From positions 1 to 64,000 of the forward strand of contig JAEPNO010000006.1 in NCBI GenBank assembly GCA_017643365.1: DNA of 64,000 nt, in the 5' to 3' direction. Made by a program: the position numbers and the translations under genes. The notes under the pieces are model-generated. The model was not told where the DNA came from. It did not search any database and worked only from the letters and a program-made list of their open reading frames with translations. This stretch comes from Balneolaceae bacterium. GTDB lineage: Bacteria; Bacteroidota; Rhodothermia; Balneolales; Balneolaceae. This document shows positions 1-64,000 of this stretch, piece after piece; the stretch's first letter is position 1; every line of letters starts with the position of its first letter.

Positions 1-173
1 AGAAAATAATATACCCTGCGGACTTAGAAATGCTATATTTAAAAGAAACTCAAAACGTTTAGGACACTATTGATAAGTAACCTTTTGTTAAATGATTCGT
101 GTACTTGAAGGACGTGAAAACAAAACACTTTCTGGAACAGATAGCGTTTCATTAAACATTTAAAGGGAAAGTT

Positions 174-1100
174 ATGAACAAAGGATTATCACTTAACACA
201 ACAAAATTCGGAATATTTATTCTGGCAGTTATTGTAAGCAGTACCGCGCTATTCGCACAAGAGCCATACATGGAGCAAAGTTTTTCGGTAAACGATGATG
301 CCCGGTTAGTAGTGGAAACATCGGGTGGAAGTATAGATGTTGAGGGTTCAAATACAGATGCCGTTCGGGTTGAAATGTATGTGAAACGAAGAGGGCGGCA
401 TATTGCGCCCGGCGAGGCTGATTTAGACAATTGGGAAATTACATTAGAAAAAAATGGCAATACAGTGTATGCAAAAGCTAAACGCAAAGGCCGTTCTAAT
501 TGGGGTAATAATACGTACAACATTTCATTCAAGGTGTTTACACCAATCAATATTAGTTCTGATATTCGAACTTCCGGTGGAAGCATAAGCATGGAAAACC
601 TGGTGGGTAATCAAAACGCCAAAACCAGTGGCGGTAGCATAGATGTTCGGCAAATTGGTGGCGATATTGAAGTAAATACCTCCGGTGGTCAAATCACTGT
701 TGAAGAAATTGAAGGTTTTGTAGATGCGAAGACTTCAGGCGGACGAATTCGGGCATCGAATGTAACGGGCGGAATTAACGCAAAAACCAGTGGTGGAGGC
801 ATCAATCTTGATAACATTTCAGGTAATGTAGAAGCTAAAACATCCGGCGGCTCGATTGATGCTGAAGTAGTTGAGCCCATGGACTACATCGAGCTAAGAA
901 CTTCAGGTGGCAGCATTTCAATTACTGTACCAAAAGATGCCGGATTTGATTTGGATTTAGATGGCAACAGAGTGCGTGCCGACCTTGTAGATTTTAGAGG
1001 AGAATATGAGAGAGACGAAGTGGAGGGGACCATGAACGGAGGTGGAACAAAGCTTAAAGCTAGAACCTCAGGTGGTTCTGTTACACTGCGTTATTTATAG
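174..1100 (+). CDS. Secreted DUF4097-type beta-strand repeat protein
   Basis: 308 aa. An N-terminal signal peptide (about residues 1-29, ending F-A-Q) predicts export. The mature part carries nine T-S-G-G motifs (for example ETSGGSIDV, RTSGGSISM, KTSGGRIRA, ending RTSGGSVTLRYL) spaced mostly 18-25 residues, the signature of the DUF4097 repeat family, which forms a right-handed beta-helix-like stack. Family members are often called putative adhesins but have no established biochemical role. An AAAGGGA ribosome-binding site lies just before the ATG. It is convergent with pbpC, with only 8 nt between the stops, so the two may share terminator structure. It stands alone on its strand here. Confident in family, not in function. 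Confidence 0.85.
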   Translation: MNKGLSLNTTKFGIFILAVIVSSTALFAQEPYMEQSFSVNDDARLVVETSGGSIDVEGSNTDAVRVEMYVKRRGRHIAPGEADLDNWEITLEKNGNTVYAKAKRKGRSNWGNNTYNISFKVFTPINISSDIRTSGGSISMENLVGNQNAKTSGGSIDVRQIGGDIEVNTSGGQITVEEIEGFVDAKTSGGRIRASNVTGGINAKTSGGGINLDNISGNVEAKTSGGSIDAEVVEPMDYIELRTSGGSISITVPKDAGFDLDLDGNRVRADLVDFRGEYERDEVEGTMNGGGTKLKARTSGGSVTLRYL

Positions 1101-1108
1101 TCCTAAAA

Positions 1109-3535
1109 CTAATTAACAAACCCTTCAGAAGGCTTGGGATGAATCCCGGGCCTTTTTTTATTTGGGATAATTTCGAACCGTCGTTCCAGGCGGTTACCGA
1201 ACTCATCAATCAAAACCAATCGGTGCCGACCACTTTTGGGGGATAAATCCATCTGGTGGATATGCGAAGTTTCGCCTAAATAATCGTCATTCAAGTGCCA
1301 AAATATTGTCGCATCCGGATTACGATGAGCAACTTCAAACACCGTTTTTCCGGTTCTTCCGTCCAATTCTACAGGAACAAAAATATCTGCTTCTGTTGAT
1401 GGATATATAAGCTGAATCGGTTGGCTCAAATCCTCCCCACAATTTTTTGCTATAGGCGGGAGCGATACATAAGATGCGTTTCTGCGTTGGTAATACCATT
1501 CTTGATCGGCAGGTAACACAAAACGGGATTCACTTTTGATTTGGTTGATGTCGGCACATTTCGAGGTGACTTGATGCGTTTCGGATTCGTTTAAGTGCAC
1601 CAATTTGTGGTATGGACAAATCTGTGTTTTTAAGCCGGCATCAGGCACCCATTGCCGTTCTGTTTTTTCGCAGTACGCGCCTGCCCGGTGACCGCTTATC
1701 GTGCAAACTTCAATTTCATCCAACTCAAACCACGGGGTGGCAAACCATTCAGTAGATGGAAGTGCGTTGTACACATCGAACAAAATTGGCCCGGCTGTTT
1801 TTACACCCGTTAATTCGGGGCGACCTTCACCATCCGCGTTTCCAACCCAAACGCCAACCACATAATCGGGGGTCACTCCAATAGCCCAACCGTCGCGGTT
1901 TCCGAAGCTGGTTCCGGTTTTCCACGCAACTTTTCGGGCACCATCAAAACGGCGCCAAAACACTTCATCTTCGGGGCGTTGAACATCAGTCATGGCTTCG
2001 AATGTGGACCAAACAGCACCGGCGCTTAATTGAATGTTGGAAGAATTCTTTGCTTCATTTTCGTTCACAAATAGCGGACTAAATGCTTTCGCATGATCAG
2101 AACTGCCGTCGTAGGTATTTAAGTGATTTGCGAGGGAAGCATAGACTGCAGAAATCTCCCACAAGGTTGTTTCAGCGCCACCCAAAACCAGGGTGAGTCC
2201 ATAATGTTCGGGTGCATTGTTGATCGTTGAAATGCCAAACTCATTTAAATAATGATGGAATTTCGGCACCCCGTATTCCTGCAACATTCGAACAGAAGGC
2301 ACATTTAAAGATCGGGCGATAACTTGCGATGCATGCACCGCTCCATCGTAACTACGCGAAAAATTCTTGGGAGAATACTCCGAAAAAGTAGAGGGCACAT
2401 CGGGCACCAAAGTATTTGGGAGTAATTGACCCTCGTTCAACATCAATAAATAAAGCAATGGCTTTAGAATACTGCCCGAGCTTCGTGGTGCATCGATGAT
2501 GTTTACAAATTGATCGTGAGCCCTACCTGCTTGTGTATTTCCCACATAACTAAGTACCTCTTGGTTTTTGACATCCATCACCACAATAGCTGCGTTTTCT
2601 ATTCCATTTGCAGATAAATTTTGATGATGATAATTCAGAATTTCATTCACTTTTTGTTGAATCGGCAACTGAATGGAGCTGCGAATTCGGGTTCCTTTTT
2701 TATTTGATTGCACTTGCTTCGCCAAATAATGAGGTGCCACTTGTGGCAGCGGCAAGGGCTTGTCTGGCAATGCCTCCATTAATGATAAGCGGTAGGTGAG
2801 TGAATCAATGGAGTCGTTTTCTAAGAGTCGTTTAAGCAGTCGGTCTCGTTTTGCCTTAAGATCATCCCGATTTCGAGCAGGATGGATAAGTGCCGGACTG
2901 TTTGGCAAAACCGCCAGGGTTGCAGATTCCGCCCAGGATAGTTGAGACGCTTCTCTTCCAAAATAACGCCAAGCTGCAGTTTCGAGGCCAACCACATTTC
3001 CGCCAAATGGTGCATGCGCCGCATACAAAGATAAAATTTCTTCTTTGGATGCAGATAATTCCAAGTGCGTTGCCAACATCATTTCTTTAAGCTTCTGCAC
3101 CACTGTTCGCTCGGGATTTTTTTGCGATAAGCGAATCACTTGCATAGTTAACGTACTGGCGCCGCTTACAACTCGACCTGATTCATAGTTTTGCTTTGCC
3201 GCGCGAAAGATCGCCCTAACGTCTACACCGAGGTGTTCGTAAAAGCGACGATCTTCAAACTCAAGAATGGCCGCTTTGAACTTGTCTGGAACTGAATCGG
3301 AAATTGGGAAGCGCCACTGGCTGTCGTCGGCAACTTTAGCACCTAATAATTCGCCATTGGCCGACTCAAGCACAGTTGAATACGGCGTATCAAACAGTGG
3401 GTCTGGTAGTGAATTCCAATAGAAGTATCCCATCAAACCAAGGATAAAAACCCCAAAAAGGAATCTTGGTTTACGTTTGATGAATGACTTCCATCGAAAA
3501 AGAAGCCTTGAACGATATGTGTTTTCCTTGCTCAA
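1109..3535 (-). CDS. pbpC: Penicillin-binding protein 1C (bifunctional transglycosylase/transpeptidase)
   Basis: 808 aa. Polymerises and crosslinks peptidoglycan from the periplasmic face. One N-terminal membrane anchor (about residues 25-42). The GT51 glycosyltransferase domain follows, with catalytic E94-D95 in LEFEDRRFYEH and the GASTLTMQ motif near 125-132. The transpeptidase domain has S355-I-L-K358 (SxxK), S409-L-N411 (SxN) and K539-T-G541 (KTG). The last ~90 residues fit the BiPBP_C domain typical of PBP1C. All catalytic motifs are intact. It lies 1 nt downstream of the alpha-2-macroglobulin gene on the same strand, the conserved pbpC/yfhM pairing of many Gram-negative bacteria, so the two are probably co-transcribed. 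Confidence 0.95.
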   Translation of the reverse strand: MSKENTYRSRLLFRWKSFIKRKPRFLFGVFILGLMGYFYWNSLPDPLFDTPYSTVLESANGELLGAKVADDSQWRFPISDSVPDKFKAAILEFEDRRFYEHLGVDVRAIFRAAKQNYESGRVVSGASTLTMQVIRLSQKNPERTVVQKLKEMMLATHLELSASKEEILSLYAAHAPFGGNVVGLETAAWRYFGREASQLSWAESATLAVLPNSPALIHPARNRDDLKAKRDRLLKRLLENDSIDSLTYRLSLMEALPDKPLPLPQVAPHYLAKQVQSNKKGTRIRSSIQLPIQQKVNEILNYHHQNLSANGIENAAIVVMDVKNQEVLSYVGNTQAGRAHDQFVNIIDAPRSSGSILKPLLYLLMLNEGQLLPNTLVPDVPSTFSEYSPKNFSRSYDGAVHASQVIARSLNVPSVRMLQEYGVPKFHHYLNEFGISTINNAPEHYGLTLVLGGAETTLWEISAVYASLANHLNTYDGSSDHAKAFSPLFVNENEAKNSSNIQLSAGAVWSTFEAMTDVQRPEDEVFWRRFDGARKVAWKTGTSFGNRDGWAIGVTPDYVVGVWVGNADGEGRPELTGVKTAGPILFDVYNALPSTEWFATPWFELDEIEVCTISGHRAGAYCEKTERQWVPDAGLKTQICPYHKLVHLNESETHQVTSKCADINQIKSESRFVLPADQEWYYQRRNASYVSLPPIAKNCGEDLSQPIQLIYPSTEADIFVPVELDGRTGKTVFEVAHRNPDATIFWHLNDDYLGETSHIHQMDLSPKSGRHRLVLIDEFGNRLERRFEIIPNKKRPGIHPKPSEGFVN

Positions 3536-3536
3536 T

Positions 3537-6500
3537 TTAATTTCCGGGCGCTTCGATGGTTATCCATTGTCCGGGCGATCGAGCGTTAATTGTTTCGTCG
3601 TACATGGCGCTGGTTTTTACTGCCGGCAAATAAAAACGACCTTGGTAACTAGCATTGAGTTGGAAGCGAAACACTTTGGTTGAGTTCGCCGATAAATCAA
3701 AATAAGTGTACACGCGATCATCCCGAATATCCTGATACTCGAAATTCGAAACCGGTTCTTTAAAGGCTTCGCCATCCATGCGGGTATTGCGAAGCTCCCA
3801 TCCCGAAGGAAAGATGGTGGTGAGCGCCATTTCTTGATAATTGCCACGGAGTCCCGGATTTTGAACCGCGATTTCCATCACAATATCGGAGCCTTGCTCT
3901 AAGGATTCCGGATTCACAGGCTCACCATCCAGCGTTAGGTAGCGAACTCGCTGTACCAGGTTCGAAGAAGTTGTAATGTTATCACCGATAAGTGGAGTGC
4001 CTTCCAAAATCACTCTTGCAAATAGCGTCCCGGAGCTATTGTTGGTTACAGAAATCGTGTTTTGAGCTTGTTCATCAATAGTTAAAGGGAGTTGGCGAAC
4101 AAAAGCATTAGACGAAATACTGCCCATATCGCCACTGTTTAATTCATAGTTAGCATCAATTTCGCCGGCAACATCGTAACTGTTTAGGTATTTCGAAATT
4201 GCTATAAGGCTGTACGCCGTAGTTTGAGTGCTGTACCAATTGTTGGTGCTCAACGATAATGCGATGGTACGCATTAAATCGGTGGCTTCATCTTTTCGAT
4301 CTAATAAGGCAAGCGTTTCCAAAATCATTGCTTGATCACGCAATGAAGAACCAAAACTGCCGGACAATTCCTGATATTCTTCAACGCTGGTCGTCGCACC
4401 TTGTAAGATATCATCTGCGGCTTCGGGTTGACCGATTAGCGCGTAAGTTGCTGCAATTCGCCATCGGGCCTGCGCGCTCAGATTTTCTCGTTCACGAAAG
4501 CGATTCATAGCACCAAGTTCGGGAGTTCCGGCCAAGGCCAGCGTGTATAATCGGTAGGCTTGCTGTAAATCAGATCGGCGATATTCGGTGGTGGTCCAAC
4601 GGCGTGCAATTCTATTTTGATAAGAATTTATCGAACTAAGCAAAGCCGATGGCACGTAATACCCACGTTTTTGAGCCTCCAATAAAAAATGATACGCATA
4701 GGTAGTTCCCCACGAATTTGCATTTTCAGAGCCCGGCCAATAACCCAGACCGCCACCCGGCGTCAGAAACTTGTTGATGCGTTCGATGCCTTCTTCCACA
4801 TTGAGTTGAATCGCTTTGATCTGTTCCGCATCTAGCTCGACTACATCGGAAGCCAGCATCTGCGCAAAAACCGCCGAGGTTGTTTGCTCGATACATCCAT
4901 GCGGATATCGAATCAAATACTTCAATCGCTTACTCACGTTGATTGGAGGAATTCGCGAAAGTTCTAGGGTTGCAGTATTGGTTCCGGTCATGCCTTGAAG
5001 TTCAAAAGGTAGTTCCCAAGTAGCTCCCGCATCTAAATTTTCTGCAAGTACTTGCGTGAACGGCTGATTCGGATTTCGAATGGCAATTTCGATTTCGTGA
5101 TACGCGGTTTCTCTACCGCTGCGAGCTTCCACCCGAACTTTGCCCACACCAATTACTGCTTTCGTTTTGAGTGAAAAAGTCACCACTTCATCACCGGGTT
5201 CTTCAAAGCGAATGGTAGTTTCAGTTTCATCCGGTGTTTCGAAAAAGTCGTTTGTTTCGATGCTGATGTCCACATTTTTAATGGACTCCTTCATCGCAAA
5301 AACACTTATGGGTAATTCTACTTCCTCGGCAGGACCGAGCACTCGTGGCAAAGTGGCAAGCACCATTACCGGTTTGCGAACCGGCGTAGTTTTTTGAGCA
5401 GACCCATAGCTGCCATCACGCGCGGCAACAATCATGGTGCGTACCGAGCCCACATAATTTGGAATAGAAATTTGGTGACTTTGAGTTGCTCCGGCATCCA
5501 AATGAAAAGGTCCTTCGAATCGAACCATGGGTTTAAATCGATTGGCCTCGTTGAGCGGGTCGGCTGCAAGTGCTTCGTCATCGCCACCAACCGAAAGCAC
5601 ACGGGAAACAGATCCGGAGAACCCGCTGGTAACGAACTCATATAAATCCCACGTTTTGATTCCCAGGGCTTCACGAGCATAAAAATTCGGGTGTGGATCG
5701 GGGGTCGAAAAGTTAGTGAGGTCGAGCAATCCATCATCAACTATGGCAAGTGTGTAGCTCATTGGTTTGCCGTTTGCTTCCGAAACCTGAATGGTGGTAG
5801 TTGTCTCCGGTTTTAACTCATCCGACATCGAAAGCTGAGGCTCCAGCACCGTTTCGGGGTTAAACACACTGATCGGAATTACACCATACATCCGAAGCGG
5901 CAAATCGTTATCTGTTTGCCCGTGGGGTTGGATGTGCATCACATGAGCGTACACATTCGGGCTCATTCGCTCATCGGTAGTAAATGTATATTTGGTTTCG
6001 CCGGCGTTGCCATCCAGCCATATCGTTTCCAGAATTTGAGATCCGGTTTCTAAGCTGAGCAACAATCGGGAATTGGCGCTACTTGGAATGGTTAGCGTAA
6101 CCTGCTCACCTGTTTCGTATTCTTCTTTGTCGGATGAAAAACTAAGCTGAGCCGGACTTACGGCATTGGATCGCCCGCTTCTCCAGCTGAAATACACAAT
6201 GGTACTTGCGGAATGATTTCCACGCGGATCTTTCACGCGAATTAAATATCGCCCACCATCGGAACCGTTGGGCAGTTTGAACTGCAGAGTGTTTTTTCCA
6301 TCCGAGCGGGTCTGGAATTTTCCTGAGGCCACTTTTCGAACATTTTCGCGTTCGAAGTAATTGCTTAAATCTTCTCGTGCGCGCTCCCACCACCATCGCC
6401 AGCGAATATGGTAGACTTCATATTCTAGATTTTTACCGCCAACGGGTTTGCCCTCCGCATCGATGGTTGCAATTTCGAAATCGTGAGTTTCGGAACGGTT

Positions 6501-9071
6501 TAGCCAGTTTCCATATCGGTTGGTATTTCCTTCAGGCGCTTTAATGCCCACCAATGTTCGATACGGATACACAAAAGTGGAAGCTCGACCGATGGAAAAA
6601 CTACCTGAGGGTTCGAAGACTCTCAAACTGAAATCAGCGCGAAATCTGGGCGGAGCTTTTTCAACAGCGGGGAAAGTATGCGTAAAATCGACGGTTCCGT
6701 CGACTCCGAGAGTTCCATCAAAAATGAACTCCGGTTTGGCATCCATAGAAATGGTTTCGTCGGTAAAGCTGTAGCCGCGAAAGTCATCAAAAGTAGGAGG
6801 GGATGGCCGTAACATCATTTCCACATCTGCTTTTAGATTACGAGCAGTTGCCCCATGTAACCATTGCGATGAAAGCGTGGCATCAAGCGTTCGGTTGTTG
6901 GCATAAACGGCATCGTTTTTAAAATCCAGATCCACTTTCAAGCGGTTTGGTTTTACTGTTTCGATTTTCAACGTTTTAGAAAATGTTTGCCCACCAACTA
7001 TGGCAGAAAGCCTCCAATTGCCCGTGGGTGCTTGCTTCTCGGTAGCACCGTGGTACACAAAAAAGCCGGAAGGATTATTTAACTGCGTCTCTCGATCAAT
7101 AATTTGTCCGGATGGATCGCGTAACTCAAAAATGATAGGGTGATCGTCGGGAAGAACCTTGTTTTTATCTTCCAGCAATAAAGTAACAAACAACGAATCG
7201 CCCGGGCGCCAAACCCCGCGTTCGCCATACATAAATCCTTTGATTCCCTTTTGTACCCGTGCGCCGCTCACATCAAAATTACTAAGCGATAAAGAAGAAC
7301 CATCGTCGGTGCGGAGGTATCCTTTTTGATCTCCTTGTTCGGCTACGATGTAGTACGCCGCCTGATCTGCATCCAAAACTACTTTCCCTTGAGGATCGGA
7401 AACTCCGTTGGCAATGGGCTGCTGTTGATAATTGAATAATTGAACCTCAACACCGGAAAGTGGTTCGGTAGTTCTTAAATCAGTAACAAAAACGGTGGTA
7501 GAATTTTGAGCATCGGTTTTTGCAATGAGGCCTAAATCGGAAGCAAACACGTTTTTGCGAATCCTGCGATTGCTGTAGTAATAACTGGTTGTGCAAGGAT
7601 TATCGCGATCGCGCCAGTTGAAATTTGGAGGTCGATAATAATCGCCAAAACTGTTCCAATAGCGAGTATCTGAGGTGGACTCAAATTCTCGGTTTTGCGC
7701 GGTATTAGTCGATTCAGTGTCAGAATTTTCACCACAAGGATACATTGCCTGATGTTGCCTAAAACCCATCTCCACTTGATAAATGGCGCCTAGTTCCGGC
7801 TCTATAAAGTTCGACAAATCGAGCGCATAATTGTTCCACTCCCCGGCATCAACATTACCAAGCGAAGACAGCGGAACCTCGCCTTGAAAAACAGGTCGAG
7901 CAACTCGCCGCAAATTCCAGGTATTAGTGCCGTTCAGCTGCTGATCTTGCAAAAACTGACCAATGTTGTTCTCAAAGATTCGGGAAATCTGTACATCAAC
8001 CGCGCCTAGACTAACCGCTTTAAAAGGCACATAAAGATCGTTTGACCGAGGCAAAATGATCCCCTTTCCAAGAAACTGTACTTTGGGTTTAGGCTGAAAG
8101 AAATTAACGGTGCGCCGATGGATTACTCCCAAAGATTTGCCGGAACTGCTTTTAAGTGCGCTATCGATGATCAACGTTTGATCGCCATTAACTCGCCGAC
8201 GTGGATAAACGATCAATTTGTTGTTATTGGTGATCACATTTACCGGATTTCGTTCGCCCAGGGCTATCAATCCAATAAAATTCTGAGAACTCTCAACATT
8301 ATCAGAAAAAACGAGCTCAACACGTGGGTTTTCATCTCTAAAGATGGTGGTTTCAATCAATTCAAAGGCACCTTTGGGCGGTACATTGATCGATCCCATG
8401 CCGTTGGAAGAAGCGCCAATAGCAGCGCCACTCCAAAGTACTTTCAATATGGTTGCTTGGGAAGTTCGCTCAATATTTGGAATAAAAAACCGGTGTGTCT
8501 TTTGTAAACCATCGCTAAGCCATTCGATCTCCAGCGACTCTCCATCTAAGCTTGCACGCACACTTTTTTTGATGGAGCTCAAGTCAGCAAGATCAGCGGT
8601 AAACACCGAACCTTCGAGTTGGAGCATATCACGATTTTCTGGTGATGGCGAAAGCGCCCCGAGTGAAACCTCTAAATCTTGCGGGATGGTCGAAACCGTG
8701 AATGCATACTTATCAATGGGTTCATCGCCAGGAAAAAGTCGCGCCAAATCAAGCGAAACACTGTATGAAGTTCCGTTTTTAAGTGGGCGATTGGGGGTAA
8801 TAACCATGGTTCGATTGTTAACCCATTCGAGGTCACCATCAACAGCAGGTGAAAATGTTAGGAGGCCACGCGCTAACTGTTTTTCGGGATCAACTTCTTC
8901 TGCCAGGGTGATTCCGATTTCTCCATGAGCGCTTATCTCACCCGATGTAATCGCTGAAATAAATTGATTGGTTTCGTTGGTAGTTGGCTTCTCTTCTTGA
9001 CGATTGTTTGAGCAGGAATTGAGTAATACTAGGCAAAATAGTATCGCAACCCTAAAGTAATAGTTTGGCAT
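3537..9071 (-). CDS. Bacterial alpha-2-macroglobulin lipoprotein
   Basis: 1844 aa from the ATG at 9071. An upstream in-frame ATG at 9122 exists, but starting at 9071 puts a lipoprotein signal (MPNYYFR..., lipobox LLNSC) at the N-terminus, so I prefer 9071. The length and order fit YfhM-type macroglobulins: N-terminal MG-like domains, a central bait region, then a thioester domain with the G-C-I-E-Q motif (codons near 4884-4898, about residue 1392), then alpha-helical and receptor-like domains. The thioester is thought to trap proteases that breach the outer membrane; PBP1C then repairs the wall. The intact CxEQ predicts an active thioester form. The neighbour pbpC follows after 1 nt. The region 9072-9297 upstream holds divergent start signals for this gene and xseB. 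Confidence 0.92.
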   Translation of the reverse strand: MPNYYFRVAILFCLVLLNSCSNNRQEEKPTTNETNQFISAITSGEISAHGEIGITLAEEVDPEKQLARGLLTFSPAVDGDLEWVNNRTMVITPNRPLKNGTSYSVSLDLARLFPGDEPIDKYAFTVSTIPQDLEVSLGALSPSPENRDMLQLEGSVFTADLADLSSIKKSVRASLDGESLEIEWLSDGLQKTHRFFIPNIERTSQATILKVLWSGAAIGASSNGMGSINVPPKGAFELIETTIFRDENPRVELVFSDNVESSQNFIGLIALGERNPVNVITNNNKLIVYPRRRVNGDQTLIIDSALKSSSGKSLGVIHRRTVNFFQPKPKVQFLGKGIILPRSNDLYVPFKAVSLGAVDVQISRIFENNIGQFLQDQQLNGTNTWNLRRVARPVFQGEVPLSSLGNVDAGEWNNYALDLSNFIEPELGAIYQVEMGFRQHQAMYPCGENSDTESTNTAQNREFESTSDTRYWNSFGDYYRPPNFNWRDRDNPCTTSYYYSNRRIRKNVFASDLGLIAKTDAQNSTTVFVTDLRTTEPLSGVEVQLFNYQQQPIANGVSDPQGKVVLDADQAAYYIVAEQGDQKGYLRTDDGSSLSLSNFDVSGARVQKGIKGFMYGERGVWRPGDSLFVTLLLEDKNKVLPDDHPIIFELRDPSGQIIDRETQLNNPSGFFVYHGATEKQAPTGNWRLSAIVGGQTFSKTLKIETVKPNRLKVDLDFKNDAVYANNRTLDATLSSQWLHGATARNLKADVEMMLRPSPPTFDDFRGYSFTDETISMDAKPEFIFDGTLGVDGTVDFTHTFPAVEKAPPRFRADFSLRVFEPSGSFSIGRASTFVYPYRTLVGIKAPEGNTNRYGNWLNRSETHDFEIATIDAEGKPVGGKNLEYEVYHIRWRWWWERAREDLSNYFERENVRKVASGKFQTRSDGKNTLQFKLPNGSDGGRYLIRVKDPRGNHSASTIVYFSWRSGRSNAVSPAQLSFSSDKEEYETGEQVTLTIPSSANSRLLLSLETGSQILETIWLDGNAGETKYTFTTDERMSPNVYAHVMHIQPHGQTDNDLPLRMYGVIPISVFNPETVLEPQLSMSDELKPETTTTIQVSEANGKPMSYTLAIVDDGLLDLTNFSTPDPHPNFYAREALGIKTWDLYEFVTSGFSGSVSRVLSVGGDDEALAADPLNEANRFKPMVRFEGPFHLDAGATQSHQISIPNYVGSVRTMIVAARDGSYGSAQKTTPVRKPVMVLATLPRVLGPAEEVELPISVFAMKESIKNVDISIETNDFFETPDETETTIRFEEPGDEVVTFSLKTKAVIGVGKVRVEARSGRETAYHEIEIAIRNPNQPFTQVLAENLDAGATWELPFELQGMTGTNTATLELSRIPPINVSKRLKYLIRYPHGCIEQTTSAVFAQMLASDVVELDAEQIKAIQLNVEEGIERINKFLTPGGGLGYWPGSENANSWGTTYAYHFLLEAQKRGYYVPSALLSSINSYQNRIARRWTTTEYRRSDLQQAYRLYTLALAGTPELGAMNRFRERENLSAQARWRIAATYALIGQPEAADDILQGATTSVEEYQELSGSFGSSLRDQAMILETLALLDRKDEATDLMRTIALSLSTNNWYSTQTTAYSLIAISKYLNSYDVAGEIDANYELNSGDMGSISSNAFVRQLPLTIDEQAQNTISVTNNSSGTLFARVILEGTPLIGDNITTSSNLVQRVRYLTLDGEPVNPESLEQGSDIVMEIAVQNPGLRGNYQEMALTTIFPSGWELRNTRMDGEAFKEPVSNFEYQDIRDDRVYTYFDLSANSTKVFRFQLNASYQGRFYLPAVKTSAMYDETINARSPGQWITIEAPGN

Positions 9072-9297
9072 TCTACGGTGTGCTAAAATGTGAATAGTTA
9101 GTGGTTCATACCCGAACTTCATTTTTCAAAAAAAGTTCTCAACTAAAAATAAGTTGCTATAAAATCTATGGTTTAAAGATGATAATGAAAAGTATTATGC
9201 AGAAATAGCGCTCCAAATGGTGCCTATAACTTTAGCCCAAAAACCCTTAAATTTCTGAGTTATTTATCACCGAGTATCACTACTGGCAGACGATTTA

Positions 9298-9504
9298 ATG
9301 GAAGAAAAGGAACGCCCGAGCTTCGAAGAGGCTTTAAAACAACTGGAATCAATTGTGGAACAACTGGAAAGCCCGGAGATTACACTGGAAGATTCTGTGA
9401 AGCTATACGAAAAAGGCATGGAGCTTTCGAAGCAGTGCAACGAAGTACTTCATCAGGCAGAGTTGAAAATAGAGCAGGTTAACAACCGGCAAGATCAAGA
9501 TTAG
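9298..9504 (+). CDS. xseB: Exodeoxyribonuclease VII small subunit
   Basis: 68 aa, normal for XseB. The sequence begins EEKERPSFEEALKQLESIV and has the family pattern F-E-x-A-L-x-x-L-E-x-I-V-x-x-L-E followed by L-E-D-S-V-K-L-Y-E-K-G. XseB wraps the large subunit XseA to form exonuclease VII, which degrades single-stranded DNA to oligonucleotides in both directions. No xseA is in the window. The gene lies 8 nt upstream of dxs; an xseB-dxs (sometimes with ispA) cluster is common in bacteria, so the pair is probably one operon. Confidence 0.93.
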   Translation: MEEKERPSFEEALKQLESIVEQLESPEITLEDSVKLYEKGMELSKQCNEVLHQAELKIEQVNNRQDQD

Positions 9505-9512
9505 GTATCACT

Positions 9513-11432
9513 ATGGAATTGAAGGAATACATCCCCAAAGCAGGTCCGCTTCTATCAAAGATAGATTCTCCGGCCGATTTGAAGAAATTATCTGCGGAGC
9601 AACTGAGAGACGTTTGCGATGAGCTCAGAGATTTTATTGTGGATGTAGTTTCCGTGCATGGTGGGCATTTTGGGGCATCACTAGGCGTAGTTGAATTAAC
9701 TACTGCCTTGCATTATGTGTACAATTCCCCCGAAGATCGAATCATTTTTGATGTTGGCCATCAAGCGTACGGACATAAAATTCTTACCGGTCGGCGCGAT
9801 AATTTTCACACCAATCGAAAGTATGGCGGAATTTCCGGCTTCCCGAAACGAAGCGAGAATATCCACGATGCTTTTGGTGTAGGACACTCATCAACTTCCA
9901 TTTCTGCAGCTCTTGGGATGGCAGTTGCCAACGATCTTGATAAGAAAGACAACAAAGTAGTAGCAGTAATTGGCGATGGTGCCATGACCGGCGGCCAAGC
10001 TTTTGAAGCCCTAAACAATGCCGGCGCGATGAACAGCGACGTATTAGTAGTGTTGAATGATAACAACATGTCGATAGACCCAAACATAGGTGCACTAAAA
10101 GAATATTTAGCTGAGGTAACCACCAGCCGCCGTTTTAATAAAATGCGCGATGAGATTTACGATCTGTTGGGGCACTTTAAATCTGCCGGGACTAAAATGC
10201 GTAAAGTGGCTTCTCGCTTAGAATCTGCGATGATGGCGGCACTTACACCGGGTTCATTATTTCGTTCTTTTGGATTCAAATATTATGGACCGATTGATGG
10301 CCATGATGTAAACTTGCTCCGCAAAACACTGGAAGATTTACGCGAAGTGAAAGGCCCGAAATTGTTGCACATCGTTACGGTGAAAGGCAAAGGATTTGCT
10401 CCTGCTGAAAAAGAACAAACCAAATGGCATGCGCAAAGCAGTCCGTTTGATAAGATTACCGGCGCTTCGCTATCCCCGAAATCGACCAAGAAATCTGCAC
10501 CGAAATATCAGGATGTATTTGGTGATGCCTTGGTTGAGCTAGCTGCTGAAAACGAAAACATCGTAAGCATGACGCCGGCAATGCCAAGTGGCTCTAGCTT
10601 ATGGCCAATGATGAACACCTTTCCTGAACGTGCCTTTGATGTAGGGATTGCAGAGCAACACGCCGTTACTTTTGCTGCGGGATTAGCCGCGCAAGGCAAA
10701 AAGGCATTTTGTGCCATTTATTCTACCTTTTTACAGCGAGGTTACGATCAGTTTGTGCATGATGTAGCCATCCAGAAATTACCGGTGGTATTTTGTATTG
10801 ATCGTGCAGGAGTAGTAGGGGCTGATGGCCCGACTCACCACGGCGCATACGACGTTTCATTCATGCGCTCGATCCCAAATGTGATTATTTCCTCTCCTTT
10901 GAATGAGCAGGATTTACGAGATATGATGTACACTGCCAGCGAATACAATGACGCTGCCTGGGCGATTCGCTATCCTCGCGGAGCCTCGACCGGAATGGAA
11001 GTGCGCAAGCATTTCGAGAAAATGGAAATCGGAAAGGGAATATGTATTCAGGAAGGTGAAGATGTTGCCGTGCTGAGTTTTGGTCCGATAGGGAAATACG
11101 TTACTGAGGCGTCTGCAGAATTGTTGCAAGAAGACATTCATATTGGTCATTACGACATGCGTTTTGCCAAGCCGCTTGATACCGATTTACTTGATGAAAT
11201 TTGCCAGAACTATCAGCACATTATCACGCTAGAAGACGGCGCTAGACTCGGCGGTTTCGGATCGGCCGTAGCAGAATATCTGGCCGAAAAAGCCAATAAA
11301 CCCACGCTCACCATTATGGGTTTACCCGATCGCATCATCGAGCACGGAACCCAGGAAGAGCTCCATGCTGAAGTTGGCATTGATGCAAAAGCTTTGGTTG
11401 AAGTTGTGAAGCAGAAGTTGGTTGGAGTATAG
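9513..11432 (+). CDS. dxs: 1-deoxy-D-xylulose-5-phosphate synthase
   Basis: 639 aa, usual length. Makes DXP from pyruvate and glyceraldehyde-3-phosphate with thiamine diphosphate: the first step of the MEP isoprenoid pathway, and a source for thiamine and pyridoxal. Visible motifs are HQAYGHKILTGR (substrate/ThDP), GDGAMTGGQAFEALNNAG and NDNNMSI (ThDP and Mg binding), G-I-A-E-Q-H-A (catalytic Glu in the Pyr domain) and DGPTHHG. The gene is intact, but a diverged copy of its last 36 codons recurs at 12151-12258 beyond an inserted lipoprotein gene (see that entry), so the 3' end has been rearranged or duplicated. Confidence 0.97.
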   Translation: MELKEYIPKAGPLLSKIDSPADLKKLSAEQLRDVCDELRDFIVDVVSVHGGHFGASLGVVELTTALHYVYNSPEDRIIFDVGHQAYGHKILTGRRDNFHTNRKYGGISGFPKRSENIHDAFGVGHSSTSISAALGMAVANDLDKKDNKVVAVIGDGAMTGGQAFEALNNAGAMNSDVLVVLNDNNMSIDPNIGALKEYLAEVTTSRRFNKMRDEIYDLLGHFKSAGTKMRKVASRLESAMMAALTPGSLFRSFGFKYYGPIDGHDVNLLRKTLEDLREVKGPKLLHIVTVKGKGFAPAEKEQTKWHAQSSPFDKITGASLSPKSTKKSAPKYQDVFGDALVELAAENENIVSMTPAMPSGSSLWPMMNTFPERAFDVGIAEQHAVTFAAGLAAQGKKAFCAIYSTFLQRGYDQFVHDVAIQKLPVVFCIDRAGVVGADGPTHHGAYDVSFMRSIPNVIISSPLNEQDLRDMMYTASEYNDAAWAIRYPRGASTGMEVRKHFEKMEIGKGICIQEGEDVAVLSFGPIGKYVTEASAELLQEDIHIGHYDMRFAKPLDTDLLDEICQNYQHIITLEDGARLGGFGSAVAEYLAEKANKPTLTIMGLPDRIIEHGTQEELHAEVGIDAKALVEVVKQKLVGV

Positions 11433-11464
11433 AATTTAAGTGAAGTAATACGTAGCTTCATTTT

Positions 11465-12109
11465 ATGCTCAAACATTTTACTTTATTAGTTCTAGTTGCC
11501 GTAACAATTTTGAATTGCTCAAATGATGAACCGTTAATCGTTGAGGGACAGGTTGTATCAAAAACCGGCGAGCCAATCTCTGATGCTGACATACATTTCG
11601 TTCCAACAATAAAGAGCGAGTTCAAACAAAAAACTTCAACAGCTATCAACTATTCTTTGCCTAAAGCGGGAGATGTAAGACTTGATATGTTTGCAAAATG
11701 GAGGGGAGAACTAATAGAAACGCTCGTAAATACATATCAAGGTGCGGGAACTTATTCTGTTCAAACTACAGATAGTTTGTATACAAATAGGTTATATGAA
11801 TACAGGCTTACCCTATCAGATACCACGATGGTGAAAGAAATGTTTTTATCTGCATCTGCTGAAGAATTAATTGGGAATAATCCTTTAACTAAGACTGATA
11901 GAAGCGGACGATTTGAAATCGAAATAGGTGAGTTTGCGATTGGAAAAAAGTTCATAGTTACTACTGAATCAAATCCTGAAAACCTAACAGAGCTTCGAGT
12001 AACGAATAGTGTTGAGATAGTAGCGATTAAGGATGGTGTTATAATAGCTAGAAAGGAACTAGAAGTTGACGAGGATCGAAAAAATAGAATAAAGTTATCT
12101 GCCAATTAA
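11465..12109 (+). CDS. Predicted lipoprotein with carboxypeptidase-regulatory-like repeats
   Basis: 214 aa. Starts with a lipoprotein signal (hydrophobic stretch ending V-T-I-L-N-C at residue 18). The next segment, IVEGQVVSKTGEPISDADI, fits a CarboxypepD_reg-like/SpaA-like beta-sandwich; a second similar stretch begins at LTKTDRSGRFEIEIGEF, near residue 141. No catalytic residues are evident. It is likely an outer-membrane or periplasmic surface lipoprotein. It lies between the true dxs end and a second diverged dxs end and is more A+T-rich than dxs, which suggests it arrived as inserted DNA. I do not recognise a named family. Confidence 0.75.
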   Translation: MLKHFTLLVLVAVTILNCSNDEPLIVEGQVVSKTGEPISDADIHFVPTIKSEFKQKTSTAINYSLPKAGDVRLDMFAKWRGELIETLVNTYQGAGTYSVQTTDSLYTNRLYEYRLTLSDTTMVKEMFLSASAEELIGNNPLTKTDRSGRFEIEIGEFAIGKKFIVTTESNPENLTELRVTNSVEIVAIKDGVIIARKELEVDEDRKNRIKLSAN

Positions 12110-12146
12110 CAGAGCTAAGTGATCCAAAGATGGATTTGATTCACTG

Positions 12147-12258
12147 ATTACCCGATCACATTATCGAACATGGAACCCAGGAAGAGCTTCATACTGAGAT
12201 AGGCATTGATGCAAAAGCTTTGGTTGAAGTTGTGAAGCAAAAGTTGGTAAGTGCCTAG
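12147..12258 (+). pseudogene. Second, diverged copy of the dxs 3' end (36 codons)
   Basis: Bases 12151-12258 align without gaps to 11325-11432, the last 36 codons of dxs including the stop. I count 15 differences in 108 nt, and more than half leave the amino acid unchanged; the five residue changes are R-H, A-T, V-I, G-S and V-A. The reading frame is intact to its own TAG. The pattern of mostly silent change implies that this copy diverged while still the end of a functional dxs, so it probably came from a related strain's allele rather than from local decay. No start codon or upstream dxs sequence remains. It cannot encode DXS by itself. Confidence 0.85.
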
Positions 12259-12330
12259 CGCCAAACAAAGCCTTTACTATCACTTAGAATTACTCTATTA
12301 TTTCGGTTTTTAAAAATCGGAGTACAATTA

Positions 12331-13257
12331 ATGAGAATTCTGGGCAAAGCATTTCTAATTATCGGGGCAATTATTTTATCTAATTGCGGCTCGTCTAATA
12401 AATTTATTGTTGGGTCGAACTATGATCCAACTTTCGATCCACAAAAAATGGATAATATGGCCATCATATTCCATGATGTAGATGAGACAGACGAAGATTT
12501 TTGGGATCATAAATCGAGTAAAGACAAAACGCCGGAAATAATGGAGCAAGAGCTCTACCAAGAATTAAGCGAAGTATTTCTAGGCGAAGGAATCAATATC
12601 ATAGATAAGAGGATTTCATCTTCTACATCAGAAGGGGAAGATATTAGAGAAGAATCAATTGCAATTCGAAACTACTTATATGATTTAAAGAATGCCGGTT
12701 CACTTACATTCAGTTATCAATCATCCATTGATTATAAATCGTTAGTTAACGAATCAGATTCTAAATATGCACTAATTTTAATAACGGATCCATATTCTGT
12801 GACTAGCACATCCTACGGTGGGGCTGGCGGAGCGCCAACAACTAGTTATACTACCACTTGGTATGAATACGGTATCATGGCTTATATCGTAGATGTTCAA
12901 TCAAATAAGATTGTCTGGCTCTTTAATAATAGCGAGTATGTGGATTTATATACCTTTGACTACAAACAGCCACAACTTTCGGCCTTTGCTGCTTTGTTTT
13001 TGGGAAGAGATTTGAGATATGAATCATTTGATATTGACAATGAAAGCGCAACTAGGGGTAAATTATATATCAAAGAGTACTCAGGGAATGAATACACAGT
13101 AAATAATTCGTCAATTAATCAATTGACTTTAAACATTCAAATCGGCGACTCAACGTTTACCCGGCATCTACGAGAAATTGAAAAAATTCAAAAGTATAGC
13201 TTGGATGCTCAAAGGAATGTTACAGGTAGAGTTATTTACCCCAAGTTTTTAAAGTAA
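12331..13257 (+). CDS. Predicted lipoprotein, unknown function
   Basis: 308 aa. Lipoprotein signal MRILGKAFLIIGAII... with lipobox I-L-S-N-C at about residue 19. The middle part (residues ~40-215) alternates strands and helices and has a Gly/Ser/Thr-rich loop (TSTSYGGAGGAPTTSYTT), loosely resembling GNA1162-type lipoproteins. The last ~65 residues read like a small five-strand barrel (GKLYIKEYSGNEYTV ... REIEKIQKY), a pattern also seen at the end of the next gene. The 5' region (GGAGTACAATT-ATG and the first ~20 codons) is nearly the same as that of the gene at 13291, so the two share a leader by duplication. A+T-rich. No named function. Confidence 0.72.
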   Translation: MRILGKAFLIIGAIILSNCGSSNKFIVGSNYDPTFDPQKMDNMAIIFHDVDETDEDFWDHKSSKDKTPEIMEQELYQELSEVFLGEGINIIDKRISSSTSEGEDIREESIAIRNYLYDLKNAGSLTFSYQSSIDYKSLVNESDSKYALILITDPYSVTSTSYGGAGGAPTTSYTTTWYEYGIMAYIVDVQSNKIVWLFNNSEYVDLYTFDYKQPQLSAFAALFLGRDLRYESFDIDNESATRGKLYIKEYSGNEYTVNNSSINQLTLNIQIGDSTFTRHLREIEKIQKYSLDAQRNVTGRVIYPKFLK

Positions 13258-13290
13258 TAGGCAGCAGTTTTAATATTTGGAGTACAATTT

Positions 13291-14142
13291 ATGAACATTC
13301 GGGGCATTGCATTTTTAATCATCGGGGTAACATTACTTATTTCCTGTTCTGGTGTGGAGCTTGCTACACATGGAGTTGAAATTGAAAAAGCTGAATTCAA
13401 TTCCGTCGTTTACCTTGGGCAACATATAACGGATGATGGAAGCTCTTCAAGCGATTTTTATCAAGAAATCAGGAATGATAAAACGCTTATTCCACGCGCT
13501 TTCAATGAAATGTTCGAAGGAAAAGAAATTGAGATGACACTCGATCAAAATAAATACTTCTCGAATATTGATGCGGTTATCGAGTTGCTAAGAGTTGACG
13601 AAGTTTTTAGCAAGAAGGGATACGAAGATGATGTGCTCCAAAGTGAAATAGTTTTTGGCGATTCTAACAACCTAAATAGCTCTAGATATGGGGTTTTCTT
13701 TGTGATCAAATCGAAAGGAATCTCTTTAAAAAATAGTTGGCGTGATAATGAGATATACACCACCGGGGGGAATAAAAGCGTGCTTCTAAGAACCTATGTA
13801 TTCGATTTGGACTCAAAAGAATTGGTGGGTTACACAAAATATTCCGACCAAGGTTTCATGCAAAGAGATCACATAATGGACATTCTCTATTCATTCATTT
13901 CAACCTTCAAATATGGGAATCAGATTGAGCCTGAAAATTTGCGCTTTCTGAGAAAATGGGAGCAAAGAATTATGCTCACCAAAAAAGATGGCTCCATAAT
14001 GATTGGGAATATTAATCTTCGAGATGACTATAAACTTGAGTTCACCACTCCCTATGAATCGATGGAGTTTGAATTAAAAGATATTTCAAAAATAGTAGAC
14101 GAAGATACCGGGGTTCAGCTATTTCCAAAGTCGATTAATTAA
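13291..14142 (+). CDS. Predicted lipoprotein, unknown function, paralogous leader to 12331
   Basis: 283 aa. Lipoprotein signal MNIRGIAFLIIGVTLL... with lipobox L-L-I-S-C at about residue 19. The leader and the bases just before the ATG match those of the gene at 12331, while the middle differs. The C-terminal ~65 residues (RIMLTKKDGSIMIGNINL ... ELKDISKIVDED) look like a small Sm-like beta-barrel with the K-D-G-S...G-x-I and D-I-x-K-I-V pattern. Spacing to the upstream gene is 33 nt, so co-transcription is likely. It is part of the A+T-rich lipoprotein cluster between dxs and queA. Function unknown. Confidence 0.72.
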   Translation: MNIRGIAFLIIGVTLLISCSGVELATHGVEIEKAEFNSVVYLGQHITDDGSSSSDFYQEIRNDKTLIPRAFNEMFEGKEIEMTLDQNKYFSNIDAVIELLRVDEVFSKKGYEDDVLQSEIVFGDSNNLNSSRYGVFFVIKSKGISLKNSWRDNEIYTTGGNKSVLLRTYVFDLDSKELVGYTKYSDQGFMQRDHIMDILYSFISTFKYGNQIEPENLRFLRKWEQRIMLTKKDGSIMIGNINLRDDYKLEFTTPYESMEFELKDISKIVDEDTGVQLFPKSIN

Positions 14143-14150
14143 TATCTTTG
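14143..14150 (+). promoter_or_regulatory. TAnnTTTG-type -7 box directly before queA
   Basis: TATCTTTG ends 4 nt before the queA ATG (14155). By comparison with rnpB in this window, where RNA helix P1 begins 4 nt after the same box, transcription would start at or next to the A of the ATG, giving an almost leaderless mRNA. No clear TTG is found 19-21 nt upstream, so the -33 element is weak or absent. Confidence 0.4.
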
Positions 14151-14154
14151 AGGG

Positions 14155-15156
14155 ATGAACTACACCCTCTCCGATTTCGACTATCATCTGCCCGAAGAAC
14201 TCATTGCACAATCGCCGGCGCACCCGCGTGATCATGCCAAGTTATTGGTTTACAATCGCGAAACCGGCGAAATCATCGACGACGTGTTTTACAACCTCGG
14301 GAAATATCTCCCGAAGCAAACGAAGCTGGTAGTAAACAACAGCAAAGTGGAAAAGTGTCGTCTGATGTTTGATGAAGGCAAGCGAGAACTCTTCGTAACC
14401 TCCGTTCGAAATAACAACACCATCGAAGCGCTGGTACGCCCAGGTAGGAAGTTCAAGCTCGGTAAAACGGTGGAGCTGGTGGATGGAATCACCGCTGAAG
14501 TTACGCATGTTGCCGAAGACGGACTTCGAACGATGATCCTAAATTGTGATCTGGATGATCCCCGACTTGAGCCTTTCAAATACACCCCGTTCCCGCCTTA
14601 CATCGAACAGGATGAGTCGCTGGCGGATGAATACCAAACCGTGTATGCCAAAGATTTGGGTAGCAAAGCAGCACCTACAGCCGGGCTTCATTTTACGGAT
14701 GAATTGCTCGAAACTCTGAAAAGTCAAGGCATCGAAAAAGAAGAAGTGACCTTACATGTTGGGTTGGGGACATTCGCACCGGTGAAAGTGGATAATATTC
14801 TCGAGCACGACATCCACAGCGAATGGTATCACATCAACGACGAAACTGCGGCAAAGTTGAGCCAAGCCGAGCATGTAACAGCGGTTGGAACCACTTCAGT
14901 TCGGGTGCTGGAATCGGTGGTAGATGAAGATGGAATTTTGAACCCCGGTTTTGGCGAAACTAACATTTACATCACACCCGGTTATAGCTACAAAAGAGTA
15001 GATGCGCTCATCACAAATTTCCATTTACCTAAGAGCACGTTGCTCATGTTGGTGGCTGCTTTTATGGGATTTAACGAAATGAAACGTTTGTACGAGCACG
15101 CGATCCAAAATAAATATCGATTTTATTCCTTCGGCGACGCCATGCTCATTTTGTAA
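14155..15156 (+). CDS. queA: tRNA preQ1(34) S-adenosylmethionine ribosyltransferase-isomerase
   Basis: 333 aa. Transfers and isomerises the ribosyl part of SAM onto preQ1 at tRNA position 34, making epoxyqueuosine. The N-terminus (LSDFDYHLPEELIAQSPAHPR) is diagnostic of QueA; others are GSKAAPTAGLHFTDELL, LHVGLGTFAPVKV and the C-terminal TNFHLPKSTLLMLVAAF. Slightly shorter than the E. coli enzyme (about 356 aa) but all blocks are present. It starts 12 nt after the preceding lipoprotein gene but has its own candidate -7 box, so it need not depend on that cluster. Confidence 0.96.
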   Translation: MNYTLSDFDYHLPEELIAQSPAHPRDHAKLLVYNRETGEIIDDVFYNLGKYLPKQTKLVVNNSKVEKCRLMFDEGKRELFVTSVRNNNTIEALVRPGRKFKLGKTVELVDGITAEVTHVAEDGLRTMILNCDLDDPRLEPFKYTPFPPYIEQDESLADEYQTVYAKDLGSKAAPTAGLHFTDELLETLKSQGIEKEEVTLHVGLGTFAPVKVDNILEHDIHSEWYHINDETAAKLSQAEHVTAVGTTSVRVLESVVDEDGILNPGFGETNIYITPGYSYKRVDALITNFHLPKSTLLMLVAAFMGFNEMKRLYEHAIQNKYRFYSFGDAMLIL

Positions 15157-15291
15157 TAAAAGGCGGTAAGAAACTCATACCGTTGCACTTATCCACATAG
15201 TTGTGGAAAACTGTGAAAGCGCTTTTCTGAAAAGCATGGTTTTTCATTTTTAAATGAAAGGATAGAGTTCCAAATCACTTGTTTTTTTTAG

Positions 15292-15299
15292 TATCTTTG
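15292..15299 (+). promoter_or_regulatory. Candidate -7 box of the nqr operon
   Basis: TATCTTTG matches the Bacteroidota TAnnTTTG -7 element and lies ~90 nt before the nqrA start. The stretch 15157-15290 has no gene. I see no good TTG at the expected -33 distance, so the assignment rests on the -7 box and on position. Confidence 0.5.
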
Positions 15300-15386
15300 T
15301 CGCCTTGAAAGTTTCTGATTCTTGCTATCGGGTAATTAAGAATTCATGCTTTTTCCCGATAAAACTCCAAATTGAAATATTCTTAC

Positions 15387-16763
15387 ATGTCAGAAGTAAT
15401 TAAAATCAAACGCGGTGTTGATATTAAGTTGGTTGGGGAAGCCGACAAAGAATTTGCTCCCTCTACACCGTTAAAAACTGTTGCCATTAAACCCGACGAT
15501 TTTCATGGCGCCCGATTTAAACTAGTTGTAAAAGAAGGGGGCGAGGTTAAAGCCGGAAGTACCTTGATGTACAACAAAGACGACGAAGCTGTTAAGCTAA
15601 CCGCTCCGGTGAGTGGCGAGATTGTACAAGTTGTTCGTGGCGCAAAGCGAAGAATCCTCGAAATTAGAATTTTAGCTGATAAAGAAATCAGCTACGAGGA
15701 TTTCGGCTCAGCCGATCCTGTTAGCCTCGACCGCGATGCCATTGTTGAAAAAATGGCTGTCTCAGGATGTATGGCTTTTTTCCGCCAACGTCCTTACAAC
15801 GTGGTTGCGCAGACGTCAAAAACACCGAAAGCTATTTTCATTTCAGGTTTTGATTCTGCCCCTCTTGCTCCGGATATGTCGATGTTGCTTGATGGAAACG
15901 AGAAAGAATTCCAGGCCGGTATCGATGCTCTTGCACAACTTACCGATGGTAAAGTACACCTTGGTTTAAATGCTGATCTGCCTGCCGGACGTGTGCTTTC
16001 TAGTGTGAAAGGCGTTCAGGTAAACAAATTTTCAGGTCCACACCCTGCTGGTGTTGTTGGAGTACAAATTGCTCAACTTGATCCGATCAACAAAGGGGAA
16101 ACTGTTTGGACGATTACGCCGGAGCATGTGGTTATCATCGGGCGATTGTTTTTAACCGGTAAGTTTGATGCAAGAATCAACATTGCAGTAACCGGTGCAG
16201 AAGTGCTTGATCGTAAATATCACACTACCGTTATCGGTGCTGCTGTAAAACCGTTTTTGGTTAATAATGTTTCGGATAAAAAGAGCCGAATTATCACCGG
16301 AAATGTGCTAACCGGTACTAAAATCGATAAAGACGGTTACCTCAGCTTTTACGAGCGACAAGTAACGGTAATCGAAGAAGGTTTAGAGCCTGAGTTATTT
16401 GGATGGTTAATTCCAAAGCCGGATAAGTTCAGCATTTCACGAGCTCTTCCATCATTTTTCCAACGCCAAGTTGCGAACCTTACGAATCAAGATGTGGTTT
16501 ACGATCTCGATACCAATCAGCATGGCGAAGAACGTGCCTTTGTGGTAAGTGGACAATATGAAGAGGTTTTTCCTTTCGATATCTACCCGGCTCAATTAAT
16601 CAAAGCGATTATGACCAACGATATTGAATTGATGGAAAACTTGGGAATCTACGAAGTAGTAGAAGAGGATTTCGCTCTGTGCGAAGTTGTTTGTACATCA
16701 AAAATTGAAGTTCAAAAGATCGTTCGTCAGGGCTTAGACCTGATGAAAGAGGAACTAGGGTAA
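15387..16763 (+). CDS. nqrA: Na+-translocating NADH:quinone reductase subunit A
   Basis: 458 aa from the ATG at 15387 (MSEVIKIKRGVDIKLVG); an ATT/alternative start at 15372 would add five residues outside the family consensus. NqrA is the soluble subunit that binds ubiquinone or menaquinone. The N-terminal I-K-I-K-R-G-x-D is characteristic, followed by the biotinyl/Rnf-barrel-like fold (TAPVSGEIVQVVRGAKRRI) and SGPHPAGVVGVQI near the middle. First gene of a six-gene operon in the canonical A-F order; a TATCTTTG box lies upstream. Confidence 0.97.
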   Translation: MSEVIKIKRGVDIKLVGEADKEFAPSTPLKTVAIKPDDFHGARFKLVVKEGGEVKAGSTLMYNKDDEAVKLTAPVSGEIVQVVRGAKRRILEIRILADKEISYEDFGSADPVSLDRDAIVEKMAVSGCMAFFRQRPYNVVAQTSKTPKAIFISGFDSAPLAPDMSMLLDGNEKEFQAGIDALAQLTDGKVHLGLNADLPAGRVLSSVKGVQVNKFSGPHPAGVVGVQIAQLDPINKGETVWTITPEHVVIIGRLFLTGKFDARINIAVTGAEVLDRKYHTTVIGAAVKPFLVNNVSDKKSRIITGNVLTGTKIDKDGYLSFYERQVTVIEEGLEPELFGWLIPKPDKFSISRALPSFFQRQVANLTNQDVVYDLDTNQHGEERAFVVSGQYEEVFPFDIYPAQLIKAIMTNDIELMENLGIYEVVEEDFALCEVVCTSKIEVQKIVRQGLDLMKEELG

Positions 16764-16789
16764 GAAATCAACACTGTTTATTAAGATAG

Positions 16790-17986
16790 ATGAAAGCAAT
16801 ACACGATTTTCTTGAAGACAACATAAAGCCGCATTTCGAAAAAGGAGCGAAATACGAAAAGCTGTGGCCCGTATTCGACGGTTTCTACACTTTTCTATTT
16901 GTGCCGGGCCATACAACTCCCGGTAAAGGCGCTCACATTCGCGACGGTATAGATCTAAAACGTACCATGAACACTGTAATCATGGCATTGGTGCCGTGTT
17001 TATTGTTTGGTATGTGGAATGTTGGTTATCACCACTACAACGCATTAGGCATCGACGCTGCATTTATCGATCAATTCATTTTTGGAGCCATCAAGGTAAT
17101 TCCAATTGTAATTGTATCGTATGGTGTAGGTCTTGGTCTCGAGTTTTTGTTCTGCGTGATAAAAGGCCACCAAATTGAGGAAGGTTACCTCGTAAGCGGT
17201 ATGTTAATTCCGCTCATCATGCCCGTTGATATCCCATTGTGGATGGTTGCCATTTCCGTAGCCTTTGCCGTTGTAATCGGTAAAGAAGTATTTGGTGGAA
17301 CCGGGATGAACATTTTTAACCCGGCGCTGTTAGCACGTGCATTCGCATTCTTTGCTTATCCAACGTATATGTCGGGCGATAAGGTTTGGATCAACACTTC
17401 CGTTCAGGAAGGACAAGCGGTTGTCGACGGCTTTAGTGGCGCTACCATTTTAGGTGATCTGGCCACAACAGGAACAACAAATTATTCTCCACTTGAAGCC
17501 TTTATCGGAATGATCCCCGGCTCGATTGGTGAGACTTCTACCCTACTAGTTTTATTAGGTGCAGGATTGTTGATTTTCACCGGAATTGGAAGCTGGAGAA
17601 TCATGCTTAGTGCTGTTATTGGTGGCGCCATAATGGGTTTGATCTTTAACGGTTTTGCCGAGTATGCAATCAGCCCTGAGCAACAAGCTTTTATGGCGGT
17701 TCCATTCTGGCAGCAATTAATCTTCGGTGGATTTGCATTCGGTGTGGTATTCATGGCAACCGATCCGGTGTCAGGTTCCCAAACAGAACTTGGTAAATAC
17801 TATTACGGATTCTTTATCGGATTCTTTGCCATCATGATTCGAGTATTTAACCCGGCGTATCCTGAAGGAATCATGCTAGCCATTCTCTTTATGAATACGA
17901 TGGCACCATTGATTGATCATTATGTGATTCAGGCGAACATCAAAAAACGCCAAAAAAGACTAGCCCTTAAAACTGCGGGAGCATAA
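16790..17986 (+). CDS. nqrB: Na+-translocating NADH:quinone reductase subunit B
   Basis: 398 aa, a multi-spanning membrane subunit that forms much of the sodium path. It carries covalent FMN on the threonine of S216-G-A-T219 (DGFSGATIL), the known attachment motif; ApbE, encoded just after the operon, performs this step. The N-terminal amphipathic part and GGTGMNIFNPALLARAF are family hallmarks. Starts 26 nt after nqrA and ends 2 nt before nqrC. Confidence 0.97.
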   Translation: MKAIHDFLEDNIKPHFEKGAKYEKLWPVFDGFYTFLFVPGHTTPGKGAHIRDGIDLKRTMNTVIMALVPCLLFGMWNVGYHHYNALGIDAAFIDQFIFGAIKVIPIVIVSYGVGLGLEFLFCVIKGHQIEEGYLVSGMLIPLIMPVDIPLWMVAISVAFAVVIGKEVFGGTGMNIFNPALLARAFAFFAYPTYMSGDKVWINTSVQEGQAVVDGFSGATILGDLATTGTTNYSPLEAFIGMIPGSIGETSTLLVLLGAGLLIFTGIGSWRIMLSAVIGGAIMGLIFNGFAEYAISPEQQAFMAVPFWQQLIFGGFAFGVVFMATDPVSGSQTELGKYYYGFFIGFFAIMIRVFNPAYPEGIMLAILFMNTMAPLIDHYVIQANIKKRQKRLALKTAGA

Positions 17987-17988
17987 CA

Positions 17989-18708
17989 ATGAATGTAAAC
18001 AGTAACGGTTATACGTTTGGATTTGCAGCTGTAATGGTAGTGGTAGTAGCTGCAGTTCTTTCATTTGTGGCAACATCACTAAAGCCAATGCAAGACAAAA
18101 ATGTTGAGCTGGAAAAAATGCAAAACATCTTGAGCTCGATTCAGGTTGAAGTGTCTAGAGATGAAGCAGCGCAAGTTTACCAAGATTATATTCTTGAAGA
18201 ATTAGTAATAAGCGAAGGCTCATTGGTTCAAGGTGTGGATGCCTTTAATGTAGATATGGCAAAGGAGATCCGACTTGAAAACGACGAGCGAAATGCGCCT
18301 CTGTATGTAGCCGAAAAAGATGGCGAAACCTATTACGTAATTCCTTTACGCGGTGCCGGACTTTGGGGCCCAATTTGGGGATATATTTCTCTCGAAGAAG
18401 ACTTAAACACCGTGTATGGTGCAGTATTCGATCACAAAGCTGAAACTCCCGGTCTTGGTGCGGAAATCAAAATGCCGATTTTCACAGATCAGTTTAGAGG
18501 CAAGAAGATTTTGGATGAAGATGGAAACTTCCTCGGAATTGATGTGCAAAAAGGAACTGCGGACTCGCCGTACGAGGTAGATGGTATCAGTGGTGGAACT
18601 ATTACCTCTGATGGTGTGGAACTTATGATTTTAGATTGTTTGAAGTCGTACTTCCCATTCTTGAAAGAATATGCCGGAACCACGGCAACAGCCCAACTCA
18701 ATAACTAA
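17989..18708 (+). CDS. nqrC: Na+-translocating NADH:quinone reductase subunit C
   Basis: 239 aa. One N-terminal membrane helix (residues ~9-30), then a periplasmic FMN-binding domain. The FMN attachment site is S201-G-G-T204 (DGISGGTITSDGV), matching the S-G-[AG]-T rule. GLWGPIWGYISL and ETPGLGAEI are typical. Passes electrons from the NqrD/E iron centre toward NqrB. Only 2 nt separate it from nqrB. Confidence 0.96.
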   Translation: MNVNSNGYTFGFAAVMVVVVAAVLSFVATSLKPMQDKNVELEKMQNILSSIQVEVSRDEAAQVYQDYILEELVISEGSLVQGVDAFNVDMAKEIRLENDERNAPLYVAEKDGETYYVIPLRGAGLWGPIWGYISLEEDLNTVYGAVFDHKAETPGLGAEIKMPIFTDQFRGKKILDEDGNFLGIDVQKGTADSPYEVDGISGGTITSDGVELMILDCLKSYFPFLKEYAGTTATAQLNN

Positions 18709-18732
18709 TCGCCAGTAAAAACACACAATACA

Positions 18733-19428
18733 ATGGCAGAAGTTTTAGAAAAAGAAGTAGTTGAAAAGAAGCCGGTTGCAAAATCGAAAGAGCCTCTTTT
18801 CAGTAAAAAGAACAAAAAATTATTAACCGATCCTTTTGACGACAACAACCCGATTACCGTTCAGGTTTTGGGGATTTGTTCGGCTCTTGCGATTACGGTT
18901 AAGCTACAACCGGCAATCGTAATGGCGCTTTCGGTAGTGTTCGTAATGGCTGCAGGTAACGTAATTGTATCTTTGATGCGCGATGCGGTTCCAAACCGAA
19001 TTCGAATCATCGTGCAGTTAGTAGTTGTAGCCTCACTGGTGGTTTTGGTAGATCAGGTGTTAAAAGCATTTGTATACGATGTAAGTAAAGAACTTGCTGT
19101 ATTCGTAGGTCTAATCATCACCAACTGTATCATCATGGGTCGACTTGAAGCATTCGCTCTTGGTAACACTCCTTGGAGATCTTTGCTTGATGGAATCGGG
19201 AATGCTGCCGGTTACGGTATCATCTTGATTATCGTTGCTTTCTTCCGCGAGTTGTTGGGTTCGGGCCAATTGATGGGCTTTCAAATCATTCCTGAGTCGT
19301 GGTACTTAGCAAACGGCGGCTTCTATAGCAATAATGGATTTATGTTACTACCTCCAATGGCGTTGATCACTGTTGGTGTGCTAATCTGGATCCAGCGTTC
19401 GCGTAACACTAAATTGATTGAGGACTAA
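18733..19428 (+). CDS. nqrD: Na+-translocating NADH:quinone reductase subunit D
   Basis: 231 aa with about six membrane helices. LGICSALAITVKLQPAIVMA and IITNCIIMGRLEAFALGNT are the NqrD/RnfE signature; their cysteines (in GICSAL and TNCIIM) help hold the intramembrane 2Fe-2S/iron centre shared with NqrE. A charged N-terminal extension (about 38 residues, rich in K and E) precedes the first helix and is somewhat longer than in Vibrio. Lies between nqrC and nqrE with short gaps. Confidence 0.95.
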   Translation: MAEVLEKEVVEKKPVAKSKEPLFSKKNKKLLTDPFDDNNPITVQVLGICSALAITVKLQPAIVMALSVVFVMAAGNVIVSLMRDAVPNRIRIIVQLVVVASLVVLVDQVLKAFVYDVSKELAVFVGLIITNCIIMGRLEAFALGNTPWRSLLDGIGNAAGYGIILIIVAFFRELLGSGQLMGFQIIPESWYLANGGFYSNNGFMLLPPMALITVGVLIWIQRSRNTKLIED

Positions 19429-19431
19429 TCC

Positions 19432-20049
19432 ATGCAAGAATTAGTAAACATCTTTGTTAAATCGATCTTTGTTGACAATATGGTATTTGCCTATTTCTTA
19501 GGCATGTGTTCATATTTGGCAGTTTCTAAAAAAGTATCAACGGCTGTTGGTCTTGGGATTGCGGTAATATTCGTTCTCTCCGTAACGGTACCGGCAAATT
19601 ACCTGCTTCAGAATTATGTATTGGCTGAAGGTGCTTTAGCTTGGGTTAGCGAAGATTTCGCAACCATCGACCTGAGCTTCCTTTCCTTCATTCTCTTTAT
19701 TGCCATTATCGCATCTATGGTGCAGTTAGTAGAAATGTTGGTAGAGAAATTCTCGCCGGCTTTATACGGCGCTTTGGGAATCTTCCTGCCGTTGATTGCT
19801 GTTAACTGTGCAATTCTTGGAGGATCGTTATTCATGCAAGAGCGTAATTATGCGAACATTACTGAAGCTACCGTGTTTGGTTTTGGTAGTGGAATTGGCT
19901 GGTTCTTAGCGATTGTAGCCATTGCCGCTATCCGCGAAAAAATTCAATATTCAAATGTACCTGCGCCACTTAAAGGCCTGGGCATCACTTTTATCGTAAC
20001 CGGCCTGATGGGAATTGGATTCATGTCGTTTATGGGAATCAAATTATAA
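19432..20049 (+). CDS. nqrE: Na+-translocating NADH:quinone reductase subunit E
   Basis: 205 aa, six predicted membrane helices. [18 protein letters not shown] and [20 protein letters not shown] are the paired half-repeats whose cysteines coordinate the iron centre with those of NqrD. Standard family length. Starts 3 nt after nqrD, which argues for translational coupling. Confidence 0.96.
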
Positions 20050-20069
20050 TTCATCTAGAAGAGTAAATC

Positions 20070-21380
20070 ATGATATTTGGCGCAACCACTTTAATTGTAG
20101 TTACCAGCATTATCATTTTCTTTGCTGTTATCATTTTGTTGGTGTCCATTTTGTTAGGTGCGAAAGCAGTTTTAACACCATCGGGACCGGTTAAAATTAC
20201 CATCAACGGCGAGAAAGTAATCGAAGTAGAATCAGGAGGAACCCTTCTAAGTACTCTTGGCGATAATAAAATTTTCCTGCCATCGGCGTGTGGCGGCGGT
20301 GGAACCTGTGTGCAGTGCGAATGCCAAGTGCACAGCGGCGGTGGTGAAATTCTACCAACCGAAACGCCTCACTTTACACGAAAAGAGCAAGCCGAAAACT
20401 ACCGTTTAGGTTGCCAGGTTAAAGTGAAGGAAGACATGGAAATCTCGATTCCTGAAGAAGTATTCGGAATCAAAAAATGGGAAGCTAAAGTAGTTTCGAA
20501 CTACAACGTGGCTTCGTTCATTAAAGAGTTTATCGTTGAGATTCCTGAAGACATGAATTATAAAGCCGGTGGCTATATTCAGATCGAGATTCCTGAGTGC
20601 GTAATTGATTACAAAGACATCGACATTACCGCGCATCCAGAAGAACACGATCAGCCCGACAAATTCCAATTGGAATGGGACAAGTTTGGTCTTTGGGATC
20701 TTAAAATGAAAAACGACGAAGTAGTTGAGCGTGCCTATTCTATGGCCAGCTACCCGGCTGAAGGTCGACGTATTATGCTTAACGTTCGTATCGCTACTCC
20801 ACCGTGGGATCGTGCTAAAAATGGCTGGATGGATGTGAATCCCGGAATCGCGTCTTCATACATTTTCTCAAGAAAACCGGGCGATACCGTTACAATTTCA
20901 GGTCCTTATGGTGAATTCTTCATCAACGAAGAGTCAAATTCTGAAATGTTGTACATCGGTGGTGGTGCAGGAATGGCTCCAATGCGTTCGCATCTGTATC
21001 ACTTATTCAAAACGCTTGAAACAGGCCGTAAAGTTACGTATTGGTACGGTGGGCGCTCGAAGCGAGAGTTATTCTATCTGGATCACTTCAAGCAGTTAGA
21101 AGACAAATTCGACAACTTTAAATTCTACGTAGTGCTTTCTGAGCCTTTAGAAGAAGACAACTGGGTGGAAAAGAAAGACATTCACGATGAAGAAGGCGAC
21201 GGTTTCTTAGGGTTTGTTCACCAGGCGGTGATTGATCAGTATCTGGAGAAACATGCCGAGCCGGAAGAAATTGAGTTTTACTTCTGTGGACCTCCATTAA
21301 TGAACCAAGCCGTGCTTAAAATGTGCGACGAGTGGGGAGTTCCTGAAGAGAACGTTTCCTTTGATGATTTCGGAGGATAA
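20070..21380 (+). CDS. nqrF: Na+-translocating NADH:quinone reductase subunit F
   Basis: 436 aa. The electron entry subunit: it oxidises NADH. One N-terminal helix (residues ~5-30) is followed by a 2Fe-2S ferredoxin domain with C74, C80, C83 and C115 (PSACGGGGTCVQC ... GC), then a ferredoxin-reductase-like FAD domain (RAYSMASYP) and an NADH domain (GGGAGMAPMRSH, FCGPPLMNQAV). A little longer than the Vibrio protein. A strong hairpin terminator follows directly, so the core operon ends here. Confidence 0.97.
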   Translation: MIFGATTLIVVTSIIIFFAVIILLVSILLGAKAVLTPSGPVKITINGEKVIEVESGGTLLSTLGDNKIFLPSACGGGGTCVQCECQVHSGGGEILPTETPHFTRKEQAENYRLGCQVKVKEDMEISIPEEVFGIKKWEAKVVSNYNVASFIKEFIVEIPEDMNYKAGGYIQIEIPECVIDYKDIDITAHPEEHDQPDKFQLEWDKFGLWDLKMKNDEVVERAYSMASYPAEGRRIMLNVRIATPPWDRAKNGWMDVNPGIASSYIFSRKPGDTVTISGPYGEFFINEESNSEMLYIGGGAGMAPMRSHLYHLFKTLETGRKVTYWYGGRSKRELFYLDHFKQLEDKFDNFKFYVVLSEPLEEDNWVEKKDIHDEEGDGFLGFVHQAVIDQYLEKHAEPEEIEFYFCGPPLMNQAVLKMCDEWGVPEENVSFDDFGG

Positions 21381-21398
21381 TCCATCAAACTTTAGTTT

Positions 21399-21430
21399 AA
21401 TCCCGCGCAGTGTTGTGCGGGATTTTTTTT
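21399..21430 (+). terminator. Rho-independent terminator after nqrF
   Basis: An 11-bp stem (AATCCCGCGCA / TGTGCGGGATT, one G-T wobble) with a 4-nt loop, followed by eight T residues. It separates nqrF from apbE, whose ATG comes 10 nt later; apbE would need readthrough or its own start. Confidence 0.9.
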
Positions 21431-21440
21431 GCCTGATATT

Positions 21441-22451
21441 ATGAGATACTTATCGCTTTTTCTTTGCTTGCTAATTCTTTCATGCACTCAGCGTGAACCT
21501 CGTTTGGTTGTGCACACGGGAAATGCGCAAGGTTCTACTTTTCAAATTCGATTTATGTCAACATTGCCATCACAGGCTGTTGAAGAGATAAAGACAGATA
21601 TCGGAAGGATATTCGAGGATATTGATGAATCTATGAGTACATGGGTGCCTACCTCGCTTATCACACAAGTTAATGAGTCGGGTGATTGGGTGGAAGTTGA
21701 TTTCTACTTTCTTGATGTACTCGAACGCTCACTTGAAATTGCGGAAGAAACGAATGGGGATTTTGACCCGACTGTAGGTCCGCTGGTTAGTTTATGGGGG
21801 TTTTGGTTTGATGAAATTCGTGGACAGGTTTCAGACGAGCAGGTTCAAAAAACACTTGATTTGGTAGGCTATGATAAGGTGGAATTAGATGGAAGAAGAG
21901 TTCGGGTTCCTATAAACAGTACCATCGATTTCAATGCCATTGCACAAGGTTACACGGTAGATGTGATTGCTGATTATCTGGAATTTATGGGGGTCGATAG
22001 ATACATGTTAGAAGTTGGTGGCGAAATAAAAGCCCTCGGATTGAACGACAAAAATGAGGTATGGGTAATTGGGGTCGACAAACCTCAGGAAAATATTGAT
22101 GCGGAAGATCGTTTCCAGTTCATTTTAAAACTAGAAAACGCAGCGCTAGCAACCTCAGGCAATTATCGGAAATTCTGGGTAGATGCAGAAACAGGGCTTA
22201 AATACTCGCACACCATTGATCCACAGAGCGGATATCCGGCTAAGAATAATTTACTAAGCGCATCGATTATAGCGCCAACGGCAATGGATGCCGACGCCTA
22301 CGCTACCTTGTGTATGGTTAGGGGATTAGAAGAGTGCAAGGTGTTTCTAGCATCAAAACCGGAGCTGGAAGGCTATCTCATTTACGCCGACCAAGCCGGT
22401 AACTGGCAAGAATTCATCACAGAAGGCTTCAAATCCGCAGTGCTTGAATAA
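21441..22451 (+). CDS. apbE: FAD:protein FMN transferase lipoprotein
   Basis: 336 aa from the ATG at 21441, which gives a lipoprotein signal (MRYLSLFLCLLILSC); a TTG 12 nt upstream is less likely. ApbE attaches FMN from FAD to threonine in S-G-A-T type motifs of NqrB and NqrC. Motifs present: GNAQGSTFQIRF near the N-terminus, GDFDPTVGPLVSLWGF, IDFNAIAQGYTVD, EVGGEIKALG and HTIDPQSGYPAKN. Placed directly after nqrF, matching its role in the maturation of that complex. It acts in the periplasm. Confidence 0.95.
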   Translation: MRYLSLFLCLLILSCTQREPRLVVHTGNAQGSTFQIRFMSTLPSQAVEEIKTDIGRIFEDIDESMSTWVPTSLITQVNESGDWVEVDFYFLDVLERSLEIAEETNGDFDPTVGPLVSLWGFWFDEIRGQVSDEQVQKTLDLVGYDKVELDGRRVRVPINSTIDFNAIAQGYTVDVIADYLEFMGVDRYMLEVGGEIKALGLNDKNEVWVIGVDKPQENIDAEDRFQFILKLENAALATSGNYRKFWVDAETGLKYSHTIDPQSGYPAKNNLLSASIIAPTAMDADAYATLCMVRGLEECKVFLASKPELEGYLIYADQAGNWQEFITEGFKSAVLE

Positions 22452-22814
22452 CATAGTGTAGTTTTAATCAGACCAGTGATTCTGCATTATTAAATGCCTC
22501 TATGATGCATTAGTCAAATACAATAACAGACTATGTGAAAGAAAATAGTGGAGCAAGCTCTGAACCAGCATTAGAATTATTGATGAAGAAAGGTGAGGTG
22601 AAATGAGCGTCCGCGGTATTGTGGAAAATAAATTCGTACCGGTCATCAATGTGTAAGATTCATCTAGAGAAAATGGACCTTCGAATTTATTTAGCGAATG
22701 AAACCGAAACGCATCAATAATTCTTAGCTTGATCTTTTTGCCATAGGCATCCCTTCGGGAGGTACTTTTCTATCAAGAGAAAAGTACAAATACTTTAAAA
22801 AGAAGTGATATTAG
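22452..22814. other. 363-bp gene-free stretch with a hairpin and possible gene remnants
   Basis: No full gene is visible. On the plus strand around 22516-22605 an open run with no start codon (ending ALELLMKKGEVK and a stop) overlaps by ATGA a 17-codon run at 22602-22655 that begins MSVRGIVENKFVPVINV. The latter resembles the first residues of DUF104/AF2212-type small antitoxins, so this may be a decayed gene pair, with low confidence. At 22762-22787 there is a 10-bp perfect hairpin (GTACTTTTCT / AGAAAAGTAC), preceded by a small TCCCTTCGGGA stem; it could end apbE or nqrM transcripts, or be an interspersed repeat. Confidence 0.4.
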
Positions 22815-23060
22815 TTACCCCACAAACGGACTAAACTCAGCCTCGTCCTTTTTTGATTGGTCATCACTTTTACACTTTTCATCAGGTAAGGCGCCACACA
22901 TACTGCAGGCTTCACCGTCTTTATTTAAAAATGGACTCTGACTGGCGCAAGTACCAGAAAACTCGCCGTTTTTCTTTAGCAAAATTTTGATGGCTATACC
23001 GGCAAAACCAATTCCGATAAAAACGACTGCAAGTCCAAGTGTAAGTATAAAAGTATTCAT
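22815..23060 (-). CDS. nqrM: NqrM-like Cys4 small membrane protein
   Basis: 81 aa from the ATG at 23060 (MNTFILTLGLAVVFIGIG); an earlier in-frame start at 23123 would add 21 residues before the natural start. One membrane helix (residues ~3-27), then K-K-N-G-E-F-S-G-T-C and three more cysteines (EACSMCG, DEKC), then an acidic tail. This layout, helix plus G-x-C and a Cys cluster, matches NqrM (DUF539), which is needed to place iron in the NqrD/E centre. It lies convergent to apbE and nqrA-F, supporting the role. The Cys-rich part is longer than in Vibrio NqrM, so the call is family-level. Confidence 0.72.
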   Translation of the reverse strand: MNTFILTLGLAVVFIGIGFAGIAIKILLKKNGEFSGTCASQSPFLNKDGEACSMCGALPDEKCKSDDQSKKDEAEFSPFVG

Positions 23061-23208
23061 ATGATCATCTCTTGTTAACAAACAAAGATCGGGATTTAAT
23101 AGGGTAAACTCAATAAATAGCATACAATTTCATATGCTTAAAAGCGCAATAGTGTGTATATTTGCCGTCCTTTGATCATAGGATCATTTACGCCTGTGCT
23201 TCTTGACT

Positions 23209-23235
23209 TGGTGGGAGATACAGTATTGAGGTATA
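23209..23235 (-). other. Possible remnant of a tRNA 3' end
   Basis: Read on the minus strand this gives ...CTGTATCTCCCACCA, which looks like the final acceptor strand and CCA of a tRNA with no 5' part left. It lies 85-110 nt upstream of the intact tRNA-Arg, in a stretch that also holds TATATTTG (23157-23164), a -7-like box. Weak evidence: a short match only. Confidence 0.2.
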
Positions 23236-23319
23236 AATTTATTGAAAAAGTACAAAATGCCTTTACAGAGAACAGATTCTTAGATTTCGGCTCTCTATAA
23301 AATCAGCATTTTACAAAAT

Positions 23320-23393
23320 GCGCCCGTAGCTCAACTGGATAGAGTACCAGATTTCGGCTCTGGGGGTTGGGGGTTCGAACCCTCCCGGGCGTA
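23320..23393 (+). tRNA. tRNA-Arg (anticodon TCG)
   Basis: A full cloverleaf can be drawn: acceptor GCGCCCG/CGGGCGT (one G-T pair), D stem GCTC/GAGT, anticodon stem CCAGA/TCTGG with loop TTTCGGC giving anticodon TCG, variable loop GGGTT, and T arm GGGGG-TTCGAAC-CCTCC. CCA is not encoded. It reads CGA and CGG. It is followed by a hairpin terminator and then by two broken copies of itself. Confidence 0.95.
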
Positions 23394-23401
23394 CGTTTTA
23401 C

Positions 23402-23436
23402 AAAGCCACTTCATTTCGATGGAGTGGCTTTTTTGT
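23402..23436 (+). terminator. Terminator of tRNA-Arg
   Basis: AAAGCCACT ... AGTGGCTTTTTT forms a 9-bp stem with a T run 10 nt after the tRNA. The same hairpin recurs at 23631-23665 behind the second, broken tRNA copy. Confidence 0.85.
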
Positions 23437-23520
23437 TTTCGTGATATTCGAAAACGAAAAGTAATTGATGATTGTGTAAATAGTTTTGAGCTCTGTTATA
23501 ACTCAGTTTTTTGTAAAAAA

Positions 23521-23622
23521 GCTCCCGTAGTTCAACTGGTAAGTGTGCCAGATTTCAGCTCGAGGGGGTTGAGAGTTCCCCCACAGGGATCCGCCAGCTG
23601 GCGGAGAACCCTCCCGGGCGTA
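23521..23622 (+). pseudogene. Broken tRNA-Arg copy 2 with palindrome insertion
   Basis: Begins GCTCCCGTAGTTCAACTGG and ends CTCCCGGGCGTA like the intact tRNA, but the D arm is altered, the anticodon loop reads TTTCAGC (TCA), the anticodon stem is mispaired (CCAGA vs TCGAG), and the T-arm region is interrupted by a block that includes the palindrome TCCGCCAGCTGGCGGA (23590-23605). It cannot fold as a tRNA. Confidence 0.88.
23590..23605. repeat. REP-like palindrome, copy 1
   Basis: TCCGCCAGCTGGCGGA, a perfect 16-bp palindrome inside the broken tRNA-Arg copy 2. The same 16 bases occur inside rnpB (32114-32129), and a variant lies between lipB and lipA (51013-51028). Confidence 0.85.
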
Positions 23623-23749
23623 CATTGTTCAAAGCCACTTCATTTCGATGGAGTGGCTTTTTTGTTTTCGTGATATTCGAAAACGAAAAGTAATTGATGA
23701 TTGTGTAAATAGTTTTGAGCTCTGTTATAACTCAGTTTTATGTAAAAAA

Positions 23750-23788
23750 GCTCCCGTAGTTCAACTGGTTAGTGTGCCAGATTTCGGC
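23750..23788 (+). pseudogene. Truncated tRNA-Arg copy 3, ends in the anticodon loop
   Basis: Matches the 5' half of the tRNA (CTCCCGTAGTTCAACTGG ... CCAGATTTCGGC) and then changes abruptly to unrelated sequence right after the anticodon loop. Tyrosine recombinases often cross over in this loop, so the end may mark an old integration junction, but no integrase is nearby. The following 220 bp to YceI hold nothing I recognise. Confidence 0.8.
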
Positions 23789-24009
23789 AGTTTCAATTCA
23801 ACTGCTATATCGAGAGGTATTATTACAAAGACTATTTATTAATGAGAGAATCGTTGTAAATGAAAACATCAAAAAGGGAGAGGGTAGCGGACTGATTTTC
23901 TGAATTATAAATAGAACTGATAAATATTAATGATTAGATCGGTAATGCAAGAATGAATAAATTAATTCAATATTAAACTATTCATTATTAATCAATACAT
24001 ATATAGATC

Positions 24010-24549
24010 ATGGAAACAGCAGTAAGCACTATTTGGAAAGTAGACACCACCCATTCAGAAATCACTTTTAAAGTAAAACATCTCGTTATTTCTACAGTAA
24101 CTGGAAAATTTAATTCCTTTGATGCTTTACTCGAAAGCGATGGTGATAATTTCGAAGGAGCTAATATTAAATTCAACGCTGATATTGACAGTATAAATAC
24201 AGGAGTAGAAGACAGAGATAATCATTTAAAATCAGAAGACTTCTTTGCTGCTGAAAAATTTCCAAAAATGTTGTTTGTATCAAAATCATTTGAGAAGAAA
24301 GCAGATGGTACATACAAACTAATAGGAGATCTTACAATTAGAGATACTACTAATGAAGTGGTTCTTAAAGTTGAACATGGTGGAACAGTTGTAGATCCAT
24401 ACGGTCAGACAAAAGCAGGTTTTGAACTGACTGGTACTGTTAACAGGAAAGAATTTGGTTTGCAATGGAATGCAGTAACTGAAGCTGGAAGTATCGTTGT
24501 TGGCGATGAAGTGAAATTACAGTTGAATGTTCAAGTAGTTAAGCAATAA
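24010..24549 (+). CDS. YceI family lipid-binding protein
   Basis: 179 aa. YceI proteins are lipocalin-like eight-strand barrels that bind isoprenoid lipids. The N-terminus WKVDTTHSEITFKVKHLVIS and the block FTVDTINTGVEDRDNHLKS-like (here SINTGVEDRDNHLKSEDFF) are the family hallmark, with G-D-L-T-I-R-D-T-T later and G-T-V-N-R-K-E-F-G-L near the end. There is no signal peptide, so this copy is probably cytoplasmic, unlike the E. coli periplasmic one. It stands alone, followed by its own terminator. Confidence 0.94.
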   Translation: METAVSTIWKVDTTHSEITFKVKHLVISTVTGKFNSFDALLESDGDNFEGANIKFNADIDSINTGVEDRDNHLKSEDFFAAEKFPKMLFVSKSFEKKADGTYKLIGDLTIRDTTNEVVLKVEHGGTVVDPYGQTKAGFELTGTVNRKEFGLQWNAVTEAGSIVVGDEVKLQLNVQVVKQ

Positions 24550-24572
24550 CTTTTTACTACGACGTATCTTTT

Positions 24573-24600
24573 AAAGAGCACTGCGGTGCTCTTTTTTTTT
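24573..24600 (+). terminator. Terminator after YceI gene
   Basis: AAAGAGCAC-TGCG-GTGCTCTTT with a long T run: a perfect 9-bp stem, 4-nt loop. Confidence 0.93.
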
Positions 24601-24636
24601 GTACATTATCCAAATAGGGGAAATTAAACTAAGATT

Positions 24637-25641
24637 ATGTATAAAGTAAAAACATTGATAATAGCACTTATAATTGTGCTATTTGGAAATATTGAAACGT
24701 CTGCCCAGGATAAAAAAATAAAAGAATGGGCTATCGCATTGCATGGAGGCGCCGGGTATTATCCTAAGGATGCTCCAGCGGAACGCACCCAGGCTTATAT
24801 GGAAGCGTTGGATGAGGCACTTGCTATAGGGACAGAAATACTAGAATCAGGTGGAAACGCGATGGACGCAGTTGAAGCTACCATCCAATATCTTGAAAAT
24901 AATGAACTTTTTAATGCAGGTCGTGGTGCGGTTTTTACCGCTGAAGGGAAAAATGAGTTAGATGCAGCTTTTATGCATGGTAACACCCTAAACGCGGGAG
25001 CAATAACGGGAGTCACTACCGTGAAGAATCCGATCTCACTTGCCCGAAAAGTTATGGAAGAATCAAATCACGTATTCTTTGCATCTGAAGGCGCAGAGAT
25101 CTTTGCAGATCAAACTAATGTTGAACGAGTGGATCCACTGTACTTTAGAGTGGAAGAAAAATACGAGCGCTGGAAAAGAAATAATGCCGGCCAAGGGTAT
25201 AATCATAATGATAGCGAAACCGAAAATGGGTGGAAAATGGGAACCGTTGGAGCTGTTGCCGTTGATAGTGAGGGAAATATTGTGGCAGGAACGTCAACAG
25301 GTGGGATGACCAATAAGAAATTCGGTCGTGTAGGTGATGTGCCAATTATCGGATCGGGAACGTATGCCAACGATCTAGTGGCCGTTTCTGCAACCGGTTG
25401 GGGCGAGCGCATCATGTTGAATGTTTCGGCGCATGCACTAGCCATGCACATGCAGTTTACCGGTTCAAACGTAGACGAAGCTATGAATTATTTAGTAGAT
25501 GATTTACTTAACCCCAGAGAGGCGGGTTTTATCGCAGTGGATAAATATGGAAACATCAGTATGAGAACAAATACCGGCTCTATGTTTCAGGCCGCCGCAG
25601 ATTCAGAGGGATTTAAGAAAGTAGCGATTTGGGAAGATTAA
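24637..25641 (+). CDS. Isoaspartyl peptidase / L-asparaginase (Ntn hydrolase), secreted
   Basis: 334 aa. Cleaves beta-aspartyl peptides and asparagine. A signal peptide (MYKVKTLIIALIIVLFG..., ending T-S-A-Q) sends it to the periplasm. Near the N-terminus WAIALHGGAGYYP and ESGGNAMDAVEATIQYLEN; the autocatalytic cleavage site is the Thr of M-G-T-V-G-A-V-A, which becomes the nucleophile; next GTSTGGMTNKKFGRVGD and GTYANDLVAVSATGWGE. All typical of the plant-type/IaaA family. Located between YceI and a convergent gene 7 nt away. Confidence 0.94.
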   Translation: MYKVKTLIIALIIVLFGNIETSAQDKKIKEWAIALHGGAGYYPKDAPAERTQAYMEALDEALAIGTEILESGGNAMDAVEATIQYLENNELFNAGRGAVFTAEGKNELDAAFMHGNTLNAGAITGVTTVKNPISLARKVMEESNHVFFASEGAEIFADQTNVERVDPLYFRVEEKYERWKRNNAGQGYNHNDSETENGWKMGTVGAVAVDSEGNIVAGTSTGGMTNKKFGRVGDVPIIGSGTYANDLVAVSATGWGERIMLNVSAHALAMHMQFTGSNVDEAMNYLVDDLLNPREAGFIAVDKYGNISMRTNTGSMFQAAADSEGFKKVAIWED

Positions 25642-25648
25642 TCGCTTT

Positions 25649-26413
25649 TTAATCCACCCGATTATCAAAACGATCTCTTAGCTCCTGAACATAAACTCCG
25701 ATGTCATTTCGGAGTTCAAAAATGCGCTCGTGGAAATCAGAGTAGAATGGCTCTGTAAAATATTCTTCCGTTTTCTGTGCCTGAAGTAGTGCCAAGCCTA
25801 GATTCGAGCACTTTAGAGCTTTTTTCGAATACGCAATATTTGCGCCAATATATTCTGGTTCGAAACCAAATGAGTACCCACCGGCCAATTTCGCGCCAAT
25901 TTTAAGGATTTCGCCCACAAACTCTTGAAAGGATTTATTCTGGGCTTTTGCTGGAACCGATTCGGCCCACTTAAGCACATCAACAGCCAGTTCTCTGGAT
26001 CGATTAAAGATCAATAGATTATCAAGCGAGCCATAGTCTGAGCTGGCGTAGTCTTCGCTGAGGGATTTCCACTCTTCGCCGGAATCAAAATCTTCCGATT
26101 CTTCCAGCTCATCAAATTCATCCATGGAGCCGAATAAGAAATCCTCGTCTTCGAAATCGTCTTCATCATCCCAATCATCGTCTTCTTCAGGGAAATAAGC
26201 CTCATCAAGCAATAGCTCTTCTTCTACGTATGCCTCAAAGGCATCGTCCTCGTCTTGACTTTCTTTAAGCAGAGTAATCCAGCGCGGAATATTCCCTTTC
26301 GGATCGGAAGAGATAAATCGACGAAGTTGATCACTTTTACGTTCTATTTCGTCAAGATGAGCTTCCCACTTGTGTTCGTCCCAGAGCTCATCATCGAATC
26401 CATCAAAATTCAT
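25649..26413 (-). CDS. Acidic N-terminal region fused to a four-helix-bundle (IVP-like) domain
   Basis: 254 aa. Residues ~50-125 are strongly acidic with runs of D and E (FPEEDDDWDDEDDFEDEDF), likely disordered. The C-terminal ~125 residues form helices with the pattern FNRSRELAVDVLKWAESVP, AKLAGGYSFGFEPEYIG, and ALKCSNLGLALLQAQK, matching the four-helix bundle proteins first described from 23S rRNA intervening sequences (A-x-x-I-A-E-G-like turn here as A-K-L-A-G-G-Y). Function is not established in that family; scaffolding roles have been proposed. No operon partner is evident. The gene is alone between the peptidase and PNP. Confidence 0.65.
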   Translation of the reverse strand: MNFDGFDDELWDEHKWEAHLDEIERKSDQLRRFISSDPKGNIPRWITLLKESQDEDDAFEAYVEEELLLDEAYFPEEDDDWDDEDDFEDEDFLFGSMDEFDELEESEDFDSGEEWKSLSEDYASSDYGSLDNLLIFNRSRELAVDVLKWAESVPAKAQNKSFQEFVGEILKIGAKLAGGYSFGFEPEYIGANIAYSKKALKCSNLGLALLQAQKTEEYFTEPFYSDFHERIFELRNDIGVYVQELRDRFDNRVD

Positions 26414-26532
26414 ATATGAAGATACCTACTATCGATGGTTGTTAGTTTACCATAGAAAAACAATTCTAAGGTAGATTGCAATACTACGTGGAAAAATAAC
26501 GCTTTTTGTGGATAAAAAATCTTAGAATTCAA

Positions 26533-27366
26533 TCATAATCGTTCTAACACACCAATAATGACTTGAGTCATCTTTGGTTCGGCCATTCCGGCGGCCTCAA
26601 GCACGTCGTCGAGGCTAACGGGTTCAAGTGCATCCGGGAAGCACTCATCAGTAATTACTGAAATACCAAGTACTTCCAAGCCCATGTGAACGGCCGCAAT
26701 TACTTCGGGCACGGTACTCATGCCAACCACATCAGCACCGAGTTGGCGCATATATCGGTATTCCGCTTTCGTTTCCAGCGTTGGTCCCGAAACGGCAAGG
26801 TAAACACCTTCGTGCATTTTGATGGATAGATCAAGTGCAACGTTTTCAGCAGTTTCGATTAAACGTTCGGTGTATGGCTCGCTCATATCTGGAAATCGCG
26901 GACCAAGTTCGTCATCATTAGGACCGATGAGCGGATTATCACCCAGGAAATTTATATGATCGTTAATGAGCATGATATCGCCACGTTGGAAGTTTGGATT
27001 CAACCCTCCGCAGGCGTTGCTAACAATCAACGTTTGTACGCCGAGATTTCGAGCTACACGAACCGGAAATGCTATTTCCTGCATGGTGTAGCCTTCGTAA
27101 TAATGAAAGCGACCTTGCATGGCTACAACCGGTTTTTCGCCAAGGTGGCCAAATAGCAGTCGCCCATGATGGCTTTCTACCGTTGAAACCGGGAAATGTG
27201 GAATCTTATCGTAATCGATAGACACCGTTAAGTCGATTTCTTCAGCAAGTTGACCTAATCCTGTTCCTAGAATTACTAAATACTCGGGCTTAAAGTCGCC
27301 AATTTGTTGCGATAAGTAGTTTACCGCTTCGTCTCGTTTTGATCTAAACTGTTCTACAGTATCCAA
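26533..27366 (-). CDS. punA: Purine nucleoside phosphorylase (trimeric type)
   Basis: 277 aa. Splits inosine and guanosine with phosphate into base and ribose-1-phosphate. Motifs: LGTGLGQLAEEI (phosphate loop), ESHHGRLLFG, GRFHYYEGYTMQEIAFPVRV, SNACGGLNP, DHINFLGDNPLIGPN, SGPTLETKAEYRYM (with the Glu that contacts the purine) and MSTVPEVIAAVH. The start codon appears to be TTG (27364-27366); no ATG is available before the conserved N-terminus. Last gene of the yggS-to-PNP minus-strand run, 14 nt after the DivIVA-like gene. Confidence 0.95.
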   Translation of the reverse strand: MDTVEQFRSKRDEAVNYLSQQIGDFKPEYLVILGTGLGQLAEEIDLTVSIDYDKIPHFPVSTVESHHGRLLFGHLGEKPVVAMQGRFHYYEGYTMQEIAFPVRVARNLGVQTLIVSNACGGLNPNFQRGDIMLINDHINFLGDNPLIGPNDDELGPRFPDMSEPYTERLIETAENVALDLSIKMHEGVYLAVSGPTLETKAEYRYMRQLGADVVGMSTVPEVIAAVHMGLEVLGISVITDECFPDALEPVSLDDVLEAAGMAEPKMTQVIIGVLERL

Positions 27367-27380
27367 TGGGCAAAAATGTT

Positions 27381-28085
27381 TTAATCTATTTCGTCTAAAA
27401 TATCGTCAAGGCGTTCCGATCCGGGAGGATAGGAATCGTCGTCTGAGTTCATAAAGCTGGTGTCAATATCGGAATCTGATTCCGTATCTGAAAGAGCTTC
27501 ATCATCAAAAGTAAACCGTGTATTTGGAGTTTGCTCGTCTGATTTTTGCTCTTCTTTTTCAACCGTTGATTTAATCTCCGCCTCAGGTTTCGATGTACTG
27601 TTTTTAGCCTCATCATCTAAGGTGAAAATCTTCATTTCGTCGTTTTTGAACTTCGAAATAGTTGAAGATGCATTTTCGAGATACGAGGAGATTCCAACAA
27701 TAATTTCTTCTCTTTTGTCCAATAATCGTACAATACTTTGGCGGATACGTGCTTTTTCGTGATGAGCTTCTTTTACAATGGTTTCAGCTTCTAAGTGAGC
27801 TTTATCAACCAGGTTTTTTGCCTCTAAACGGGCGTTATCCATTTTCTGAGCAACCGATTCCTTCGTGGTTTGTAAGGTTTCGTGAAGAGCTTCTTCAACA
27901 CGTTCGTAGTGTTTTACACGGTCTGAAAGCTTCTCTATTTGCTCTTCAAGCTCTTTATTTTTGGTGATGAGATTCTCGTATTCGTTGGATACAAGCGTAA
28001 GAAAAGACTGAACCTCGGCAACGTCAAAGCCACGCAAAGATTTCTCAAACAGTTGTTGTTTAATCTCAATGGGTGTGATCTTCAT
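27381..28085 (-). CDS. divIVA: DivIVA-domain coiled-coil protein
   Basis: 234 aa. The first ~50 residues (MKITPIEIKQQLFEKSLRGF, then DVAEVQSFLTLVSNEYENL) match the DivIVA N-terminal lipid/membrane-binding domain with its R-G-F/Y-D-x-x-E-V motif. A long coiled coil follows (residues ~35-130), then an acidic, low-complexity tail rich in D, E and S. DivIVA/GpsB proteins mark curved membrane or division sites. Its place after two membrane coiled-coil proteins and YggS echoes the yggS-sepF-yggT-divIVA division cluster of Gram-positive bacteria. Homologues are usual in Bacteroidota relatives, though their role there is poorly known. Confidence 0.85.
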   Translation of the reverse strand: MKITPIEIKQQLFEKSLRGFDVAEVQSFLTLVSNEYENLITKNKELEEQIEKLSDRVKHYERVEEALHETLQTTKESVAQKMDNARLEAKNLVDKAHLEAETIVKEAHHEKARIRQSIVRLLDKREEIIVGISSYLENASSTISKFKNDEMKIFTLDDEAKNSTSKPEAEIKSTVEKEEQKSDEQTPNTRFTFDDEALSDTESDSDIDTSFMNSDDDSYPPGSERLDDILDEID

Positions 28086-28130
28086 ATTCTGTAGATTATT
28101 TCATGAACGAAAAGCACTCTAAAGTACTAT

Positions 28131-28481
28131 TTATTCATTTAACATGTTCCGCAGATTCCCGTCGTCAGATTTTTTTACTTCTTCGCGCTGCTCAACATCT
28201 TCAATCTCGATGTCACCCGTAGATTCCGATTTATCAGAAACCAAAATTTGATCTTCTTCCAGATCAGTTAAAATCGCCTCAACATTATTCAGCCTGCGCT
28301 CAGTAGTTTTTTTGAAGTCTGCCAATGCTCGAAAAAATTGTGGATTCAGATCACTCGAGCTCGGGTTTTTGCGTTCGATTGCAGCTCTGATCAAACTAAA
28401 AATATTGTACATGATAAAGGCTGCAAAGCCGGTGCCGAATACAATGGCTACAATTATTAATACTAGTTCTTCTTCCGACAT
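28131..28481 (-). CDS. Small membrane protein with coiled coil, unknown
   Basis: 116 aa. One N-terminal membrane helix (residues ~6-30, VLIIVAIVFGTGFAAFIMYNI), a basic turn, then a helix with heptads (FRALADFKKTTERRLNNVEAILTDL) and an acidic tail. The plan matches the 96-aa gene just upstream, so the two may be distant paralogues. Only 3 nt separate them. No family name is certain; the layout recalls PspB-type proteins. It lies between yggS and the DivIVA-like gene. Confidence 0.7.
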   Translation of the reverse strand: MSEEELVLIIVAIVFGTGFAAFIMYNIFSLIRAAIERKNPSSSDLNPQFFRALADFKKTTERRLNNVEAILTDLEEDQILVSDKSESTGDIEIEDVEQREEVKKSDDGNLRNMLNE

Positions 28482-28484
28482 ATG

Positions 28485-28775
28485 TTAACCTCGCACCCGG
28501 GATGAGTTTTTGTTGTCATCATCAAGATCATTTTTAATCTCAATATCATCAAGAGTAATTTCGCGTTGTTGTTCTTCTAATTCGGTGACTATCGTCTCTA
28601 GATGCTCAACCCGTGATTTTAAATTAAAAATCATTTTTCGCAACTCTTGTGCTTCTTTTGAACTAGTAAGTCGCTTTTCTTCCAGTTTCATTTCTTTTTC
28701 TCGAATAGAGGTGTACATACCGCCAACTATTGCAACAATTGCGATAATCGCCCACCAAGGAAGTCCAAATAACAT
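28485..28775 (-). CDS. PspB-like small membrane protein
   Basis: 96 aa. An N-terminal helix (LFGLPWWAIIAIVAIVGGM), followed by a long amphipathic coiled coil (EKRLTSSKEAQELRKMI, LKSRVEHLETIVTELE) and a charged end. Phage-shock PspB has the same design: a membrane helix then a coiled coil ending in L-E-x-I-L. No pspA or pspC is nearby, so this is a resemblance in shape rather than proof. Translated close to the 116-aa gene (3-nt gap). Confidence 0.6.
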   Translation of the reverse strand: MLFGLPWWAIIAIVAIVGGMYTSIREKEMKLEEKRLTSSKEAQELRKMIFNLKSRVEHLETIVTELEEQQREITLDDIEIKNDLDDDNKNSSRVRG

Positions 28776-28832
28776 AGTGCCCTTAATTTTATGGTTGGTT
28801 AAAAGTGGTAACGGCTACGCAAATAATCAACC

Positions 28833-29531
28833 TTAGTTTCGGGCTCCAAATATTGCACTGCCGATACGAACCATGGTAGCGCCTTCTTCTATGGCTACCT
28901 CAAAGTCGTTGCTCATTCCCATCGAAAGCTCTGTTAAATCGATGTTGCCACCATTTAAATATTGATGCGAATCAAAAGCCGATTTTAGCAACGCAAATTC
29001 ACTTCTAACTTCTTCGGGATTGTTGGTAAAGCGAGCCATACCCATCAATCCTTTTACGGTAATGTGCTCATATTGACGTGCTTGTTCTAGAATTCGTTCT
29101 AAATCTCGAATATCGCAGCCACTTTTTTGATCTTCATCACTAATGTTTATCTGGATTAATACATTAACATGATGATCTGACTGCCCTGCCCGTTTATCAA
29201 TTTCATTGAGGTATTTGGCCTTGCCTACCGAATGTATCCAGTTTACGCGATGCGCAATGTATTTAATTTTGTTCGATTGCATAGTGCCAATCATGTGCCA
29301 TTGAGCTTGTTCGTTCGGTATTTCATCCATTTTAGATTGAAGCTCTTGCATGCGATTTTCGCCAAAGTGGAGTTGCCCAGCCTCCAGTGCATTTAGTATT
29401 GCCTCGTTTGGCTTCGTTTTGCTAACTGCAATTAATTTAATGTCTTTCGGGTCGCGATTAGCGCGCATAGCAGCTTCATTAATGCGATTTTGGATACTCT
29501 CTAGGTTCCCTTTGATGTTTGAATAATTCAT
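28833..29531 (-). CDS. yggS: YggS/PLPBP family pyridoxal-phosphate homeostasis protein
   Basis: 232 aa. Binds pyridoxal phosphate on a single TIM barrel and keeps free PLP low. The PLP lysine is in [51 protein letters not shown] and [23 protein letters not shown] are all typical. Normal length. First gene of the minus-strand run leading to the coiled-coil genes, divIVA and PNP. Confidence 0.96.
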
Positions 29532-29722
29532 TAAAGTGAGATTAATGTTCGCTTTTATTTTTTCAACACTAAGTTAGCCTTTTAAAATTCACCATTTAAT
29601 CGTATTTTTCATGGCTCAAAAGAATGTGTAATTATTCCAAATTTTGGTACTGATTAATCAATCCAACATAGGCCGTTCGTCGGGCCGCTTTTCTAAACAT
29701 ATTTCCATAGAGGATAGATAAA

Positions 29723-30784
29723 GTGGCAACTCAAATCCGACACATATCTACCTTTTTGAATCAGTGGGCGCCGCCCGGAATAAAGATGGATTACGATAAC
29801 GTCGGGTTACTAGTCGGAGACCCTAAGTCTGAAGTTCACGCAATCCTCACCTGCCTAGATGTTACCGAAGAAGTTGTTGAAGAAGCAATTTCAAAAAACG
29901 TTCAACTGATTGTAGCACATCATCCGCTGATTTTTTACAAAATCGGATCAATCACGCCAACCAACGAGCAAGGCAAAATCATTTACAAACTGATTAAGAA
30001 CGACATCGGTTTATTGGTTGCCCACACAAATTTAGATGCTGCCTTGGATGGAGTTTCTTTCGTATTGGCAAACATCCTTGGCCTGGATAATCTTAGATTT
30101 TTAGATAAGAGCTACAGCATCAGTCGAAAAATCAGATTGGTAACTGCTCATGATGATGCAGAAGCCGTACTCAAGTTATTGAATTACTATTCCGCTGAAG
30201 AAGCTCATTACTTTACAGTTGAAAACAGAGAGCATGGCTTAAAATGCTTTGAGGCTATCATCGATAAGCACCATGTGGCTGAACTAAGAGCAGGTTTACA
30301 AAATGAAGGCTTACTTAAAGCTGGTTCATTTCAAGTAACAGAGCTTTCTTCGCCATCGAAGAATTTTGGATTAGGTGTGATAGGCGAATATCCCGAAGAA
30401 GGGGTAGGTAAAAACGAATTTCTACACTTGGTTTCGAAAGCATTGAACCTGAGAGCAGTGCGCTTTTCGGGTGATGTTGATCGAATTAAAAAAGTTGCTG
30501 TGTGCGGCGGATCTGGTATTTCGCTTAAGGAAAAAGCAATGAAAGCCGGAGCACAAGCCTTTATCACTGCGGATATTAAATACCATGATTTCTTTACCGA
30601 ATCGGACAATTTCTTATTGGTTGATGTGGGCCATTATGAAAGTGAATTCCCGATTGTAGAGGAGCTAAAAAATGAGCTAACCGATGCATTCGACGACCTG
30701 AAAGTGTTTGCTACCAAAAAGGTTACCAATCCCATGAATATTTACATTTCTGATATTGAACCACAATCCATTCATCAAAGCTGA
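29723..30784 (+). CDS. Nif3-like dinuclear metal centre hexameric protein
   Basis: 353 aa. NIF3/DUF34 family; proposed metal insertase or GTP cyclohydrolase-like role, not settled. N-terminal WAPPGIKMDYDNVGLLVGD; metal ligands in VAHHPLIFYKIGSI and VAHTNLDAALDGV; C-terminal GGSGISLKEKAMKAGAQAFITADIKYHDF and VDVGHYESE with more ligands. The longer form contains the central PII-like insert. Followed after 13 nt by the coiled-coil gene, a common pairing. Confidence 0.93.
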   Translation: MATQIRHISTFLNQWAPPGIKMDYDNVGLLVGDPKSEVHAILTCLDVTEEVVEEAISKNVQLIVAHHPLIFYKIGSITPTNEQGKIIYKLIKNDIGLLVAHTNLDAALDGVSFVLANILGLDNLRFLDKSYSISRKIRLVTAHDDAEAVLKLLNYYSAEEAHYFTVENREHGLKCFEAIIDKHHVAELRAGLQNEGLLKAGSFQVTELSSPSKNFGLGVIGEYPEEGVGKNEFLHLVSKALNLRAVRFSGDVDRIKKVAVCGGSGISLKEKAMKAGAQAFITADIKYHDFFTESDNFLLVDVGHYESEFPIVEELKNELTDAFDDLKVFATKKVTNPMNIYISDIEPQSIHQS

Positions 30785-30797
30785 TTAAAAATAATAC

Positions 30798-31532
30798 ATG
30801 AAAGAAGTACTGCAACAACTCGCGAATCTTCAATATATAGATAGTAGAATCGATGAGATCAAGCAATTAAGAGGCGATCTTCCGGAAGAGATTCTGGATA
30901 TCGAAACTGATATTGCCCGTGGAGAGTCGAAGCTAAATAAGCTTAAAGAAGAAGAGAAAAATCTGATGGTTGAGTATGATAATCTTAAGTTGGAAGTAAC
31001 TACTTCTGAAGAAAAGGTTAAGAAATACGAAGACCAGCAGCTAACCGTTCGAAATAACCGTGAATATGATGCACTTACCAAAGAGATTGAAGTGCAGAAG
31101 CAGGTTATCGAAAACAGCAAGGCTCGATTAATTGAAATTGAAAAGCGTCAGGAAGCCATTGGTCCTGAAATTGAAGCCGCTGAAAAAAGTCTCGCCGAAA
31201 TCAAAACCTTGTACAATGCTAAGCAAAATAGCCTTGAGCAGGTGATGAAATCGACACAAGAAGAAGAAGATGTTCTTGAAGCTAAACGCGATGAGGTTGA
31301 GAAGGAAATCGACGCGAGATACATCCGAAATTACAAGCGCTTACGTAACGGTTTAAACAATGGTATTGCTGTTGTTGCCATGGACCGTGGCGCAGCTCTT
31401 GGGATGGCTTTACCACCGCAAACTCAAGTTGAAGTTCGCCGGATGAATAAAATCATTACCGACGAAAGCAGTGGGCGAATCGTTGTAGACCAATCGTTCT
31501 TCGATAACGCCAAAAAGAACTTATCGCTCTAA
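30798..31532 (+). CDS. CT398-like coiled-coil hairpin protein with degenerate zinc ribbon
   Basis: 244 aa. Residues ~1-175 form a long antiparallel coiled coil (LRGDLPEEILDIETDIARGE, VRNNREYDALTKEIEVQK), the fold of the CT398/HP0958 group. The C-terminal part (NGIAVVAMDRGAALGMALPP, then VEVRRMNKIITDESSGRIV) aligns with the family's C4 zinc ribbon, in which cysteines normally sit at G-x-C-x-x-C and C-x-x-C-x-R-I; here they are A/M and E/S, so no zinc can bind. HP0958 helps flagellar mRNA and RpoN handling, but the role in this lineage is unknown. A strong terminator follows. Confidence 0.85.
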   Translation: MKEVLQQLANLQYIDSRIDEIKQLRGDLPEEILDIETDIARGESKLNKLKEEEKNLMVEYDNLKLEVTTSEEKVKKYEDQQLTVRNNREYDALTKEIEVQKQVIENSKARLIEIEKRQEAIGPEIEAAEKSLAEIKTLYNAKQNSLEQVMKSTQEEEDVLEAKRDEVEKEIDARYIRNYKRLRNGLNNGIAVVAMDRGAALGMALPPQTQVEVRRMNKIITDESSGRIVVDQSFFDNAKKNLSL

Positions 31533-31560
31533 GCGATTGTGATCAGCATAGTGGTTTAAA

Positions 31561-31587
31561 AGGGAAGCAGATTGCTTCCCTTTTTTA
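31561..31587 (+). terminator. Terminator after the CT398-like gene
   Basis: GGGAAGCA-GAT-TGCTTCCC with a TTTTTT run: a perfect 8-bp stem. It ends 5 nt before the rnpB -7 box, and its T run overlaps the rnpB promoter spacer. Confidence 0.92.
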
Positions 31588-31591
31588 TTTG

Positions 31592-31599
31592 TATCTTTG
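31592..31599 (+). promoter_or_regulatory. -7 box of rnpB
   Basis: TATCTTTG, 4 nt before the first paired base of helix P1 (31603). A TTG at 31572-31574 lies 17 nt upstream, shorter than the usual 19-21. It gives a useful ruler: the RNA begins about 3-4 nt after the last G of the box. Confidence 0.7.
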
Positions 31600-31827
31600 A
31601 AAGCGGAAAAGCCGGGCAATCGCTCAGCTGCGCTAAAGCTTCGTTGAGCAGGCTCAACAATTATGGAATTAAAGGCATAATTAGAGCAGGAACAGTGAAG
31701 CTTTAGCGTAGATTGGGAGGAAAGTCCGGACACCAACAAGCACCACGCTCAGCGATCCTTCGGGCGTAGCTGAGGCGCTTATTTGGCGACGAATAAGTGA
31801 CAGACAGTGCAACAGAAAGAAAACCGA

Positions 31828-31961
31828 CTAATGCGAAGCATTAGAAGTTCCAAAAACCAAATTCCAAAGCTCAAATAAATCATAAACTACAATGCTTAAT
31901 AATTAAAAATTGTTTGGAATTTGAATTATTGAAGATTGGAATTTCCAATGCTTCGCATTGG
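31828..31961 (+). repeat. Inverted-repeat-bounded insertion in the P12 arm of rnpB
   Basis: AATGCGAAGCATT at 31830-31842 and its exact reverse complement AATGCTTCGCATT at 31947-31959 bound an A+T-rich segment that itself holds inverted copies of AAATTCCAAA/TTTGGAATTT. Each end is also nearly self-palindromic. It could be a small non-autonomous mobile element or a lineage-specific P12 extension. Confidence 0.7.
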
Positions 31962-32113
31962 CCAAGGGTGAAAAGGTGAGGTAAGAGCTCACCGTGCCGT
32001 ACCGTGAGGTCGGTAGCTAGGTAAACCTCGTGGGGTGCAAGTTCACGTAGGGCAGTATTCGCCGCTTGTCGAGACGCTGTCGGGTAGAATGCACCAGATA
32101 AATGATTGCCGAA

Positions 32114-32129
32114 TCCGCCAGCTGGCGGA
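32114..32129. repeat. REP-like palindrome, copy 2 (inside rnpB)
   Basis: TCCGCCAGCTGGCGGA, identical to the copy in the broken tRNA-Arg. It sits just 5' of the conserved ACAGAATCCGGC block of RNase P RNA and would add a separate 8-bp hairpin. Confidence 0.85.
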
Positions 32130-32170
32130 GGAACAGAATCCGGCTTATAGGCTTTTCCGCAGAATATCAG

Positions 32171-32203
32171 AACCCCGACCTAACCGGTTGGGGTTTTGTT
32201 TTT
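32171..32203 (+). terminator. Terminator after rnpB
   Basis: AACCCCGACC-TAACC-GGTTGGGGTT (10 bp with one wobble) followed by a T-rich run, 11 nt after P1 closes. Confidence 0.85.
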
Positions 32204-32245
32204 AGATATATTACATTCACTAACAGATACTTTAAGTAGGTAGTA

Positions 32246-33163
32246 ATGAAACTCTTATTCTGTGTAATATCAGTTCTTTTTGTCAGTTCAGTTCAAGCGC
32301 AAGTTGTTTCTGAAGTCAGCACTTCTAAAAGTATGTATGAATATGGTGAACCCATTGAAATTACATTTACACTTTCCAATCAGTCAGATACCTTTCATTC
32401 GTATCAGGGAACGGGTACTTATTCGGTTCACTTTGTCGATTTTTCGGGAATCTCTTTAATTCCTACATATACAACACTAGATGATTTTCGGGACACACTC
32501 TGGTCGGGCGAATCCTTAGAAATTACTTGGGAACTGAATCCCGAAAAACTAGGATTACCGCCAATTTCAGGTACTCAAAACATAACTATTTCTGTTTTGG
32601 GGATTTGTGATTCGGTTAGTTTTGAAGCCCCAAAATACCGTGGTGGACCAATGAGCGTCTATTTTAATGAAGAAGTAGTTGATACGATGATGGCCGATTC
32701 TATTTTAGCCCGTTATAATGCAGAAATCCTGAGAGATGATTTTCCTTCATATAATTTAGAATTGAACGGTTTTCAGATTGACAGCTTAAGCGAAGTATGG
32801 CTGGAAGAAAATTATATTCTTGAAGCTCATTTTGATCAAAGAAATGATATTGATGCTATAGGCTGGATTCGAACAGATCTTGAAGAAGAAGATTCAAAAT
32901 TGGCATTTAAATTAGGTCAGAATTATCCAAACCCTTTTAACCCGTCAACGAATATTCCGTTAACCATAGATACCCCGGGACAGACAAATATTTCAGTATA
33001 TAAAGTTACCGGAGAAAAGGTTTTTGAAATTTATGATGGTTGGCTTGGAGCCGGGGCCCATTCTTTCAGGTTTGAAGCCAGTGGTTTGGCATCAGGAACG
33101 TACATCTATAAAGTAGTTTATGGCAATCGTGAAGCGGTACAAACTATGACTTTAATCAAGTGA
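32246..33163 (+). CDS. Secreted protein with type IX-like C-terminal sorting domain
   Basis: 305 aa. Signal peptide MKLLFCVISVLFVSSVQAQ. Residues ~20-130 look like a BsuPI/immunoglobulin-type beta-sandwich (MYEYGEPIEITFTLSNQS). The last ~85 residues are the Por-secretion/T9SS type A form of sorting domain: LGQNYPNPFNPSTNIPLTI, then ISVYKVTGEKVFEI and SGTYIYKVVYG...MTLIK. This domain is common in Balneolota, Rhodothermota and Ignavibacteria and suggests outer-membrane passage and surface display. Own role unknown. Starts ~80 nt after rnpB and is convergent with smpB. Confidence 0.85.
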   Translation: MKLLFCVISVLFVSSVQAQVVSEVSTSKSMYEYGEPIEITFTLSNQSDTFHSYQGTGTYSVHFVDFSGISLIPTYTTLDDFRDTLWSGESLEITWELNPEKLGLPPISGTQNITISVLGICDSVSFEAPKYRGGPMSVYFNEEVVDTMMADSILARYNAEILRDDFPSYNLELNGFQIDSLSEVWLEENYILEAHFDQRNDIDAIGWIRTDLEEEDSKLAFKLGQNYPNPFNPSTNIPLTIDTPGQTNISVYKVTGEKVFEIYDGWLGAGAHSFRFEASGLASGTYIYKVVYGNREAVQTMTLIK

Positions 33164-33164
33164 G

Positions 33165-33623
33165 TTAGATACTCACCTTACCGCGCTTAAGCGCACGATC
33201 GATGTCTCGTTTGGTATCGGATGCTTTGATGCTCTCTCTCTTATCAAAACGCTTTTTACCTTTGGCTAGCCCGATTTGAACTTTCACGAATCCGTTTTTG
33301 AAAAAGATCTTTAGTGGAACAATGGTGTTTCCTTTTTGCTGAGTCGCTTTTTCCAACTCACGAATTTCTTTCTTTGTAAGCAAAAGCTTTCGTTCTCTAA
33401 GCGGCTCGTGATTGTTGTAAGAGCCGTGCTCGAAAGGCTTGATGTAGAATTCTTTCAGCCAAACCTCACCACCCTTGATGAAGGCAAAGGAATCGGTAAA
33501 ACTGGCATTGCCCTGGCGAATGGATTTCACTTCAGTACCTTGCAGAGCAATCCCCGCAACGAAGGTATCTTCGATGGTAAAATCGTGAAAGGCTTTTCGA
33601 TTTTTAATAGTTGGGCTGCTCAT
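33165..33623 (-). CDS. smpB: SsrA-binding protein
   Basis: 152 aa from the ATG at 33623 (MSSPTIKNRKAFHDF); an upstream in-frame start at 33647 adds eight residues without consensus. SmpB carries tmRNA to stalled ribosomes. Motifs: I-K-N-R-K-A-F-H-D-F/Y, GTEVKSIRQGNASFTDSFAF, PYEHG-like PFEHGSYNNHEPLRERKLLL, and the basic tail RFDKRESIKASDTKRDIDRA. No ssrA gene was seen in the window. Lies after the TPR-like lipoprotein gene (59-nt gap). Confidence 0.96.
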   Translation of the reverse strand: MSSPTIKNRKAFHDFTIEDTFVAGIALQGTEVKSIRQGNASFTDSFAFIKGGEVWLKEFYIKPFEHGSYNNHEPLRERKLLLTKKEIRELEKATQQKGNTIVPLKIFFKNGFVKVQIGLAKGKKRFDKRESIKASDTKRDIDRALKRGKVSI

Positions 33624-33682
33624 AATACGTCGAATGACCAACGACAAAAGACGAACGATACTCGCCTTAGGTTCTCAATTGG

Positions 33683-34120
33683 TCAATTATTAAATCCTAG
33701 TTCTTTAAGTTCGGCCATTACATCTTCATCCGGTGAACGATCGGGGAAGGTTGAATAAATCCCTAAAATCTGCTCGATCTCAGTTATGGCTTTTTCGTTA
33801 TCGGGATTAATCTTCAACACTTTTACATACTGACGGAGCGCATTGTTCATCTTATCGCGCATGTTGGTTACGTTCGAATCGCGATATTCCAGATAAAGAC
33901 CGTAGTTGAGATAGGTCTTTTCTTTTAACGCCAGCACTTCTTCCGATTCTGTTTCAGCATCAAGAAGATCCAAGGCAGTAGTGTATTGGTCTGCGTCGAT
34001 GAGAGCATCAATACGAGTTTCTAAGTCTGTGTTTTCTTCAACAGCTGGTTGAGTTTCGTTTTGATTGTTGGCACATGCCGACATTAACAGCAATGCACTG
34101 AGAATGAATAGTTTTTTCAT
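33683..34120 (-). CDS. Small lipoprotein with TPR-like helices
   Basis: 145 aa. Lipoprotein signal MKKLFILSALLLMSAC. A helical remainder with the pattern ALIDADQYTTALDLLDAE and ALRQYVKVLKINPDNEKA suggests two or three tetratricopeptide-like repeats, an interaction surface in the periplasm. 7 nt after the M50 protease gene and before smpB. Family not named. Confidence 0.72.
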   Translation of the reverse strand: MKKLFILSALLLMSACANNQNETQPAVEENTDLETRIDALIDADQYTTALDLLDAETESEEVLALKEKTYLNYGLYLEYRDSNVTNMRDKMNNALRQYVKVLKINPDNEKAITEIEQILGIYSTFPDRSPDEDVMAELKELGFNN

Positions 34121-34127
34121 GAAGTTT

Positions 34128-35378
34128 TTATCTGAAGGATAATGGATTGAAACTTATACAGAGCACAAATATAAGCATACTTAACCATCCTAACACTTTT
34201 CGTGTGGGAGTTAATTCGCGCTCGATAATAACAGGTGGATGTTCTACCCGAACAAAAAACGTGATGAAGAAAATCCAGAAGAGCCAAATCAATGATGATT
34301 CCATTCCGTCATCACTGGCGAAAAAAGTACTGTAACCGAAAGCCAGAACCAATGAAGAAGTCACCCCTCCGGCAACCCAGTTTTGGTTTCTACGGAAAGC
34401 ACGTTGAAACATCAGAAACAGAAAACCTGCCCAGATTGTCCAGGAAAGCAAGTACATCGAGCTGTCGTAATCGCTAACAAAACCATGTATGATGGGAACG
34501 GCTTCGAAACTGGCAAATATGGTTATCAGAATAAAAAAGAGCCGAGCAACAAGGCGGTGTTTCTTAAAGCCAATGAGCGAATACAAAATATGCCCACCAT
34601 CAAGTTGGCCAACCGGCATTAAATTTAAGGCCGTGAAAAACAAGCCGAACCAGCCGGCAAGCAGAAAGGGATAATGCATGATTTCCCACAAAGGTGGCGA
34701 ATTTTCGAATATACCGGAGAGCGCATTATAAAGAGGCGTTCCACCAAAAAAGAAGGCGATTTGTCCCTCCGTTAATTCGGGAGCTTCCGGGTATTCACCG
34801 TTTTGCTGATAATACTCGATCACGTAATTATGATCCCCAAATTCGTTGAGGTAACTCACATCCGGTAACGTAAAAAAGCCAATAAAAAGAATAACGATGG
34901 ATACGATAAAACCGGCAATGGGTCCGGCTGCGCCCACATCAAATAACTTGTTGGTTTCATGAATTGGCTCTTTAATGCGGATAACTGCGCCCAATGTGCC
35001 GATACCTAAGGGAATTGGAATGTAGTACGGCAAGGAAACCGCAATTTTGTGGAATACGGCGGCGAAGTAATGTCCAAACTCATGAGCGGTTAAAAAGGAA
35101 AGCAAAAGTGTGGCGAAAAGAATGCCGCGCATTAAATCGGTTTCACCGGGATAGGGAATCATCACTCCCCAAAGAATCGCGGTTTGGAGTTCTTTGCCAA
35201 CCAGGAAAGTGCTCACAAACGAAACTGAGGCAAATGTGAGCAGAAACAAAACTAAGTGCTTGACCAGCGTTTTGGCATCAGGTTTATTTTTACCCGATAA
35301 AGGTAGAAAATCCTTAATGCTTTTTGGTTTTCGGCCGTTCTCTATCTGAATATGTATTTGGTTTGATTCGTTTTCCAA
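34128..35378 (-). CDS. Site-2 protease family (M50) membrane metalloprotease
   Basis: 416 aa, several membrane helices. Zinc motif HEFGH in FLTAHEFGHYFAAVFHKI, and the second ligand motif N-L-M-P-V-G-Q-L-D-G-G-H. The loop SLPYYIPIPLGIGTLGAVI is typical of this prokaryotic S2P group. Cleaves within the membrane; substrate unknown. The start seems to be TTG (35378), 4 nt after the arcA stop; the next Met is beyond the first helix. Likely one transcript with arcA, the TPR-like lipoprotein and smpB. Confidence 0.92.
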   Translation of the reverse strand: MENESNQIHIQIENGRKPKSIKDFLPLSGKNKPDAKTLVKHLVLFLLTFASVSFVSTFLVGKELQTAILWGVMIPYPGETDLMRGILFATLLLSFLTAHEFGHYFAAVFHKIAVSLPYYIPIPLGIGTLGAVIRIKEPIHETNKLFDVGAAGPIAGFIVSIVILFIGFFTLPDVSYLNEFGDHNYVIEYYQQNGEYPEAPELTEGQIAFFFGGTPLYNALSGIFENSPPLWEIMHYPFLLAGWFGLFFTALNLMPVGQLDGGHILYSLIGFKKHRLVARLFFILITIFASFEAVPIIHGFVSDYDSSMYLLSWTIWAGFLFLMFQRAFRRNQNWVAGGVTSSLVLAFGYSTFFASDDGMESSLIWLFWIFFITFFVRVEHPPVIIERELTPTRKVLGWLSMLIFVLCISFNPLSFR

Positions 35379-35382
35379 GCAA

Positions 35383-36618
35383 TTATGCGTTTATCGATTC
35401 TCTTGAAATTGGCATAGTCATACAGCGTGCGCCACCACGACCACGGCAAAGCTCATGACCTTGAAAACTAATCGCGATTTTGAGTTCATCGTTCAGGGGC
35501 AACGGCTGATTTTGATATTCTTCAACAAACTCGAATTGGGTCATAAACGTGTACCCATGATCAACCAGCGTGTTAAAGGTGCGGGTGTTTCGCTCGTAAC
35601 CTACCGCCACTCCGGGAGCCAACGCAAACATGTTGGCGCCATCGGTCCATTGCTCTCTAAACTGACTAGTTAGATCCTCGCCTCCACACTTGATGAAGGT
35701 GTAATCAACACCGGAAAATTCGTTTAAGGCACCTTGCAAGCTCGATCGTTGTTCAGCTACAATTTTCCCATCGTGCTTTTGTAGCGCCACCACATTATCC
35801 TGCTGATCCAAAATTGCAGGAGGAAAAGCCACGCATTCGTTTTTCGAAATAAAAGTGAACACCGTATCGAGGTGCATGCTTGCACGTTGTTTCGGGATGT
35901 CTACCGCAAGTACCGTTTCTACGCCTTGGTTGAGTAAGCCTTCAGCCGCCTTCATCAATCCGGTAAAAGAAGTCCGTTCACTCATTCCAATCAACACGAG
36001 TTTTTCGGATTGAACGAGTACATCGCCACCTTCAATGCTTTGGTGACCGGAAATACGAACCGCGTTTTTCTTTACCTCGGCAAAAAGCGGATGATGTTGA
36101 ACCACTGTTTCCATAATTAACGATTCGCGTAAACGTGCTTTGGTGGCTGCGCGTGAAAGCAAAATTCCATCCCCAACCACAGCGGCTAGATCGCGGGTGA
36201 ACAATAAGTTCGGCGATGGCAACATGTTGAAATCTTTGGATGCATGAAGCACTCCCTGAACGCTAAATTTGAGTAAATTTTCCGGTTCAAGTGATCTTAG
36301 TTCGTCTTCGATTACTTGCAGATTTTCTTCGGGATATTCTTTGATGAGCTGCTCGATGAAATATGCAGCGGCATCTTCACTTTGGATGGTCTCTAAAAAG
36401 ATGTCCGCAATTTCGATCACCTTTCCACCGGGAGTCATAGCCGCTTTAAACACCTTAAGCATGTCTAAGTGCTCGCCACGGGCGTCATCTTCAAAAATGA
36501 TGTCGTCGAACAATAATTGTTCAGCGATTTCGGGATTCACCAAAGAAACTTCATGTCCGGGCGTGTGAACAATTACTCCGTTAAGATGTCCGATTTCGGA
36601 GGATACATTTATTTTCAT
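35383..36618 (-). CDS. arcA: Arginine deiminase
   Basis: 411 aa. Converts arginine to citrulline and ammonia, the first step of the arginine deiminase route. Motifs: VSSEIGHLNGVIVHTPG, LLFTRDLAAVVGDGILLSRA, HQSIEGGDVLV, HLDTVFTFI and the catalytic Cys in CRGRGGARCMTMP at the C-terminus. Full length. No arcB or arcC is in the window, so it may serve nitrogen supply or pH defence alone. First gene of the arcA-M50-lipoprotein-smpB run. Confidence 0.95.
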   Translation of the reverse strand: MKINVSSEIGHLNGVIVHTPGHEVSLVNPEIAEQLLFDDIIFEDDARGEHLDMLKVFKAAMTPGGKVIEIADIFLETIQSEDAAAYFIEQLIKEYPEENLQVIEDELRSLEPENLLKFSVQGVLHASKDFNMLPSPNLLFTRDLAAVVGDGILLSRAATKARLRESLIMETVVQHHPLFAEVKKNAVRISGHQSIEGGDVLVQSEKLVLIGMSERTSFTGLMKAAEGLLNQGVETVLAVDIPKQRASMHLDTVFTFISKNECVAFPPAILDQQDNVVALQKHDGKIVAEQRSSLQGALNEFSGVDYTFIKCGGEDLTSQFREQWTDGANMFALAPGVAVGYERNTRTFNTLVDHGYTFMTQFEFVEEYQNQPLPLNDELKIAISFQGHELCRGRGGARCMTMPISRESINA

Positions 36619-36723
36619 ACAGCTGTTTTTGAGGATGATTCGTTGGAATATAGGAACTCAATGAACCATTTTTTGGGATATTGTAGATATGATTGGCTAT
36701 TTTGAGTGGTCTTTGGAGAATGT

Positions 36724-37575
36724 ATGACTACAAAATCAGAAATAGAGTCTTTACTACTGTTAATGGATGATCCTGATCCATTTATTCAGGAGAGCGTGCA
36801 TAACCGATTTAAAGAACTGGGCGAAAATGCAGTTCCATTGTTGGATGAATTCCGGGTTGAAACCACCAACAAAGACGACAAAAAGCGCGTCAGCCAGATC
36901 ATCCATCAAATTACTTTTCCGGTATTAAAAGCTGATTTTCAGGAATTGCTCGATCGTGGAGTTCGAAATCGCAAAGACTTAGAATTCGCTGTGCTTACGT
37001 TATCCCGATTTGGGAATCCCACCCTTCGCATCGAAGAATATCAAAAGAAACTCGATCACTTTGCCGAGATGGTGGAACCAACCATTCGCTATCGGTTGGA
37101 TGAACGCCGGAAGATGAAACAGCTCATAAAATTTGTGTTCGAAGATCTCAATTTTAAAGGCGACACCGACGATTATCACAATCCGGATAATTGCTTTATC
37201 GATCAGGTAATACGTCGCCGGCGCGGACTTCCAATAACCTTAAGCATGGTGGTGATGTTCCTGGCGAGAAGACTGGAAATGCCGTTTTTTGGGGTGAATA
37301 TGCCCATTCACTTTATGCTCAATTATGTGAGTGATAAAGAAGAAGTGCTCATCGATCCTTACGACAACGGCGCGATTGTTTCTTATGATCAGTGCTATTT
37401 CTTCCTTAAGAAAAACAATATCGAGCCCAAGCCCGATCACTTCAAAATTGCTTCCGATATCGAAGTGTTGATTCGCTGTATTCGAAATCTAATCCACAGC
37501 TACGAACGTTTAGAACAACCGCAGCGTGTAGCCGATTTGAAAGAGCTGCTAGGACTCATCGAACTGTACGAATAG
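36724..37575 (+). CDS. SirB1/transglutaminase-like family protein
   Basis: 283 aa from the ATG at 36724, preceded by GGAG; a GTG at 36706 is less likely. HEAT-like N-terminal repeats (SLLLLMDDPDPFIQESVHNR), then the Transglut_core2 block DDYHNPDNCFIDQVIRRRRGLPITLSMV and MPFFGVNMPIHFMLNYV. In this family the usual catalytic triad is often degenerate, and the role is unclear. 2 nt before the DUF3052 gene: a likely two-gene operon. Confidence 0.88.
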   Translation: MTTKSEIESLLLLMDDPDPFIQESVHNRFKELGENAVPLLDEFRVETTNKDDKKRVSQIIHQITFPVLKADFQELLDRGVRNRKDLEFAVLTLSRFGNPTLRIEEYQKKLDHFAEMVEPTIRYRLDERRKMKQLIKFVFEDLNFKGDTDDYHNPDNCFIDQVIRRRRGLPITLSMVVMFLARRLEMPFFGVNMPIHFMLNYVSDKEEVLIDPYDNGAIVSYDQCYFFLKKNNIEPKPDHFKIASDIEVLIRCIRNLIHSYERLEQPQRVADLKELLGLIELYE

Positions 37576-37577
37576 CT

Positions 37578-37988
37578 ATGGCCGGCTATTCTGGAACTCC
37601 CCTCGTTAAAAAGCTGGGTTTAAAGCCGGAAATGAATTGCTTGGCGATAAATGCGCCGTCTAATTACTTCGAATTATTGGGTGAACTTCCATCCGGTGTA
37701 AGTTTTCATCAACCTGAAGACTTAGAATCCTTTCCTTTTATTCATCTGTTTTGCAATAACGAGCCTGAGCTGCATAACCTGTTTCCCATCGCAAAATCGA
37801 GGCTCGATAAAAACGGTAGTTTGTGGGTGTCGTGGATCAAGAAAGCATCAAAAAACCACCAATGGACAATCACCGACATGGACGTTCGAAACTTTGGTTT
37901 GCATCTTGGTTTGGTTGATGTGAAAGTTTGCGCCGTGGATGCCGATTGGAGCGGGTTAAAGTTTATGTATCGAAAAGAAGATCGGTGA
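37578..37988 (+). CDS. DUF3052 family protein
   Basis: 136 aa. MAGYSGTPLVKKLGLKPEM, then LAINAPSNYFELLGELPSGV and GSLWVSWIKKASK match DUF3052 (small alpha/beta proteins, function unknown). The last part, LVDVKVCAVDADWSGLKFMY, is also typical. Follows the SirB1-like gene by 2 nt. Confidence 0.88.
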   Translation: MAGYSGTPLVKKLGLKPEMNCLAINAPSNYFELLGELPSGVSFHQPEDLESFPFIHLFCNNEPELHNLFPIAKSRLDKNGSLWVSWIKKASKNHQWTITDMDVRNFGLHLGLVDVKVCAVDADWSGLKFMYRKEDR

Positions 37989-38199
37989 GAATTATCGTTT
38001 TGAATACACGATCATAGTCATTTCCTCGAGTGAGGGAACTTTAAGTTCTTTAAAGGCAAAGACTAGATTCTAGCAAAAAGTATATTTTCTGAAGAATTAA
38101 GTGTAGAGTAATGGTTGTAAATGCTTGCAATCGAGAGGAATGCGAACTTGCGCCTATCAAGGATTCTGTTAGATTAGAGGAATAACTCACCTCTACGTC

Positions 38200-38679
38200 A
38201 TGAAAACACTACTCATTCCAATCCTCACAATGCTTTTCGGTTGGGGATATATGAACTACAATGCTCCAATTTTAACCTCAAAAACAGATGTGGTTGAGGC
38301 GGATACTTCCGATTTCGATCAAGCCGCGGCGATTGCGGCGATTAAAGAAGCCATCGCCGGAAAGGAAGAAATGCCGGCTTCCGAAGTATTCAAAAATCTC
38401 GAATTGATGGGCGAATTTCCTGCCGGACGGATAACGGCTATCATGGAATTCGGATTTTCAAACTCATTGGGTGTAACCTGTACTCACTGTCATAACCCGG
38501 ATGATTGGTCGAGCGACGAGAAAATCGAAAAGAAAATTACTCGCGAAATGTGGAAAATGACCGGGAGACTGAATTCAGAAATCTTACCCGGAATCGAAGA
38601 ACTTAGCGATCGAACCGCCACGGTTAATTGTACTACGTGTCATCGTGGGGATGTGAAACCGGCAACAAGAATGAATTGA
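38200..38679 (+). CDS. Dihaem c-type cytochrome, exported
   Basis: 159 aa. N-terminal export signal (MKTLLIPILTMLFGWGYMN). Two haem motifs: C-T-H-C-H (in VTCTHCHNPDDWSSD) near residue 100 and C-T-T-C-H (VNCTTCHRGD) near the C-terminus. The layout, with helix MWKMTGRLNSEIL between the haems, matches the c-cytochromes related to the photosynthetic reaction-centre cytochrome subunit, found in many non-phototrophs as periplasmic electron carriers. Upstream 37989-38199 has no gene. Confidence 0.88.
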   Translation: MKTLLIPILTMLFGWGYMNYNAPILTSKTDVVEADTSDFDQAAAIAAIKEAIAGKEEMPASEVFKNLELMGEFPAGRITAIMEFGFSNSLGVTCTHCHNPDDWSSDEKIEKKITREMWKMTGRLNSEILPGIEELSDRTATVNCTTCHRGDVKPATRMN

Positions 38680-38761
38680 TTCGTTAAACCGTTATCGTGC
38701 GTTGCTCTTCTAAAAATGAAATTTCAAACTTAACATTTGTTGTTTCATTAAAATCATTTTC

Positions 38762-38791
38762 CAGCAACCAGCAACCAGCAACCAGCAACCA
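38762..38791. repeat. CCAGCAA heptamer, four tandem copies
   Basis: A 7-nt unit CCAGCAA repeated four times from 38761. It lies in the 5' end of the open frame of the DUF72 gene; length change here would shift frame only if translation began before it. Confidence 0.9.
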
Positions 38792-38797
38792 TTCCCT

Positions 38798-39664
38798 ATT
38801 AACCAATTACACAAATATCACCTAGGGTTAACCGGTTGGAGCGTTCCGGAGTGGGCGGGTTCGTTTTATAAATCCGGAGCGAAGGCGGATCAGTTTTTAG
38901 CGCAATATTCGCAGGTTTTTAATACGGTGGAAGGAAACACCACTTTTTATAACACGCCATCACCCGAAACATTGGCAAAGTGGAACGAGCGAACGCCGGA
39001 GAATTTTAAATTCTGTTTCAAACTACCGAGGCAAATAACGCACATCAACCGTTTGGTAAATATTGAGGGAGAATTGGATCGATTTCTATCCTTGTTTGAA
39101 GGAATGCGCACGAAACTTGGTCCGTTTATGATCCAACTATCCGAAGCGTTTAGACCGGCAGAGATGTACAAGCTCGAAAAGCTCTTCGAAATCCTCCCAA
39201 AGATTTATAGTTACGGCATCGAAGTTCGGCATCCTGATTTCTACAATCGCGGGAAAGAAGAACACGCTTTTGTGAGTTTAATCGAAAGTTATGGCATTGA
39301 GCGAATGATATTTGACACCCGCAAATTACATGCAATGCAAAGTAAAGAAGCATCCATTGTGGAAGCGCAACGAAAGAAGCCCAAAAACCCGGTTCGATTT
39401 GATTTGAATGGCAATCGCCCAATGATTCGCTATGTAGGTAGCAACGAAATTTTAAACAACGAAGCCTATCTAAAAGAATGGGCGATTATAGTTGCAGATT
39501 GGATTCGTGAAGGGAAACATCCGTACGTGTTTATTCATACGCCGAATGTTATTTCGCAGCCTGTAGTGGCTACACATTTTCATAAACTGCTTTCCGAGTT
39601 AATCGAAATTCCACCGCTTCCCGCGTGGCCCGTAAATCAAGTGCAGCAACTGGGATTGTTTTAG
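38798..39664 (+). CDS. DUF72 family protein, start codon unclear
   Basis: About 288 aa if begun at the ATT at 38798. The first usual start in frame is GTG at 38927, but the conserved DUF72 N-terminus (YHLGLTGWSVPEWAGSFYK) is encoded at ~38813-38871, upstream of it. The frame is open back to 38720 yet holds no ATG, GTG or TTG. The remainder is normal: NTTFYNTPSPETLAKWNERT, FKFCFKLPRQITH, IEVRHPDFY and YVFIHTPNVISQPV. DUF72 is a TIM-barrel family of unknown function. Either translation begins at ATT, or the start was lost by change at the CCAGCAA repeats. Confidence 0.75.
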   Translation: MNQLHKYHLGLTGWSVPEWAGSFYKSGAKADQFLAQYSQVFNTVEGNTTFYNTPSPETLAKWNERTPENFKFCFKLPRQITHINRLVNIEGELDRFLSLFEGMRTKLGPFMIQLSEAFRPAEMYKLEKLFEILPKIYSYGIEVRHPDFYNRGKEEHAFVSLIESYGIERMIFDTRKLHAMQSKEASIVEAQRKKPKNPVRFDLNGNRPMIRYVGSNEILNNEAYLKEWAIIVADWIREGKHPYVFIHTPNVISQPVVATHFHKLLSELIEIPPLPAWPVNQVQQLGLF

Positions 39665-39665
39665 C

Positions 39666-40103
39666 TTACACTGTTTGGCGTACAGCTAGTTGCTCTTTTG
39701 ATGCAGCAACCAGATTTCCTTGTGTAGTCTCGAAAGCGTGTACGGTGTATGGAATTGCTTCAAGTCGTTCTTTTTGGATTTGCTCTCCGGTTACAACACA
39801 AACGCCGTAATTTCCGGTCTCTATGCGGTCGAGTGCAACTGCAATCTTATCGAGTTTATCTTTCTGTTTTTCGATGAGCGTATAGTTGGTTTCTCGCAGC
39901 TCTTCGCTTGAACCTAAATTCCCTTGATGATGAGCAGCGGAAGAATTTGTGTCATCCATTTTATTTTCAATTTGCCGGATGGATTTCTTCAAAATTGAAA
40001 TCTCTTTTTCGGCCGACGCTTTCTCTTCTAATAATAATTGTTTGAAATGCTCTAGTTCTTCGTTCGACAAATTGGTGTTGTTAATAACAGCTTGATTACT
40101 CAT
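39666..40103 (-). CDS. DksA/TraR-family protein lacking most zinc cysteines
   Basis: 145 aa. A long coiled coil (residues ~12-95) followed by ETGNYGVCVVTGEQIQKERL and EAIPYTVHAFETTQ, which matches the DksA zinc-finger region (G-x-Y-G-x-C...I...R-L-x-A-x-P). In place of four zinc cysteines only one remains; the others are T, A and T. Such Cys-poor DksA-like proteins are common in Bacteroidota. DksA binds RNA polymerase's secondary channel; whether this form does is unknown. Stands alone. Confidence 0.85.
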   Translation of the reverse strand: MSNQAVINNTNLSNEELEHFKQLLLEEKASAEKEISILKKSIRQIENKMDDTNSSAAHHQGNLGSSEELRETNYTLIEKQKDKLDKIAVALDRIETGNYGVCVVTGEQIQKERLEAIPYTVHAFETTQGNLVAASKEQLAVRQTV

Positions 40104-40215
40104 AATTGTTAATAGTTAAGTGTTTAATATTATTGTTTCTATTTATTAACAATAATCCTCAACTATTGTTCCGAAATCGGGTAATCTAGTATCTATCGAA
40201 GGTATAGAGAAGCCT

Positions 40216-40854
40216 TTATTCGCCAATAATTCCAATCAGCGCAGTGTACTTCACAAAGGGAAGTTCTTCTACCACAAGCATTTGGTCTTTTTCGGTGCCT
40301 GGTTCAACCAATATGTTGATGGTTCGGGGGAAATCGGAAATTATTTCGTAAGCCACCGATCGGAAATTGCCCATAAAAGTCTTAACCGCTCGTTCATCCA
40401 TCGAATAGTTAAACCGGATGAATAAGCGCTCACTCCGCTGAGATTGAATGATGCGTTCTAATGCTGCACGAGCTTCTTCTGGAGATAAGTCTTGCGATCC
40501 CACTAAATCACGAAAATAGGCACTGTCAACCAAGTCGGGATGATATTCGAAATCCAATACTTCAGGTTGAGTAGTAAGTTCATTAAGTACTTCAGAATCC
40601 GGTTGGTTTACAATTGCAATGGTAAAAGGTTGGATGTCGATGTAGCCTAATTCAAACCCCAAAGCTTCTAACTGTGCCGTGGCGTAATCCGGTGAAACTG
40701 TATCCGCAAGATAAGCGATAAACTCACCTTCTAATGTGGATGTCTGGCCGCTTTGTACTTTGTGCAGTGCATCATCGCCAATTATTTGTGAGAATAATAG
40801 TGATGAATTTGCTGAAACAACGAAGAAGCTGAAGATGAAAAGCCAAATCCTCAT
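40216..40854 (-). CDS. Exported protein with two S8-propeptide-like segments, unknown
   Basis: 212 aa. Signal peptide MRIWLFIFSFFVVSANSSL. Two short alpha/beta units, YATAQLEALGFELGYIDI...DFEYHPD and AVKTFMGNFRSVAYEIISDF...VKYTALIG, recall the ferredoxin-like fold of inhibitor I9/subtilisin propeptides. No protease is next to it. Low certainty on function. Upstream 40855-40990 carries imperfect inverted copies of GGTTAATAGTTATTGG. Confidence 0.55.
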   Translation of the reverse strand: MRIWLFIFSFFVVSANSSLLFSQIIGDDALHKVQSGQTSTLEGEFIAYLADTVSPDYATAQLEALGFELGYIDIQPFTIAIVNQPDSEVLNELTTQPEVLDFEYHPDLVDSAYFRDLVGSQDLSPEEARAALERIIQSQRSERLFIRFNYSMDERAVKTFMGNFRSVAYEIISDFPRTINILVEPGTEKDQMLVVEELPFVKYTALIGIIGE

Positions 40855-40993
40855 TGAAAACCGAAGTTAATGGTTAATAGTTATTGGTCCGCTTAAAATC
40901 GAAGAACGATTAACCAATAACAATTCACGATTAACTAATAACCAAAAATCATCGTATTTTACACAGCTTATAATCAAACAAATTCATCACTTC

Positions 40994-42604
40994 ATGTCGC
41001 AGGCGACTACCGCAGATAACGAAATTACTAAAGAGGCGAAAAAGAGACGCACCTTTGCCATTATCTCTCACCCCGATGCCGGTAAAACTACCCTCACCGA
41101 AAAGCTGTTGTTGTACGGTGGAGCGATCCACGAAGCAGGTTCGGTTCGGGCTCGAAAAGCGTCTCACCACGCGGCATCCGATTGGATGGCCATCGAAAAA
41201 GAGCGCGGTATTTCGGTTACGTCTTCGGTAATGCGATTTGAGAAAGATGGCATTAAGTACAACTTGCTGGATACACCCGGTCACAAAGATTTCTCTGAGG
41301 ATACACTTCGAACATTGGTTGCCGCCGATTCGGGCTTAATGGTGATTGATGTGGCGAAAGGAGTGGAGGAACAAACCGAGAAATTGTTTGAGGTGTGTAA
41401 ACTTCGCGAAGTGCCCGTTATCACCTTTGTAAATAAGTGCGATCGCCCGGGTATGGATCCGCTGGAAGTGTTGAGCAACGTTGAGAACAAGCTTGGAATT
41501 GAAGCCTTGCCGGCAAGCTGGCCGTTGGGTTACGGACAAAAATTTCAGGGTATTTACGATGTGCTTTCTAAAAAAGTGCATGTGTATGAAAAAGCCGATC
41601 ACGGCGCGAAAAAAGCAGTTACCGAAGTTCTTAGTGTTGATGAAGCCCTGGAACAAAGCAACCTTTCTGATACCGAAAAAGAAGCTTTTCTCGAAGAGCT
41701 AATGCTGATCGACGACATGTACCCGAATATGGATAAAGAGCTGTACAACTCGGGAAAAGTGACTCCCGTGTTCTTTGGTTCGGCGCTGAATAACTTTGGC
41801 TTGGATGTGTTTTTGAACTATTTCCACCAGCTGGCGCCACCGCCACAAGGCTACGAGCATTCGGAAGGATCAGAACGAGATTTAGGCGATTCCTTTTCCG
41901 GCTTTATTTTTAAGATGCAAGCGAACATGAATCCCGGTCACCGCGATTGCGCTGCTTTTATTCGTGTGGCATCAGGTAAATTCCATCGCGGACAGCAAGT
42001 GGTGGTGTCTCACACCGGTAGGAAGCTAAAACTAGCCACTCCGCACACGCTAATGGGTGATGAGCGCCAACTGATGGAAGAAGCTTACCCCGGCGATATC
42101 GTTTCGATTTTTAACCCCGGCGATTTTAGAATCGGGACCACCATTTATGAAAAAAATAAGGTGCGTTTTGATGTGATTCCTTTGTTTACGCCCGAGCATT
42201 TCCAGAAAGTAGCAACTAAGGATCCGTTCAAAAGAAAGCAGCTTCGCGAAGGATTGCGTCAGCTTTCGGAAGAAGGCGTGGTTCATGTGTTTGAAGTTCC
42301 CAATGGCGTTGGTAACGAATTGTTACTCGGAACGGTAGGTGTGCTTCAGTTTGAGGTGGTGCACCATCGAATGAAAGAAGAATACGGTGTTGAGCTCGTG
42401 ATTACGCCTGTTGCGTACTACACAGCACGTTGGTTGCCAAACGAAAATGATCTAGTGATCGCCAAACTGGAATCGAGTTACTCCACGCATGTAACTAAAG
42501 ATCTGGATGAGAACCCGATAGTGTTGTTCGATTCGATGTATGCCTTAAACCAAGCCGAAGAAAAAGTTGGGGCTGAGAACCTATTCAAGTTCAAGCAAGG
42601 CTAG
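40994..42604 (+). CDS. prfC: Peptide chain release factor 3
   Basis: 536 aa. A GTPase that recycles RF1/RF2 after peptide release. G1 ISHPDAGKTTLTEKLLLYG, then RKASHHAASDWMAIEKERGI, G3 LLDTPGHKDFSEDT and G4 NKCDRPGMDPLE. The remainder fits RF3 domains II-III (FSGFIFKMQANMNPGHRDC). Complete, length normal. Convergent with the metalloprotease gene; a hairpin lies between. Confidence 0.97.
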   Translation: MSQATTADNEITKEAKKRRTFAIISHPDAGKTTLTEKLLLYGGAIHEAGSVRARKASHHAASDWMAIEKERGISVTSSVMRFEKDGIKYNLLDTPGHKDFSEDTLRTLVAADSGLMVIDVAKGVEEQTEKLFEVCKLREVPVITFVNKCDRPGMDPLEVLSNVENKLGIEALPASWPLGYGQKFQGIYDVLSKKVHVYEKADHGAKKAVTEVLSVDEALEQSNLSDTEKEAFLEELMLIDDMYPNMDKELYNSGKVTPVFFGSALNNFGLDVFLNYFHQLAPPPQGYEHSEGSERDLGDSFSGFIFKMQANMNPGHRDCAAFIRVASGKFHRGQQVVVSHTGRKLKLATPHTLMGDERQLMEEAYPGDIVSIFNPGDFRIGTTIYEKNKVRFDVIPLFTPEHFQKVATKDPFKRKQLREGLRQLSEEGVVHVFEVPNGVGNELLLGTVGVLQFEVVHHRMKEEYGVELVITPVAYYTARWLPNENDLVIAKLESSYSTHVTKDLDENPIVLFDSMYALNQAEEKVGAENLFKFKQG

Positions 42605-42627
42605 ACAATAGGCAATATTCAACATTC

Positions 42628-42656
42628 AATAACCAACATTCATGTTGTTGGTTATT
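42628..42656. terminator. Hairpin between convergent genes prfC and metalloprotease
   Basis: AATAACCAACA ... TGTTGGTTATT: an 11-bp perfect stem with a 7-nt loop. The right arm overlaps the stop of the minus-strand gene. Only weak T runs, so it may be a bidirectional structural terminator. Confidence 0.55.
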
Positions 42657-43437
42657 TGCCGCCGTTGGCTTTAAGATCTTGGATGCAATTATCGTCTAAT
42701 CCCGGCGCTGAGCTACCCAATAAATTGCTCATAAAGCCGGCCGATTGCACGGCGTAGTACATCAGGCATTCTTCATTGGTGCAATGCGCTCCGTGCTCTT
42801 CATCGTGGTGATCGGCGATGGCGGGCGTCCCGTTGTTCACCAAACCAAGCAAGTGTCCTAGTTCGTGCTTGATAACCGATTCTTCTACTACAGAAGTTGA
42901 GGGCTCGCCAAAGCCACCCGAAATCTGACGAATGCGTTCTTCCATAATGGCCACGGACGTATTGTAGTAAGCGAACCCGAGCACATTTTCTTTGGTATAA
43001 ATTCCATCCGTTATAATCATGTAAACGCCCAAGTCAGTACCATCGGTAAATGTTGATCGATATTGATTTTCCATCCCAACCACATCCTGCACGGTAAGTG
43101 TATCTTTTCCTGATGAGGGAATTGGCTCGTCCAAATTGATTGTAATTCCGTCGGGTTTATTTAAATGTGCTTCAAGAAATTGTTGAAGTGCCGATATAGC
43201 CTGTGGCGTTGGTTTGAAGCCATCCACATAATCCACTTCAAGTGTTAGCGAGGTAAAGTCGGTATCGGATAAGAAATCAACTGCGGCGCTGCCAGTGCGT
43301 TCAGTATGCGAATACGATTCCGGTGGATTCGGATTATCAGGATTATCCGGGCCCGAATTGGATGAAGTAGGGGAGTCGCTGGCGCAGTGCATACCAAACA
43401 TGGCCAACAAAAGAACTAAAAAGCGAGTAAATTTCAT
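42652..43437 (-). CDS. Metzincin-like metalloprotease lipoprotein
   Basis: 261 aa. Lipoprotein signal ending A-M-F-G-M-H-C (residue ~19), a Pro/Asn/Ser-rich spacer (SSNSGPDNPDNPNPP), then a protease domain. The zinc motif is HELGHLLGLVN, where the third ligand place of the metzincin H-E-x-x-H-x-x-G-x-x-H/D is Asn; a possible replacement ligand is in DHHDEEHGAHC. The Met-turn fits ECLMYYAV. The same arrangement is seen in proteins labelled membrane metalloprotease in Bacteroidota. Substrate unknown. Alone on its strand. Confidence 0.82.
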   Translation of the reverse strand: MKFTRFLVLLLAMFGMHCASDSPTSSNSGPDNPDNPNPPESYSHTERTGSAAVDFLSDTDFTSLTLEVDYVDGFKPTPQAISALQQFLEAHLNKPDGITINLDEPIPSSGKDTLTVQDVVGMENQYRSTFTDGTDLGVYMIITDGIYTKENVLGFAYYNTSVAIMEERIRQISGGFGEPSTSVVEESVIKHELGHLLGLVNNGTPAIADHHDEEHGAHCTNEECLMYYAVQSAGFMSNLLGSSAPGLDDNCIQDLKANGGK

Positions 43438-43609
43438 GTTTTTGAGTATGTATAGACTATTTTTTAGCGGATTGTTCCACAGTGATTGTTAGCAAGAGGC
43501 CTCTGTTAACTATTAGTTTATATTGATTTCTGATGTTAAGTAAATAATAATATTGATCAATTCGAGGGTAAATGGAACAATTCACCTTTAGGATGGTTTA
43601 AATATACGC

Positions 43610-43617
43610 TATTTTTG
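43610..43617 (+). promoter_or_regulatory. Candidate -7 box of the GNAT gene
   Basis: TATTTTTG, fits TAnnTTTG, 33 nt before the GTG start. No clear TTG at the -33 distance. Confidence 0.35.
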
Positions 43618-43650
43618 AGCGCTCAATTTTAAACAAAAAAACCATATTAA

Positions 43651-44142
43651 GTGAGTATCACTAAAAGCGTTGCCAACGACGTAAAAATTATCAAAGCAGA
43701 TTTAGAGAACCCAAAACACGCCGCCGATATCGTAAATATCGTGGACTTATTTTCCCGCGATCCAATGGGTCAAGACGAGCCTTTGGGGGAAGAAATTCGG
43801 GTAGATATGATTGCCGAAATGAAGAAAATCCCAACAACAATGACCTACATCGCCTACTCCGGCGAAAAAGCGTTGGGAATAGTTACCTGCTTTATTGGTT
43901 TTTCTACTTTTACAGCAAGTAAGACATTCAAAATTCACGATGTTGCTGTACACCCTGATGCCCGAGGAATGGGCGTAGGCACAAAGATGCTGGAAACCGT
44001 GAAAGAAGAGGCCGAAGAAATGGGTTGCTCGAAAGTCACACTCGAAGTTCGTGAAGACAATCCGGCTAAAAGACTATACGAACGCGAAGGCTTCGATTAC
44101 GGCGAGCCGAAGTGGTACTTCATGTCACACGAGCTTAATTAA
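43651..44142 (+). CDS. GNAT family N-acetyltransferase
   Basis: 163 aa with a GTG start. The acetyl-CoA loop is VHPDARGMGVGTKMLETVKE (motif A, R-G-x-G-x-G/A), followed by motif B KVTLEVREDNPAKRLYEREGF. Substrate cannot be told. Alone, with a gene-free 43438-43650 upstream. Confidence 0.92.
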   Translation: MSITKSVANDVKIIKADLENPKHAADIVNIVDLFSRDPMGQDEPLGEEIRVDMIAEMKKIPTTMTYIAYSGEKALGIVTCFIGFSTFTASKTFKIHDVAVHPDARGMGVGTKMLETVKEEAEEMGCSKVTLEVREDNPAKRLYEREGFDYGEPKWYFMSHELN

Positions 44143-44159
44143 AAGCTCGTTATTTCAAA

Positions 44160-44930
44160 TCAAGGCTCTGAGTTGATAATCGACTCAGCGTCTTCAGCCA
44201 AGGCAAGTACCGCGCTTTGATAAAGCGAGCTTGGATTGTAGCGTAAAACGGCGGTTTCAAGGCTGCCGGTTACATTTACAAAGTGAGCCAAATAGTTAGC
44301 CACCGAGTTAATATTATCGGGCATATGATAAAGCTCGTTGCCTACCCAAAATCTTTTCAGCGAAGTAGGGATAAACTGCGCGTAACTCATAGCGCCTGCG
44401 TAGCTCGATTTCAAAGACAAAATGTCCATGTCTTTCTTTTCAGCAAATTCGATAAGATCTTCGAGTTGAGCCAGTGCCCATTTTGCGCGATGATCTTCCA
44501 CATACATACTCACGTACACATTAAAAGGATTGTAGCGACCTTTATTTTTTCCGAAATCGGATTCAACCGCTATGATTCCGATAATCACCTCTTTGGGGAT
44601 GCCGTATTCTGCTTCAGCGGCTTTTAATTCTGCGCTGTACTTAGAGTAAAAGGTGTCGATAGCGCTCTTTTTGGCATCATAACCGATCACTTTCTTGTAA
44701 TCATCAAGACTTTCGATACGTCGTTCTGCAGATCGGGTAAACTTACGCGTGATTTTCTCTACCAAGGCAAAGCGCTCATCATCGAGCAGTGGTTTGATGT
44801 CCACTCCTTTGGCATTAAAATGATCAACCAGTTGTTGGATACGGTCGTCGTCGGACGAGTTTACAGGTGCTTCGGAAGCCATCGGCTCCGGAATTAAAAA
44901 TAGTGATAGTAGTAAAAGCAGGATTTTCAT
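44160..44930 (-). CDS. Exported MltB-like lytic murein transglycosylase
   Basis: 256 aa from the ATG at 44930; a TTG two codons earlier is possible. Signal peptide MKILLLLLSLFLIPEPMA. The catalytic Glu is in IIAVESDFGKNKGRYNPFNV; the R-A-K-W-A-L-A-Q-L-E-D-L and SYAGAMSYAQFIPTSLKRF segments match GH103/MltB. It cuts glycan strands and forms anhydro-muramic ends. It is the gene directly downstream of the BlaI/M56 sensor operon on the same strand, separated by ~115 nt, so its expression or products might be tied to wall sensing; that link is inference. Confidence 0.88.
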   Translation of the reverse strand: MKILLLLLSLFLIPEPMASEAPVNSSDDDRIQQLVDHFNAKGVDIKPLLDDERFALVEKITRKFTRSAERRIESLDDYKKVIGYDAKKSAIDTFYSKYSAELKAAEAEYGIPKEVIIGIIAVESDFGKNKGRYNPFNVYVSMYVEDHRAKWALAQLEDLIEFAEKKDMDILSLKSSYAGAMSYAQFIPTSLKRFWVGNELYHMPDNINSVANYLAHFVNVTGSLETAVLRYNPSSLYQSAVLALAEDAESIINSEP

Positions 44931-45046
44931 AGCCAAACGATCTCTTGTGATGATTTCTCGAGCAGTAAGAACGATTATTTTTGAGTCTTGGTCAAGATGG
45001 AGAATAAATATTTACTTGATTAATGATTTATAGAAAGAAAATTGAA

Positions 45047-45769
45047 TTACTCCAGTTCGACAATAGTCTCCACAATTTCACCTTTATAGTAAAGCCGCTG
45101 CTCTTTAATGGCACCTTGTTCATCATAAGTAGTTGCTAGGCCATCTATACCGTGTTCCGGAATAATTTGAAAGTAAAAGGCTAATTCCCCATTTGGGTGA
45201 AATTGCTCATAGACAGTTACAGAATCTCTATCAGTTATTCTCAAAGATTGTATCATGCTGTCAGGGCTTAGGAAATCATAGTGAGTTGAGACTTTATTAC
45301 CGTCGGAATCTAAAGAAGGGATTACCACTACTTGGTGTTGATATACTCCGTCGAGATCAAACTGAGGAAATTCAGTTCTCGATACTTTTCCATCTACCAT
45401 GGTTTGTCGGTACAAAACAGAGTCTGTTTCTATATCAAAAGTAGTTCGCTCTCCTGTGTAAGGTTCTCCATCTGGGCCGAGAAAAATGCCGGTCCGTTCA
45501 TCTAGCGGATGAAAAAGACCTGTTGTTCCTTCGGATTCCAGTTCGATATCGTGATAGGTTGTAGGGGGTAAATTAGCTTGCAACTCCTCAAAGGATAAGC
45601 TAATCGGTTCATACTCTGTATTGGTGCAAAACATAAACACCAATGATGCAGTTACGGGAATAACTAAAGAAAGTAAGCCAAAGAGCTTAATCAGTGGACT
45701 CTTCTTCCCCATCAACACAAGTCGCTTCTTGGTTAGCGAAAAATCGAGTTTATTGGTGAGTTGTTTCAT
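45047..45769 (-). CDS. Split-BlaR1 sensor subunit C (linker, membrane helix, MORN/YwqK-like domain)
   Basis: 240 aa. Begins MKQLTNKLDFSLTKKRLVLM, the linker that in fused M56 (BlaR1-like) proteins follows the protease and precedes the last membrane helix; the helix is residues ~28-49. The outer domain has GEPYTGERTTFD, FHPNGELAFYF, and YDEQGAIKEQRLYYKG, repeats of the YwqK/MORN-2 type. The ATG overlaps the preceding gene's stop by 4 nt, with GGAGG 8-10 nt before it: tight coupling. Third and last of three paralogues. No catalytic residues. The role as sensor is inferred from architecture. Confidence 0.75.
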   Translation of the reverse strand: MKQLTNKLDFSLTKKRLVLMGKKSPLIKLFGLLSLVIPVTASLVFMFCTNTEYEPISLSFEELQANLPPTTYHDIELESEGTTGLFHPLDERTGIFLGPDGEPYTGERTTFDIETDSVLYRQTMVDGKVSRTEFPQFDLDGVYQHQVVVIPSLDSDGNKVSTHYDFLSPDSMIQSLRITDRDSVTVYEQFHPNGELAFYFQIIPEHGIDGLATTYDEQGAIKEQRLYYKGEIVETIVELE

Positions 45770-46485
45770 TTAATCGCCTCCAAAAGCGCACCATTTTTGT
45801 AATGCTCTTGTTTCAATAAATTGCCTTGTTGGTCATAACGTGAACTAATCCCATGATTTATGCGATCAAATATAGAGCTGGACTTTAAATAGGTTGTTGT
45901 CCACTCCAGTTGACCGTTCGGATAAAATGTGTTCGTTGTTTCTAAGCTATCTGAATGCGAAAATACCTCAAAAGATAAGGTTCCATTTTGCCAAACACGG
46001 TTGCTAAGAAAGGCGCCTTCATCAAATTCATATATTTGATGTTGCTTAATTTCTCCATTATCTGAGAATCTTTTTCCTTCAATCATGTAACCATTTTTGA
46101 AAGTTTCCTGCATCCTAATTGAGTTATCGGTTCTATCGTACCAAGTTTGTGAACCGGTGTATAGGTTGCCGTCTAAATCATAAACCTGATTGAACCGGGA
46201 TTCAATAAAGGTTTTTGAAACCAATGTTAAATCTGAATACAACCCTTTATTGGAATAGAAGTCGTCTGGTTTGTAATAATGATTGTAATAGTAAACATGC
46301 TCTTCGCCATTGATCATAATTGTATCTGTAATTCGATACGAGCTTGAGAAAAACACTAATGAGCTACAAATAGGGATCATAAAAACCAGAAAAACAATAA
46401 TTCGGCTTTTGGATGAGCGCTTACCCATCATCAAAAAGCGTTTTAAAGTAAGTGAAAAATCGAGTTTATTGGTGAATTGCTTCAT
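45766..46485 (-). CDS. Split-BlaR1 sensor subunit B
   Basis: 239 aa. Begins MKQFTNKLDFSLTLKRFLMM; membrane helix residues ~29-49; then an exported domain with DLDGNLYTGSQTWYD, FKNGYMIEGKRF, FYPNGQLEWTTTYL and YDQQGNLLKQEHYKNG. The first ~22 residues are almost the same as in subunits A and C, and at the DNA level share CACCAATAAACTCGATTTTTC with C, while the outer domains differ widely. Overlaps both neighbours by 4 nt (ATGA). See the M56 entry for how the parts would fit. Confidence 0.75.
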   Translation of the reverse strand: MKQFTNKLDFSLTLKRFLMMGKRSSKSRIIVFLVFMIPICSSLVFFSSSYRITDTIMINGEEHVYYYNHYYKPDDFYSNKGLYSDLTLVSKTFIESRFNQVYDLDGNLYTGSQTWYDRTDNSIRMQETFKNGYMIEGKRFSDNGEIKQHQIYEFDEGAFLSNRVWQNGTLSFEVFSHSDSLETTNTFYPNGQLEWTTTYLKSSSIFDRINHGISSRYDQQGNLLKQEHYKNGALLEAIK

Positions 46486-47144
46486 TTAATCTTCTCTATA
46501 CCATTTCTCCCATAAATTTCGTGCCAGGATACGTTTCCTCTGATATCATATCGGATCATTATCGTTGAATCATTGTTCTCGTAATGTTCATAATAAGACT
46601 GTAACTGGCCAAACGGATACCATTCCTGGAAAACGTGATTGCCACTATGTACGGGTGGCAAATGTATCGTCTCCCGTTGTAAGTACTCATTTTGATAAAT
46701 GGAAGTCGATTTAATTAAACGTTGATCGAAATCGATGATGTCATCAATTCTCTCTTTTACATTTCCATCAATATCATAGTTCTTTAATTGAATCCGTATT
46801 CCATTTTTGAAGGTTATTGAGGATTTTGGCATGTCTGACTTTTTGAAATACTCGGTTTGTGTACCGGTAAATAGTTCACGGTCTTTTGTGAAATACAACG
46901 TATGAACCTGCTCTAGTGACTTTAACGACTCTCCTTCTGGGATTAAATCTTGCGGGTACAGAGTTATATCAGAGTAGGTAGTGTTCGGTGTGATTTCGAC
47001 ATCCCCAAATGGGAAAGTGATAACAAACAGCATTGGGATTACAACTGATAGTTTAGCGACAATCCAGAATATTGATTTCTGTGAGCTCATCTTCTTAAAT
47101 CGGTAAAATGTCAGAGAAAAATCGAGTTCATTGGTGAGTTTCAT
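46482..47144 (-). CDS. Split-BlaR1 sensor subunit A
   Basis: 220 aa. Begins MKLTNELDFSLTFYRFKKM; membrane helix residues ~25-46; outer domain with TYSDITLYPQDL, DRELFTGTQTEYF, WYPFGQLQSYYEHY and YDIRGNVSWHEIYGRNG. It starts 3 nt after the M56 stop and in the same reading frame (TAA, ATC, ATG), so only one stop codon separates protease from linker: a fused BlaR1-like protein would result if the stop were read through or absent. No good ribosome-binding site is near its ATG, which fits translational coupling. Confidence 0.75.
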   Translation of the reverse strand: MKLTNELDFSLTFYRFKKMSSQKSIFWIVAKLSVVIPMLFVITFPFGDVEITPNTTYSDITLYPQDLIPEGESLKSLEQVHTLYFTKDRELFTGTQTEYFKKSDMPKSSITFKNGIRIQLKNYDIDGNVKERIDDIIDFDQRLIKSTSIYQNEYLQRETIHLPPVHSGNHVFQEWYPFGQLQSYYEHYENNDSTIMIRYDIRGNVSWHEIYGRNGIEKIK

Positions 47145-47147
47145 GAT

Positions 47148-47939
47148 TTAAGAATTAGCGATTTGGGATTTCCCTTTTGATGACGCGAATTTCAGTAGAA
47201 TCTCCTGATATTTCTTTCGATCAGATACATGAGTCACTACATGCTCATCAGCTAAGAACTCGTGATTAAGCATGATGGAGTTTCGGAATCCATACATAAA
47301 CGGGTTGAACCAGAACACCACTTTTAAGGCTTCAATGAACAGCACATCCAGCGAATGCTTTTGTTTGATGTGAGTGCGTTCGTGTTCCAAAATTTCATCG
47401 CCAATTTTGCCTGACTCATATTCTTCTCGATTCAAGAAAATCCATTTCAAAAAAGATTGAGGGGTAACAGACTCATCCATCAAAATGAGTGTAGTATCTT
47501 TCCATGTTATGGATGTTCCCTTTTTTATAGAGGTGTAAATTTCTTGCAGACCAAAAACAAACTTCCCAAACAAAAGAACAACCACCGCCAGGTATCCAAA
47601 AATCATTGCTAGAGCCAGTAGGTTATACTCAGGTTTAACAGGAGCAGAAACCGAAGACTCTTTAAATGCAGGGGCTTTGGTCACCAATGGTGAGATCGAT
47701 TCAACCACCAAATCAGTGGGTGCTTCAACAATCTGATCAACTTGTTTCAAAGCAATTCCGGCTACCGGGGAATTAGGGCTAATCTCGAACTGTATAAGCG
47801 GCGCAGTTAACCCAATCACCAAAGCAGCTAATAAATAAAAACGATTGAATCGGTGCATCTTCTCATTTTCGAGAAGCAGCGTGTATAATCCCCAAAGAAG
47901 CGCAAGTAGGATGGTCGATTTTACAAGATAAACGATCAT
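47148..47939 (-). CDS. M56 (BlaR1/MecR1-like) membrane metalloprotease, ends before the sensor part
   Basis: 263 aa. Three N-terminal membrane helices (residues ~3-23, 33-50, 107-130), then the cytoplasmic protease with H186-E-R-T-H190 and NHEFLADEHV (225-234, third ligand region). In BlaR1-like proteins the chain continues with an L-T-x-x-[ILF]-x-[FY]-S-L-T-K-K-R linker, a fourth membrane helix and an outer sensor; here the frame stops at KGKSQIANS just before it, and the next three genes each supply those parts. It would cleave BlaI on signal. Overlaps blaI by 4 nt. Confidence 0.9.
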   Translation of the reverse strand: MIVYLVKSTILLALLWGLYTLLLENEKMHRFNRFYLLAALVIGLTAPLIQFEISPNSPVAGIALKQVDQIVEAPTDLVVESISPLVTKAPAFKESSVSAPVKPEYNLLALAMIFGYLAVVVLLFGKFVFGLQEIYTSIKKGTSITWKDTTLILMDESVTPQSFLKWIFLNREEYESGKIGDEILEHERTHIKQKHSLDVLFIEALKVVFWFNPFMYGFRNSIMLNHEFLADEHVVTHVSDRKKYQEILLKFASSKGKSQIANS

Positions 47940-48307
47940 GATTCTTTCCTCTCAATTTCTTTATCGATGATGGCGCGTAATTCCTCCAGTTCTTTGGCAG
48001 AAAGATCGGTTTCCTTCGTAAAGAAGGAAGCAAACTGAGCCGAAGAGTTGTTAAAAAACTTTTTGATTAAGCCTCGAACATGCGATCCAAAATAATCGGT
48101 TTTCGCCACCAAGGGGAAATACTGGCGGGAACGGCCGTGTTGGTTATAGCTCACAAATCCCTTTTCCTGCATACGTTTTAGTAAGGTAGCGATGGTAGTT
48201 GGAGCCGGTCTCGGATCAGGAAATTGCTCAAGCAGATCACTCATATAAGCCTTTTCAAGGTTCCATAAGTGTTCCATTAATTCTTCTTCGGTATTAGATA
48301 ATTGCAT
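47936..48307 (-). CDS. blaI: BlaI/MecI/CopY family repressor
   Basis: 123 aa. Winged-helix DNA-binding domain (EEELMEHLWNLEKAYMSDLL, then TTIATLLKRMQEKGFVSY) and a C-terminal dimer helix bundle (LSAKELEELRAIIDKEIE). The usual protease cut in this family lies in the dimer part. First gene of the operon, overlapping M56 by ATGA. A BlaI-type dyad is found on its own -7 box, implying self-repression. Confidence 0.94.
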   Translation of the reverse strand: MQLSNTEEELMEHLWNLEKAYMSDLLEQFPDPRPAPTTIATLLKRMQEKGFVSYNQHGRSRQYFPLVAKTDYFGSHVRGLIKKFFNNSSAQFASFFTKETDLSAKELEELRAIIDKEIERKES

Positions 48308-48330
48308 GTTCTACTAATTTAGAGGTTGCT

Positions 48331-48342
48331 CTACAAATGTAG
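48331..48342. promoter_or_regulatory. BlaI-type operator CTACA-AA-TGTAG
   Basis: CTACA and TGTAG form an inverted repeat with a 2-nt centre, the TACA-n2-TGTA form known for BlaI/MecI sites. It covers the -7 box of the blaI operon and lies 24 nt before the blaI start. A weaker, imperfect dyad lies at 48311-48324. Confidence 0.75.
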
Positions 48343-48363
48343 AAAATTAAATGGTAACTTCAA
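48334..48363 (-). promoter_or_regulatory. Promoter of the blaI-M56-sensor operon
   Basis: On the minus strand TTG (48363-48361), 19 nt, then TACATTTG (48341-48334): an exact fit to the Bacteroidota -33/-7 pattern. The -7 box is inside the BlaI dyad, so repressor and polymerase cannot bind together. Confidence 0.75.
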
Positions 48364-48589
48364 CCTATCGATAAAAAATAATTTTAAAGGGTACGTACTT
48401 TAGCGTGGGCAGCACTCGAACTTCTAATTCAAAACCCGTACCTTAAACGGCCTTGACATGCAGCTTCTTACCTGTTGGAAGTGTGCATCCCTGAAATGCT
48501 GAAACGCATCTGTATAAATGAGGTTACTATTCGTGTTTTGGTGATTTTACGGCAACAAGAAAATTAAAAACTATTATCAAAAGGAAATC

Positions 48590-50008
48590 ATGGCAAAAGA
48601 ATTTGATGTATGCGTAATCGGCTCCGGTCCTGGTGGCTACGTGGCTGCAATCCGGGCATCGCAACTGGGTTTTAAAACTGCGATTGTAGAAAAGAGACAT
48701 TTAGGTGGCGTTTGTTTAAATATCGGCTGTATCCCAACCAAAGCGCTATTGCGTTCGGCCGAAGTATTAGAATCTATCCAACATGCCGATGATTACGGTA
48801 TTTCTGTGGGCGATGTGAAAGCCGATTTTGAAGGCATGGTGAAGCGTAGCCGTGGTGTTGCCAACAAAATGAGCAAAGGGGTTTCTTTCTTGATGAAAGC
48901 CAACAAGATTGAGGTTTTCATGGGTGCCGGGAAGTTTAAGTCGAAAAGCGAATTAGCGGTTAACGACGAAAACGGCAAAGAAAAAGACAGCATCAAGGCG
49001 AAGCATTTCATTATTGCAACGGGTGCACGTCCGCGTGAGCTACCTAGCTTGAAGATCGACGGCGAAATGATCATCGATTCTGAAAAGGCGATGACCATGG
49101 AAAAGCAGCCAAAGAAAATGGTGATTGTTGGTGCCGGCGCAATCGGCGTTGAGTTTGCGTATTTCTACAACACCATCGGAACGGAAGTGACTTTGGTAGA
49201 ACTACAAAAAACCTTGGTTCCTGTTGAAGACAAAGACGTTGGGCGTGAGCTTGGGAAAATCTACAAGAAAAAAGGCATCAACGTACTTACAGAAAGCACC
49301 GTTGAGAACGTGAAGAAGAAAGGCAAAGGCGTTGAAGTAACCGTTAAAACCAAAAAAGGCGAAGAGAAAATCGAAGCCGATGTGGTTCTTTCAGCCGTTG
49401 GTGTTACCGGTAATGTTGAGAATCTTGGACTGGAAGATATTGGCGTAAAAGTAGAACGCGGCGCTATTGTTGCGGATAAGAGTGATTACTCAACCGGTGT
49501 AGATGGCATTTACGCAATTGGTGATATTATTGGTGCACCTTGGTTAGCGCACAAAGCTTCTCACGAAGCAGTAGTTCTAGCTGAACAATTAGCAGGAATG
49601 AGTCCGAAGCCGATCAACTACGAGAACATTCCTGGTTGTACATACTGCGAGCCTCAGGTTGCTTCGGTTGGATTAACTGAGCAAGCCGCAAAAGACGAAG
49701 GCTACGAGATCAAAGTTGGGAAATTCCCGCTTTCAGCTTCCGGAAAAGCTACCGCACTTGGCCACGAAGAAGGTTTCGTAAAAGTTGTATTTGATGCAAA
49801 ATACGGCGAGTGGTTAGGATGCCACATGATCGGGTTTGGCGTTACAGAAATGATTGCAGAGGCAGTAGTTGCTCGTGATCTGGAAACAACCGGACATGAA
49901 ATCATCAGCGCAGTACATCCTCACCCAACCTTATCAGAGGCCGTGATGGAAGCAGTTGCTGAAGCATACAACGAAGGTGTTCACTTAGGAACTCCGGTTA
50001 AAAAGTGA
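48590..50008 (+). CDS. lpdA: Dihydrolipoyl dehydrogenase
   Basis: 472 aa. The E3 flavoprotein of 2-oxoacid dehydrogenase and glycine cleavage complexes: reoxidises dihydrolipoyl groups with NAD+. GSGPGGYVAAIRA (FAD), redox pair in GGVCLNIGCIPTKALL, GAGAIGVEFAYFY (NAD), YAIGDIIGAPWLAHKASHE and the C-terminal HPHPTLSEAV with active-site His. It lies next to lipB and lipA, which build the lipoyl group that it oxidises. Upstream 48364-48589 shows no gene. Confidence 0.97.
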   Translation: MAKEFDVCVIGSGPGGYVAAIRASQLGFKTAIVEKRHLGGVCLNIGCIPTKALLRSAEVLESIQHADDYGISVGDVKADFEGMVKRSRGVANKMSKGVSFLMKANKIEVFMGAGKFKSKSELAVNDENGKEKDSIKAKHFIIATGARPRELPSLKIDGEMIIDSEKAMTMEKQPKKMVIVGAGAIGVEFAYFYNTIGTEVTLVELQKTLVPVEDKDVGRELGKIYKKKGINVLTESTVENVKKKGKGVEVTVKTKKGEEKIEADVVLSAVGVTGNVENLGLEDIGVKVERGAIVADKSDYSTGVDGIYAIGDIIGAPWLAHKASHEAVVLAEQLAGMSPKPINYENIPGCTYCEPQVASVGLTEQAAKDEGYEIKVGKFPLSASGKATALGHEEGFVKVVFDAKYGEWLGCHMIGFGVTEMIAEAVVARDLETTGHEIISAVHPHPTLSEAVMEAVAEAYNEGVHLGTPVKK

Positions 50009-50029
50009 CGCATAACTTCCAAAATTAGA

Positions 50030-50112
50030 TTGTCATTTCGACCAAAGGGAGAAATCTGAAGATCGTTGTAGAAGCAATTTTTTAGATTTCTCGCATCCGC
50101 TCGAAATGACAA
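50030..50112. repeat. Interspersed hairpin TTGTCATTTCGA ... TCGAAATGACAA
   Basis: Terminal 12-nt inverted repeats plus inner GAGAAATCT/AGATTTCTC arms form an ~83-nt hairpin between lpdA and lipB. It is of the kind dispersed in Bacteroidota intergenic regions and may also end lpdA transcription. Confidence 0.8.
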
Positions 50113-50162
50113 ATTTATTTTTTGGGTTTTTAGCGCCGTCATCAATTATCTATAGAAATCCT

Positions 50163-50190
50163 GTAGGGACGTTTCATGAAACGTCCCTAC
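50163..50190. repeat. 28-bp perfect palindrome
   Basis: GTAGGGACGTTTCA then its exact reverse complement, 14 nt before the lipB start. Such palindromes occur as dispersed repeats; here it would block or fold the lipB leader. Confidence 0.85.
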
Positions 50191-50203
50191 TTGTTTATTC
50201 AAC

Positions 50204-50926
50204 ATGAAAAAACCCATCAACCTTTACGATTTAGAAAACGGAGCCTACCAAAAGGTTTGGGATGTGCAGCGGTCTGTTCAGGAAAAGCTGATCGAAGAAA
50301 AACGTGCAGAATCGAAAGGGGAATTTGAGGGCGAGCGAAAAAATGATGCGATCATTTTTGTGGAACATCCACATGTATACACGCTTGGGAAAAGTGGAGC
50401 CGAAGAAAACATGCTTCGCTCGATGTTAGAGCTCCAAAAATTGGAAGCTGAATTCGTGAAAATCGATCGTGGTGGGGATATCACTTATCACGGCCCCGGA
50501 CAGATTGTAGGTTACCCGATCATGGATCTGGATCGGCATTTCACCGACATCCACAAATATCTGCGATTTCTCGAAGAAGTGCTCATTCGTGTTTGTGGAG
50601 ATTACGGACTTGAAGCCGGTCGCATCGATGGACTAACGGGTGTTTGGATCGGGGAAGAAAAGATCGCCGCTCTCGGGATTCGTTCCTCGCGTTGGGTTAC
50701 CATGCATGGCTTCGCTTTTAATGTGAACTCCGATCTTAGCTACTTCGGACACATAGTTCCATGCGGAATTACCGACAAAGCCGTAACTAGTTTACAGGCT
50801 CAATTAGGGCGGGAAATTGATCAGCAAGAAGTGAAAAAACGGATCGTTTCTCACTTTGAAGATGTTTTTGAAGTTCGTATTTCTCCATCCGGTGGATGGC
50901 AGGAACTAGAGCAATATTTTTTGTAA
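50204..50926 (+). CDS. lipB: Octanoyltransferase LipB
   Basis: 240 aa. Moves octanoate from acyl carrier protein to lipoyl domains. Motifs: EHPHVYTLGKSG, RGGDITYHGPGQIVGYPIMD, GVWIGEEKIAALGIRSSRWV, and HGFAFNVNSDLSYFGHIVPCGI with the catalytic Cys (PCGI) and Lys (EEKIAALG). Located with lipA and lpdA. Confidence 0.97.
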   Translation: MKKPINLYDLENGAYQKVWDVQRSVQEKLIEEKRAESKGEFEGERKNDAIIFVEHPHVYTLGKSGAEENMLRSMLELQKLEAEFVKIDRGGDITYHGPGQIVGYPIMDLDRHFTDIHKYLRFLEEVLIRVCGDYGLEAGRIDGLTGVWIGEEKIAALGIRSSRWVTMHGFAFNVNSDLSYFGHIVPCGITDKAVTSLQAQLGREIDQQEVKKRIVSHFEDVFEVRISPSGGWQELEQYFL

Positions 50927-50935
50927 TTTTATAAG

Positions 50936-51038
50936 GTCATTCAGAGTCCCGCTTGTCGGGACGAAGAATCCGCACAACGCTATTACCAATACCAACATTT
51001 TGCAGATCCTTCTCCGCCGGCTGGCGAATCAGGATGAC
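50936..51038. repeat. Interspersed GTCATTC ... GGATGAC element between lipB and lipA
   Basis: An ~103-nt imperfect hairpin: GTCATTCAGAG and GAAGAATC on the left, GATCCTTC and AGGATGAC on the right. Inside are a GTCCCG-CTTGT-CGGGAC hairpin and a variant of the TCCGCCAGCTGGCGGA palindrome (51013-51028). Same family as 54431-54487. Confidence 0.75.
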
Positions 51039-51059
51039 ATCAAATAAAGAAATTATTCC

Positions 51060-51935
51060 ATGATCAAAGAACTACAGATTGTAGAGAAAAAATCGAAGCA
51101 ACGGCGACCTAATTGGTTGCGCGTTAAACTTCCATCAGGAGAGAAATTCAAGGAAGTGCTCGATACAATTAACGAGCACAAATTAAACACGGTTTGTTCC
51201 GAAGCCCGATGCCCGAATATGGGCGAATGCTGGGGCGCAGGTACCGCCACTTTTATGTTATTGGGGGATGTTTGTACCCGTTCTTGTGCTTTTTGTGCGG
51301 TAAAAACCGGTCGACCACCAAAAGATTTAGATTGGGATGAGCCAAGACGTGTAGCCGATGCCGCAGCTAAAATGAAGTTGAAACACGTGGTGTTAACTTC
51401 CATCAACCGAGATGATAGAAAAGACGGAGGCGCACCTATTTTTGCTGCAACACACACTGCGCTTCGCGAAGCCATCCCCGGTGTTACCATCGAGTCGTTA
51501 ATACCGGATTTTAAAGGCGATTGGGAAACTTTACAGATTGTATTGGATACACCGCCGGAAGTGTTGAGTCATAATCTGGAAACGGTGCCGAATAAATACC
51601 GACGAGTTCGTCCGCAAGCAAGATACGAGCGATCTCTGGAGTTATTGTTGAGAACAAAGGAAGCCGGGGTGAAATCCAAAACCGGAATTATGGTTGGATT
51701 AGGGGAAACTCGGGAAGAAGTGATTGAATTAATGCAAGATTGTGTGGATCATAAGGTGGATGTATTGACCATCGGGCAGTATATGCAGCCTACTAAGATG
51801 CACCACCCCGTTTTGGATTGGGTACACCCGGATCAGTTTGCTGAATACAAGGAAATTGGAGAAAAACTAGGAATTGGCCATGTAGAAAGTGGCCCGTTGG
51901 TACGTTCATCTTATCACGCTGAACGCCACGTTTAA
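51060..51935 (+). CDS. lipA: Lipoyl synthase
   Basis: 291 aa. A radical-SAM enzyme that adds two sulphurs to the octanoyl chain. Auxiliary cluster motif C-S-E-A-R-C-P-N-M-G-E-C and radical-SAM motif C-T-R-S-C-A-F-C are both intact; the C-terminal R-S-S-Y-H-A-E gives the serine that binds the auxiliary cluster. Works after LipB. Confidence 0.97.
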   Translation: MIKELQIVEKKSKQRRPNWLRVKLPSGEKFKEVLDTINEHKLNTVCSEARCPNMGECWGAGTATFMLLGDVCTRSCAFCAVKTGRPPKDLDWDEPRRVADAAAKMKLKHVVLTSINRDDRKDGGAPIFAATHTALREAIPGVTIESLIPDFKGDWETLQIVLDTPPEVLSHNLETVPNKYRRVRPQARYERSLELLLRTKEAGVKSKTGIMVGLGETREEVIELMQDCVDHKVDVLTIGQYMQPTKMHHPVLDWVHPDQFAEYKEIGEKLGIGHVESGPLVRSSYHAERHV

Positions 51936-51966
51936 GCTCTGCTAAACGTTAACTTAATTTACTAAA

Positions 51967-52671
51967 ATGCTATCTACGCTTACCGTACTGTTGATCAGTT
52001 ATGTACTGGGATCGATTCCTTCGGCCATTTGGGTTGGGAAGATTTATAAAGGCGTGGATGTTCGAGAACACGGTAGCGGTAACGCGGGAACTACCAACAC
52101 ATTTCGTGTTTTAGGCGTACCTGCAGGCGTTACGGTTTTTGCGATGGATTTTATGAAGGGTTTTGTGCCATCGTTTTGGCTGAGCGCCATTGCCTTCGAT
52201 TTATTCGCTGGCCCGCTTGCCCCGCCAAACTGGGATGTGGAAGCGTTTCTAAAGATTGCTTGTGGTCTATTTGCCGTGATCGGACACATGTTTCCTATTT
52301 TTGCGCGCTTTAAAGGCGGTAAAGGTGCGGCCACTGCGTGCGGGATGCTTTTTGGTGTTGAGCCGATTTCAATAGCAATATCCTTCACTTTATTTGGGAT
52401 CATCGTTTACGTAACTAAATACGTATCGCTTGCCTCCATAACAGCTACCTTTATTTATCCGATCACACTTTTGATTATGCGCTATGGCTTACAGCAGGAT
52501 ATCGATGGAAGTATCATCGTGTTTGCTCTTATTGTGGCATCGGGCATCATTTATAAACACAAATCGAATATCCAACGACTTTTGGATGGCACCGAGAGTA
52601 AGGTAGGCCAAAGCAAGAAAGTGGAAGGGGAAACGACATCCGAAGCACAAACCGAGCAGGTGCAAATATGA
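51967..52671 (+). CDS. plsY: Glycerol-3-phosphate acyltransferase PlsY
   Basis: 234 aa. Membrane enzyme that acylates glycerol-3-phosphate from acyl phosphate. GSIPSAIWVGKIYKGVDVRE, GSGNAGTTNTFRVLG, MDFMKGFVPSF, and RFKGGKGAATACGMLFG are the three conserved loops. A charged tail of ~25 residues is extra. Overlaps gpsA by 4 nt (ATGA), linking substrate supply and use. Confidence 0.96.
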   Translation: MLSTLTVLLISYVLGSIPSAIWVGKIYKGVDVREHGSGNAGTTNTFRVLGVPAGVTVFAMDFMKGFVPSFWLSAIAFDLFAGPLAPPNWDVEAFLKIACGLFAVIGHMFPIFARFKGGKGAATACGMLFGVEPISIAISFTLFGIIVYVTKYVSLASITATFIYPITLLIMRYGLQQDIDGSIIVFALIVASGIIYKHKSNIQRLLDGTESKVGQSKKVEGETTSEAQTEQVQI

Positions 52672-53678
52672 GAAATGTAACAGTGGTGGGTGCCGGTAGT
52701 TTTGGAACGGCACTGGCAATGGTTTTAGAGGCTGCCGGAAATAAAGTTCAGATTTGGGCACGTGAAAAAAATGTAGTGGATTCCATCAATACACAGCACA
52801 AAAACCCGTCGTATTTAAGCGATTTGTTGTTGCCGGAATCGATTGAAGCGTACAACGATTTAGAGCATTGTCTTCGATCTCAGGATATGGTGGTTTTTGC
52901 AACGCCATCGCACACACTTAGAGAAATTGCTGCTAAAATAAAGCCGTGCCTCGATGGACATGAAGTTTTAGTTACGGTTTCAAAAGGGATCGAAAACGAG
53001 ACTTTTAAAACGATGTCTCAAATTCTAATTGAAGTGATGGACGGAGTTACTTACGAAGATAATATCGGAGTATTATACGGACCATCTCATGCAGAAGAAG
53101 TAGCACGACTTCGTCCTACTACGGTTGTTGCTGCAGCCTATTCCAGCCGGACTGCACGGGTTATTCAAGAAACGTTTATGACGCCTATGTTTCGAGTGTA
53201 TGCCAATAATGATGTAATTGGCGTGGAAATTGGCGGATCAGTTAAAAATATAATGGCCGTTGCCGCCGGTATCATTGACGGTGCAGAACTGGGTGATAAT
53301 GCTAAAGCAGCATTGATCACGCGTGGGCTTCATGAGATGAAGCGCATGGGGCAAATGATGGGCGCTCACAACGATACATTCTCCGGTTTAACCGGCATGG
53401 GTGATTTGATTGTTACATGTACATCGGCGCATAGCCGTAACCGGTATGTTGGCCAGCAAATTGGGAAAGGATTTAAGCTCAATGAAATTATTGAGAGCAT
53501 GAACATGGTTGCAGAAGGTATAAAGACCACAAAATCGGTGCACGATTGGGCGAAAAAGAATAACGTTGAAATGCCAATTACCGAGGCAGTATACCATGTG
53601 TTGTTCGATGACGTTGATCCCAAGGACGCGCTAAACCGATTGATGAACCGAGACCCTAAAGACGAAAAAATCATCTAA
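52668..53678 (+). CDS. gpsA: Glycerol-3-phosphate dehydrogenase [NAD(P)+]
   Basis: 336 aa. Makes sn-glycerol-3-phosphate from DHAP. N-terminal VVGAGSFGTALAMVLEAAG (NAD loop), then YGPSHAEEVARLRPTTVVAA, GGSVKNIMAVAAGIIDG with catalytic Lys, and GLTGMGDLIVTCTS. Fully typical. Translationally coupled to plsY. Confidence 0.97.
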   Translation: MRNVTVVGAGSFGTALAMVLEAAGNKVQIWAREKNVVDSINTQHKNPSYLSDLLLPESIEAYNDLEHCLRSQDMVVFATPSHTLREIAAKIKPCLDGHEVLVTVSKGIENETFKTMSQILIEVMDGVTYEDNIGVLYGPSHAEEVARLRPTTVVAAAYSSRTARVIQETFMTPMFRVYANNDVIGVEIGGSVKNIMAVAAGIIDGAELGDNAKAALITRGLHEMKRMGQMMGAHNDTFSGLTGMGDLIVTCTSAHSRNRYVGQQIGKGFKLNEIIESMNMVAEGIKTTKSVHDWAKKNNVEMPITEAVYHVLFDDVDPKDALNRLMNRDPKDEKII

Positions 53679-53705
53679 TGTCTGCACGGTTGATGGAGGA
53701 GAGCT

Positions 53706-54401
53706 ATGGACGACGAAATGAATTTCTACTTGCAACACGCGGGCAATATGCCGCTAAGCACGATGTCGCGCCAGGATTTAAAAAACCTGATTGCAACGGG
53801 TGAAAGTTCCTTCCTAGAGTTTAAGCACAAAGTAGCATCACCCGAAAAAATTGCTCGTGAAATTGCTGCTTTCGCCAATACCAATGGCGGAACAATTTTG
53901 ATTGGTGTGAGCGATAATGGTGAGATGGTGGGCACCGAAAGCTATATGGAAGAAGAGTTTTGGCTAGAAGAAGCCGCTAAACTTTGTGTGCCAGAAATTG
54001 ATATCCACATGGAGTTGCTAAACATCGGCAATAAAGATATTGTGATTGTAGATGTGCCCGAAGCCGAGAAAAAGCCGGTTTACCTGAAGGGCAAAAAACG
54101 CAGAAAGGTGTTTGTCCGCCAGGCCGATGAAAGCGTGCTAGCTAACGAAGAGTTGATCGAGGTGATGAAGCTGGGCAGCCGTGAAGAAGGCATCACTTTC
54201 GAGTTTGGTGAAAAAGAGCAGTTATTATTTCGATTTTTGAACGAGTACAGCGAAATAACCGTCGAGCGATTTAGCATTATCATCAACACAACCACTTATA
54301 CCGCCGCAAAAATTTTAGTGAATTTAGTAAGCGTTGGCGTATTAGATCTGTTTGAAAAGGACGGAGTTGCACATTATACATTTTCACGTAAAAGTGCTTA
54401 A
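53706..54401 (+). CDS. AlbA_2 (Schlafen-like) domain protein
   Basis: 231 aa. Residues ~25-150 carry the AlbA_2/Schlafen-like block ESSFLEFKHKVASPEKIARE, AFANTNGGTILIGVSDNGEM and KKRRKVFVRQADESVLA; the C-terminal ~70 residues look like a winged helix (FSIIINTTTYTAAKILVNLV). Family members bind nucleic acid and some act as regulators or in phage defence; role here unknown. 27 nt after gpsA, so perhaps same transcript. Confidence 0.85.
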   Translation: MDDEMNFYLQHAGNMPLSTMSRQDLKNLIATGESSFLEFKHKVASPEKIAREIAAFANTNGGTILIGVSDNGEMVGTESYMEEEFWLEEAAKLCVPEIDIHMELLNIGNKDIVIVDVPEAEKKPVYLKGKKRRKVFVRQADESVLANEELIEVMKLGSREEGITFEFGEKEQLLFRFLNEYSEITVERFSIIINTTTYTAAKILVNLVSVGVLDLFEKDGVAHYTFSRKSA

Positions 54402-54430
54402 ATTCAATGCATTGAGTGGATATGAAAATA

Positions 54431-54487
54431 GTCATTCTGAGCGAGAGCGAAGAACCGACGATCCTTCGGCATTAGCCTCGGGATGAC
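54431..54487. repeat. Interspersed GTCATTCTGAG ... GGATGAC element
   Basis: GTCATTCTGAGCGAG, GAAGAACC, GATCCTTC and CCTCGGGATGAC: imperfect hairpin, same family as 50936-51038. Lies in the spacer just before the Fe-S carrier gene. Confidence 0.75.
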
Positions 54488-54498
54488 GAAAAAAAGAT

Positions 54499-54927
54499 AT
54501 GAATAATCAAGAAGAACAGTTAGACGATGTAATAGCTTCCTTGCTAGACGATTTCGACGATGAGGAATCGACTACGGAGGAAGTGCAAGAATTAACCGGA
54601 GAGCCGGTTCGTTTAACCGAGAGAGCAGCCAAACAAGTGGCAAAAATTAAAGAACAGCAGAAAGAGCATGAAAACCTATATCTACGTGTCGCTGTTGAAG
54701 GTGGCGGATGCTCCGGATTAAGCTACAAATTGGGGCTTGATCATAGAACTGAAGAAGATGTTGTGTTCGAAAATCATGGTGTGGAGTTGATTGTGGATTC
54801 TAAGCATCTGATGTACTTAGAGGGCATTGAAATTGATTACCCCGATGGACTGGATGCCCGTGGGTTTACCTTCGATAACCCAAATGCCGCTGATAATTGC
54901 GGTTGCGGAACTAGCTTTTCGATCTAG
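54499..54927 (+). CDS. A-type iron-sulphur carrier (IscA/ErpA-like)
   Basis: 142 aa. The three conserved cysteines are in GGGCSGLSYKL and NCGCGTSFSI. The usual ~108-residue domain is preceded by an acidic extension of ~34 residues (SLLDDFDDEESTTEEVQEL). Delivers Fe-S clusters to target enzymes; with lipA (a two-cluster enzyme) nearby, service to it is plausible but not proved. Confidence 0.93.
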   Translation: MNNQEEQLDDVIASLLDDFDDEESTTEEVQELTGEPVRLTERAAKQVAKIKEQQKEHENLYLRVAVEGGGCSGLSYKLGLDHRTEEDVVFENHGVELIVDSKHLMYLEGIEIDYPDGLDARGFTFDNPNAADNCGCGTSFSI

Positions 54928-54932
54928 TTAGT

Positions 54933-54965
54933 AACCCTGGAAGGGTTTAGAACCCTTCCAGGGTT
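54933..54965. terminator. 15-bp palindromic hairpin between convergent genes
   Basis: AACCCTGGAAGGGTT-TAG-AACCCTTCCAGGGTT: a perfect 15-bp stem with a 3-nt loop between the Fe-S carrier and NDH-2 genes. Could serve both strands; also resembles a dispersed palindrome. Confidence 0.7.
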
Positions 54966-54988
54966 GCTAATTGGTTGATTGATTACGA

Positions 54989-56251
54989 TCAGGTTTCAAC
55001 CTCCCGATTTTCTTTATGCGCGATCAGGCGCACGCCACGCTTAAAGGTGATGTAATGCCAAATCCACTCGGCGAATACGCGGAATCGATTTCGGAAGCCG
55101 ATCAAAAAGAAAATGTGGATTACACCCCAAATCAACCACGCGAAAAAACCGGTTAGTTTAAACCCTTTGATATCAGCCACCGCTTTGGCTCTACCGATGG
55201 TTGCCATCGTGCCTTTATCTACATATTTGAATGGTTTACGATTAGTACCGTTCGACTCATTTTTCAGTAGTTTACCAAGGTATTTACCTTGCTGCATGGC
55301 CACCGGAGCAACTCCGGCTAATGGCTTTCCCTTTTCATCCTCAAAATAAGCGGCATCTCCAATTACAAAAATGTTGGGATGATTAGGAATCGAAAGATCC
55401 TCGTTCACCTTAATACGTCCAATGCGGTCGGTTTCTTCGCCGAGGTTATTGGTGAGATCGGTGCCTGAAACCCCTGCAGCCCAAATAATATTGGGAGTCT
55501 CGATAAATTGATTTTTAAGCTGCACACCATCTTTTCGAATTTCCTCAACCGGAGAATTCAACAGTACATGCACGCCCATTTTAGTAAGCGTTTCAAGTGC
55601 ATTATCCGAAAGACTTTCAGAAAACCCATTCAGTACACCGCTGGCAGCTTCCACCAGATAAACGTTGGTCTCGTTACGATGGAAATTTCGATAATCGCGC
55701 ATCATGTTTCGCTTGGCAATTTCAGCGATAGAACCGGCCATTTCTACGCCTGTTGGTCCGCCACCAATCACAACAAATGTGAGGTACGGCTTACGATCTT
55801 CGAGATCATGGATTTTTTCAGCTTGTTCCAGTGAAACCAAAATACGTTCTCGAATTCGAAGGGCATCATCCAGCGATTTAAGGCCGGGGGCACTTTTCTC
55901 CCAGTCATCATTTCCGAAATAGTTGTATTCGGCACCGGTTGCAATCACCAGGTAATCGAATGGAATTACATCACCCTCAGCCAGCTGCACAACCTGATCG
56001 GTTTTACTCACCTCAACAACCTCGCCGAGTACCACCTTTACGTTTTTCTGTTTGGTAAACACCGATCGGATGGGAGTTGCAATATCGCCGGGCGAAAGTG
56101 CCGCTGTGGCCACCTGATACAGCAATGGCTGAAACAAGTGATGGTTGGCTTTGTCGATGATGGTGACTTCGTAAGAGGTGTTGGCAAGCGATTTGGCTAC
56201 GTTCATTCCGCCAAATCCACCGCCAATAATTACAACCTTTTTGTTGGGCAT
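54989..56251 (-). CDS. ndh: Type II NADH dehydrogenase-like flavoprotein
   Basis: 420 aa. Non-pumping NADH:quinone reductase. FAD loop VVIIGGGFGGMNVAKSLANT, NADH loop VVIGGGPTGVEMAGSIAEI, FAD second motif NIFVIGDAAYFEDEKGKPLAG and the AQQ-like VAMQQGKYLGKLL. A C-terminal hydrophobic patch (FFAWLIWGVIHIFFLIGF) gives membrane contact. Gives the cell a second NADH entry besides Na+-NQR. Last of the hslO-277aa-ndh minus-strand run. Confidence 0.92.
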   Translation of the reverse strand: MPNKKVVIIGGGFGGMNVAKSLANTSYEVTIIDKANHHLFQPLLYQVATAALSPGDIATPIRSVFTKQKNVKVVLGEVVEVSKTDQVVQLAEGDVIPFDYLVIATGAEYNYFGNDDWEKSAPGLKSLDDALRIRERILVSLEQAEKIHDLEDRKPYLTFVVIGGGPTGVEMAGSIAEIAKRNMMRDYRNFHRNETNVYLVEAASGVLNGFSESLSDNALETLTKMGVHVLLNSPVEEIRKDGVQLKNQFIETPNIIWAAGVSGTDLTNNLGEETDRIGRIKVNEDLSIPNHPNIFVIGDAAYFEDEKGKPLAGVAPVAMQQGKYLGKLLKNESNGTNRKPFKYVDKGTMATIGRAKAVADIKGFKLTGFFAWLIWGVIHIFFLIGFRNRFRVFAEWIWHYITFKRGVRLIAHKENREVET

Positions 56252-56259
56252 AATAGCTC

Positions 56260-57093
56260 CTATGATTTAATCTTTACATCCGGTCGAATTTCAATGTCTT
56301 CCGATTCGTCGATCGCTTTTTCAAAATCTTCCATTTCAATTTCCGGCTTGGGTTCCTCTTTAAAGCGTCCTGCGCGGAATCTGCGTTCCATCACCTGCTG
56401 AATAGTTTCTACTAACTCTTTGAGTTTGCGCTTCTTTTTATTTTTGAGGGATCGAACATATCGGGAAAAAGCGAGGCTGCCAAGAATAAACAAACCACCA
56501 AAAATAACCAGAGGCTCGGTATCTCCGCCCCCGGCTTCAAAAAGCAAGGCTGAGATCATCATAAACCCACCAAAACCAAAAGCCATGGCGGGTAGAAATA
56601 ATTTGTTATACGTTTTTAGATTTTGCCTTAGTGTCAGCTTAACTCTTCCTGAAGATTCTTCTTTAATCTCGAGCTCAGGGCTTCGGGTTGTAGCAAAAAT
56701 CTTTGCAGGAAATGCCGGTGTTGAATTCCAATAAATATTGCCTTTCCGGCGGGTGATGGTTCCAACGGAATTAAAATGATACTCAACTTGAGCACGGATT
56801 TCGTTCAATAAAGCGCCGTCTAGCGGACCATTTGCATAGCCTTGAATTTCAGCTTCAGTAAACGATTGTGTATCAATGATAATCGGCTCATCGATCGGGA
56901 TGCCTTCGAATTCGAGCATCGCTTGTTTGATGAAATGCCGCTTGATGTCCAAATTATGGCCAATCTCGAAAACGGAATCTAGATCTTCGGGCTCAGGTAC
57001 TTTTGTGCCCGAAAGCGATTGCTCGTGATATCGTTGCAAGATGGAGGCTCTCTTGATGATTTGTTTGAGTTCGTCGTTAGTGAGCCTGCCCAT
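56260..57093 (-). CDS. Membrane protein of unknown function with two helices
   Basis: 277 aa. A helical N-terminal part (DELKQIIKRASILQRYHEQS), a beta-rich middle (IYWNSTPAFPAKIFATTRSP), then two membrane helices (residues ~172-190 and 198-212), then a basic coiled tail and an acidic end. No family recognised. Between hslO (15 nt) and ndh (8 nt), so the three genes are likely co-transcribed. Confidence 0.7.
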   Translation of the reverse strand: MGRLTNDELKQIIKRASILQRYHEQSLSGTKVPEPEDLDSVFEIGHNLDIKRHFIKQAMLEFEGIPIDEPIIIDTQSFTEAEIQGYANGPLDGALLNEIRAQVEYHFNSVGTITRRKGNIYWNSTPAFPAKIFATTRSPELEIKEESSGRVKLTLRQNLKTYNKLFLPAMAFGFGGFMMISALLFEAGGGDTEPLVIFGGLFILGSLAFSRYVRSLKNKKKRKLKELVETIQQVMERRFRAGRFKEEPKPEIEMEDFEKAIDESEDIEIRPDVKIKS

Positions 57094-57108
57094 TTGTAAT
57101 ACCTTCGG

Positions 57109-57999
57109 TTAGTTTGCCTCGCTGATAAGTTTAGCGATGTCGTCTTTCGAAATTTCTTCGCGATTGTTGCAATAATGGCACACAATTTCCTGCGATTCTC
57201 CCTTCATTTCTTTCAAGTCGTCGATGTTTAACATTGATAGCGCATCTAGGAAGCGTTCACGTGAACATCGACAAAAGAAATCAACAGGTTGGCGCGAAAG
57301 TTCTTTGACTTCGATGGGCGAAACCGACTTCTTCATGATCTCGTCGATGTACTGCCCGTCGTTTAACAATTGATCGATCGGTGGAAATGAAGCCAAGCGT
57401 TCTTGTAGCATATCAATTTGCCCCTCGGGCGCACCCGGCAAACGTTGTAAAAGCAATCCGCCTGCTTGGGTGATCAAACCATCGTCGTCGATGCCCACAT
57501 CCAACAATACAGCAGAAGGGATTTGCTCGGATTGCGCCAAATATCTAGCAACATCGGAGGTTACGTCACCGGTTGCAATCTCGATGGAGGATGTACGCGG
57601 TTCGGCCTCGTTATACAGCACTTTGGTAAGTGATAAAACACCTAGACCAATTCCATCACCTAAAGTAACACCCTCTGACGTGTAATCGAGTTCGGCAGTA
57701 GAATCGCCCACATACCCACGAACTTCACCCAAACTATTGGCTTCGGCAATTATCGTTTTAAGCGGGCCATTTCCATCCATCCGGAGCTGAATGCGCTCCT
57801 CTTTCTTTAATTCTGATGCAAGCAGCATGGTGGCCGTCATTGCTTTACCAAGCACTACTTTTGACAGTAATGATAACTGATGACGTTCAGCAGCTTCGCG
57901 AACAACATCGGTTGTTTTAACAACAGAAATTTTGAAATGCCCGTCGGTGGTAATTCCCTTGATAATTCGGTCTTTAAATTGAAACTCTTCGATATTCAT
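57109..57999 (-). CDS. hslO: Hsp33 redox-regulated chaperone
   Basis: 296 aa from the ATG at 57999 (MNIEEFQFKDRIIKGI); a longer frame to 58056 lacks consensus. Holdase switched on by oxidation. The redox zinc site is C-R-C-S and C-H-Y-C near the C-terminus; GVLSLTKVL and GDVTSDVARYLAQSEQIPSA are typical. Upstream TATCTTTG on the minus strand (58072-58065) may be its own -7 box, overlapping the terminator of the dehydrogenase gene. Confidence 0.95.
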   Translation of the reverse strand: MNIEEFQFKDRIIKGITTDGHFKISVVKTTDVVREAAERHQLSLLSKVVLGKAMTATMLLASELKKEERIQLRMDGNGPLKTIIAEANSLGEVRGYVGDSTAELDYTSEGVTLGDGIGLGVLSLTKVLYNEAEPRTSSIEIATGDVTSDVARYLAQSEQIPSAVLLDVGIDDDGLITQAGGLLLQRLPGAPEGQIDMLQERLASFPPIDQLLNDGQYIDEIMKKSVSPIEVKELSRQPVDFFCRCSRERFLDALSMLNIDDLKEMKGESQEIVCHYCNNREEISKDDIAKLISEAN

Positions 58000-58032
58000 G
58001 AGTGAAATTCTAATTGGGTAATCGATCGCATA

Positions 58033-58064
58033 AAAAAATCCCGCCTGAGTAATCAAACGGGATT
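58033..58064 (-). terminator. Terminator after the leucine-type dehydrogenase gene
   Basis: On the minus strand GAATCCCGTTTG ... GGCGGGATTTTTTT: a 7-bp stem (AATCCCG/CGGGATT) with an 18-nt loop and a T run. Confidence 0.8.
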
Positions 58065-58089
58065 CAAAGATAAGGATTAAATTGCTTAA

Positions 58090-59265
58090 TTAGCGATTAT
58101 CGAGCCGATACATCTCGCCTAATCGTCCGGAAATCTTACTTTGAGAAGTGTACATGCTTTTCAGTTTACTCACTTCAGCAATTCGCTTTTCAGCCAATTC
58201 GTTCGAGGCTTTGTGTGTTGGAATGCCATGCTCTTCCGAGTAGTTCAATACGTTTAGGGTGGTGTCATAAATTCGCTCGGTTTGGTTCATCGCTTGTTGG
58301 CGATTGTAGCCTTCGAGTTCACTCGAAATGTTGATGATTCCCCCGGCATTAATCACGTAATCAGGTGCATACAAAATGCCTTTGCCCAGCAACATCTGTC
58401 CGTGAAGGTCTTCATCATCCAAAATATTATTAGCACCACCGGCTATGATATCACACTTAAACTGATCCATTGTGTTATCGTTTACCACGCCACCCAATGC
58501 GCACGGAGTAAAGATGTCGACATCTAAGCCATAAATTTCGGTTGGATCGACTAACGTGCCGCCTACTTTATCGGCTAAAGCTTGAGCTTTTTCGGTGTAG
58601 ATATCGGTTACATAAAGCTTTGCACCTTCTTTTGCGGCGTAATCAGCAAAAGTTGAAGCTACATTGCCCGCACCCTGAAGTGCAATTTTTTTACCGGCCA
58701 GTGAATCGGAGCCATATGCTTTTTTAGCCGCCGCTTTTGCGCCCATATACACACCAAAGGCCGTTACCGGCGAAGGATTTCCACTTCCACCTAAGGTTTC
58801 GGGGATGCCGGTCACGAATTTAGTTTCAGAGTAAATCCATTCCATATCCTGCACGCTCATCCCCACGTCCTCGGCAGTGATGTAGCGGCCACCGAGTGAG
58901 TCAACAAATCGGCCAAAAGAGCGGAAAAGTGCTTCGTTTTTATCAATATGTGGATCGCCGATGATAACAGCTTTACCACCGCCTAAATTCAAGCCGGAAA
59001 TGGCGGCTTTATAAGTCATGCCGCGGCTAAGTCGCAGCACATCGCGCAAAGCTTCTTGTTCGTTGTTGTACATCCACATACGAGTGCCGCCAAGAGCCGG
59101 CCCTAGTGTTGTGTTATGAATGGCGATGATCGCTTTTAAATTCGTGTCAGGGTTTGAGCAAATTACTACTTGTTCGTGCCCCATATTTTGAAGGGCGTTA
59201 AAGATGCTCAGTTCAGTGTCTGCTTGTTTCGTTACTTCAGTTTCTGCAGATGGAGTGTCAATCAT
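58090..59265 (-). CDS. Glu/Leu/Phe/Val dehydrogenase (leucine dehydrogenase type)
   Basis: 391 aa. Oxidative deamination of branched-chain amino acids, NAD-linked. LGPALGGTRMWMYNNEQEAL, SGLNLGGGKAVIIGDP with catalytic Lys, TAEDVGMSVQDMEW and GAGNVASTFADYAAKEGAKL (NAD loop). Closest in pattern to leucine dehydrogenase; exact substrate is not certain. A palindromic TTGGAACCGCTTCCAA lies 22 nt before the start codon. Confidence 0.92.
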   Translation of the reverse strand: MIDTPSAETEVTKQADTELSIFNALQNMGHEQVVICSNPDTNLKAIIAIHNTTLGPALGGTRMWMYNNEQEALRDVLRLSRGMTYKAAISGLNLGGGKAVIIGDPHIDKNEALFRSFGRFVDSLGGRYITAEDVGMSVQDMEWIYSETKFVTGIPETLGGSGNPSPVTAFGVYMGAKAAAKKAYGSDSLAGKKIALQGAGNVASTFADYAAKEGAKLYVTDIYTEKAQALADKVGGTLVDPTEIYGLDVDIFTPCALGGVVNDNTMDQFKCDIIAGGANNILDDEDLHGQMLLGKGILYAPDYVINAGGIINISSELEGYNRQQAMNQTERIYDTTLNVLNYSEEHGIPTHKASNELAEKRIAEVSKLKSMYTSQSKISGRLGEMYRLDNR

Positions 59266-59286
59266 GTTACAGGATAATTTTATTGG

Positions 59287-59302
59287 TTGGAACCGCTTCC
59301 AA
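59287..59302. promoter_or_regulatory. Possible operator TTGGAA-CCGC-TTCCAA
   Basis: A 6-bp inverted repeat with a 4-nt centre in the divergent spacer between the dehydrogenase and recJ. TGGTTGGAACCG, which includes its left half, recurs at 59406-59417. A repressor site is plausible; no regulator gene is nearby. Confidence 0.35.
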
Positions 59303-59561
59303 AAATCTCGTTTTTCGCGTTAAAAAACCAATTAAAACTTAAGCATTGCGGCTCGCTGATCGGAACAAAAGGTACGCAAAATCATACATCATATTGAACA
59401 TTAAGTGGTTGGAACCGAGTTAGCGTAATCAAAAGCAGATAGTGAAAGTTTACAGCAAAATTGTATTTTAAAGAGTTGAAAATGCCGAAAGGTATGGTGT
59501 GCAGGTTTGGTCGCCGTCTCGCCTCTTATGTATAAAAATAAAAATAAAGGAAAAGTTAACA

Positions 59562-61274
59562 ATGTCATTCCGCTGGGTATATCCGCAGCCGGAACCAGAA
59601 GAGAGCGTGTCCGAAATAAAGCAGGCTCTTGGCGTACCGGACATTATAGCCCAATTGCTGGCTATACGTGGCATAAAAACATATGATGATGCAAAATCTT
59701 TTTTCCGACCTACTATAGATCTGTTGTACGATCCATTCCTGATGAAGGACATGGATAAAGGCGCTGAGCGTCTTGCGTTGGCTATACGTAAAAGCGAAAA
59801 AGTTGTGGTTTACGGCGACTATGACGTAGACGGGACTACCGCTACGGCTTGTGTATACACCTTTTTAAAAGAATTCGGTGTAGATGCCGATTACTACATT
59901 CCGCATCGGTTTAAAGAAGGTTATGGGATTAACCCGGAAGGGATTCTGTATGCACAGAGTATTGGTGCGAACCTGATCGTTTCGGTTGATTGTGGTATTA
60001 CGGCTATTGAAGAAGCTAAAGAGATTAAAGAAAAGGGGATGGAACTCATTATCTGCGATCACCATACCGTGGGTGATGGAATTCCGGACGCAGTTGCGGT
60101 ACTCGATCCCAAACGCCCCGATTGCGATTACCCTTTTGATGGATTATCAGGAGCCGGTGTGGGCTTTAAGTTGGTTCAGGGAACGCTTAAAAAGCTAGGC
60201 TTACCCGACTCTATTGCGTACAAGTTTTTAGATCTGATAGCTATTTCCATCGCTTCCGATATCGTTCCAATCATTAGCGAAAACCGCATTTTGATGCGCG
60301 CAGGATTACAGATGTTGCAGAATAATCCACGAATTGGCATCAAAACTTTGATGGATTTAATTCGGATGCCGGCCGAAGATATTACTACTAGCAAAATTGT
60401 CTTTTCAATCGGGCCGCGGATTAATGCGGCGGGTCGAATGGGAGATGCATCCACGGCAGTAAAATTGATGATTGCCGACACCGCCGGAGAAGCTAAATCG
60501 CTGGCCAAAGAATTGGAGTCGATCAATCTCCGTCGCCGCGATAAAGACAGTAAAACGATGGAAGAAGCACTAGCTCAGATCGATGACGAACTCGACATCG
60601 ACGATGTGAGTACACTGGTGCTATACAAACCCGATTGGCATTTGGGCGTGATTGGAATAGTTGCCTCTCGATTAGTGGATATGTTTCATCGGCCTGCAAT
60701 CATGTTGAGTAATGTAGAAGGCAAGATTAAAGGCTCGGCACGGAGTATTCGTGGTTTTAATATTTACAATGCCATGAAAGAATGTGAGGATCTACTGGAG
60801 CAATTTGGTGGGCACGAGTTTGCTGCCGGTCTTACTCTAGAAGAAAAGAACTTAACAGAATTTCGAAGACGCATTAATCAAATTGCTTTTAACGGGCTAT
60901 TATCTTCAAATTTCGAGCCGGAGTTAATGGTAGATTCCAAGCTTGATCTCACCGAAATCGACATGAAATTTTGGAAGTTACTGGCTCAGTTCAAGCCATT
61001 CGGTCCGGCAAATCTTCGTCCAATTTTTGTAAGTGAAGGCGTGAATGTAGTGGGCATACCTACCGTAGTTGGCAACGGTCACCTCAAAATGCGGATTAAG
61101 CAAGGAAATTCCGGTGTGTTTGATGCAATTGGTTTTAATATGCATGAGTTTTTACCGCTAGTCAGAAATGGAGAACCCTTTAACATTGCGTATGTATTAG
61201 AGGAAAATCATTGGAACGGCCGGAGAACGCTACAAATGCGATTAAAAGACATTCAGTTAAAAGAAGTGGCATAA
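59562..61274 (+). CDS. recJ: Single-strand DNA exonuclease RecJ
   Basis: 570 aa from the ATG at 59562, which has AAAGG before it; a longer frame from 59499 lacks family similarity. 5'-3' exonuclease in recombination and repair. DHH motifs: VVYGDYDVDGTTATACVYTF, NLIVSVDCGI, ELIICDHHTVGD, ISIASDIVPI; DHHA1: GSARSIRGFNIYNAM and EQFGGHEFAAGLTL. Normal length. tRNA-Phe follows. Confidence 0.96.
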   Translation: MSFRWVYPQPEPEESVSEIKQALGVPDIIAQLLAIRGIKTYDDAKSFFRPTIDLLYDPFLMKDMDKGAERLALAIRKSEKVVVYGDYDVDGTTATACVYTFLKEFGVDADYYIPHRFKEGYGINPEGILYAQSIGANLIVSVDCGITAIEEAKEIKEKGMELIICDHHTVGDGIPDAVAVLDPKRPDCDYPFDGLSGAGVGFKLVQGTLKKLGLPDSIAYKFLDLIAISIASDIVPIISENRILMRAGLQMLQNNPRIGIKTLMDLIRMPAEDITTSKIVFSIGPRINAAGRMGDASTAVKLMIADTAGEAKSLAKELESINLRRRDKDSKTMEEALAQIDDELDIDDVSTLVLYKPDWHLGVIGIVASRLVDMFHRPAIMLSNVEGKIKGSARSIRGFNIYNAMKECEDLLEQFGGHEFAAGLTLEEKNLTEFRRRINQIAFNGLLSSNFEPELMVDSKLDLTEIDMKFWKLLAQFKPFGPANLRPIFVSEGVNVVGIPTVVGNGHLKMRIKQGNSGVFDAIGFNMHEFLPLVRNGEPFNIAYVLEENHWNGRRTLQMRLKDIQLKEVA

Positions 61275-61289
61275 AAATTAAAACTGATA

Positions 61290-61320
61290 TTGTATCTGGG
61301 TAATTAACCCGCTATCTTTG
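61290..61320 (+). promoter_or_regulatory. Promoter of tRNA-Phe
   Basis: TTG (61290-61292), 20 nt, TATCTTTG (61313-61320), fitting the Bacteroidota -33/-7 pattern. The tRNA begins 17 nt after the box. Confidence 0.75.
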
Positions 61321-61336
61321 CCGTCCTCTTAAACAA

Positions 61337-61409
<73 letters not shown>

Positions 61410-61417
61410 CGTTTTCT

Positions 61418-61461
61418 AAAGCCTTGTATAGCAATTAATTAACGCTGTGCAAGGCTTTTTT
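61418..61461 (+). terminator. Terminator of tRNA-Phe
   Basis: AAAGCCTTG ... CAAGGCTTTTTT: 9-bp outer stem with an A+T-rich middle and a T run. After it, GGGGTCAG occurs twice (61484-61491 and 61495-61502) before A+T-rich sequence begins. Confidence 0.85.
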
Positions 61462-61575
61462 GTTTGGGGTAAGCAATTACGTCGGGGTCAGCTGGGGGTC
61501 AGTAAATTATAAGATTTCACAATTGTATAGCTTATATAACACTATTATATTATCCAGACTAATTAAAGGAGAAAT

Positions 61576-61734
61576 ATGAGTAAACAACTAGCAAATAGTG
61601 GCACAGTTAAAAGTGCTTCTGCAGTTTCTTATGCTTTTAAGCTTGCAAGAAAATCAGTTGAGCACAGATCATATGTGCCTAAGAATGTGCGAGAAACAAC
61701 TTATCCAAAACAAAAAACGTCTGTCAGTAAGTGA
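61576..61734 (+). CDS. 52-codon basic protein overlapping the dGTPase gene
   Basis: 52 aa, MSKQLANSGTVKSASAVSYA at the start, then basic residues (KLARKSVEHR, PKNVRETTYPKQK). AAAGGAG lies 4 nt before the ATG, the strongest ribosome-binding site in this part. Its TGA overlaps the GTG of the dGTPase gene (GTGA), so the two are translationally coupled. No family recognised; it might modulate the enzyme. A+T-rich like its partner. Confidence 0.65.
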   Translation: MSKQLANSGTVKSASAVSYAFKLARKSVEHRSYVPKNVRETTYPKQKTSVSK

Positions 61735-63134
61735 GGTATAAGCCTTCAGATCAAGAAAGGGCTGCTAAAGAAAAAATCTCTGATTTAAGTAATGAAGAGT
61801 ATAGAGAGGAATTTAGGCGAGATTATGCTAGGCTGATCCACTCGCCGAGCTTTAGAAGGTTACAAGGGAAGACTCAGTTATATCCAGGTAGAGAATCTGA
61901 TTTTTTTAGAAATAGGTTGACTCATTCACTAGAGGTTGCGCAAATTGCAAAATCTATCGCGATTAGGTTAAACAGTGAAATTTCGAATAATGAGAATCAG
62001 ATTTCACTAGATATATGCGAGGTTGCTGGTTTAGCACACGATATCGGGCATCCACCATTCGGACACCAAGGTGAAGAAGCTTTAGATGAATGTATGCGAG
62101 ATTTTGGTGGATTTGAGGGAAATGCCCAGACATTAAGGATATTAACTAGATTAGAAAAGAAGGCTCTGTTTGATGTAAGTGAAGGGTACAGTTATGATAA
62201 CAGAGCAGGGTTAAATCTAACATTTCGAAGTCTTGCATCCGTTCTAAAGTATGATAGGGTGATACCCGAAAAAAACGATAATCGTACCAGTGAATGGATA
62301 AATCATCCAATGAAAGGATATTATAATTCAGAGAGTGACATTGTAAGTCAGATAAAAGAGAAGGTTATAAGCAGTGATGTGGAGGGTTTTAAAACAATAG
62401 AATGTTCCATAATGGATCTTGCAGATGATATAGCATATTCAACTTATGATATTGAAGATGCATTTAAAGCTGGTTTTTTGAACCCGTTAAAGATACTGTA
62501 TACATCAGATGAAATTCTGGAACAAATAATAGAAAAGATTGATCCAGATGAGGACAAAGGTATTGAAGTAAACGATATCAAAGAAGTGTTATATCGAGTA
62601 TTTGGGTCAGTATTCGATGTAGAAAAGAGTATAGAAGACTTTAAAAGTCCAGAGGAATACGCATATTACTATAGTAATACAGCATACAATACGTCAATTG
62701 AAAGTGCCAGTAACGGATATTTACGAAATATAATCACCTCAGGTAGAATAGGATATTTAATTCGCGGTGCATATATAGATAATGATGATTACACTCCATT
62801 AGCAAAGGTATCTATAGATGAAGAGAGACGACTTGAAATTGACGTTTTGAAGTACCTTGTGTACTGCACTCAAGTTGAAAATCCAAAATTAAGTATCGCC
62901 AAACACAGAGGTCAAGATATAGTTAAGGAGATTTTTGGATTCTTATACTCTAAGGGAGGATATGACTCACTTCCTGATGATTTTCGTGCCATGTATGATG
63001 AAATTCAAAGTAACGACTTACAAAGAGCTAGAGTGATCTGTGACTTCATAGCAGGTATGACTGATAGATATTGTTCTGAGTTTTATTACAGATTGAAATC
63101 TGAGAACCCAAAATCAATTTTTGTCCCTCTCTAG
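61731..63134 (+). CDS. dgt: dGTP triphosphohydrolase-like HD-domain protein
   Basis: 467 aa, GTG start. Hydrolyses dGTP (perhaps other dNTPs) to nucleoside and triphosphate. HD ligands: H65 in NRLTHSLEVAQIAKSIA, H103-D104 in AGLAHDIGHPPFGHQGEEAL, and the later Asp in MDLADDIAYSTYDIEDAF. Arg is coded mostly by AGA/AGG, and the gene is more A+T-rich than recJ and hsdR, suggesting transfer. dGTPases that drain dNTPs are known anti-phage systems; being next to tRNA-Phe and hsdR supports that role here. Convergent with hsdR, 23 nt apart. Confidence 0.92.
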   Translation: MRYKPSDQERAAKEKISDLSNEEYREEFRRDYARLIHSPSFRRLQGKTQLYPGRESDFFRNRLTHSLEVAQIAKSIAIRLNSEISNNENQISLDICEVAGLAHDIGHPPFGHQGEEALDECMRDFGGFEGNAQTLRILTRLEKKALFDVSEGYSYDNRAGLNLTFRSLASVLKYDRVIPEKNDNRTSEWINHPMKGYYNSESDIVSQIKEKVISSDVEGFKTIECSIMDLADDIAYSTYDIEDAFKAGFLNPLKILYTSDEILEQIIEKIDPDEDKGIEVNDIKEVLYRVFGSVFDVEKSIEDFKSPEEYAYYYSNTAYNTSIESASNGYLRNIITSGRIGYLIRGAYIDNDDYTPLAKVSIDEERRLEIDVLKYLVYCTQVENPKLSIAKHRGQDIVKEIFGFLYSKGGYDSLPDDFRAMYDEIQSNDLQRARVICDFIAGMTDRYCSEFYYRLKSENPKSIFVPL

Positions 63135-63157
63135 CATTTCAGGTAGGACTAATAATC

Positions 63158-64000
63158 CTACCCCACCATCCCCTTCACAAACACATCCACAAAATCGCGC
63201 ATTTTCTGGATGATGCGAGAAGTGATTTGATTTGCGAATAAGGCACTCGGTCTTTCTTCAAGGCAATCATATACGTCATCAATTAAAGGATCCTTGCCCG
63301 AGAAAATGTAGCGATCCATCAGGTTTTGGAACTGCTGTTCATCCAAATTTTCTTCATCGCTGATTTCCTTTAAGCGCAACACTTTCTGATCGTGCCAGAA
63401 TTGTTCGAACTCATCTTCAATGGTATCGAGGTCGTCGATGTGGGGCAGGTTCTCTTCGATGAATTTCTCGATGAGCTCACGCTTGCTGCGTAGCTCCACA
63501 TCACCGGCGAGGATGTCCATAATCGCTTTGGTTTGAGCTTCCTTATCCGGTGCGTCAGCTTGCTTGAGCTTTGCCAGCAGCTTGATGATGTACGATCGAT
63601 TGATCTCGTCTTTGTGGATCAGTTCAAGTTCAAAATCCACATCATCGAGAATGGATACTTTCTCTTTCTGATGCTCGGTGCGCACTTTATCGTGCAGATC
63701 CAAATACTTGCTCTTGTAGTCTTCGAATTGCTGCTCAGGCATCGACAAATCGTCCCATTCGAACTCTACTATAGTCTTGAGTGCGTTCAGCGTGCGCATG
63801 AGTGCGCGGAAGGCTTTCACGAATTCCAGCTCTGCTTCCTCATCCGGTAAATGATCTACACTTTTCACCGTTGGTGTGATTTGCATCAGCTCTAAGAATC
63901 CTTCATTGAATTTCTTAACGAACTCCTCATACGGTGGCGTAAAGATCTCTTCTTTCGCCTGGAGATTGGAGAAAAGCGCAATGGCTTCGTCGGTGCGTTC
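63158..64000 (-). CDS. hsdR: Type I restriction enzyme R subunit, C-terminal part (runs off window)
   Basis: At least 280 codons, open to the right edge; the real start is outside the window. The 280 residues match the helical C-terminal region of HsdR, which binds the methylase core: FVKAFRALMRTLNALKTIVE, FEDYKSKYLDLHDKVR, EQFQNLMDRYIFSGKDPL-like (here QQFQNLMDRYIFSGKDPLID) and NQITSRIIQKMRDFVDVFV. The upstream codons (for example PPYEEFVKKFNEGF at 63890-63945) also belong to the same protein. Base use is like the core genome. hsdM and hsdS should lie beyond the window. Confidence 0.88.
   Translation of the reverse strand, partial: ERTDEAIALFSNLQAKEEIFTPPYEEFVKKFNEGFLELMQITPTVKSVDHLPDEEAELEFVKAFRALMRTLNALKTIVEFEWDDLSMPEQQFEDYKSKYLDLHDKVRTEHQKEKVSILDDVDFELELIHKDEINRSYIIKLLAKLKQADAPDKEAQTKAIMDILAGDVELRSKRELIEKFIEENLPHIDDLDTIEDEFEQFWHDQKVLRLKEISDEENLDEQQFQNLMDRYIFSGKDPLIDDVYDCLEERPSALFANQITSRIIQKMRDFVDVFVKGMVG

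Follow-up and report, generated by a model that had tools for sequence, protein, structure and literature searches.

A probable split BlaR1-type receptor in Balneolaceae, with one M56 protease and several sensor subunits

In a Balneolaceae bacterium (assembly GCA_017643365.1; the window analysed is the whole stretch of 64,000 nt from positions 1 to 64,000 of contig JAEPNO010000006.1), an autoregulated operon probably encodes a BlaR1-type receptor whose single M56 protease works with several sensor subunits encoded alongside it. The M56 chain, with three membrane helices and a zinc domain, stops where BlaR1 would go on into its autocleavage loop. Each detached sensor would then bring the missing parts: a cytoplasmic linker helix (equivalent to BlaR1 α9), membrane helix four and, outside, a MORN-like β-sheet domain. 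The invariant arginine of the linker is predicted to pair with Asp231 of the protease, as Arg294 and Asp246 do between the domain-swapped protomers of BlaR1. A signal at any of the outer domains could shift the linker, leading to BlaI cleavage and derepression of the operon. The detached proteins are most likely trans-acting sensor subunits that complete one common protease.

RESULTS AND DISCUSSION

Organization of the operon

The earlier note had described an operon of blaI, an M56 gene and three genes beginning with a linker, and the gene calls and the Penicillinase_R and Peptidase_M56 matches agree with this. All of the genes are on the minus strand.

47936..48307, minus strand: blaI, a BlaI/MecI-type repressor of 123 aa (Penicillinase_R, E 1.6e-28)
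47148..47939, minus strand: M56 zinc protease of 263 aa with three membrane helices, without linker, TM4 or sensor (Peptidase_M56, E 5.3e-16; model)
47145..47150, minus strand: split point, the TAA of M56 and one codon ahead of the S1 ATG (sequence; alignments)
46482..47144, minus strand: S1, a detached sensor with linker helix, TM4-like helix and MORN-like outer domain (sequence, model)
47102-47100, minus strand: Arg15 of S1 (linker alignment)
45766..46485, minus strand: S2, a detached sensor
45047..45769, minus strand: S3, a detached sensor, with an outer domain of the type present in the fused sensors of G155, G262, G231, G399 and G085

The blaI product matches the BlaI/MecI family profile (PF03965) at 99.8 bits against a cut-off of 22.6, and its F96 aligns with the cleavage-site residue Phe102 of MecI/BlaI. 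As the note had stated, all junctions are ATGA overlaps (blaI/M56, S1/S2 and S2/S3) save one, M56/S1, which reads TAA-ATC-ATG with a 3-nt gap. S1 lies in frame with M56, with one stop codon and one codon between them, a detail absent from the earlier note.

At the thresholds used, the genome holds a single M56 and a single BlaI copy, so S1–S3 have one possible partner protease. This, together with the linker and TM4 homology described below, supports the proposal that one protease is common to the three sensors; the physical assembly, however, like signal transfer, BlaI cleavage and the identity of the signals, is something we infer. The note had also suggested wall sensing, on the basis of a neighbouring lytic transglycosylase gene. 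This is not supported, as the gene stays in G123, where blaI and M56 have gone, and its place varies, being on one or the other side of blaI among relatives and upstream of it in other genomes.

The M56 protease and the split point

The M56 protein scores 59.1 bits against Peptidase_M56 (PF05569; cut-off 31) and contains an HExxH...E zinc site, formed by HERTH at residues 186–190 and E227; against the NCBIfam BlaR1 profile it reaches 26.8 bits, where the cut-off is 400. H186, E187, H190 and E227 are invariant in alignment A4, and D231 is conserved along with E227 and the HExxH motif, leaving the catalytic residues intact. The three membrane helices claimed for this protein were recovered in the predicted structure. 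In BlaR1 and MecR1 protease, linker, last helix and sensor form a single chain; here M56 ends at 263 aa, and the linker and TM4 open each of the next three genes. Alignments put the split point no more than a few residues from the position at which BlaR1 cleaves itself.

The N-termini of the detached sensors (S1, MKLTNELDFSLT; S2, MKQFTNKLDFSLT; S3, MKQLTNKLDFSLT) align with the segment that fused relatives have behind their M56 domain (TSSINFSLTKKR). In the model that shows the three M56 helices, S1 contributes a linker helix (274–285) and a membrane helix (290–311). The note had raised the possibility that the three proteins might lack similarity to the C-terminal regions of M56 receptors; they do carry the linker helix and TM4 of BlaR1.

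Fused M56-sensor genes do exist in close relatives, which the note had named, together with an erroneous split, as grounds for discarding the idea. Error in the sequence, or a single nonsense mutation, is nevertheless ruled out by the N-terminus of S1, which is of the detached type and has eight extra columns, and also by G187, a relative assembled as one contig, in which M56 is split in a different reading frame and is followed through a GTGA overlap by five intact sensors. The same evidence bears on ordinary decay, in which a stop codon would have broken a fused receptor and left functionless paralogues behind it. The in-frame position of S1 behind a single TAA would fit such an origin, and relatives do lose the system (G123 and orphan ORFs), but S1–S3 are all intact, as are the catalytic residues, and decay is very improbable and already disfavoured.

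Detached sensors in other Balneolaceae

The arrangement recurs: 30 detached sensors were found in 13 of 92 Balneolaceae genomes. In the loci read they sit downstream of an M56 gene, with junctions mostly ranging from a 4-nt overlap to an 11-nt gap. A regular expression for the linker missed many true linkers, and profiles were used instead. To look beyond Balneolaceae, profile A3 was run on genomes of Bacteroidota (394) and on 79 loci from GTDB, with seven candidates per genome scored; among the matches listed there were no detached sensors, and linker matches fell inside M56 frames only, the one exception being G214, where the gene is frameshifted. The open-access literature searched held no description of a split M56 receptor, which is not proof of absence.

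Close relatives do carry fused M56-sensor genes, and extra detached sensors usually follow these. One protease with several sensors is thus the general plan, and the complete separation seen here is its extreme, the end point of a wider arrangement. A point against the sensor-subunit reading is that the protease of most relatives retains a built-in TM4 and sensor, or has a different tail, so that a detached subunit there would have to compete with the built-in part or add to it. A tree of M56 that includes both split genomes has open forks and is compatible with one or two split events. Purifying selection on detached sensors could be estimated for a single pair of sufficient similarity (91% identity), which gave a dN/dS of 0.13, compared with 0.12–0.18 for fused pairs.

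Outer domains and their exchange between slots

The note had assigned S1–S3 distinct MORN-like outer domains. They are diverged, S1 being 25–33% identical to S2 and S3, but they form one family whose members swap slots, and the resemblance to MORN_2 (PF07661) is below the Pfam cut-off of 29.6 in S2 (23.6 bits) and S3 (17.9 bits), with no match in S1. The models show a β-sheet outer domain. Structure comparison of the sensor gave Z scores of 6.6–6.7 with MORN1 and up to 9.9 with the single-layer sheets of OspA, which may reflect a common arrangement only. A profile search of solved structures with the sensor returned nothing meaningful, and there was no Pfam or NCBIfam match to a penicillin-binding (transpeptidase-type) sensor domain in S1–S3.

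The same outer-domain types occur in fused and detached slots, and grouping of the detached sensors as one clade was rejected (AU test, p 1.7e-8; restricted to near-complete genomes, p 2.4e-111). Over the first nine residues, sequence goes with the slot: identity is 84–93% within detached sensors, and 27% when sensors of one type are compared across slots. Exchange breakpoints fall at or just past the linker and TM4, and identity climbs once more in the C-terminal tail. What is new here is that fused and detached sensors do not form two lineages; outer domains change slots while the N-terminus stays slot-specific. A further point against the sensor-subunit reading is that conservation of the linker could stem in part from its use as a recombination flank. 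In addition, a family of 77-nt direct repeats lies at the gene boundaries.

47082..47158: first copy, at the M56/S1 boundary (61% to copy 3, the reference)
46420..46496: second copy, at the S1/S2 boundary (79% to copy 3)
45704..45780: third copy, at the S2/S3 boundary (the reference)

In Rhs/CDI loci, variable C-terminal domains lie behind a conserved junction, and extra copies are found downstream of the main gene. By analogy with such orphan cassettes, the detached genes could be mainly a reservoir of donor cassettes, with no role as proteins, from which recombination at the conserved linker and tail moves an outer domain into a fused receptor. The movement of outer domains, the position of the breakpoints, the rise in identity at the tail and the boundary repeats would all be expected of a reservoir. 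This explanation is unlikely, however, because each copy has a start codon, translational coupling and a slot-specific N-terminus that differs from the fused one, because purifying selection acts on the measurable detached pair, and because neither the window nor G187 has a fused sensor to receive a cassette. Unlike displaced Rhs/CDI cassettes, the copies here are intact, have start codons and encode membrane proteins that belong to a signalling system and share a conserved N-terminus of their own. Service as a cassette reservoir and as sensor subunits can hold together.

The sensor-subunit reading can be extended to a modular receptor, in which any one of several interchangeable subunits would supply the protease with a sensor, the last membrane helix and the linker needed to complete the active site, outer domains would recombine between fused and free slots, and one repressor would integrate several evolving inputs; the chances of this fuller version are about even. 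Exchange between slots would show how receptors acquire new inputs and could offer a template for engineered sensors.

Comparison with BlaR1 and other M56 systems

How BlaR1-type receptors signal across the membrane is still debated, including what moves, the role of autocleavage and the reason for the domain-swapped dimer. A receptor that is cut near the BlaR1 autocleavage site, with the swapped helix on a separate gene, would be a naturally divided form that allows protease and sensor to be combined, titrated and mutated independently.

The system shares with Staphylococcus aureus BlaR1/BlaI (PDB 8EXP-8EXT; PMC9834060) an M56 protease of the gluzincin type in which the helices are laid out alike, a linker-helix arginine aligned with the one that reaches across the BlaR1 dimer to complete the active site, a BlaI-type repressor with a dyad operator, and the site of BlaR1 self-cleavage, which here is a boundary between chains. 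In contrast, BlaR1 is one gene with a penicillin-binding sensor and one sensor per protease, whereas here the receptor is split, the sensors are not of the penicillin-binding type and there are several of them. The model of M56 read through into S1 matches BlaR1 with a Z score of 16.4, the next unrelated match being 9.7. Profile A5 matched BlaR1 weakly by hmmsearch, and hhalign was therefore used; in that alignment R15 corresponds to BlaR1 Arg294, Asp231 to Asp246 and Glu227 to Glu242. In BlaR1, the swapped helix α9' carries Arg294', whose partner is Asp246 in the opposite chain (PMC9834060). The residue pair is conserved by alignment in S1–S3 and M56, and the contact is predicted. R15 is among four residues invariant in 28 detached sensors and is invariant in fused receptors too; the S1 linker, which reads FYR at this point, retains the arginine and has lost both of the lysines that precede it.

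BlaR1 keeps its autocleavage loop in its active site, and cleavage at Ser283-Phe284 is spontaneous and favours BlaI cleavage (PMC9834060). As the N-terminus of the detached proteins corresponds to this region, they might be substrates or inhibitors of the protease, with an N-terminal tail that fills the active site, is cut, and tunes or titrates activity. This would leave the large, diverse and exchanged outer domains and the retained membrane helix unexplained, and residues at the scissile site are less conserved than the arginine across the 28 detached sensors; such a role is improbable, more so than a cassette reservoir.

Fused M56 receptors of Bacteroidota (such as those of Fodinibius halophilus and Flavobacterium spp.) have a homologous protease, linker and TM4, and those within Balneolaceae share the outer-domain family of the detached sensors. 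All the loci inspected outside Balneolota encode a single chain that runs from the protease through linker and TM4 to the outer domain. Mycobacterial BlaR (Rv1845c) is described, in a secondary account, as an M56 protein without an extracellular sensor domain (PMC5473688, citing Sala 2009); the likeness lies in an M56 protein without sensor, and the portions of the literature searched describe no such detached sensor genes.

blaI and its operator

A scan for promoters and terminators gave counts no higher than those of shuffles. Two dyads precede blaI.

48329..48344: predicted BlaI operator, dyad TTCTACATTTGTAGAG in minus-strand reading (dyad core conservation, genome-wide ranking)
48309..48324: second, weaker operator dyad CTCTAAATTAGTAGAA, adjoining the blaI start (sequence; conserved counterpart)

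Searches for a wider regulon gave no reliable second target, either with CTACANNTGTAG (3 sites, compared with 11 for the reversed control) or with the 16-mer operator at two mismatches (28 sites, compared with 29 in the control), and the operator was reliably detected only at blaI itself. There, the dyad at 48329..48344 is the top match across the whole genome, and 22 of 23 loci from Balneolaceae have its exact core in the same position ahead of blaI. The counterpart of the second dyad, TCTAAnnnTGTAGAA, is kept in most relatives.

Organization of the operon and authenticity of the split

The operon lies at 48307-45047 on the minus strand of the window and consists of a BlaI-type repressor gene, an M56 protease gene and three detached sensor genes (S1, S2 and S3).

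Genes of the operon blaI-M56-S1-S2-S3
blaI: minus strand, 123 aa, first gene
M56 protease: minus strand, 263 aa, after blaI
S1: minus strand, 220 aa, paralogue of S2 and S3
S2: minus strand, 239 aa, paralogue of S1 and S3
S3: minus strand, 240 aa, paralogue of S1 and S2

The earlier note's description of the junctions is borne out: ATGA overlaps occur at blaI/M56, S1/S2 and S2/S3, and at the single 3-nt exception, M56/S1, TAA-ATC is followed by the ATG of S1. A perfect dyad, CTACATTTGTAG, lies 5' of blaI, then a second; of 23 Balneolaceae blaI loci, 22 have the exact dyad core, at a nearly constant distance from the start codon. Most relatives conserve the second dyad (48309-48324), which adjoins the main operator and may let BlaI bind cooperatively. 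The BlaI cleavage-site Phe (F96) and the M56 zinc site are conserved. At the thresholds used, the source genome (51 contigs, 99.8% complete) contains one M56 gene and one BlaI gene, and S1-S3 therefore have one possible protease partner.

Fused relatives have ...LLIRVSSGNKQMSTTSGISYSLTKKR..., linker, TM4 and sensor forming a single chain. The window protease ends in ...FASSKGKSQIANS and S1 begins with MKLTNELDFSLT. Since S1 is in frame with M56, one miscalled base could in principle join both. Against such an error, S1 has an N-terminus of the detached type with its Met in register (compare MKQFTNKLDF in S2 and MKQLTNKLDF in S3), and eight alignment columns at the junction are absent from every fused relative; a relative with a single-contig genome, G187, has the same split, with the sensor in another frame, a GTGA overlap and five intact sensors; and S2 and S3 are complete, independent copies of the S1 design. 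The proposed division into protease and following sensors thus stands. The earlier note had named fused genes in relatives, together with a sequencing error here, as evidence against it; the fused genes exist, and the features just listed argue against the error.

Distribution of detached sensors

A sensor-family profile was run over 92 Balneolaceae genomes and the loci were then read. The arrangement does recur, as 30 detached sensors in 13 genomes.

Detached sensors per genome
Window: 3
G187: 5
G073: 7
G139: 4
G058: 2
G401: 2 (one interrupted)
G155, G368, G258, G085, G262, G399, G400: 1 each

In the loci read, an M56 gene precedes the detached sensors, with spacing mostly between a 4-nt overlap and an 11-nt gap. 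In 9 of the 13 genomes the protease has its own fused sensor from this family (frameshifted in G400); in the close relatives G073 and G401 (L033:6035-7399, L047:763-2130), with seven and two detached sensors, it has TM4 and a short tail without match to the sensor family, and in the window and G187 it has no TM4, sensor or tail. These last two would represent the extreme of the plan, with nothing fused.

Among the matches listed from 394 Bacteroidota genomes and 79 GTDB loci, no detached sensors were found outside Balneolaceae, linker matches lying inside long M56 frames; seven candidates were scored in each genome, so that a rare exception could escape. The sole exception, in G214 from another Bacteroidota family (L019:803-2172), is an M56 receptor gene frameshifted before the linker, through either decay or assembly error. 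Another way of linking several sensors to one repressor is seen in G171 (L045:4865-9871), where three tandem fused M56 receptors follow one blaI; two do so in G058, G155, G262 and others.

Comparison with BlaR1

A profile built from 22 fused receptors aligns to residues 175-324 of Staphylococcus aureus BlaR1 (E 8e-7). Glu227 and Asp231 of the window M56 align with Glu242 and Asp246 of BlaR1, and the arginine of SLTKKR with Arg294. In BlaR1, helix alpha9 is exchanged between protomers, and its Arg294 forms a pair with Asp246 of the partner chain; the bond that is cut, Ser283-Phe284, is in the loop just before alpha9, and autocleavage, which is spontaneous and not the signal, makes BlaI cleavage more efficient (PMC9834060). 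Across 28 detached sensors, whose identity to S1 is 20-34%, only four residues are invariant, the linker arginine among them; S1 itself lacks both preceding lysines and retains the arginine (SLTFYRF). An ungapped count back from it places the S1 start at about BlaR1 residue 280, so that M56 ends and S1 starts within a few residues of the autocleavage site. The gene pair thus comes close to a pre-cut BlaR1: the swapped helix, in BlaR1 already contributed in trans between protomers, has its equivalent on a separate gene in the window.

M56 and S1 were modelled as one chain (stop read as Gln, fused homologues in the alignment; mean pLDDT 80). Three predicted membrane helices and a zinc domain are followed, after a junction of low confidence at 262-271, by a linker helix (274-285) and a further membrane helix (290-311). 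The model matches BlaR1 with Z 16.4 over 229 residues (rmsd 6.5; first unrelated entry 9.7) and the BlaR1 entry 8EXT with Z 16.3 over 217 residues (rmsd 3.8). Built in this way, it shows that the parts are compatible, not that they assemble. When S3 is modelled alone (pLDDT 77), residues 11-20 form a linker helix and residues 26-48 a membrane helix, and the outer domain is a beta-sheet structure resembling OspA and, less so, MORN1.

The most economical reading is that one M56 protease is common to several putative sensor subunits acting in trans, which would work through the alpha9/TM4 route of BlaR1. M56 proteins without a sensor have been described before (mycobacterial BlaR, PMC5473688). 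The system is of the BlaR1/BlaI kind, with detached linker-TM4-sensor genes and sensor exchange as its distinguishing elements; no report of either was found in the largely open-access literature searched.

Exchange of outer domains

Fused and detached copies are interleaved in the sensor tree. S3 groups with fused G155, G262, G231, G399 and G085 (support 100/100) and with detached G258_d1; fused G368a groups with detached G262, G058, G155, G399 and G400, and detached G368 with fused G344, G147 and G270. A single clade of detached sensors, a group picked by slot and not by tree, was rejected (AU p 1.7e-8, 22 rows; p 2.4e-111, seven sensors of each slot from near-complete genomes), and slots changed at least four to six times. 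Over the first nine residues, detached sensors of different types share 84% identity, whereas a detached and a fused sensor of one type share 27%. Together with the interleaved tree, these slot-following N-termini indicate that one and the same outer domain persists in both formats, each of which has a cytoplasmic N-terminus of its own.

Breakpoints lie at the linker (G058b/G258) and directly behind TM4 (G231b/G404b, with 94% identity in the protease and 38% in the outer domain; the G404 assembly has 9% contamination), and 77-nt direct repeats mark the boundaries of the window's sensors. The detached genes could also be donor cassettes for recombination, a partial rival that may coexist with a protease shared by trans-acting subunits. 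The only close detached pair, G155/G399 (91% identical), has a dN/dS of 0.13 (fused pairs, 0.12-0.18), and in the few cases of protease loss the linker has gone as well: each of four orphan ORFs begins just past the linker position, and a broken blaI precedes two of these.

Orphan sensor ORFs in four genomes
L053:5790-6392
L054:2030-2650
L055:6184-6795
L056:5733-6347

In G223 and G147 the ORF immediately follows a blaI remnant with a frameshift, which looks like a deletion of the operon's central part.

Neighbouring genes

An MltB-like lytic transglycosylase gene (SLT_2; 44160-44936) lies about 110 bp downstream of S3, and wall sensing had been read from it. This finds no support: in relatives the gene is near the locus on either side of blaI and persists after receptor loss, and is therefore probably a syntenic neighbour. 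A beta-lactam reading likewise has no support here. G123, which belongs to the genus of the window, has lost blaI and M56 and retains a broken sensor between lpdA and the transglycosylase gene (L048:5989-6490). A putative cyclase gene (PF04199) lies 3' of the sensor array in G187 and G401 (L032:235-2727, L047:3488-4315), and G187 has a further sensor-like ORF, without linker, behind the transglycosylase gene.
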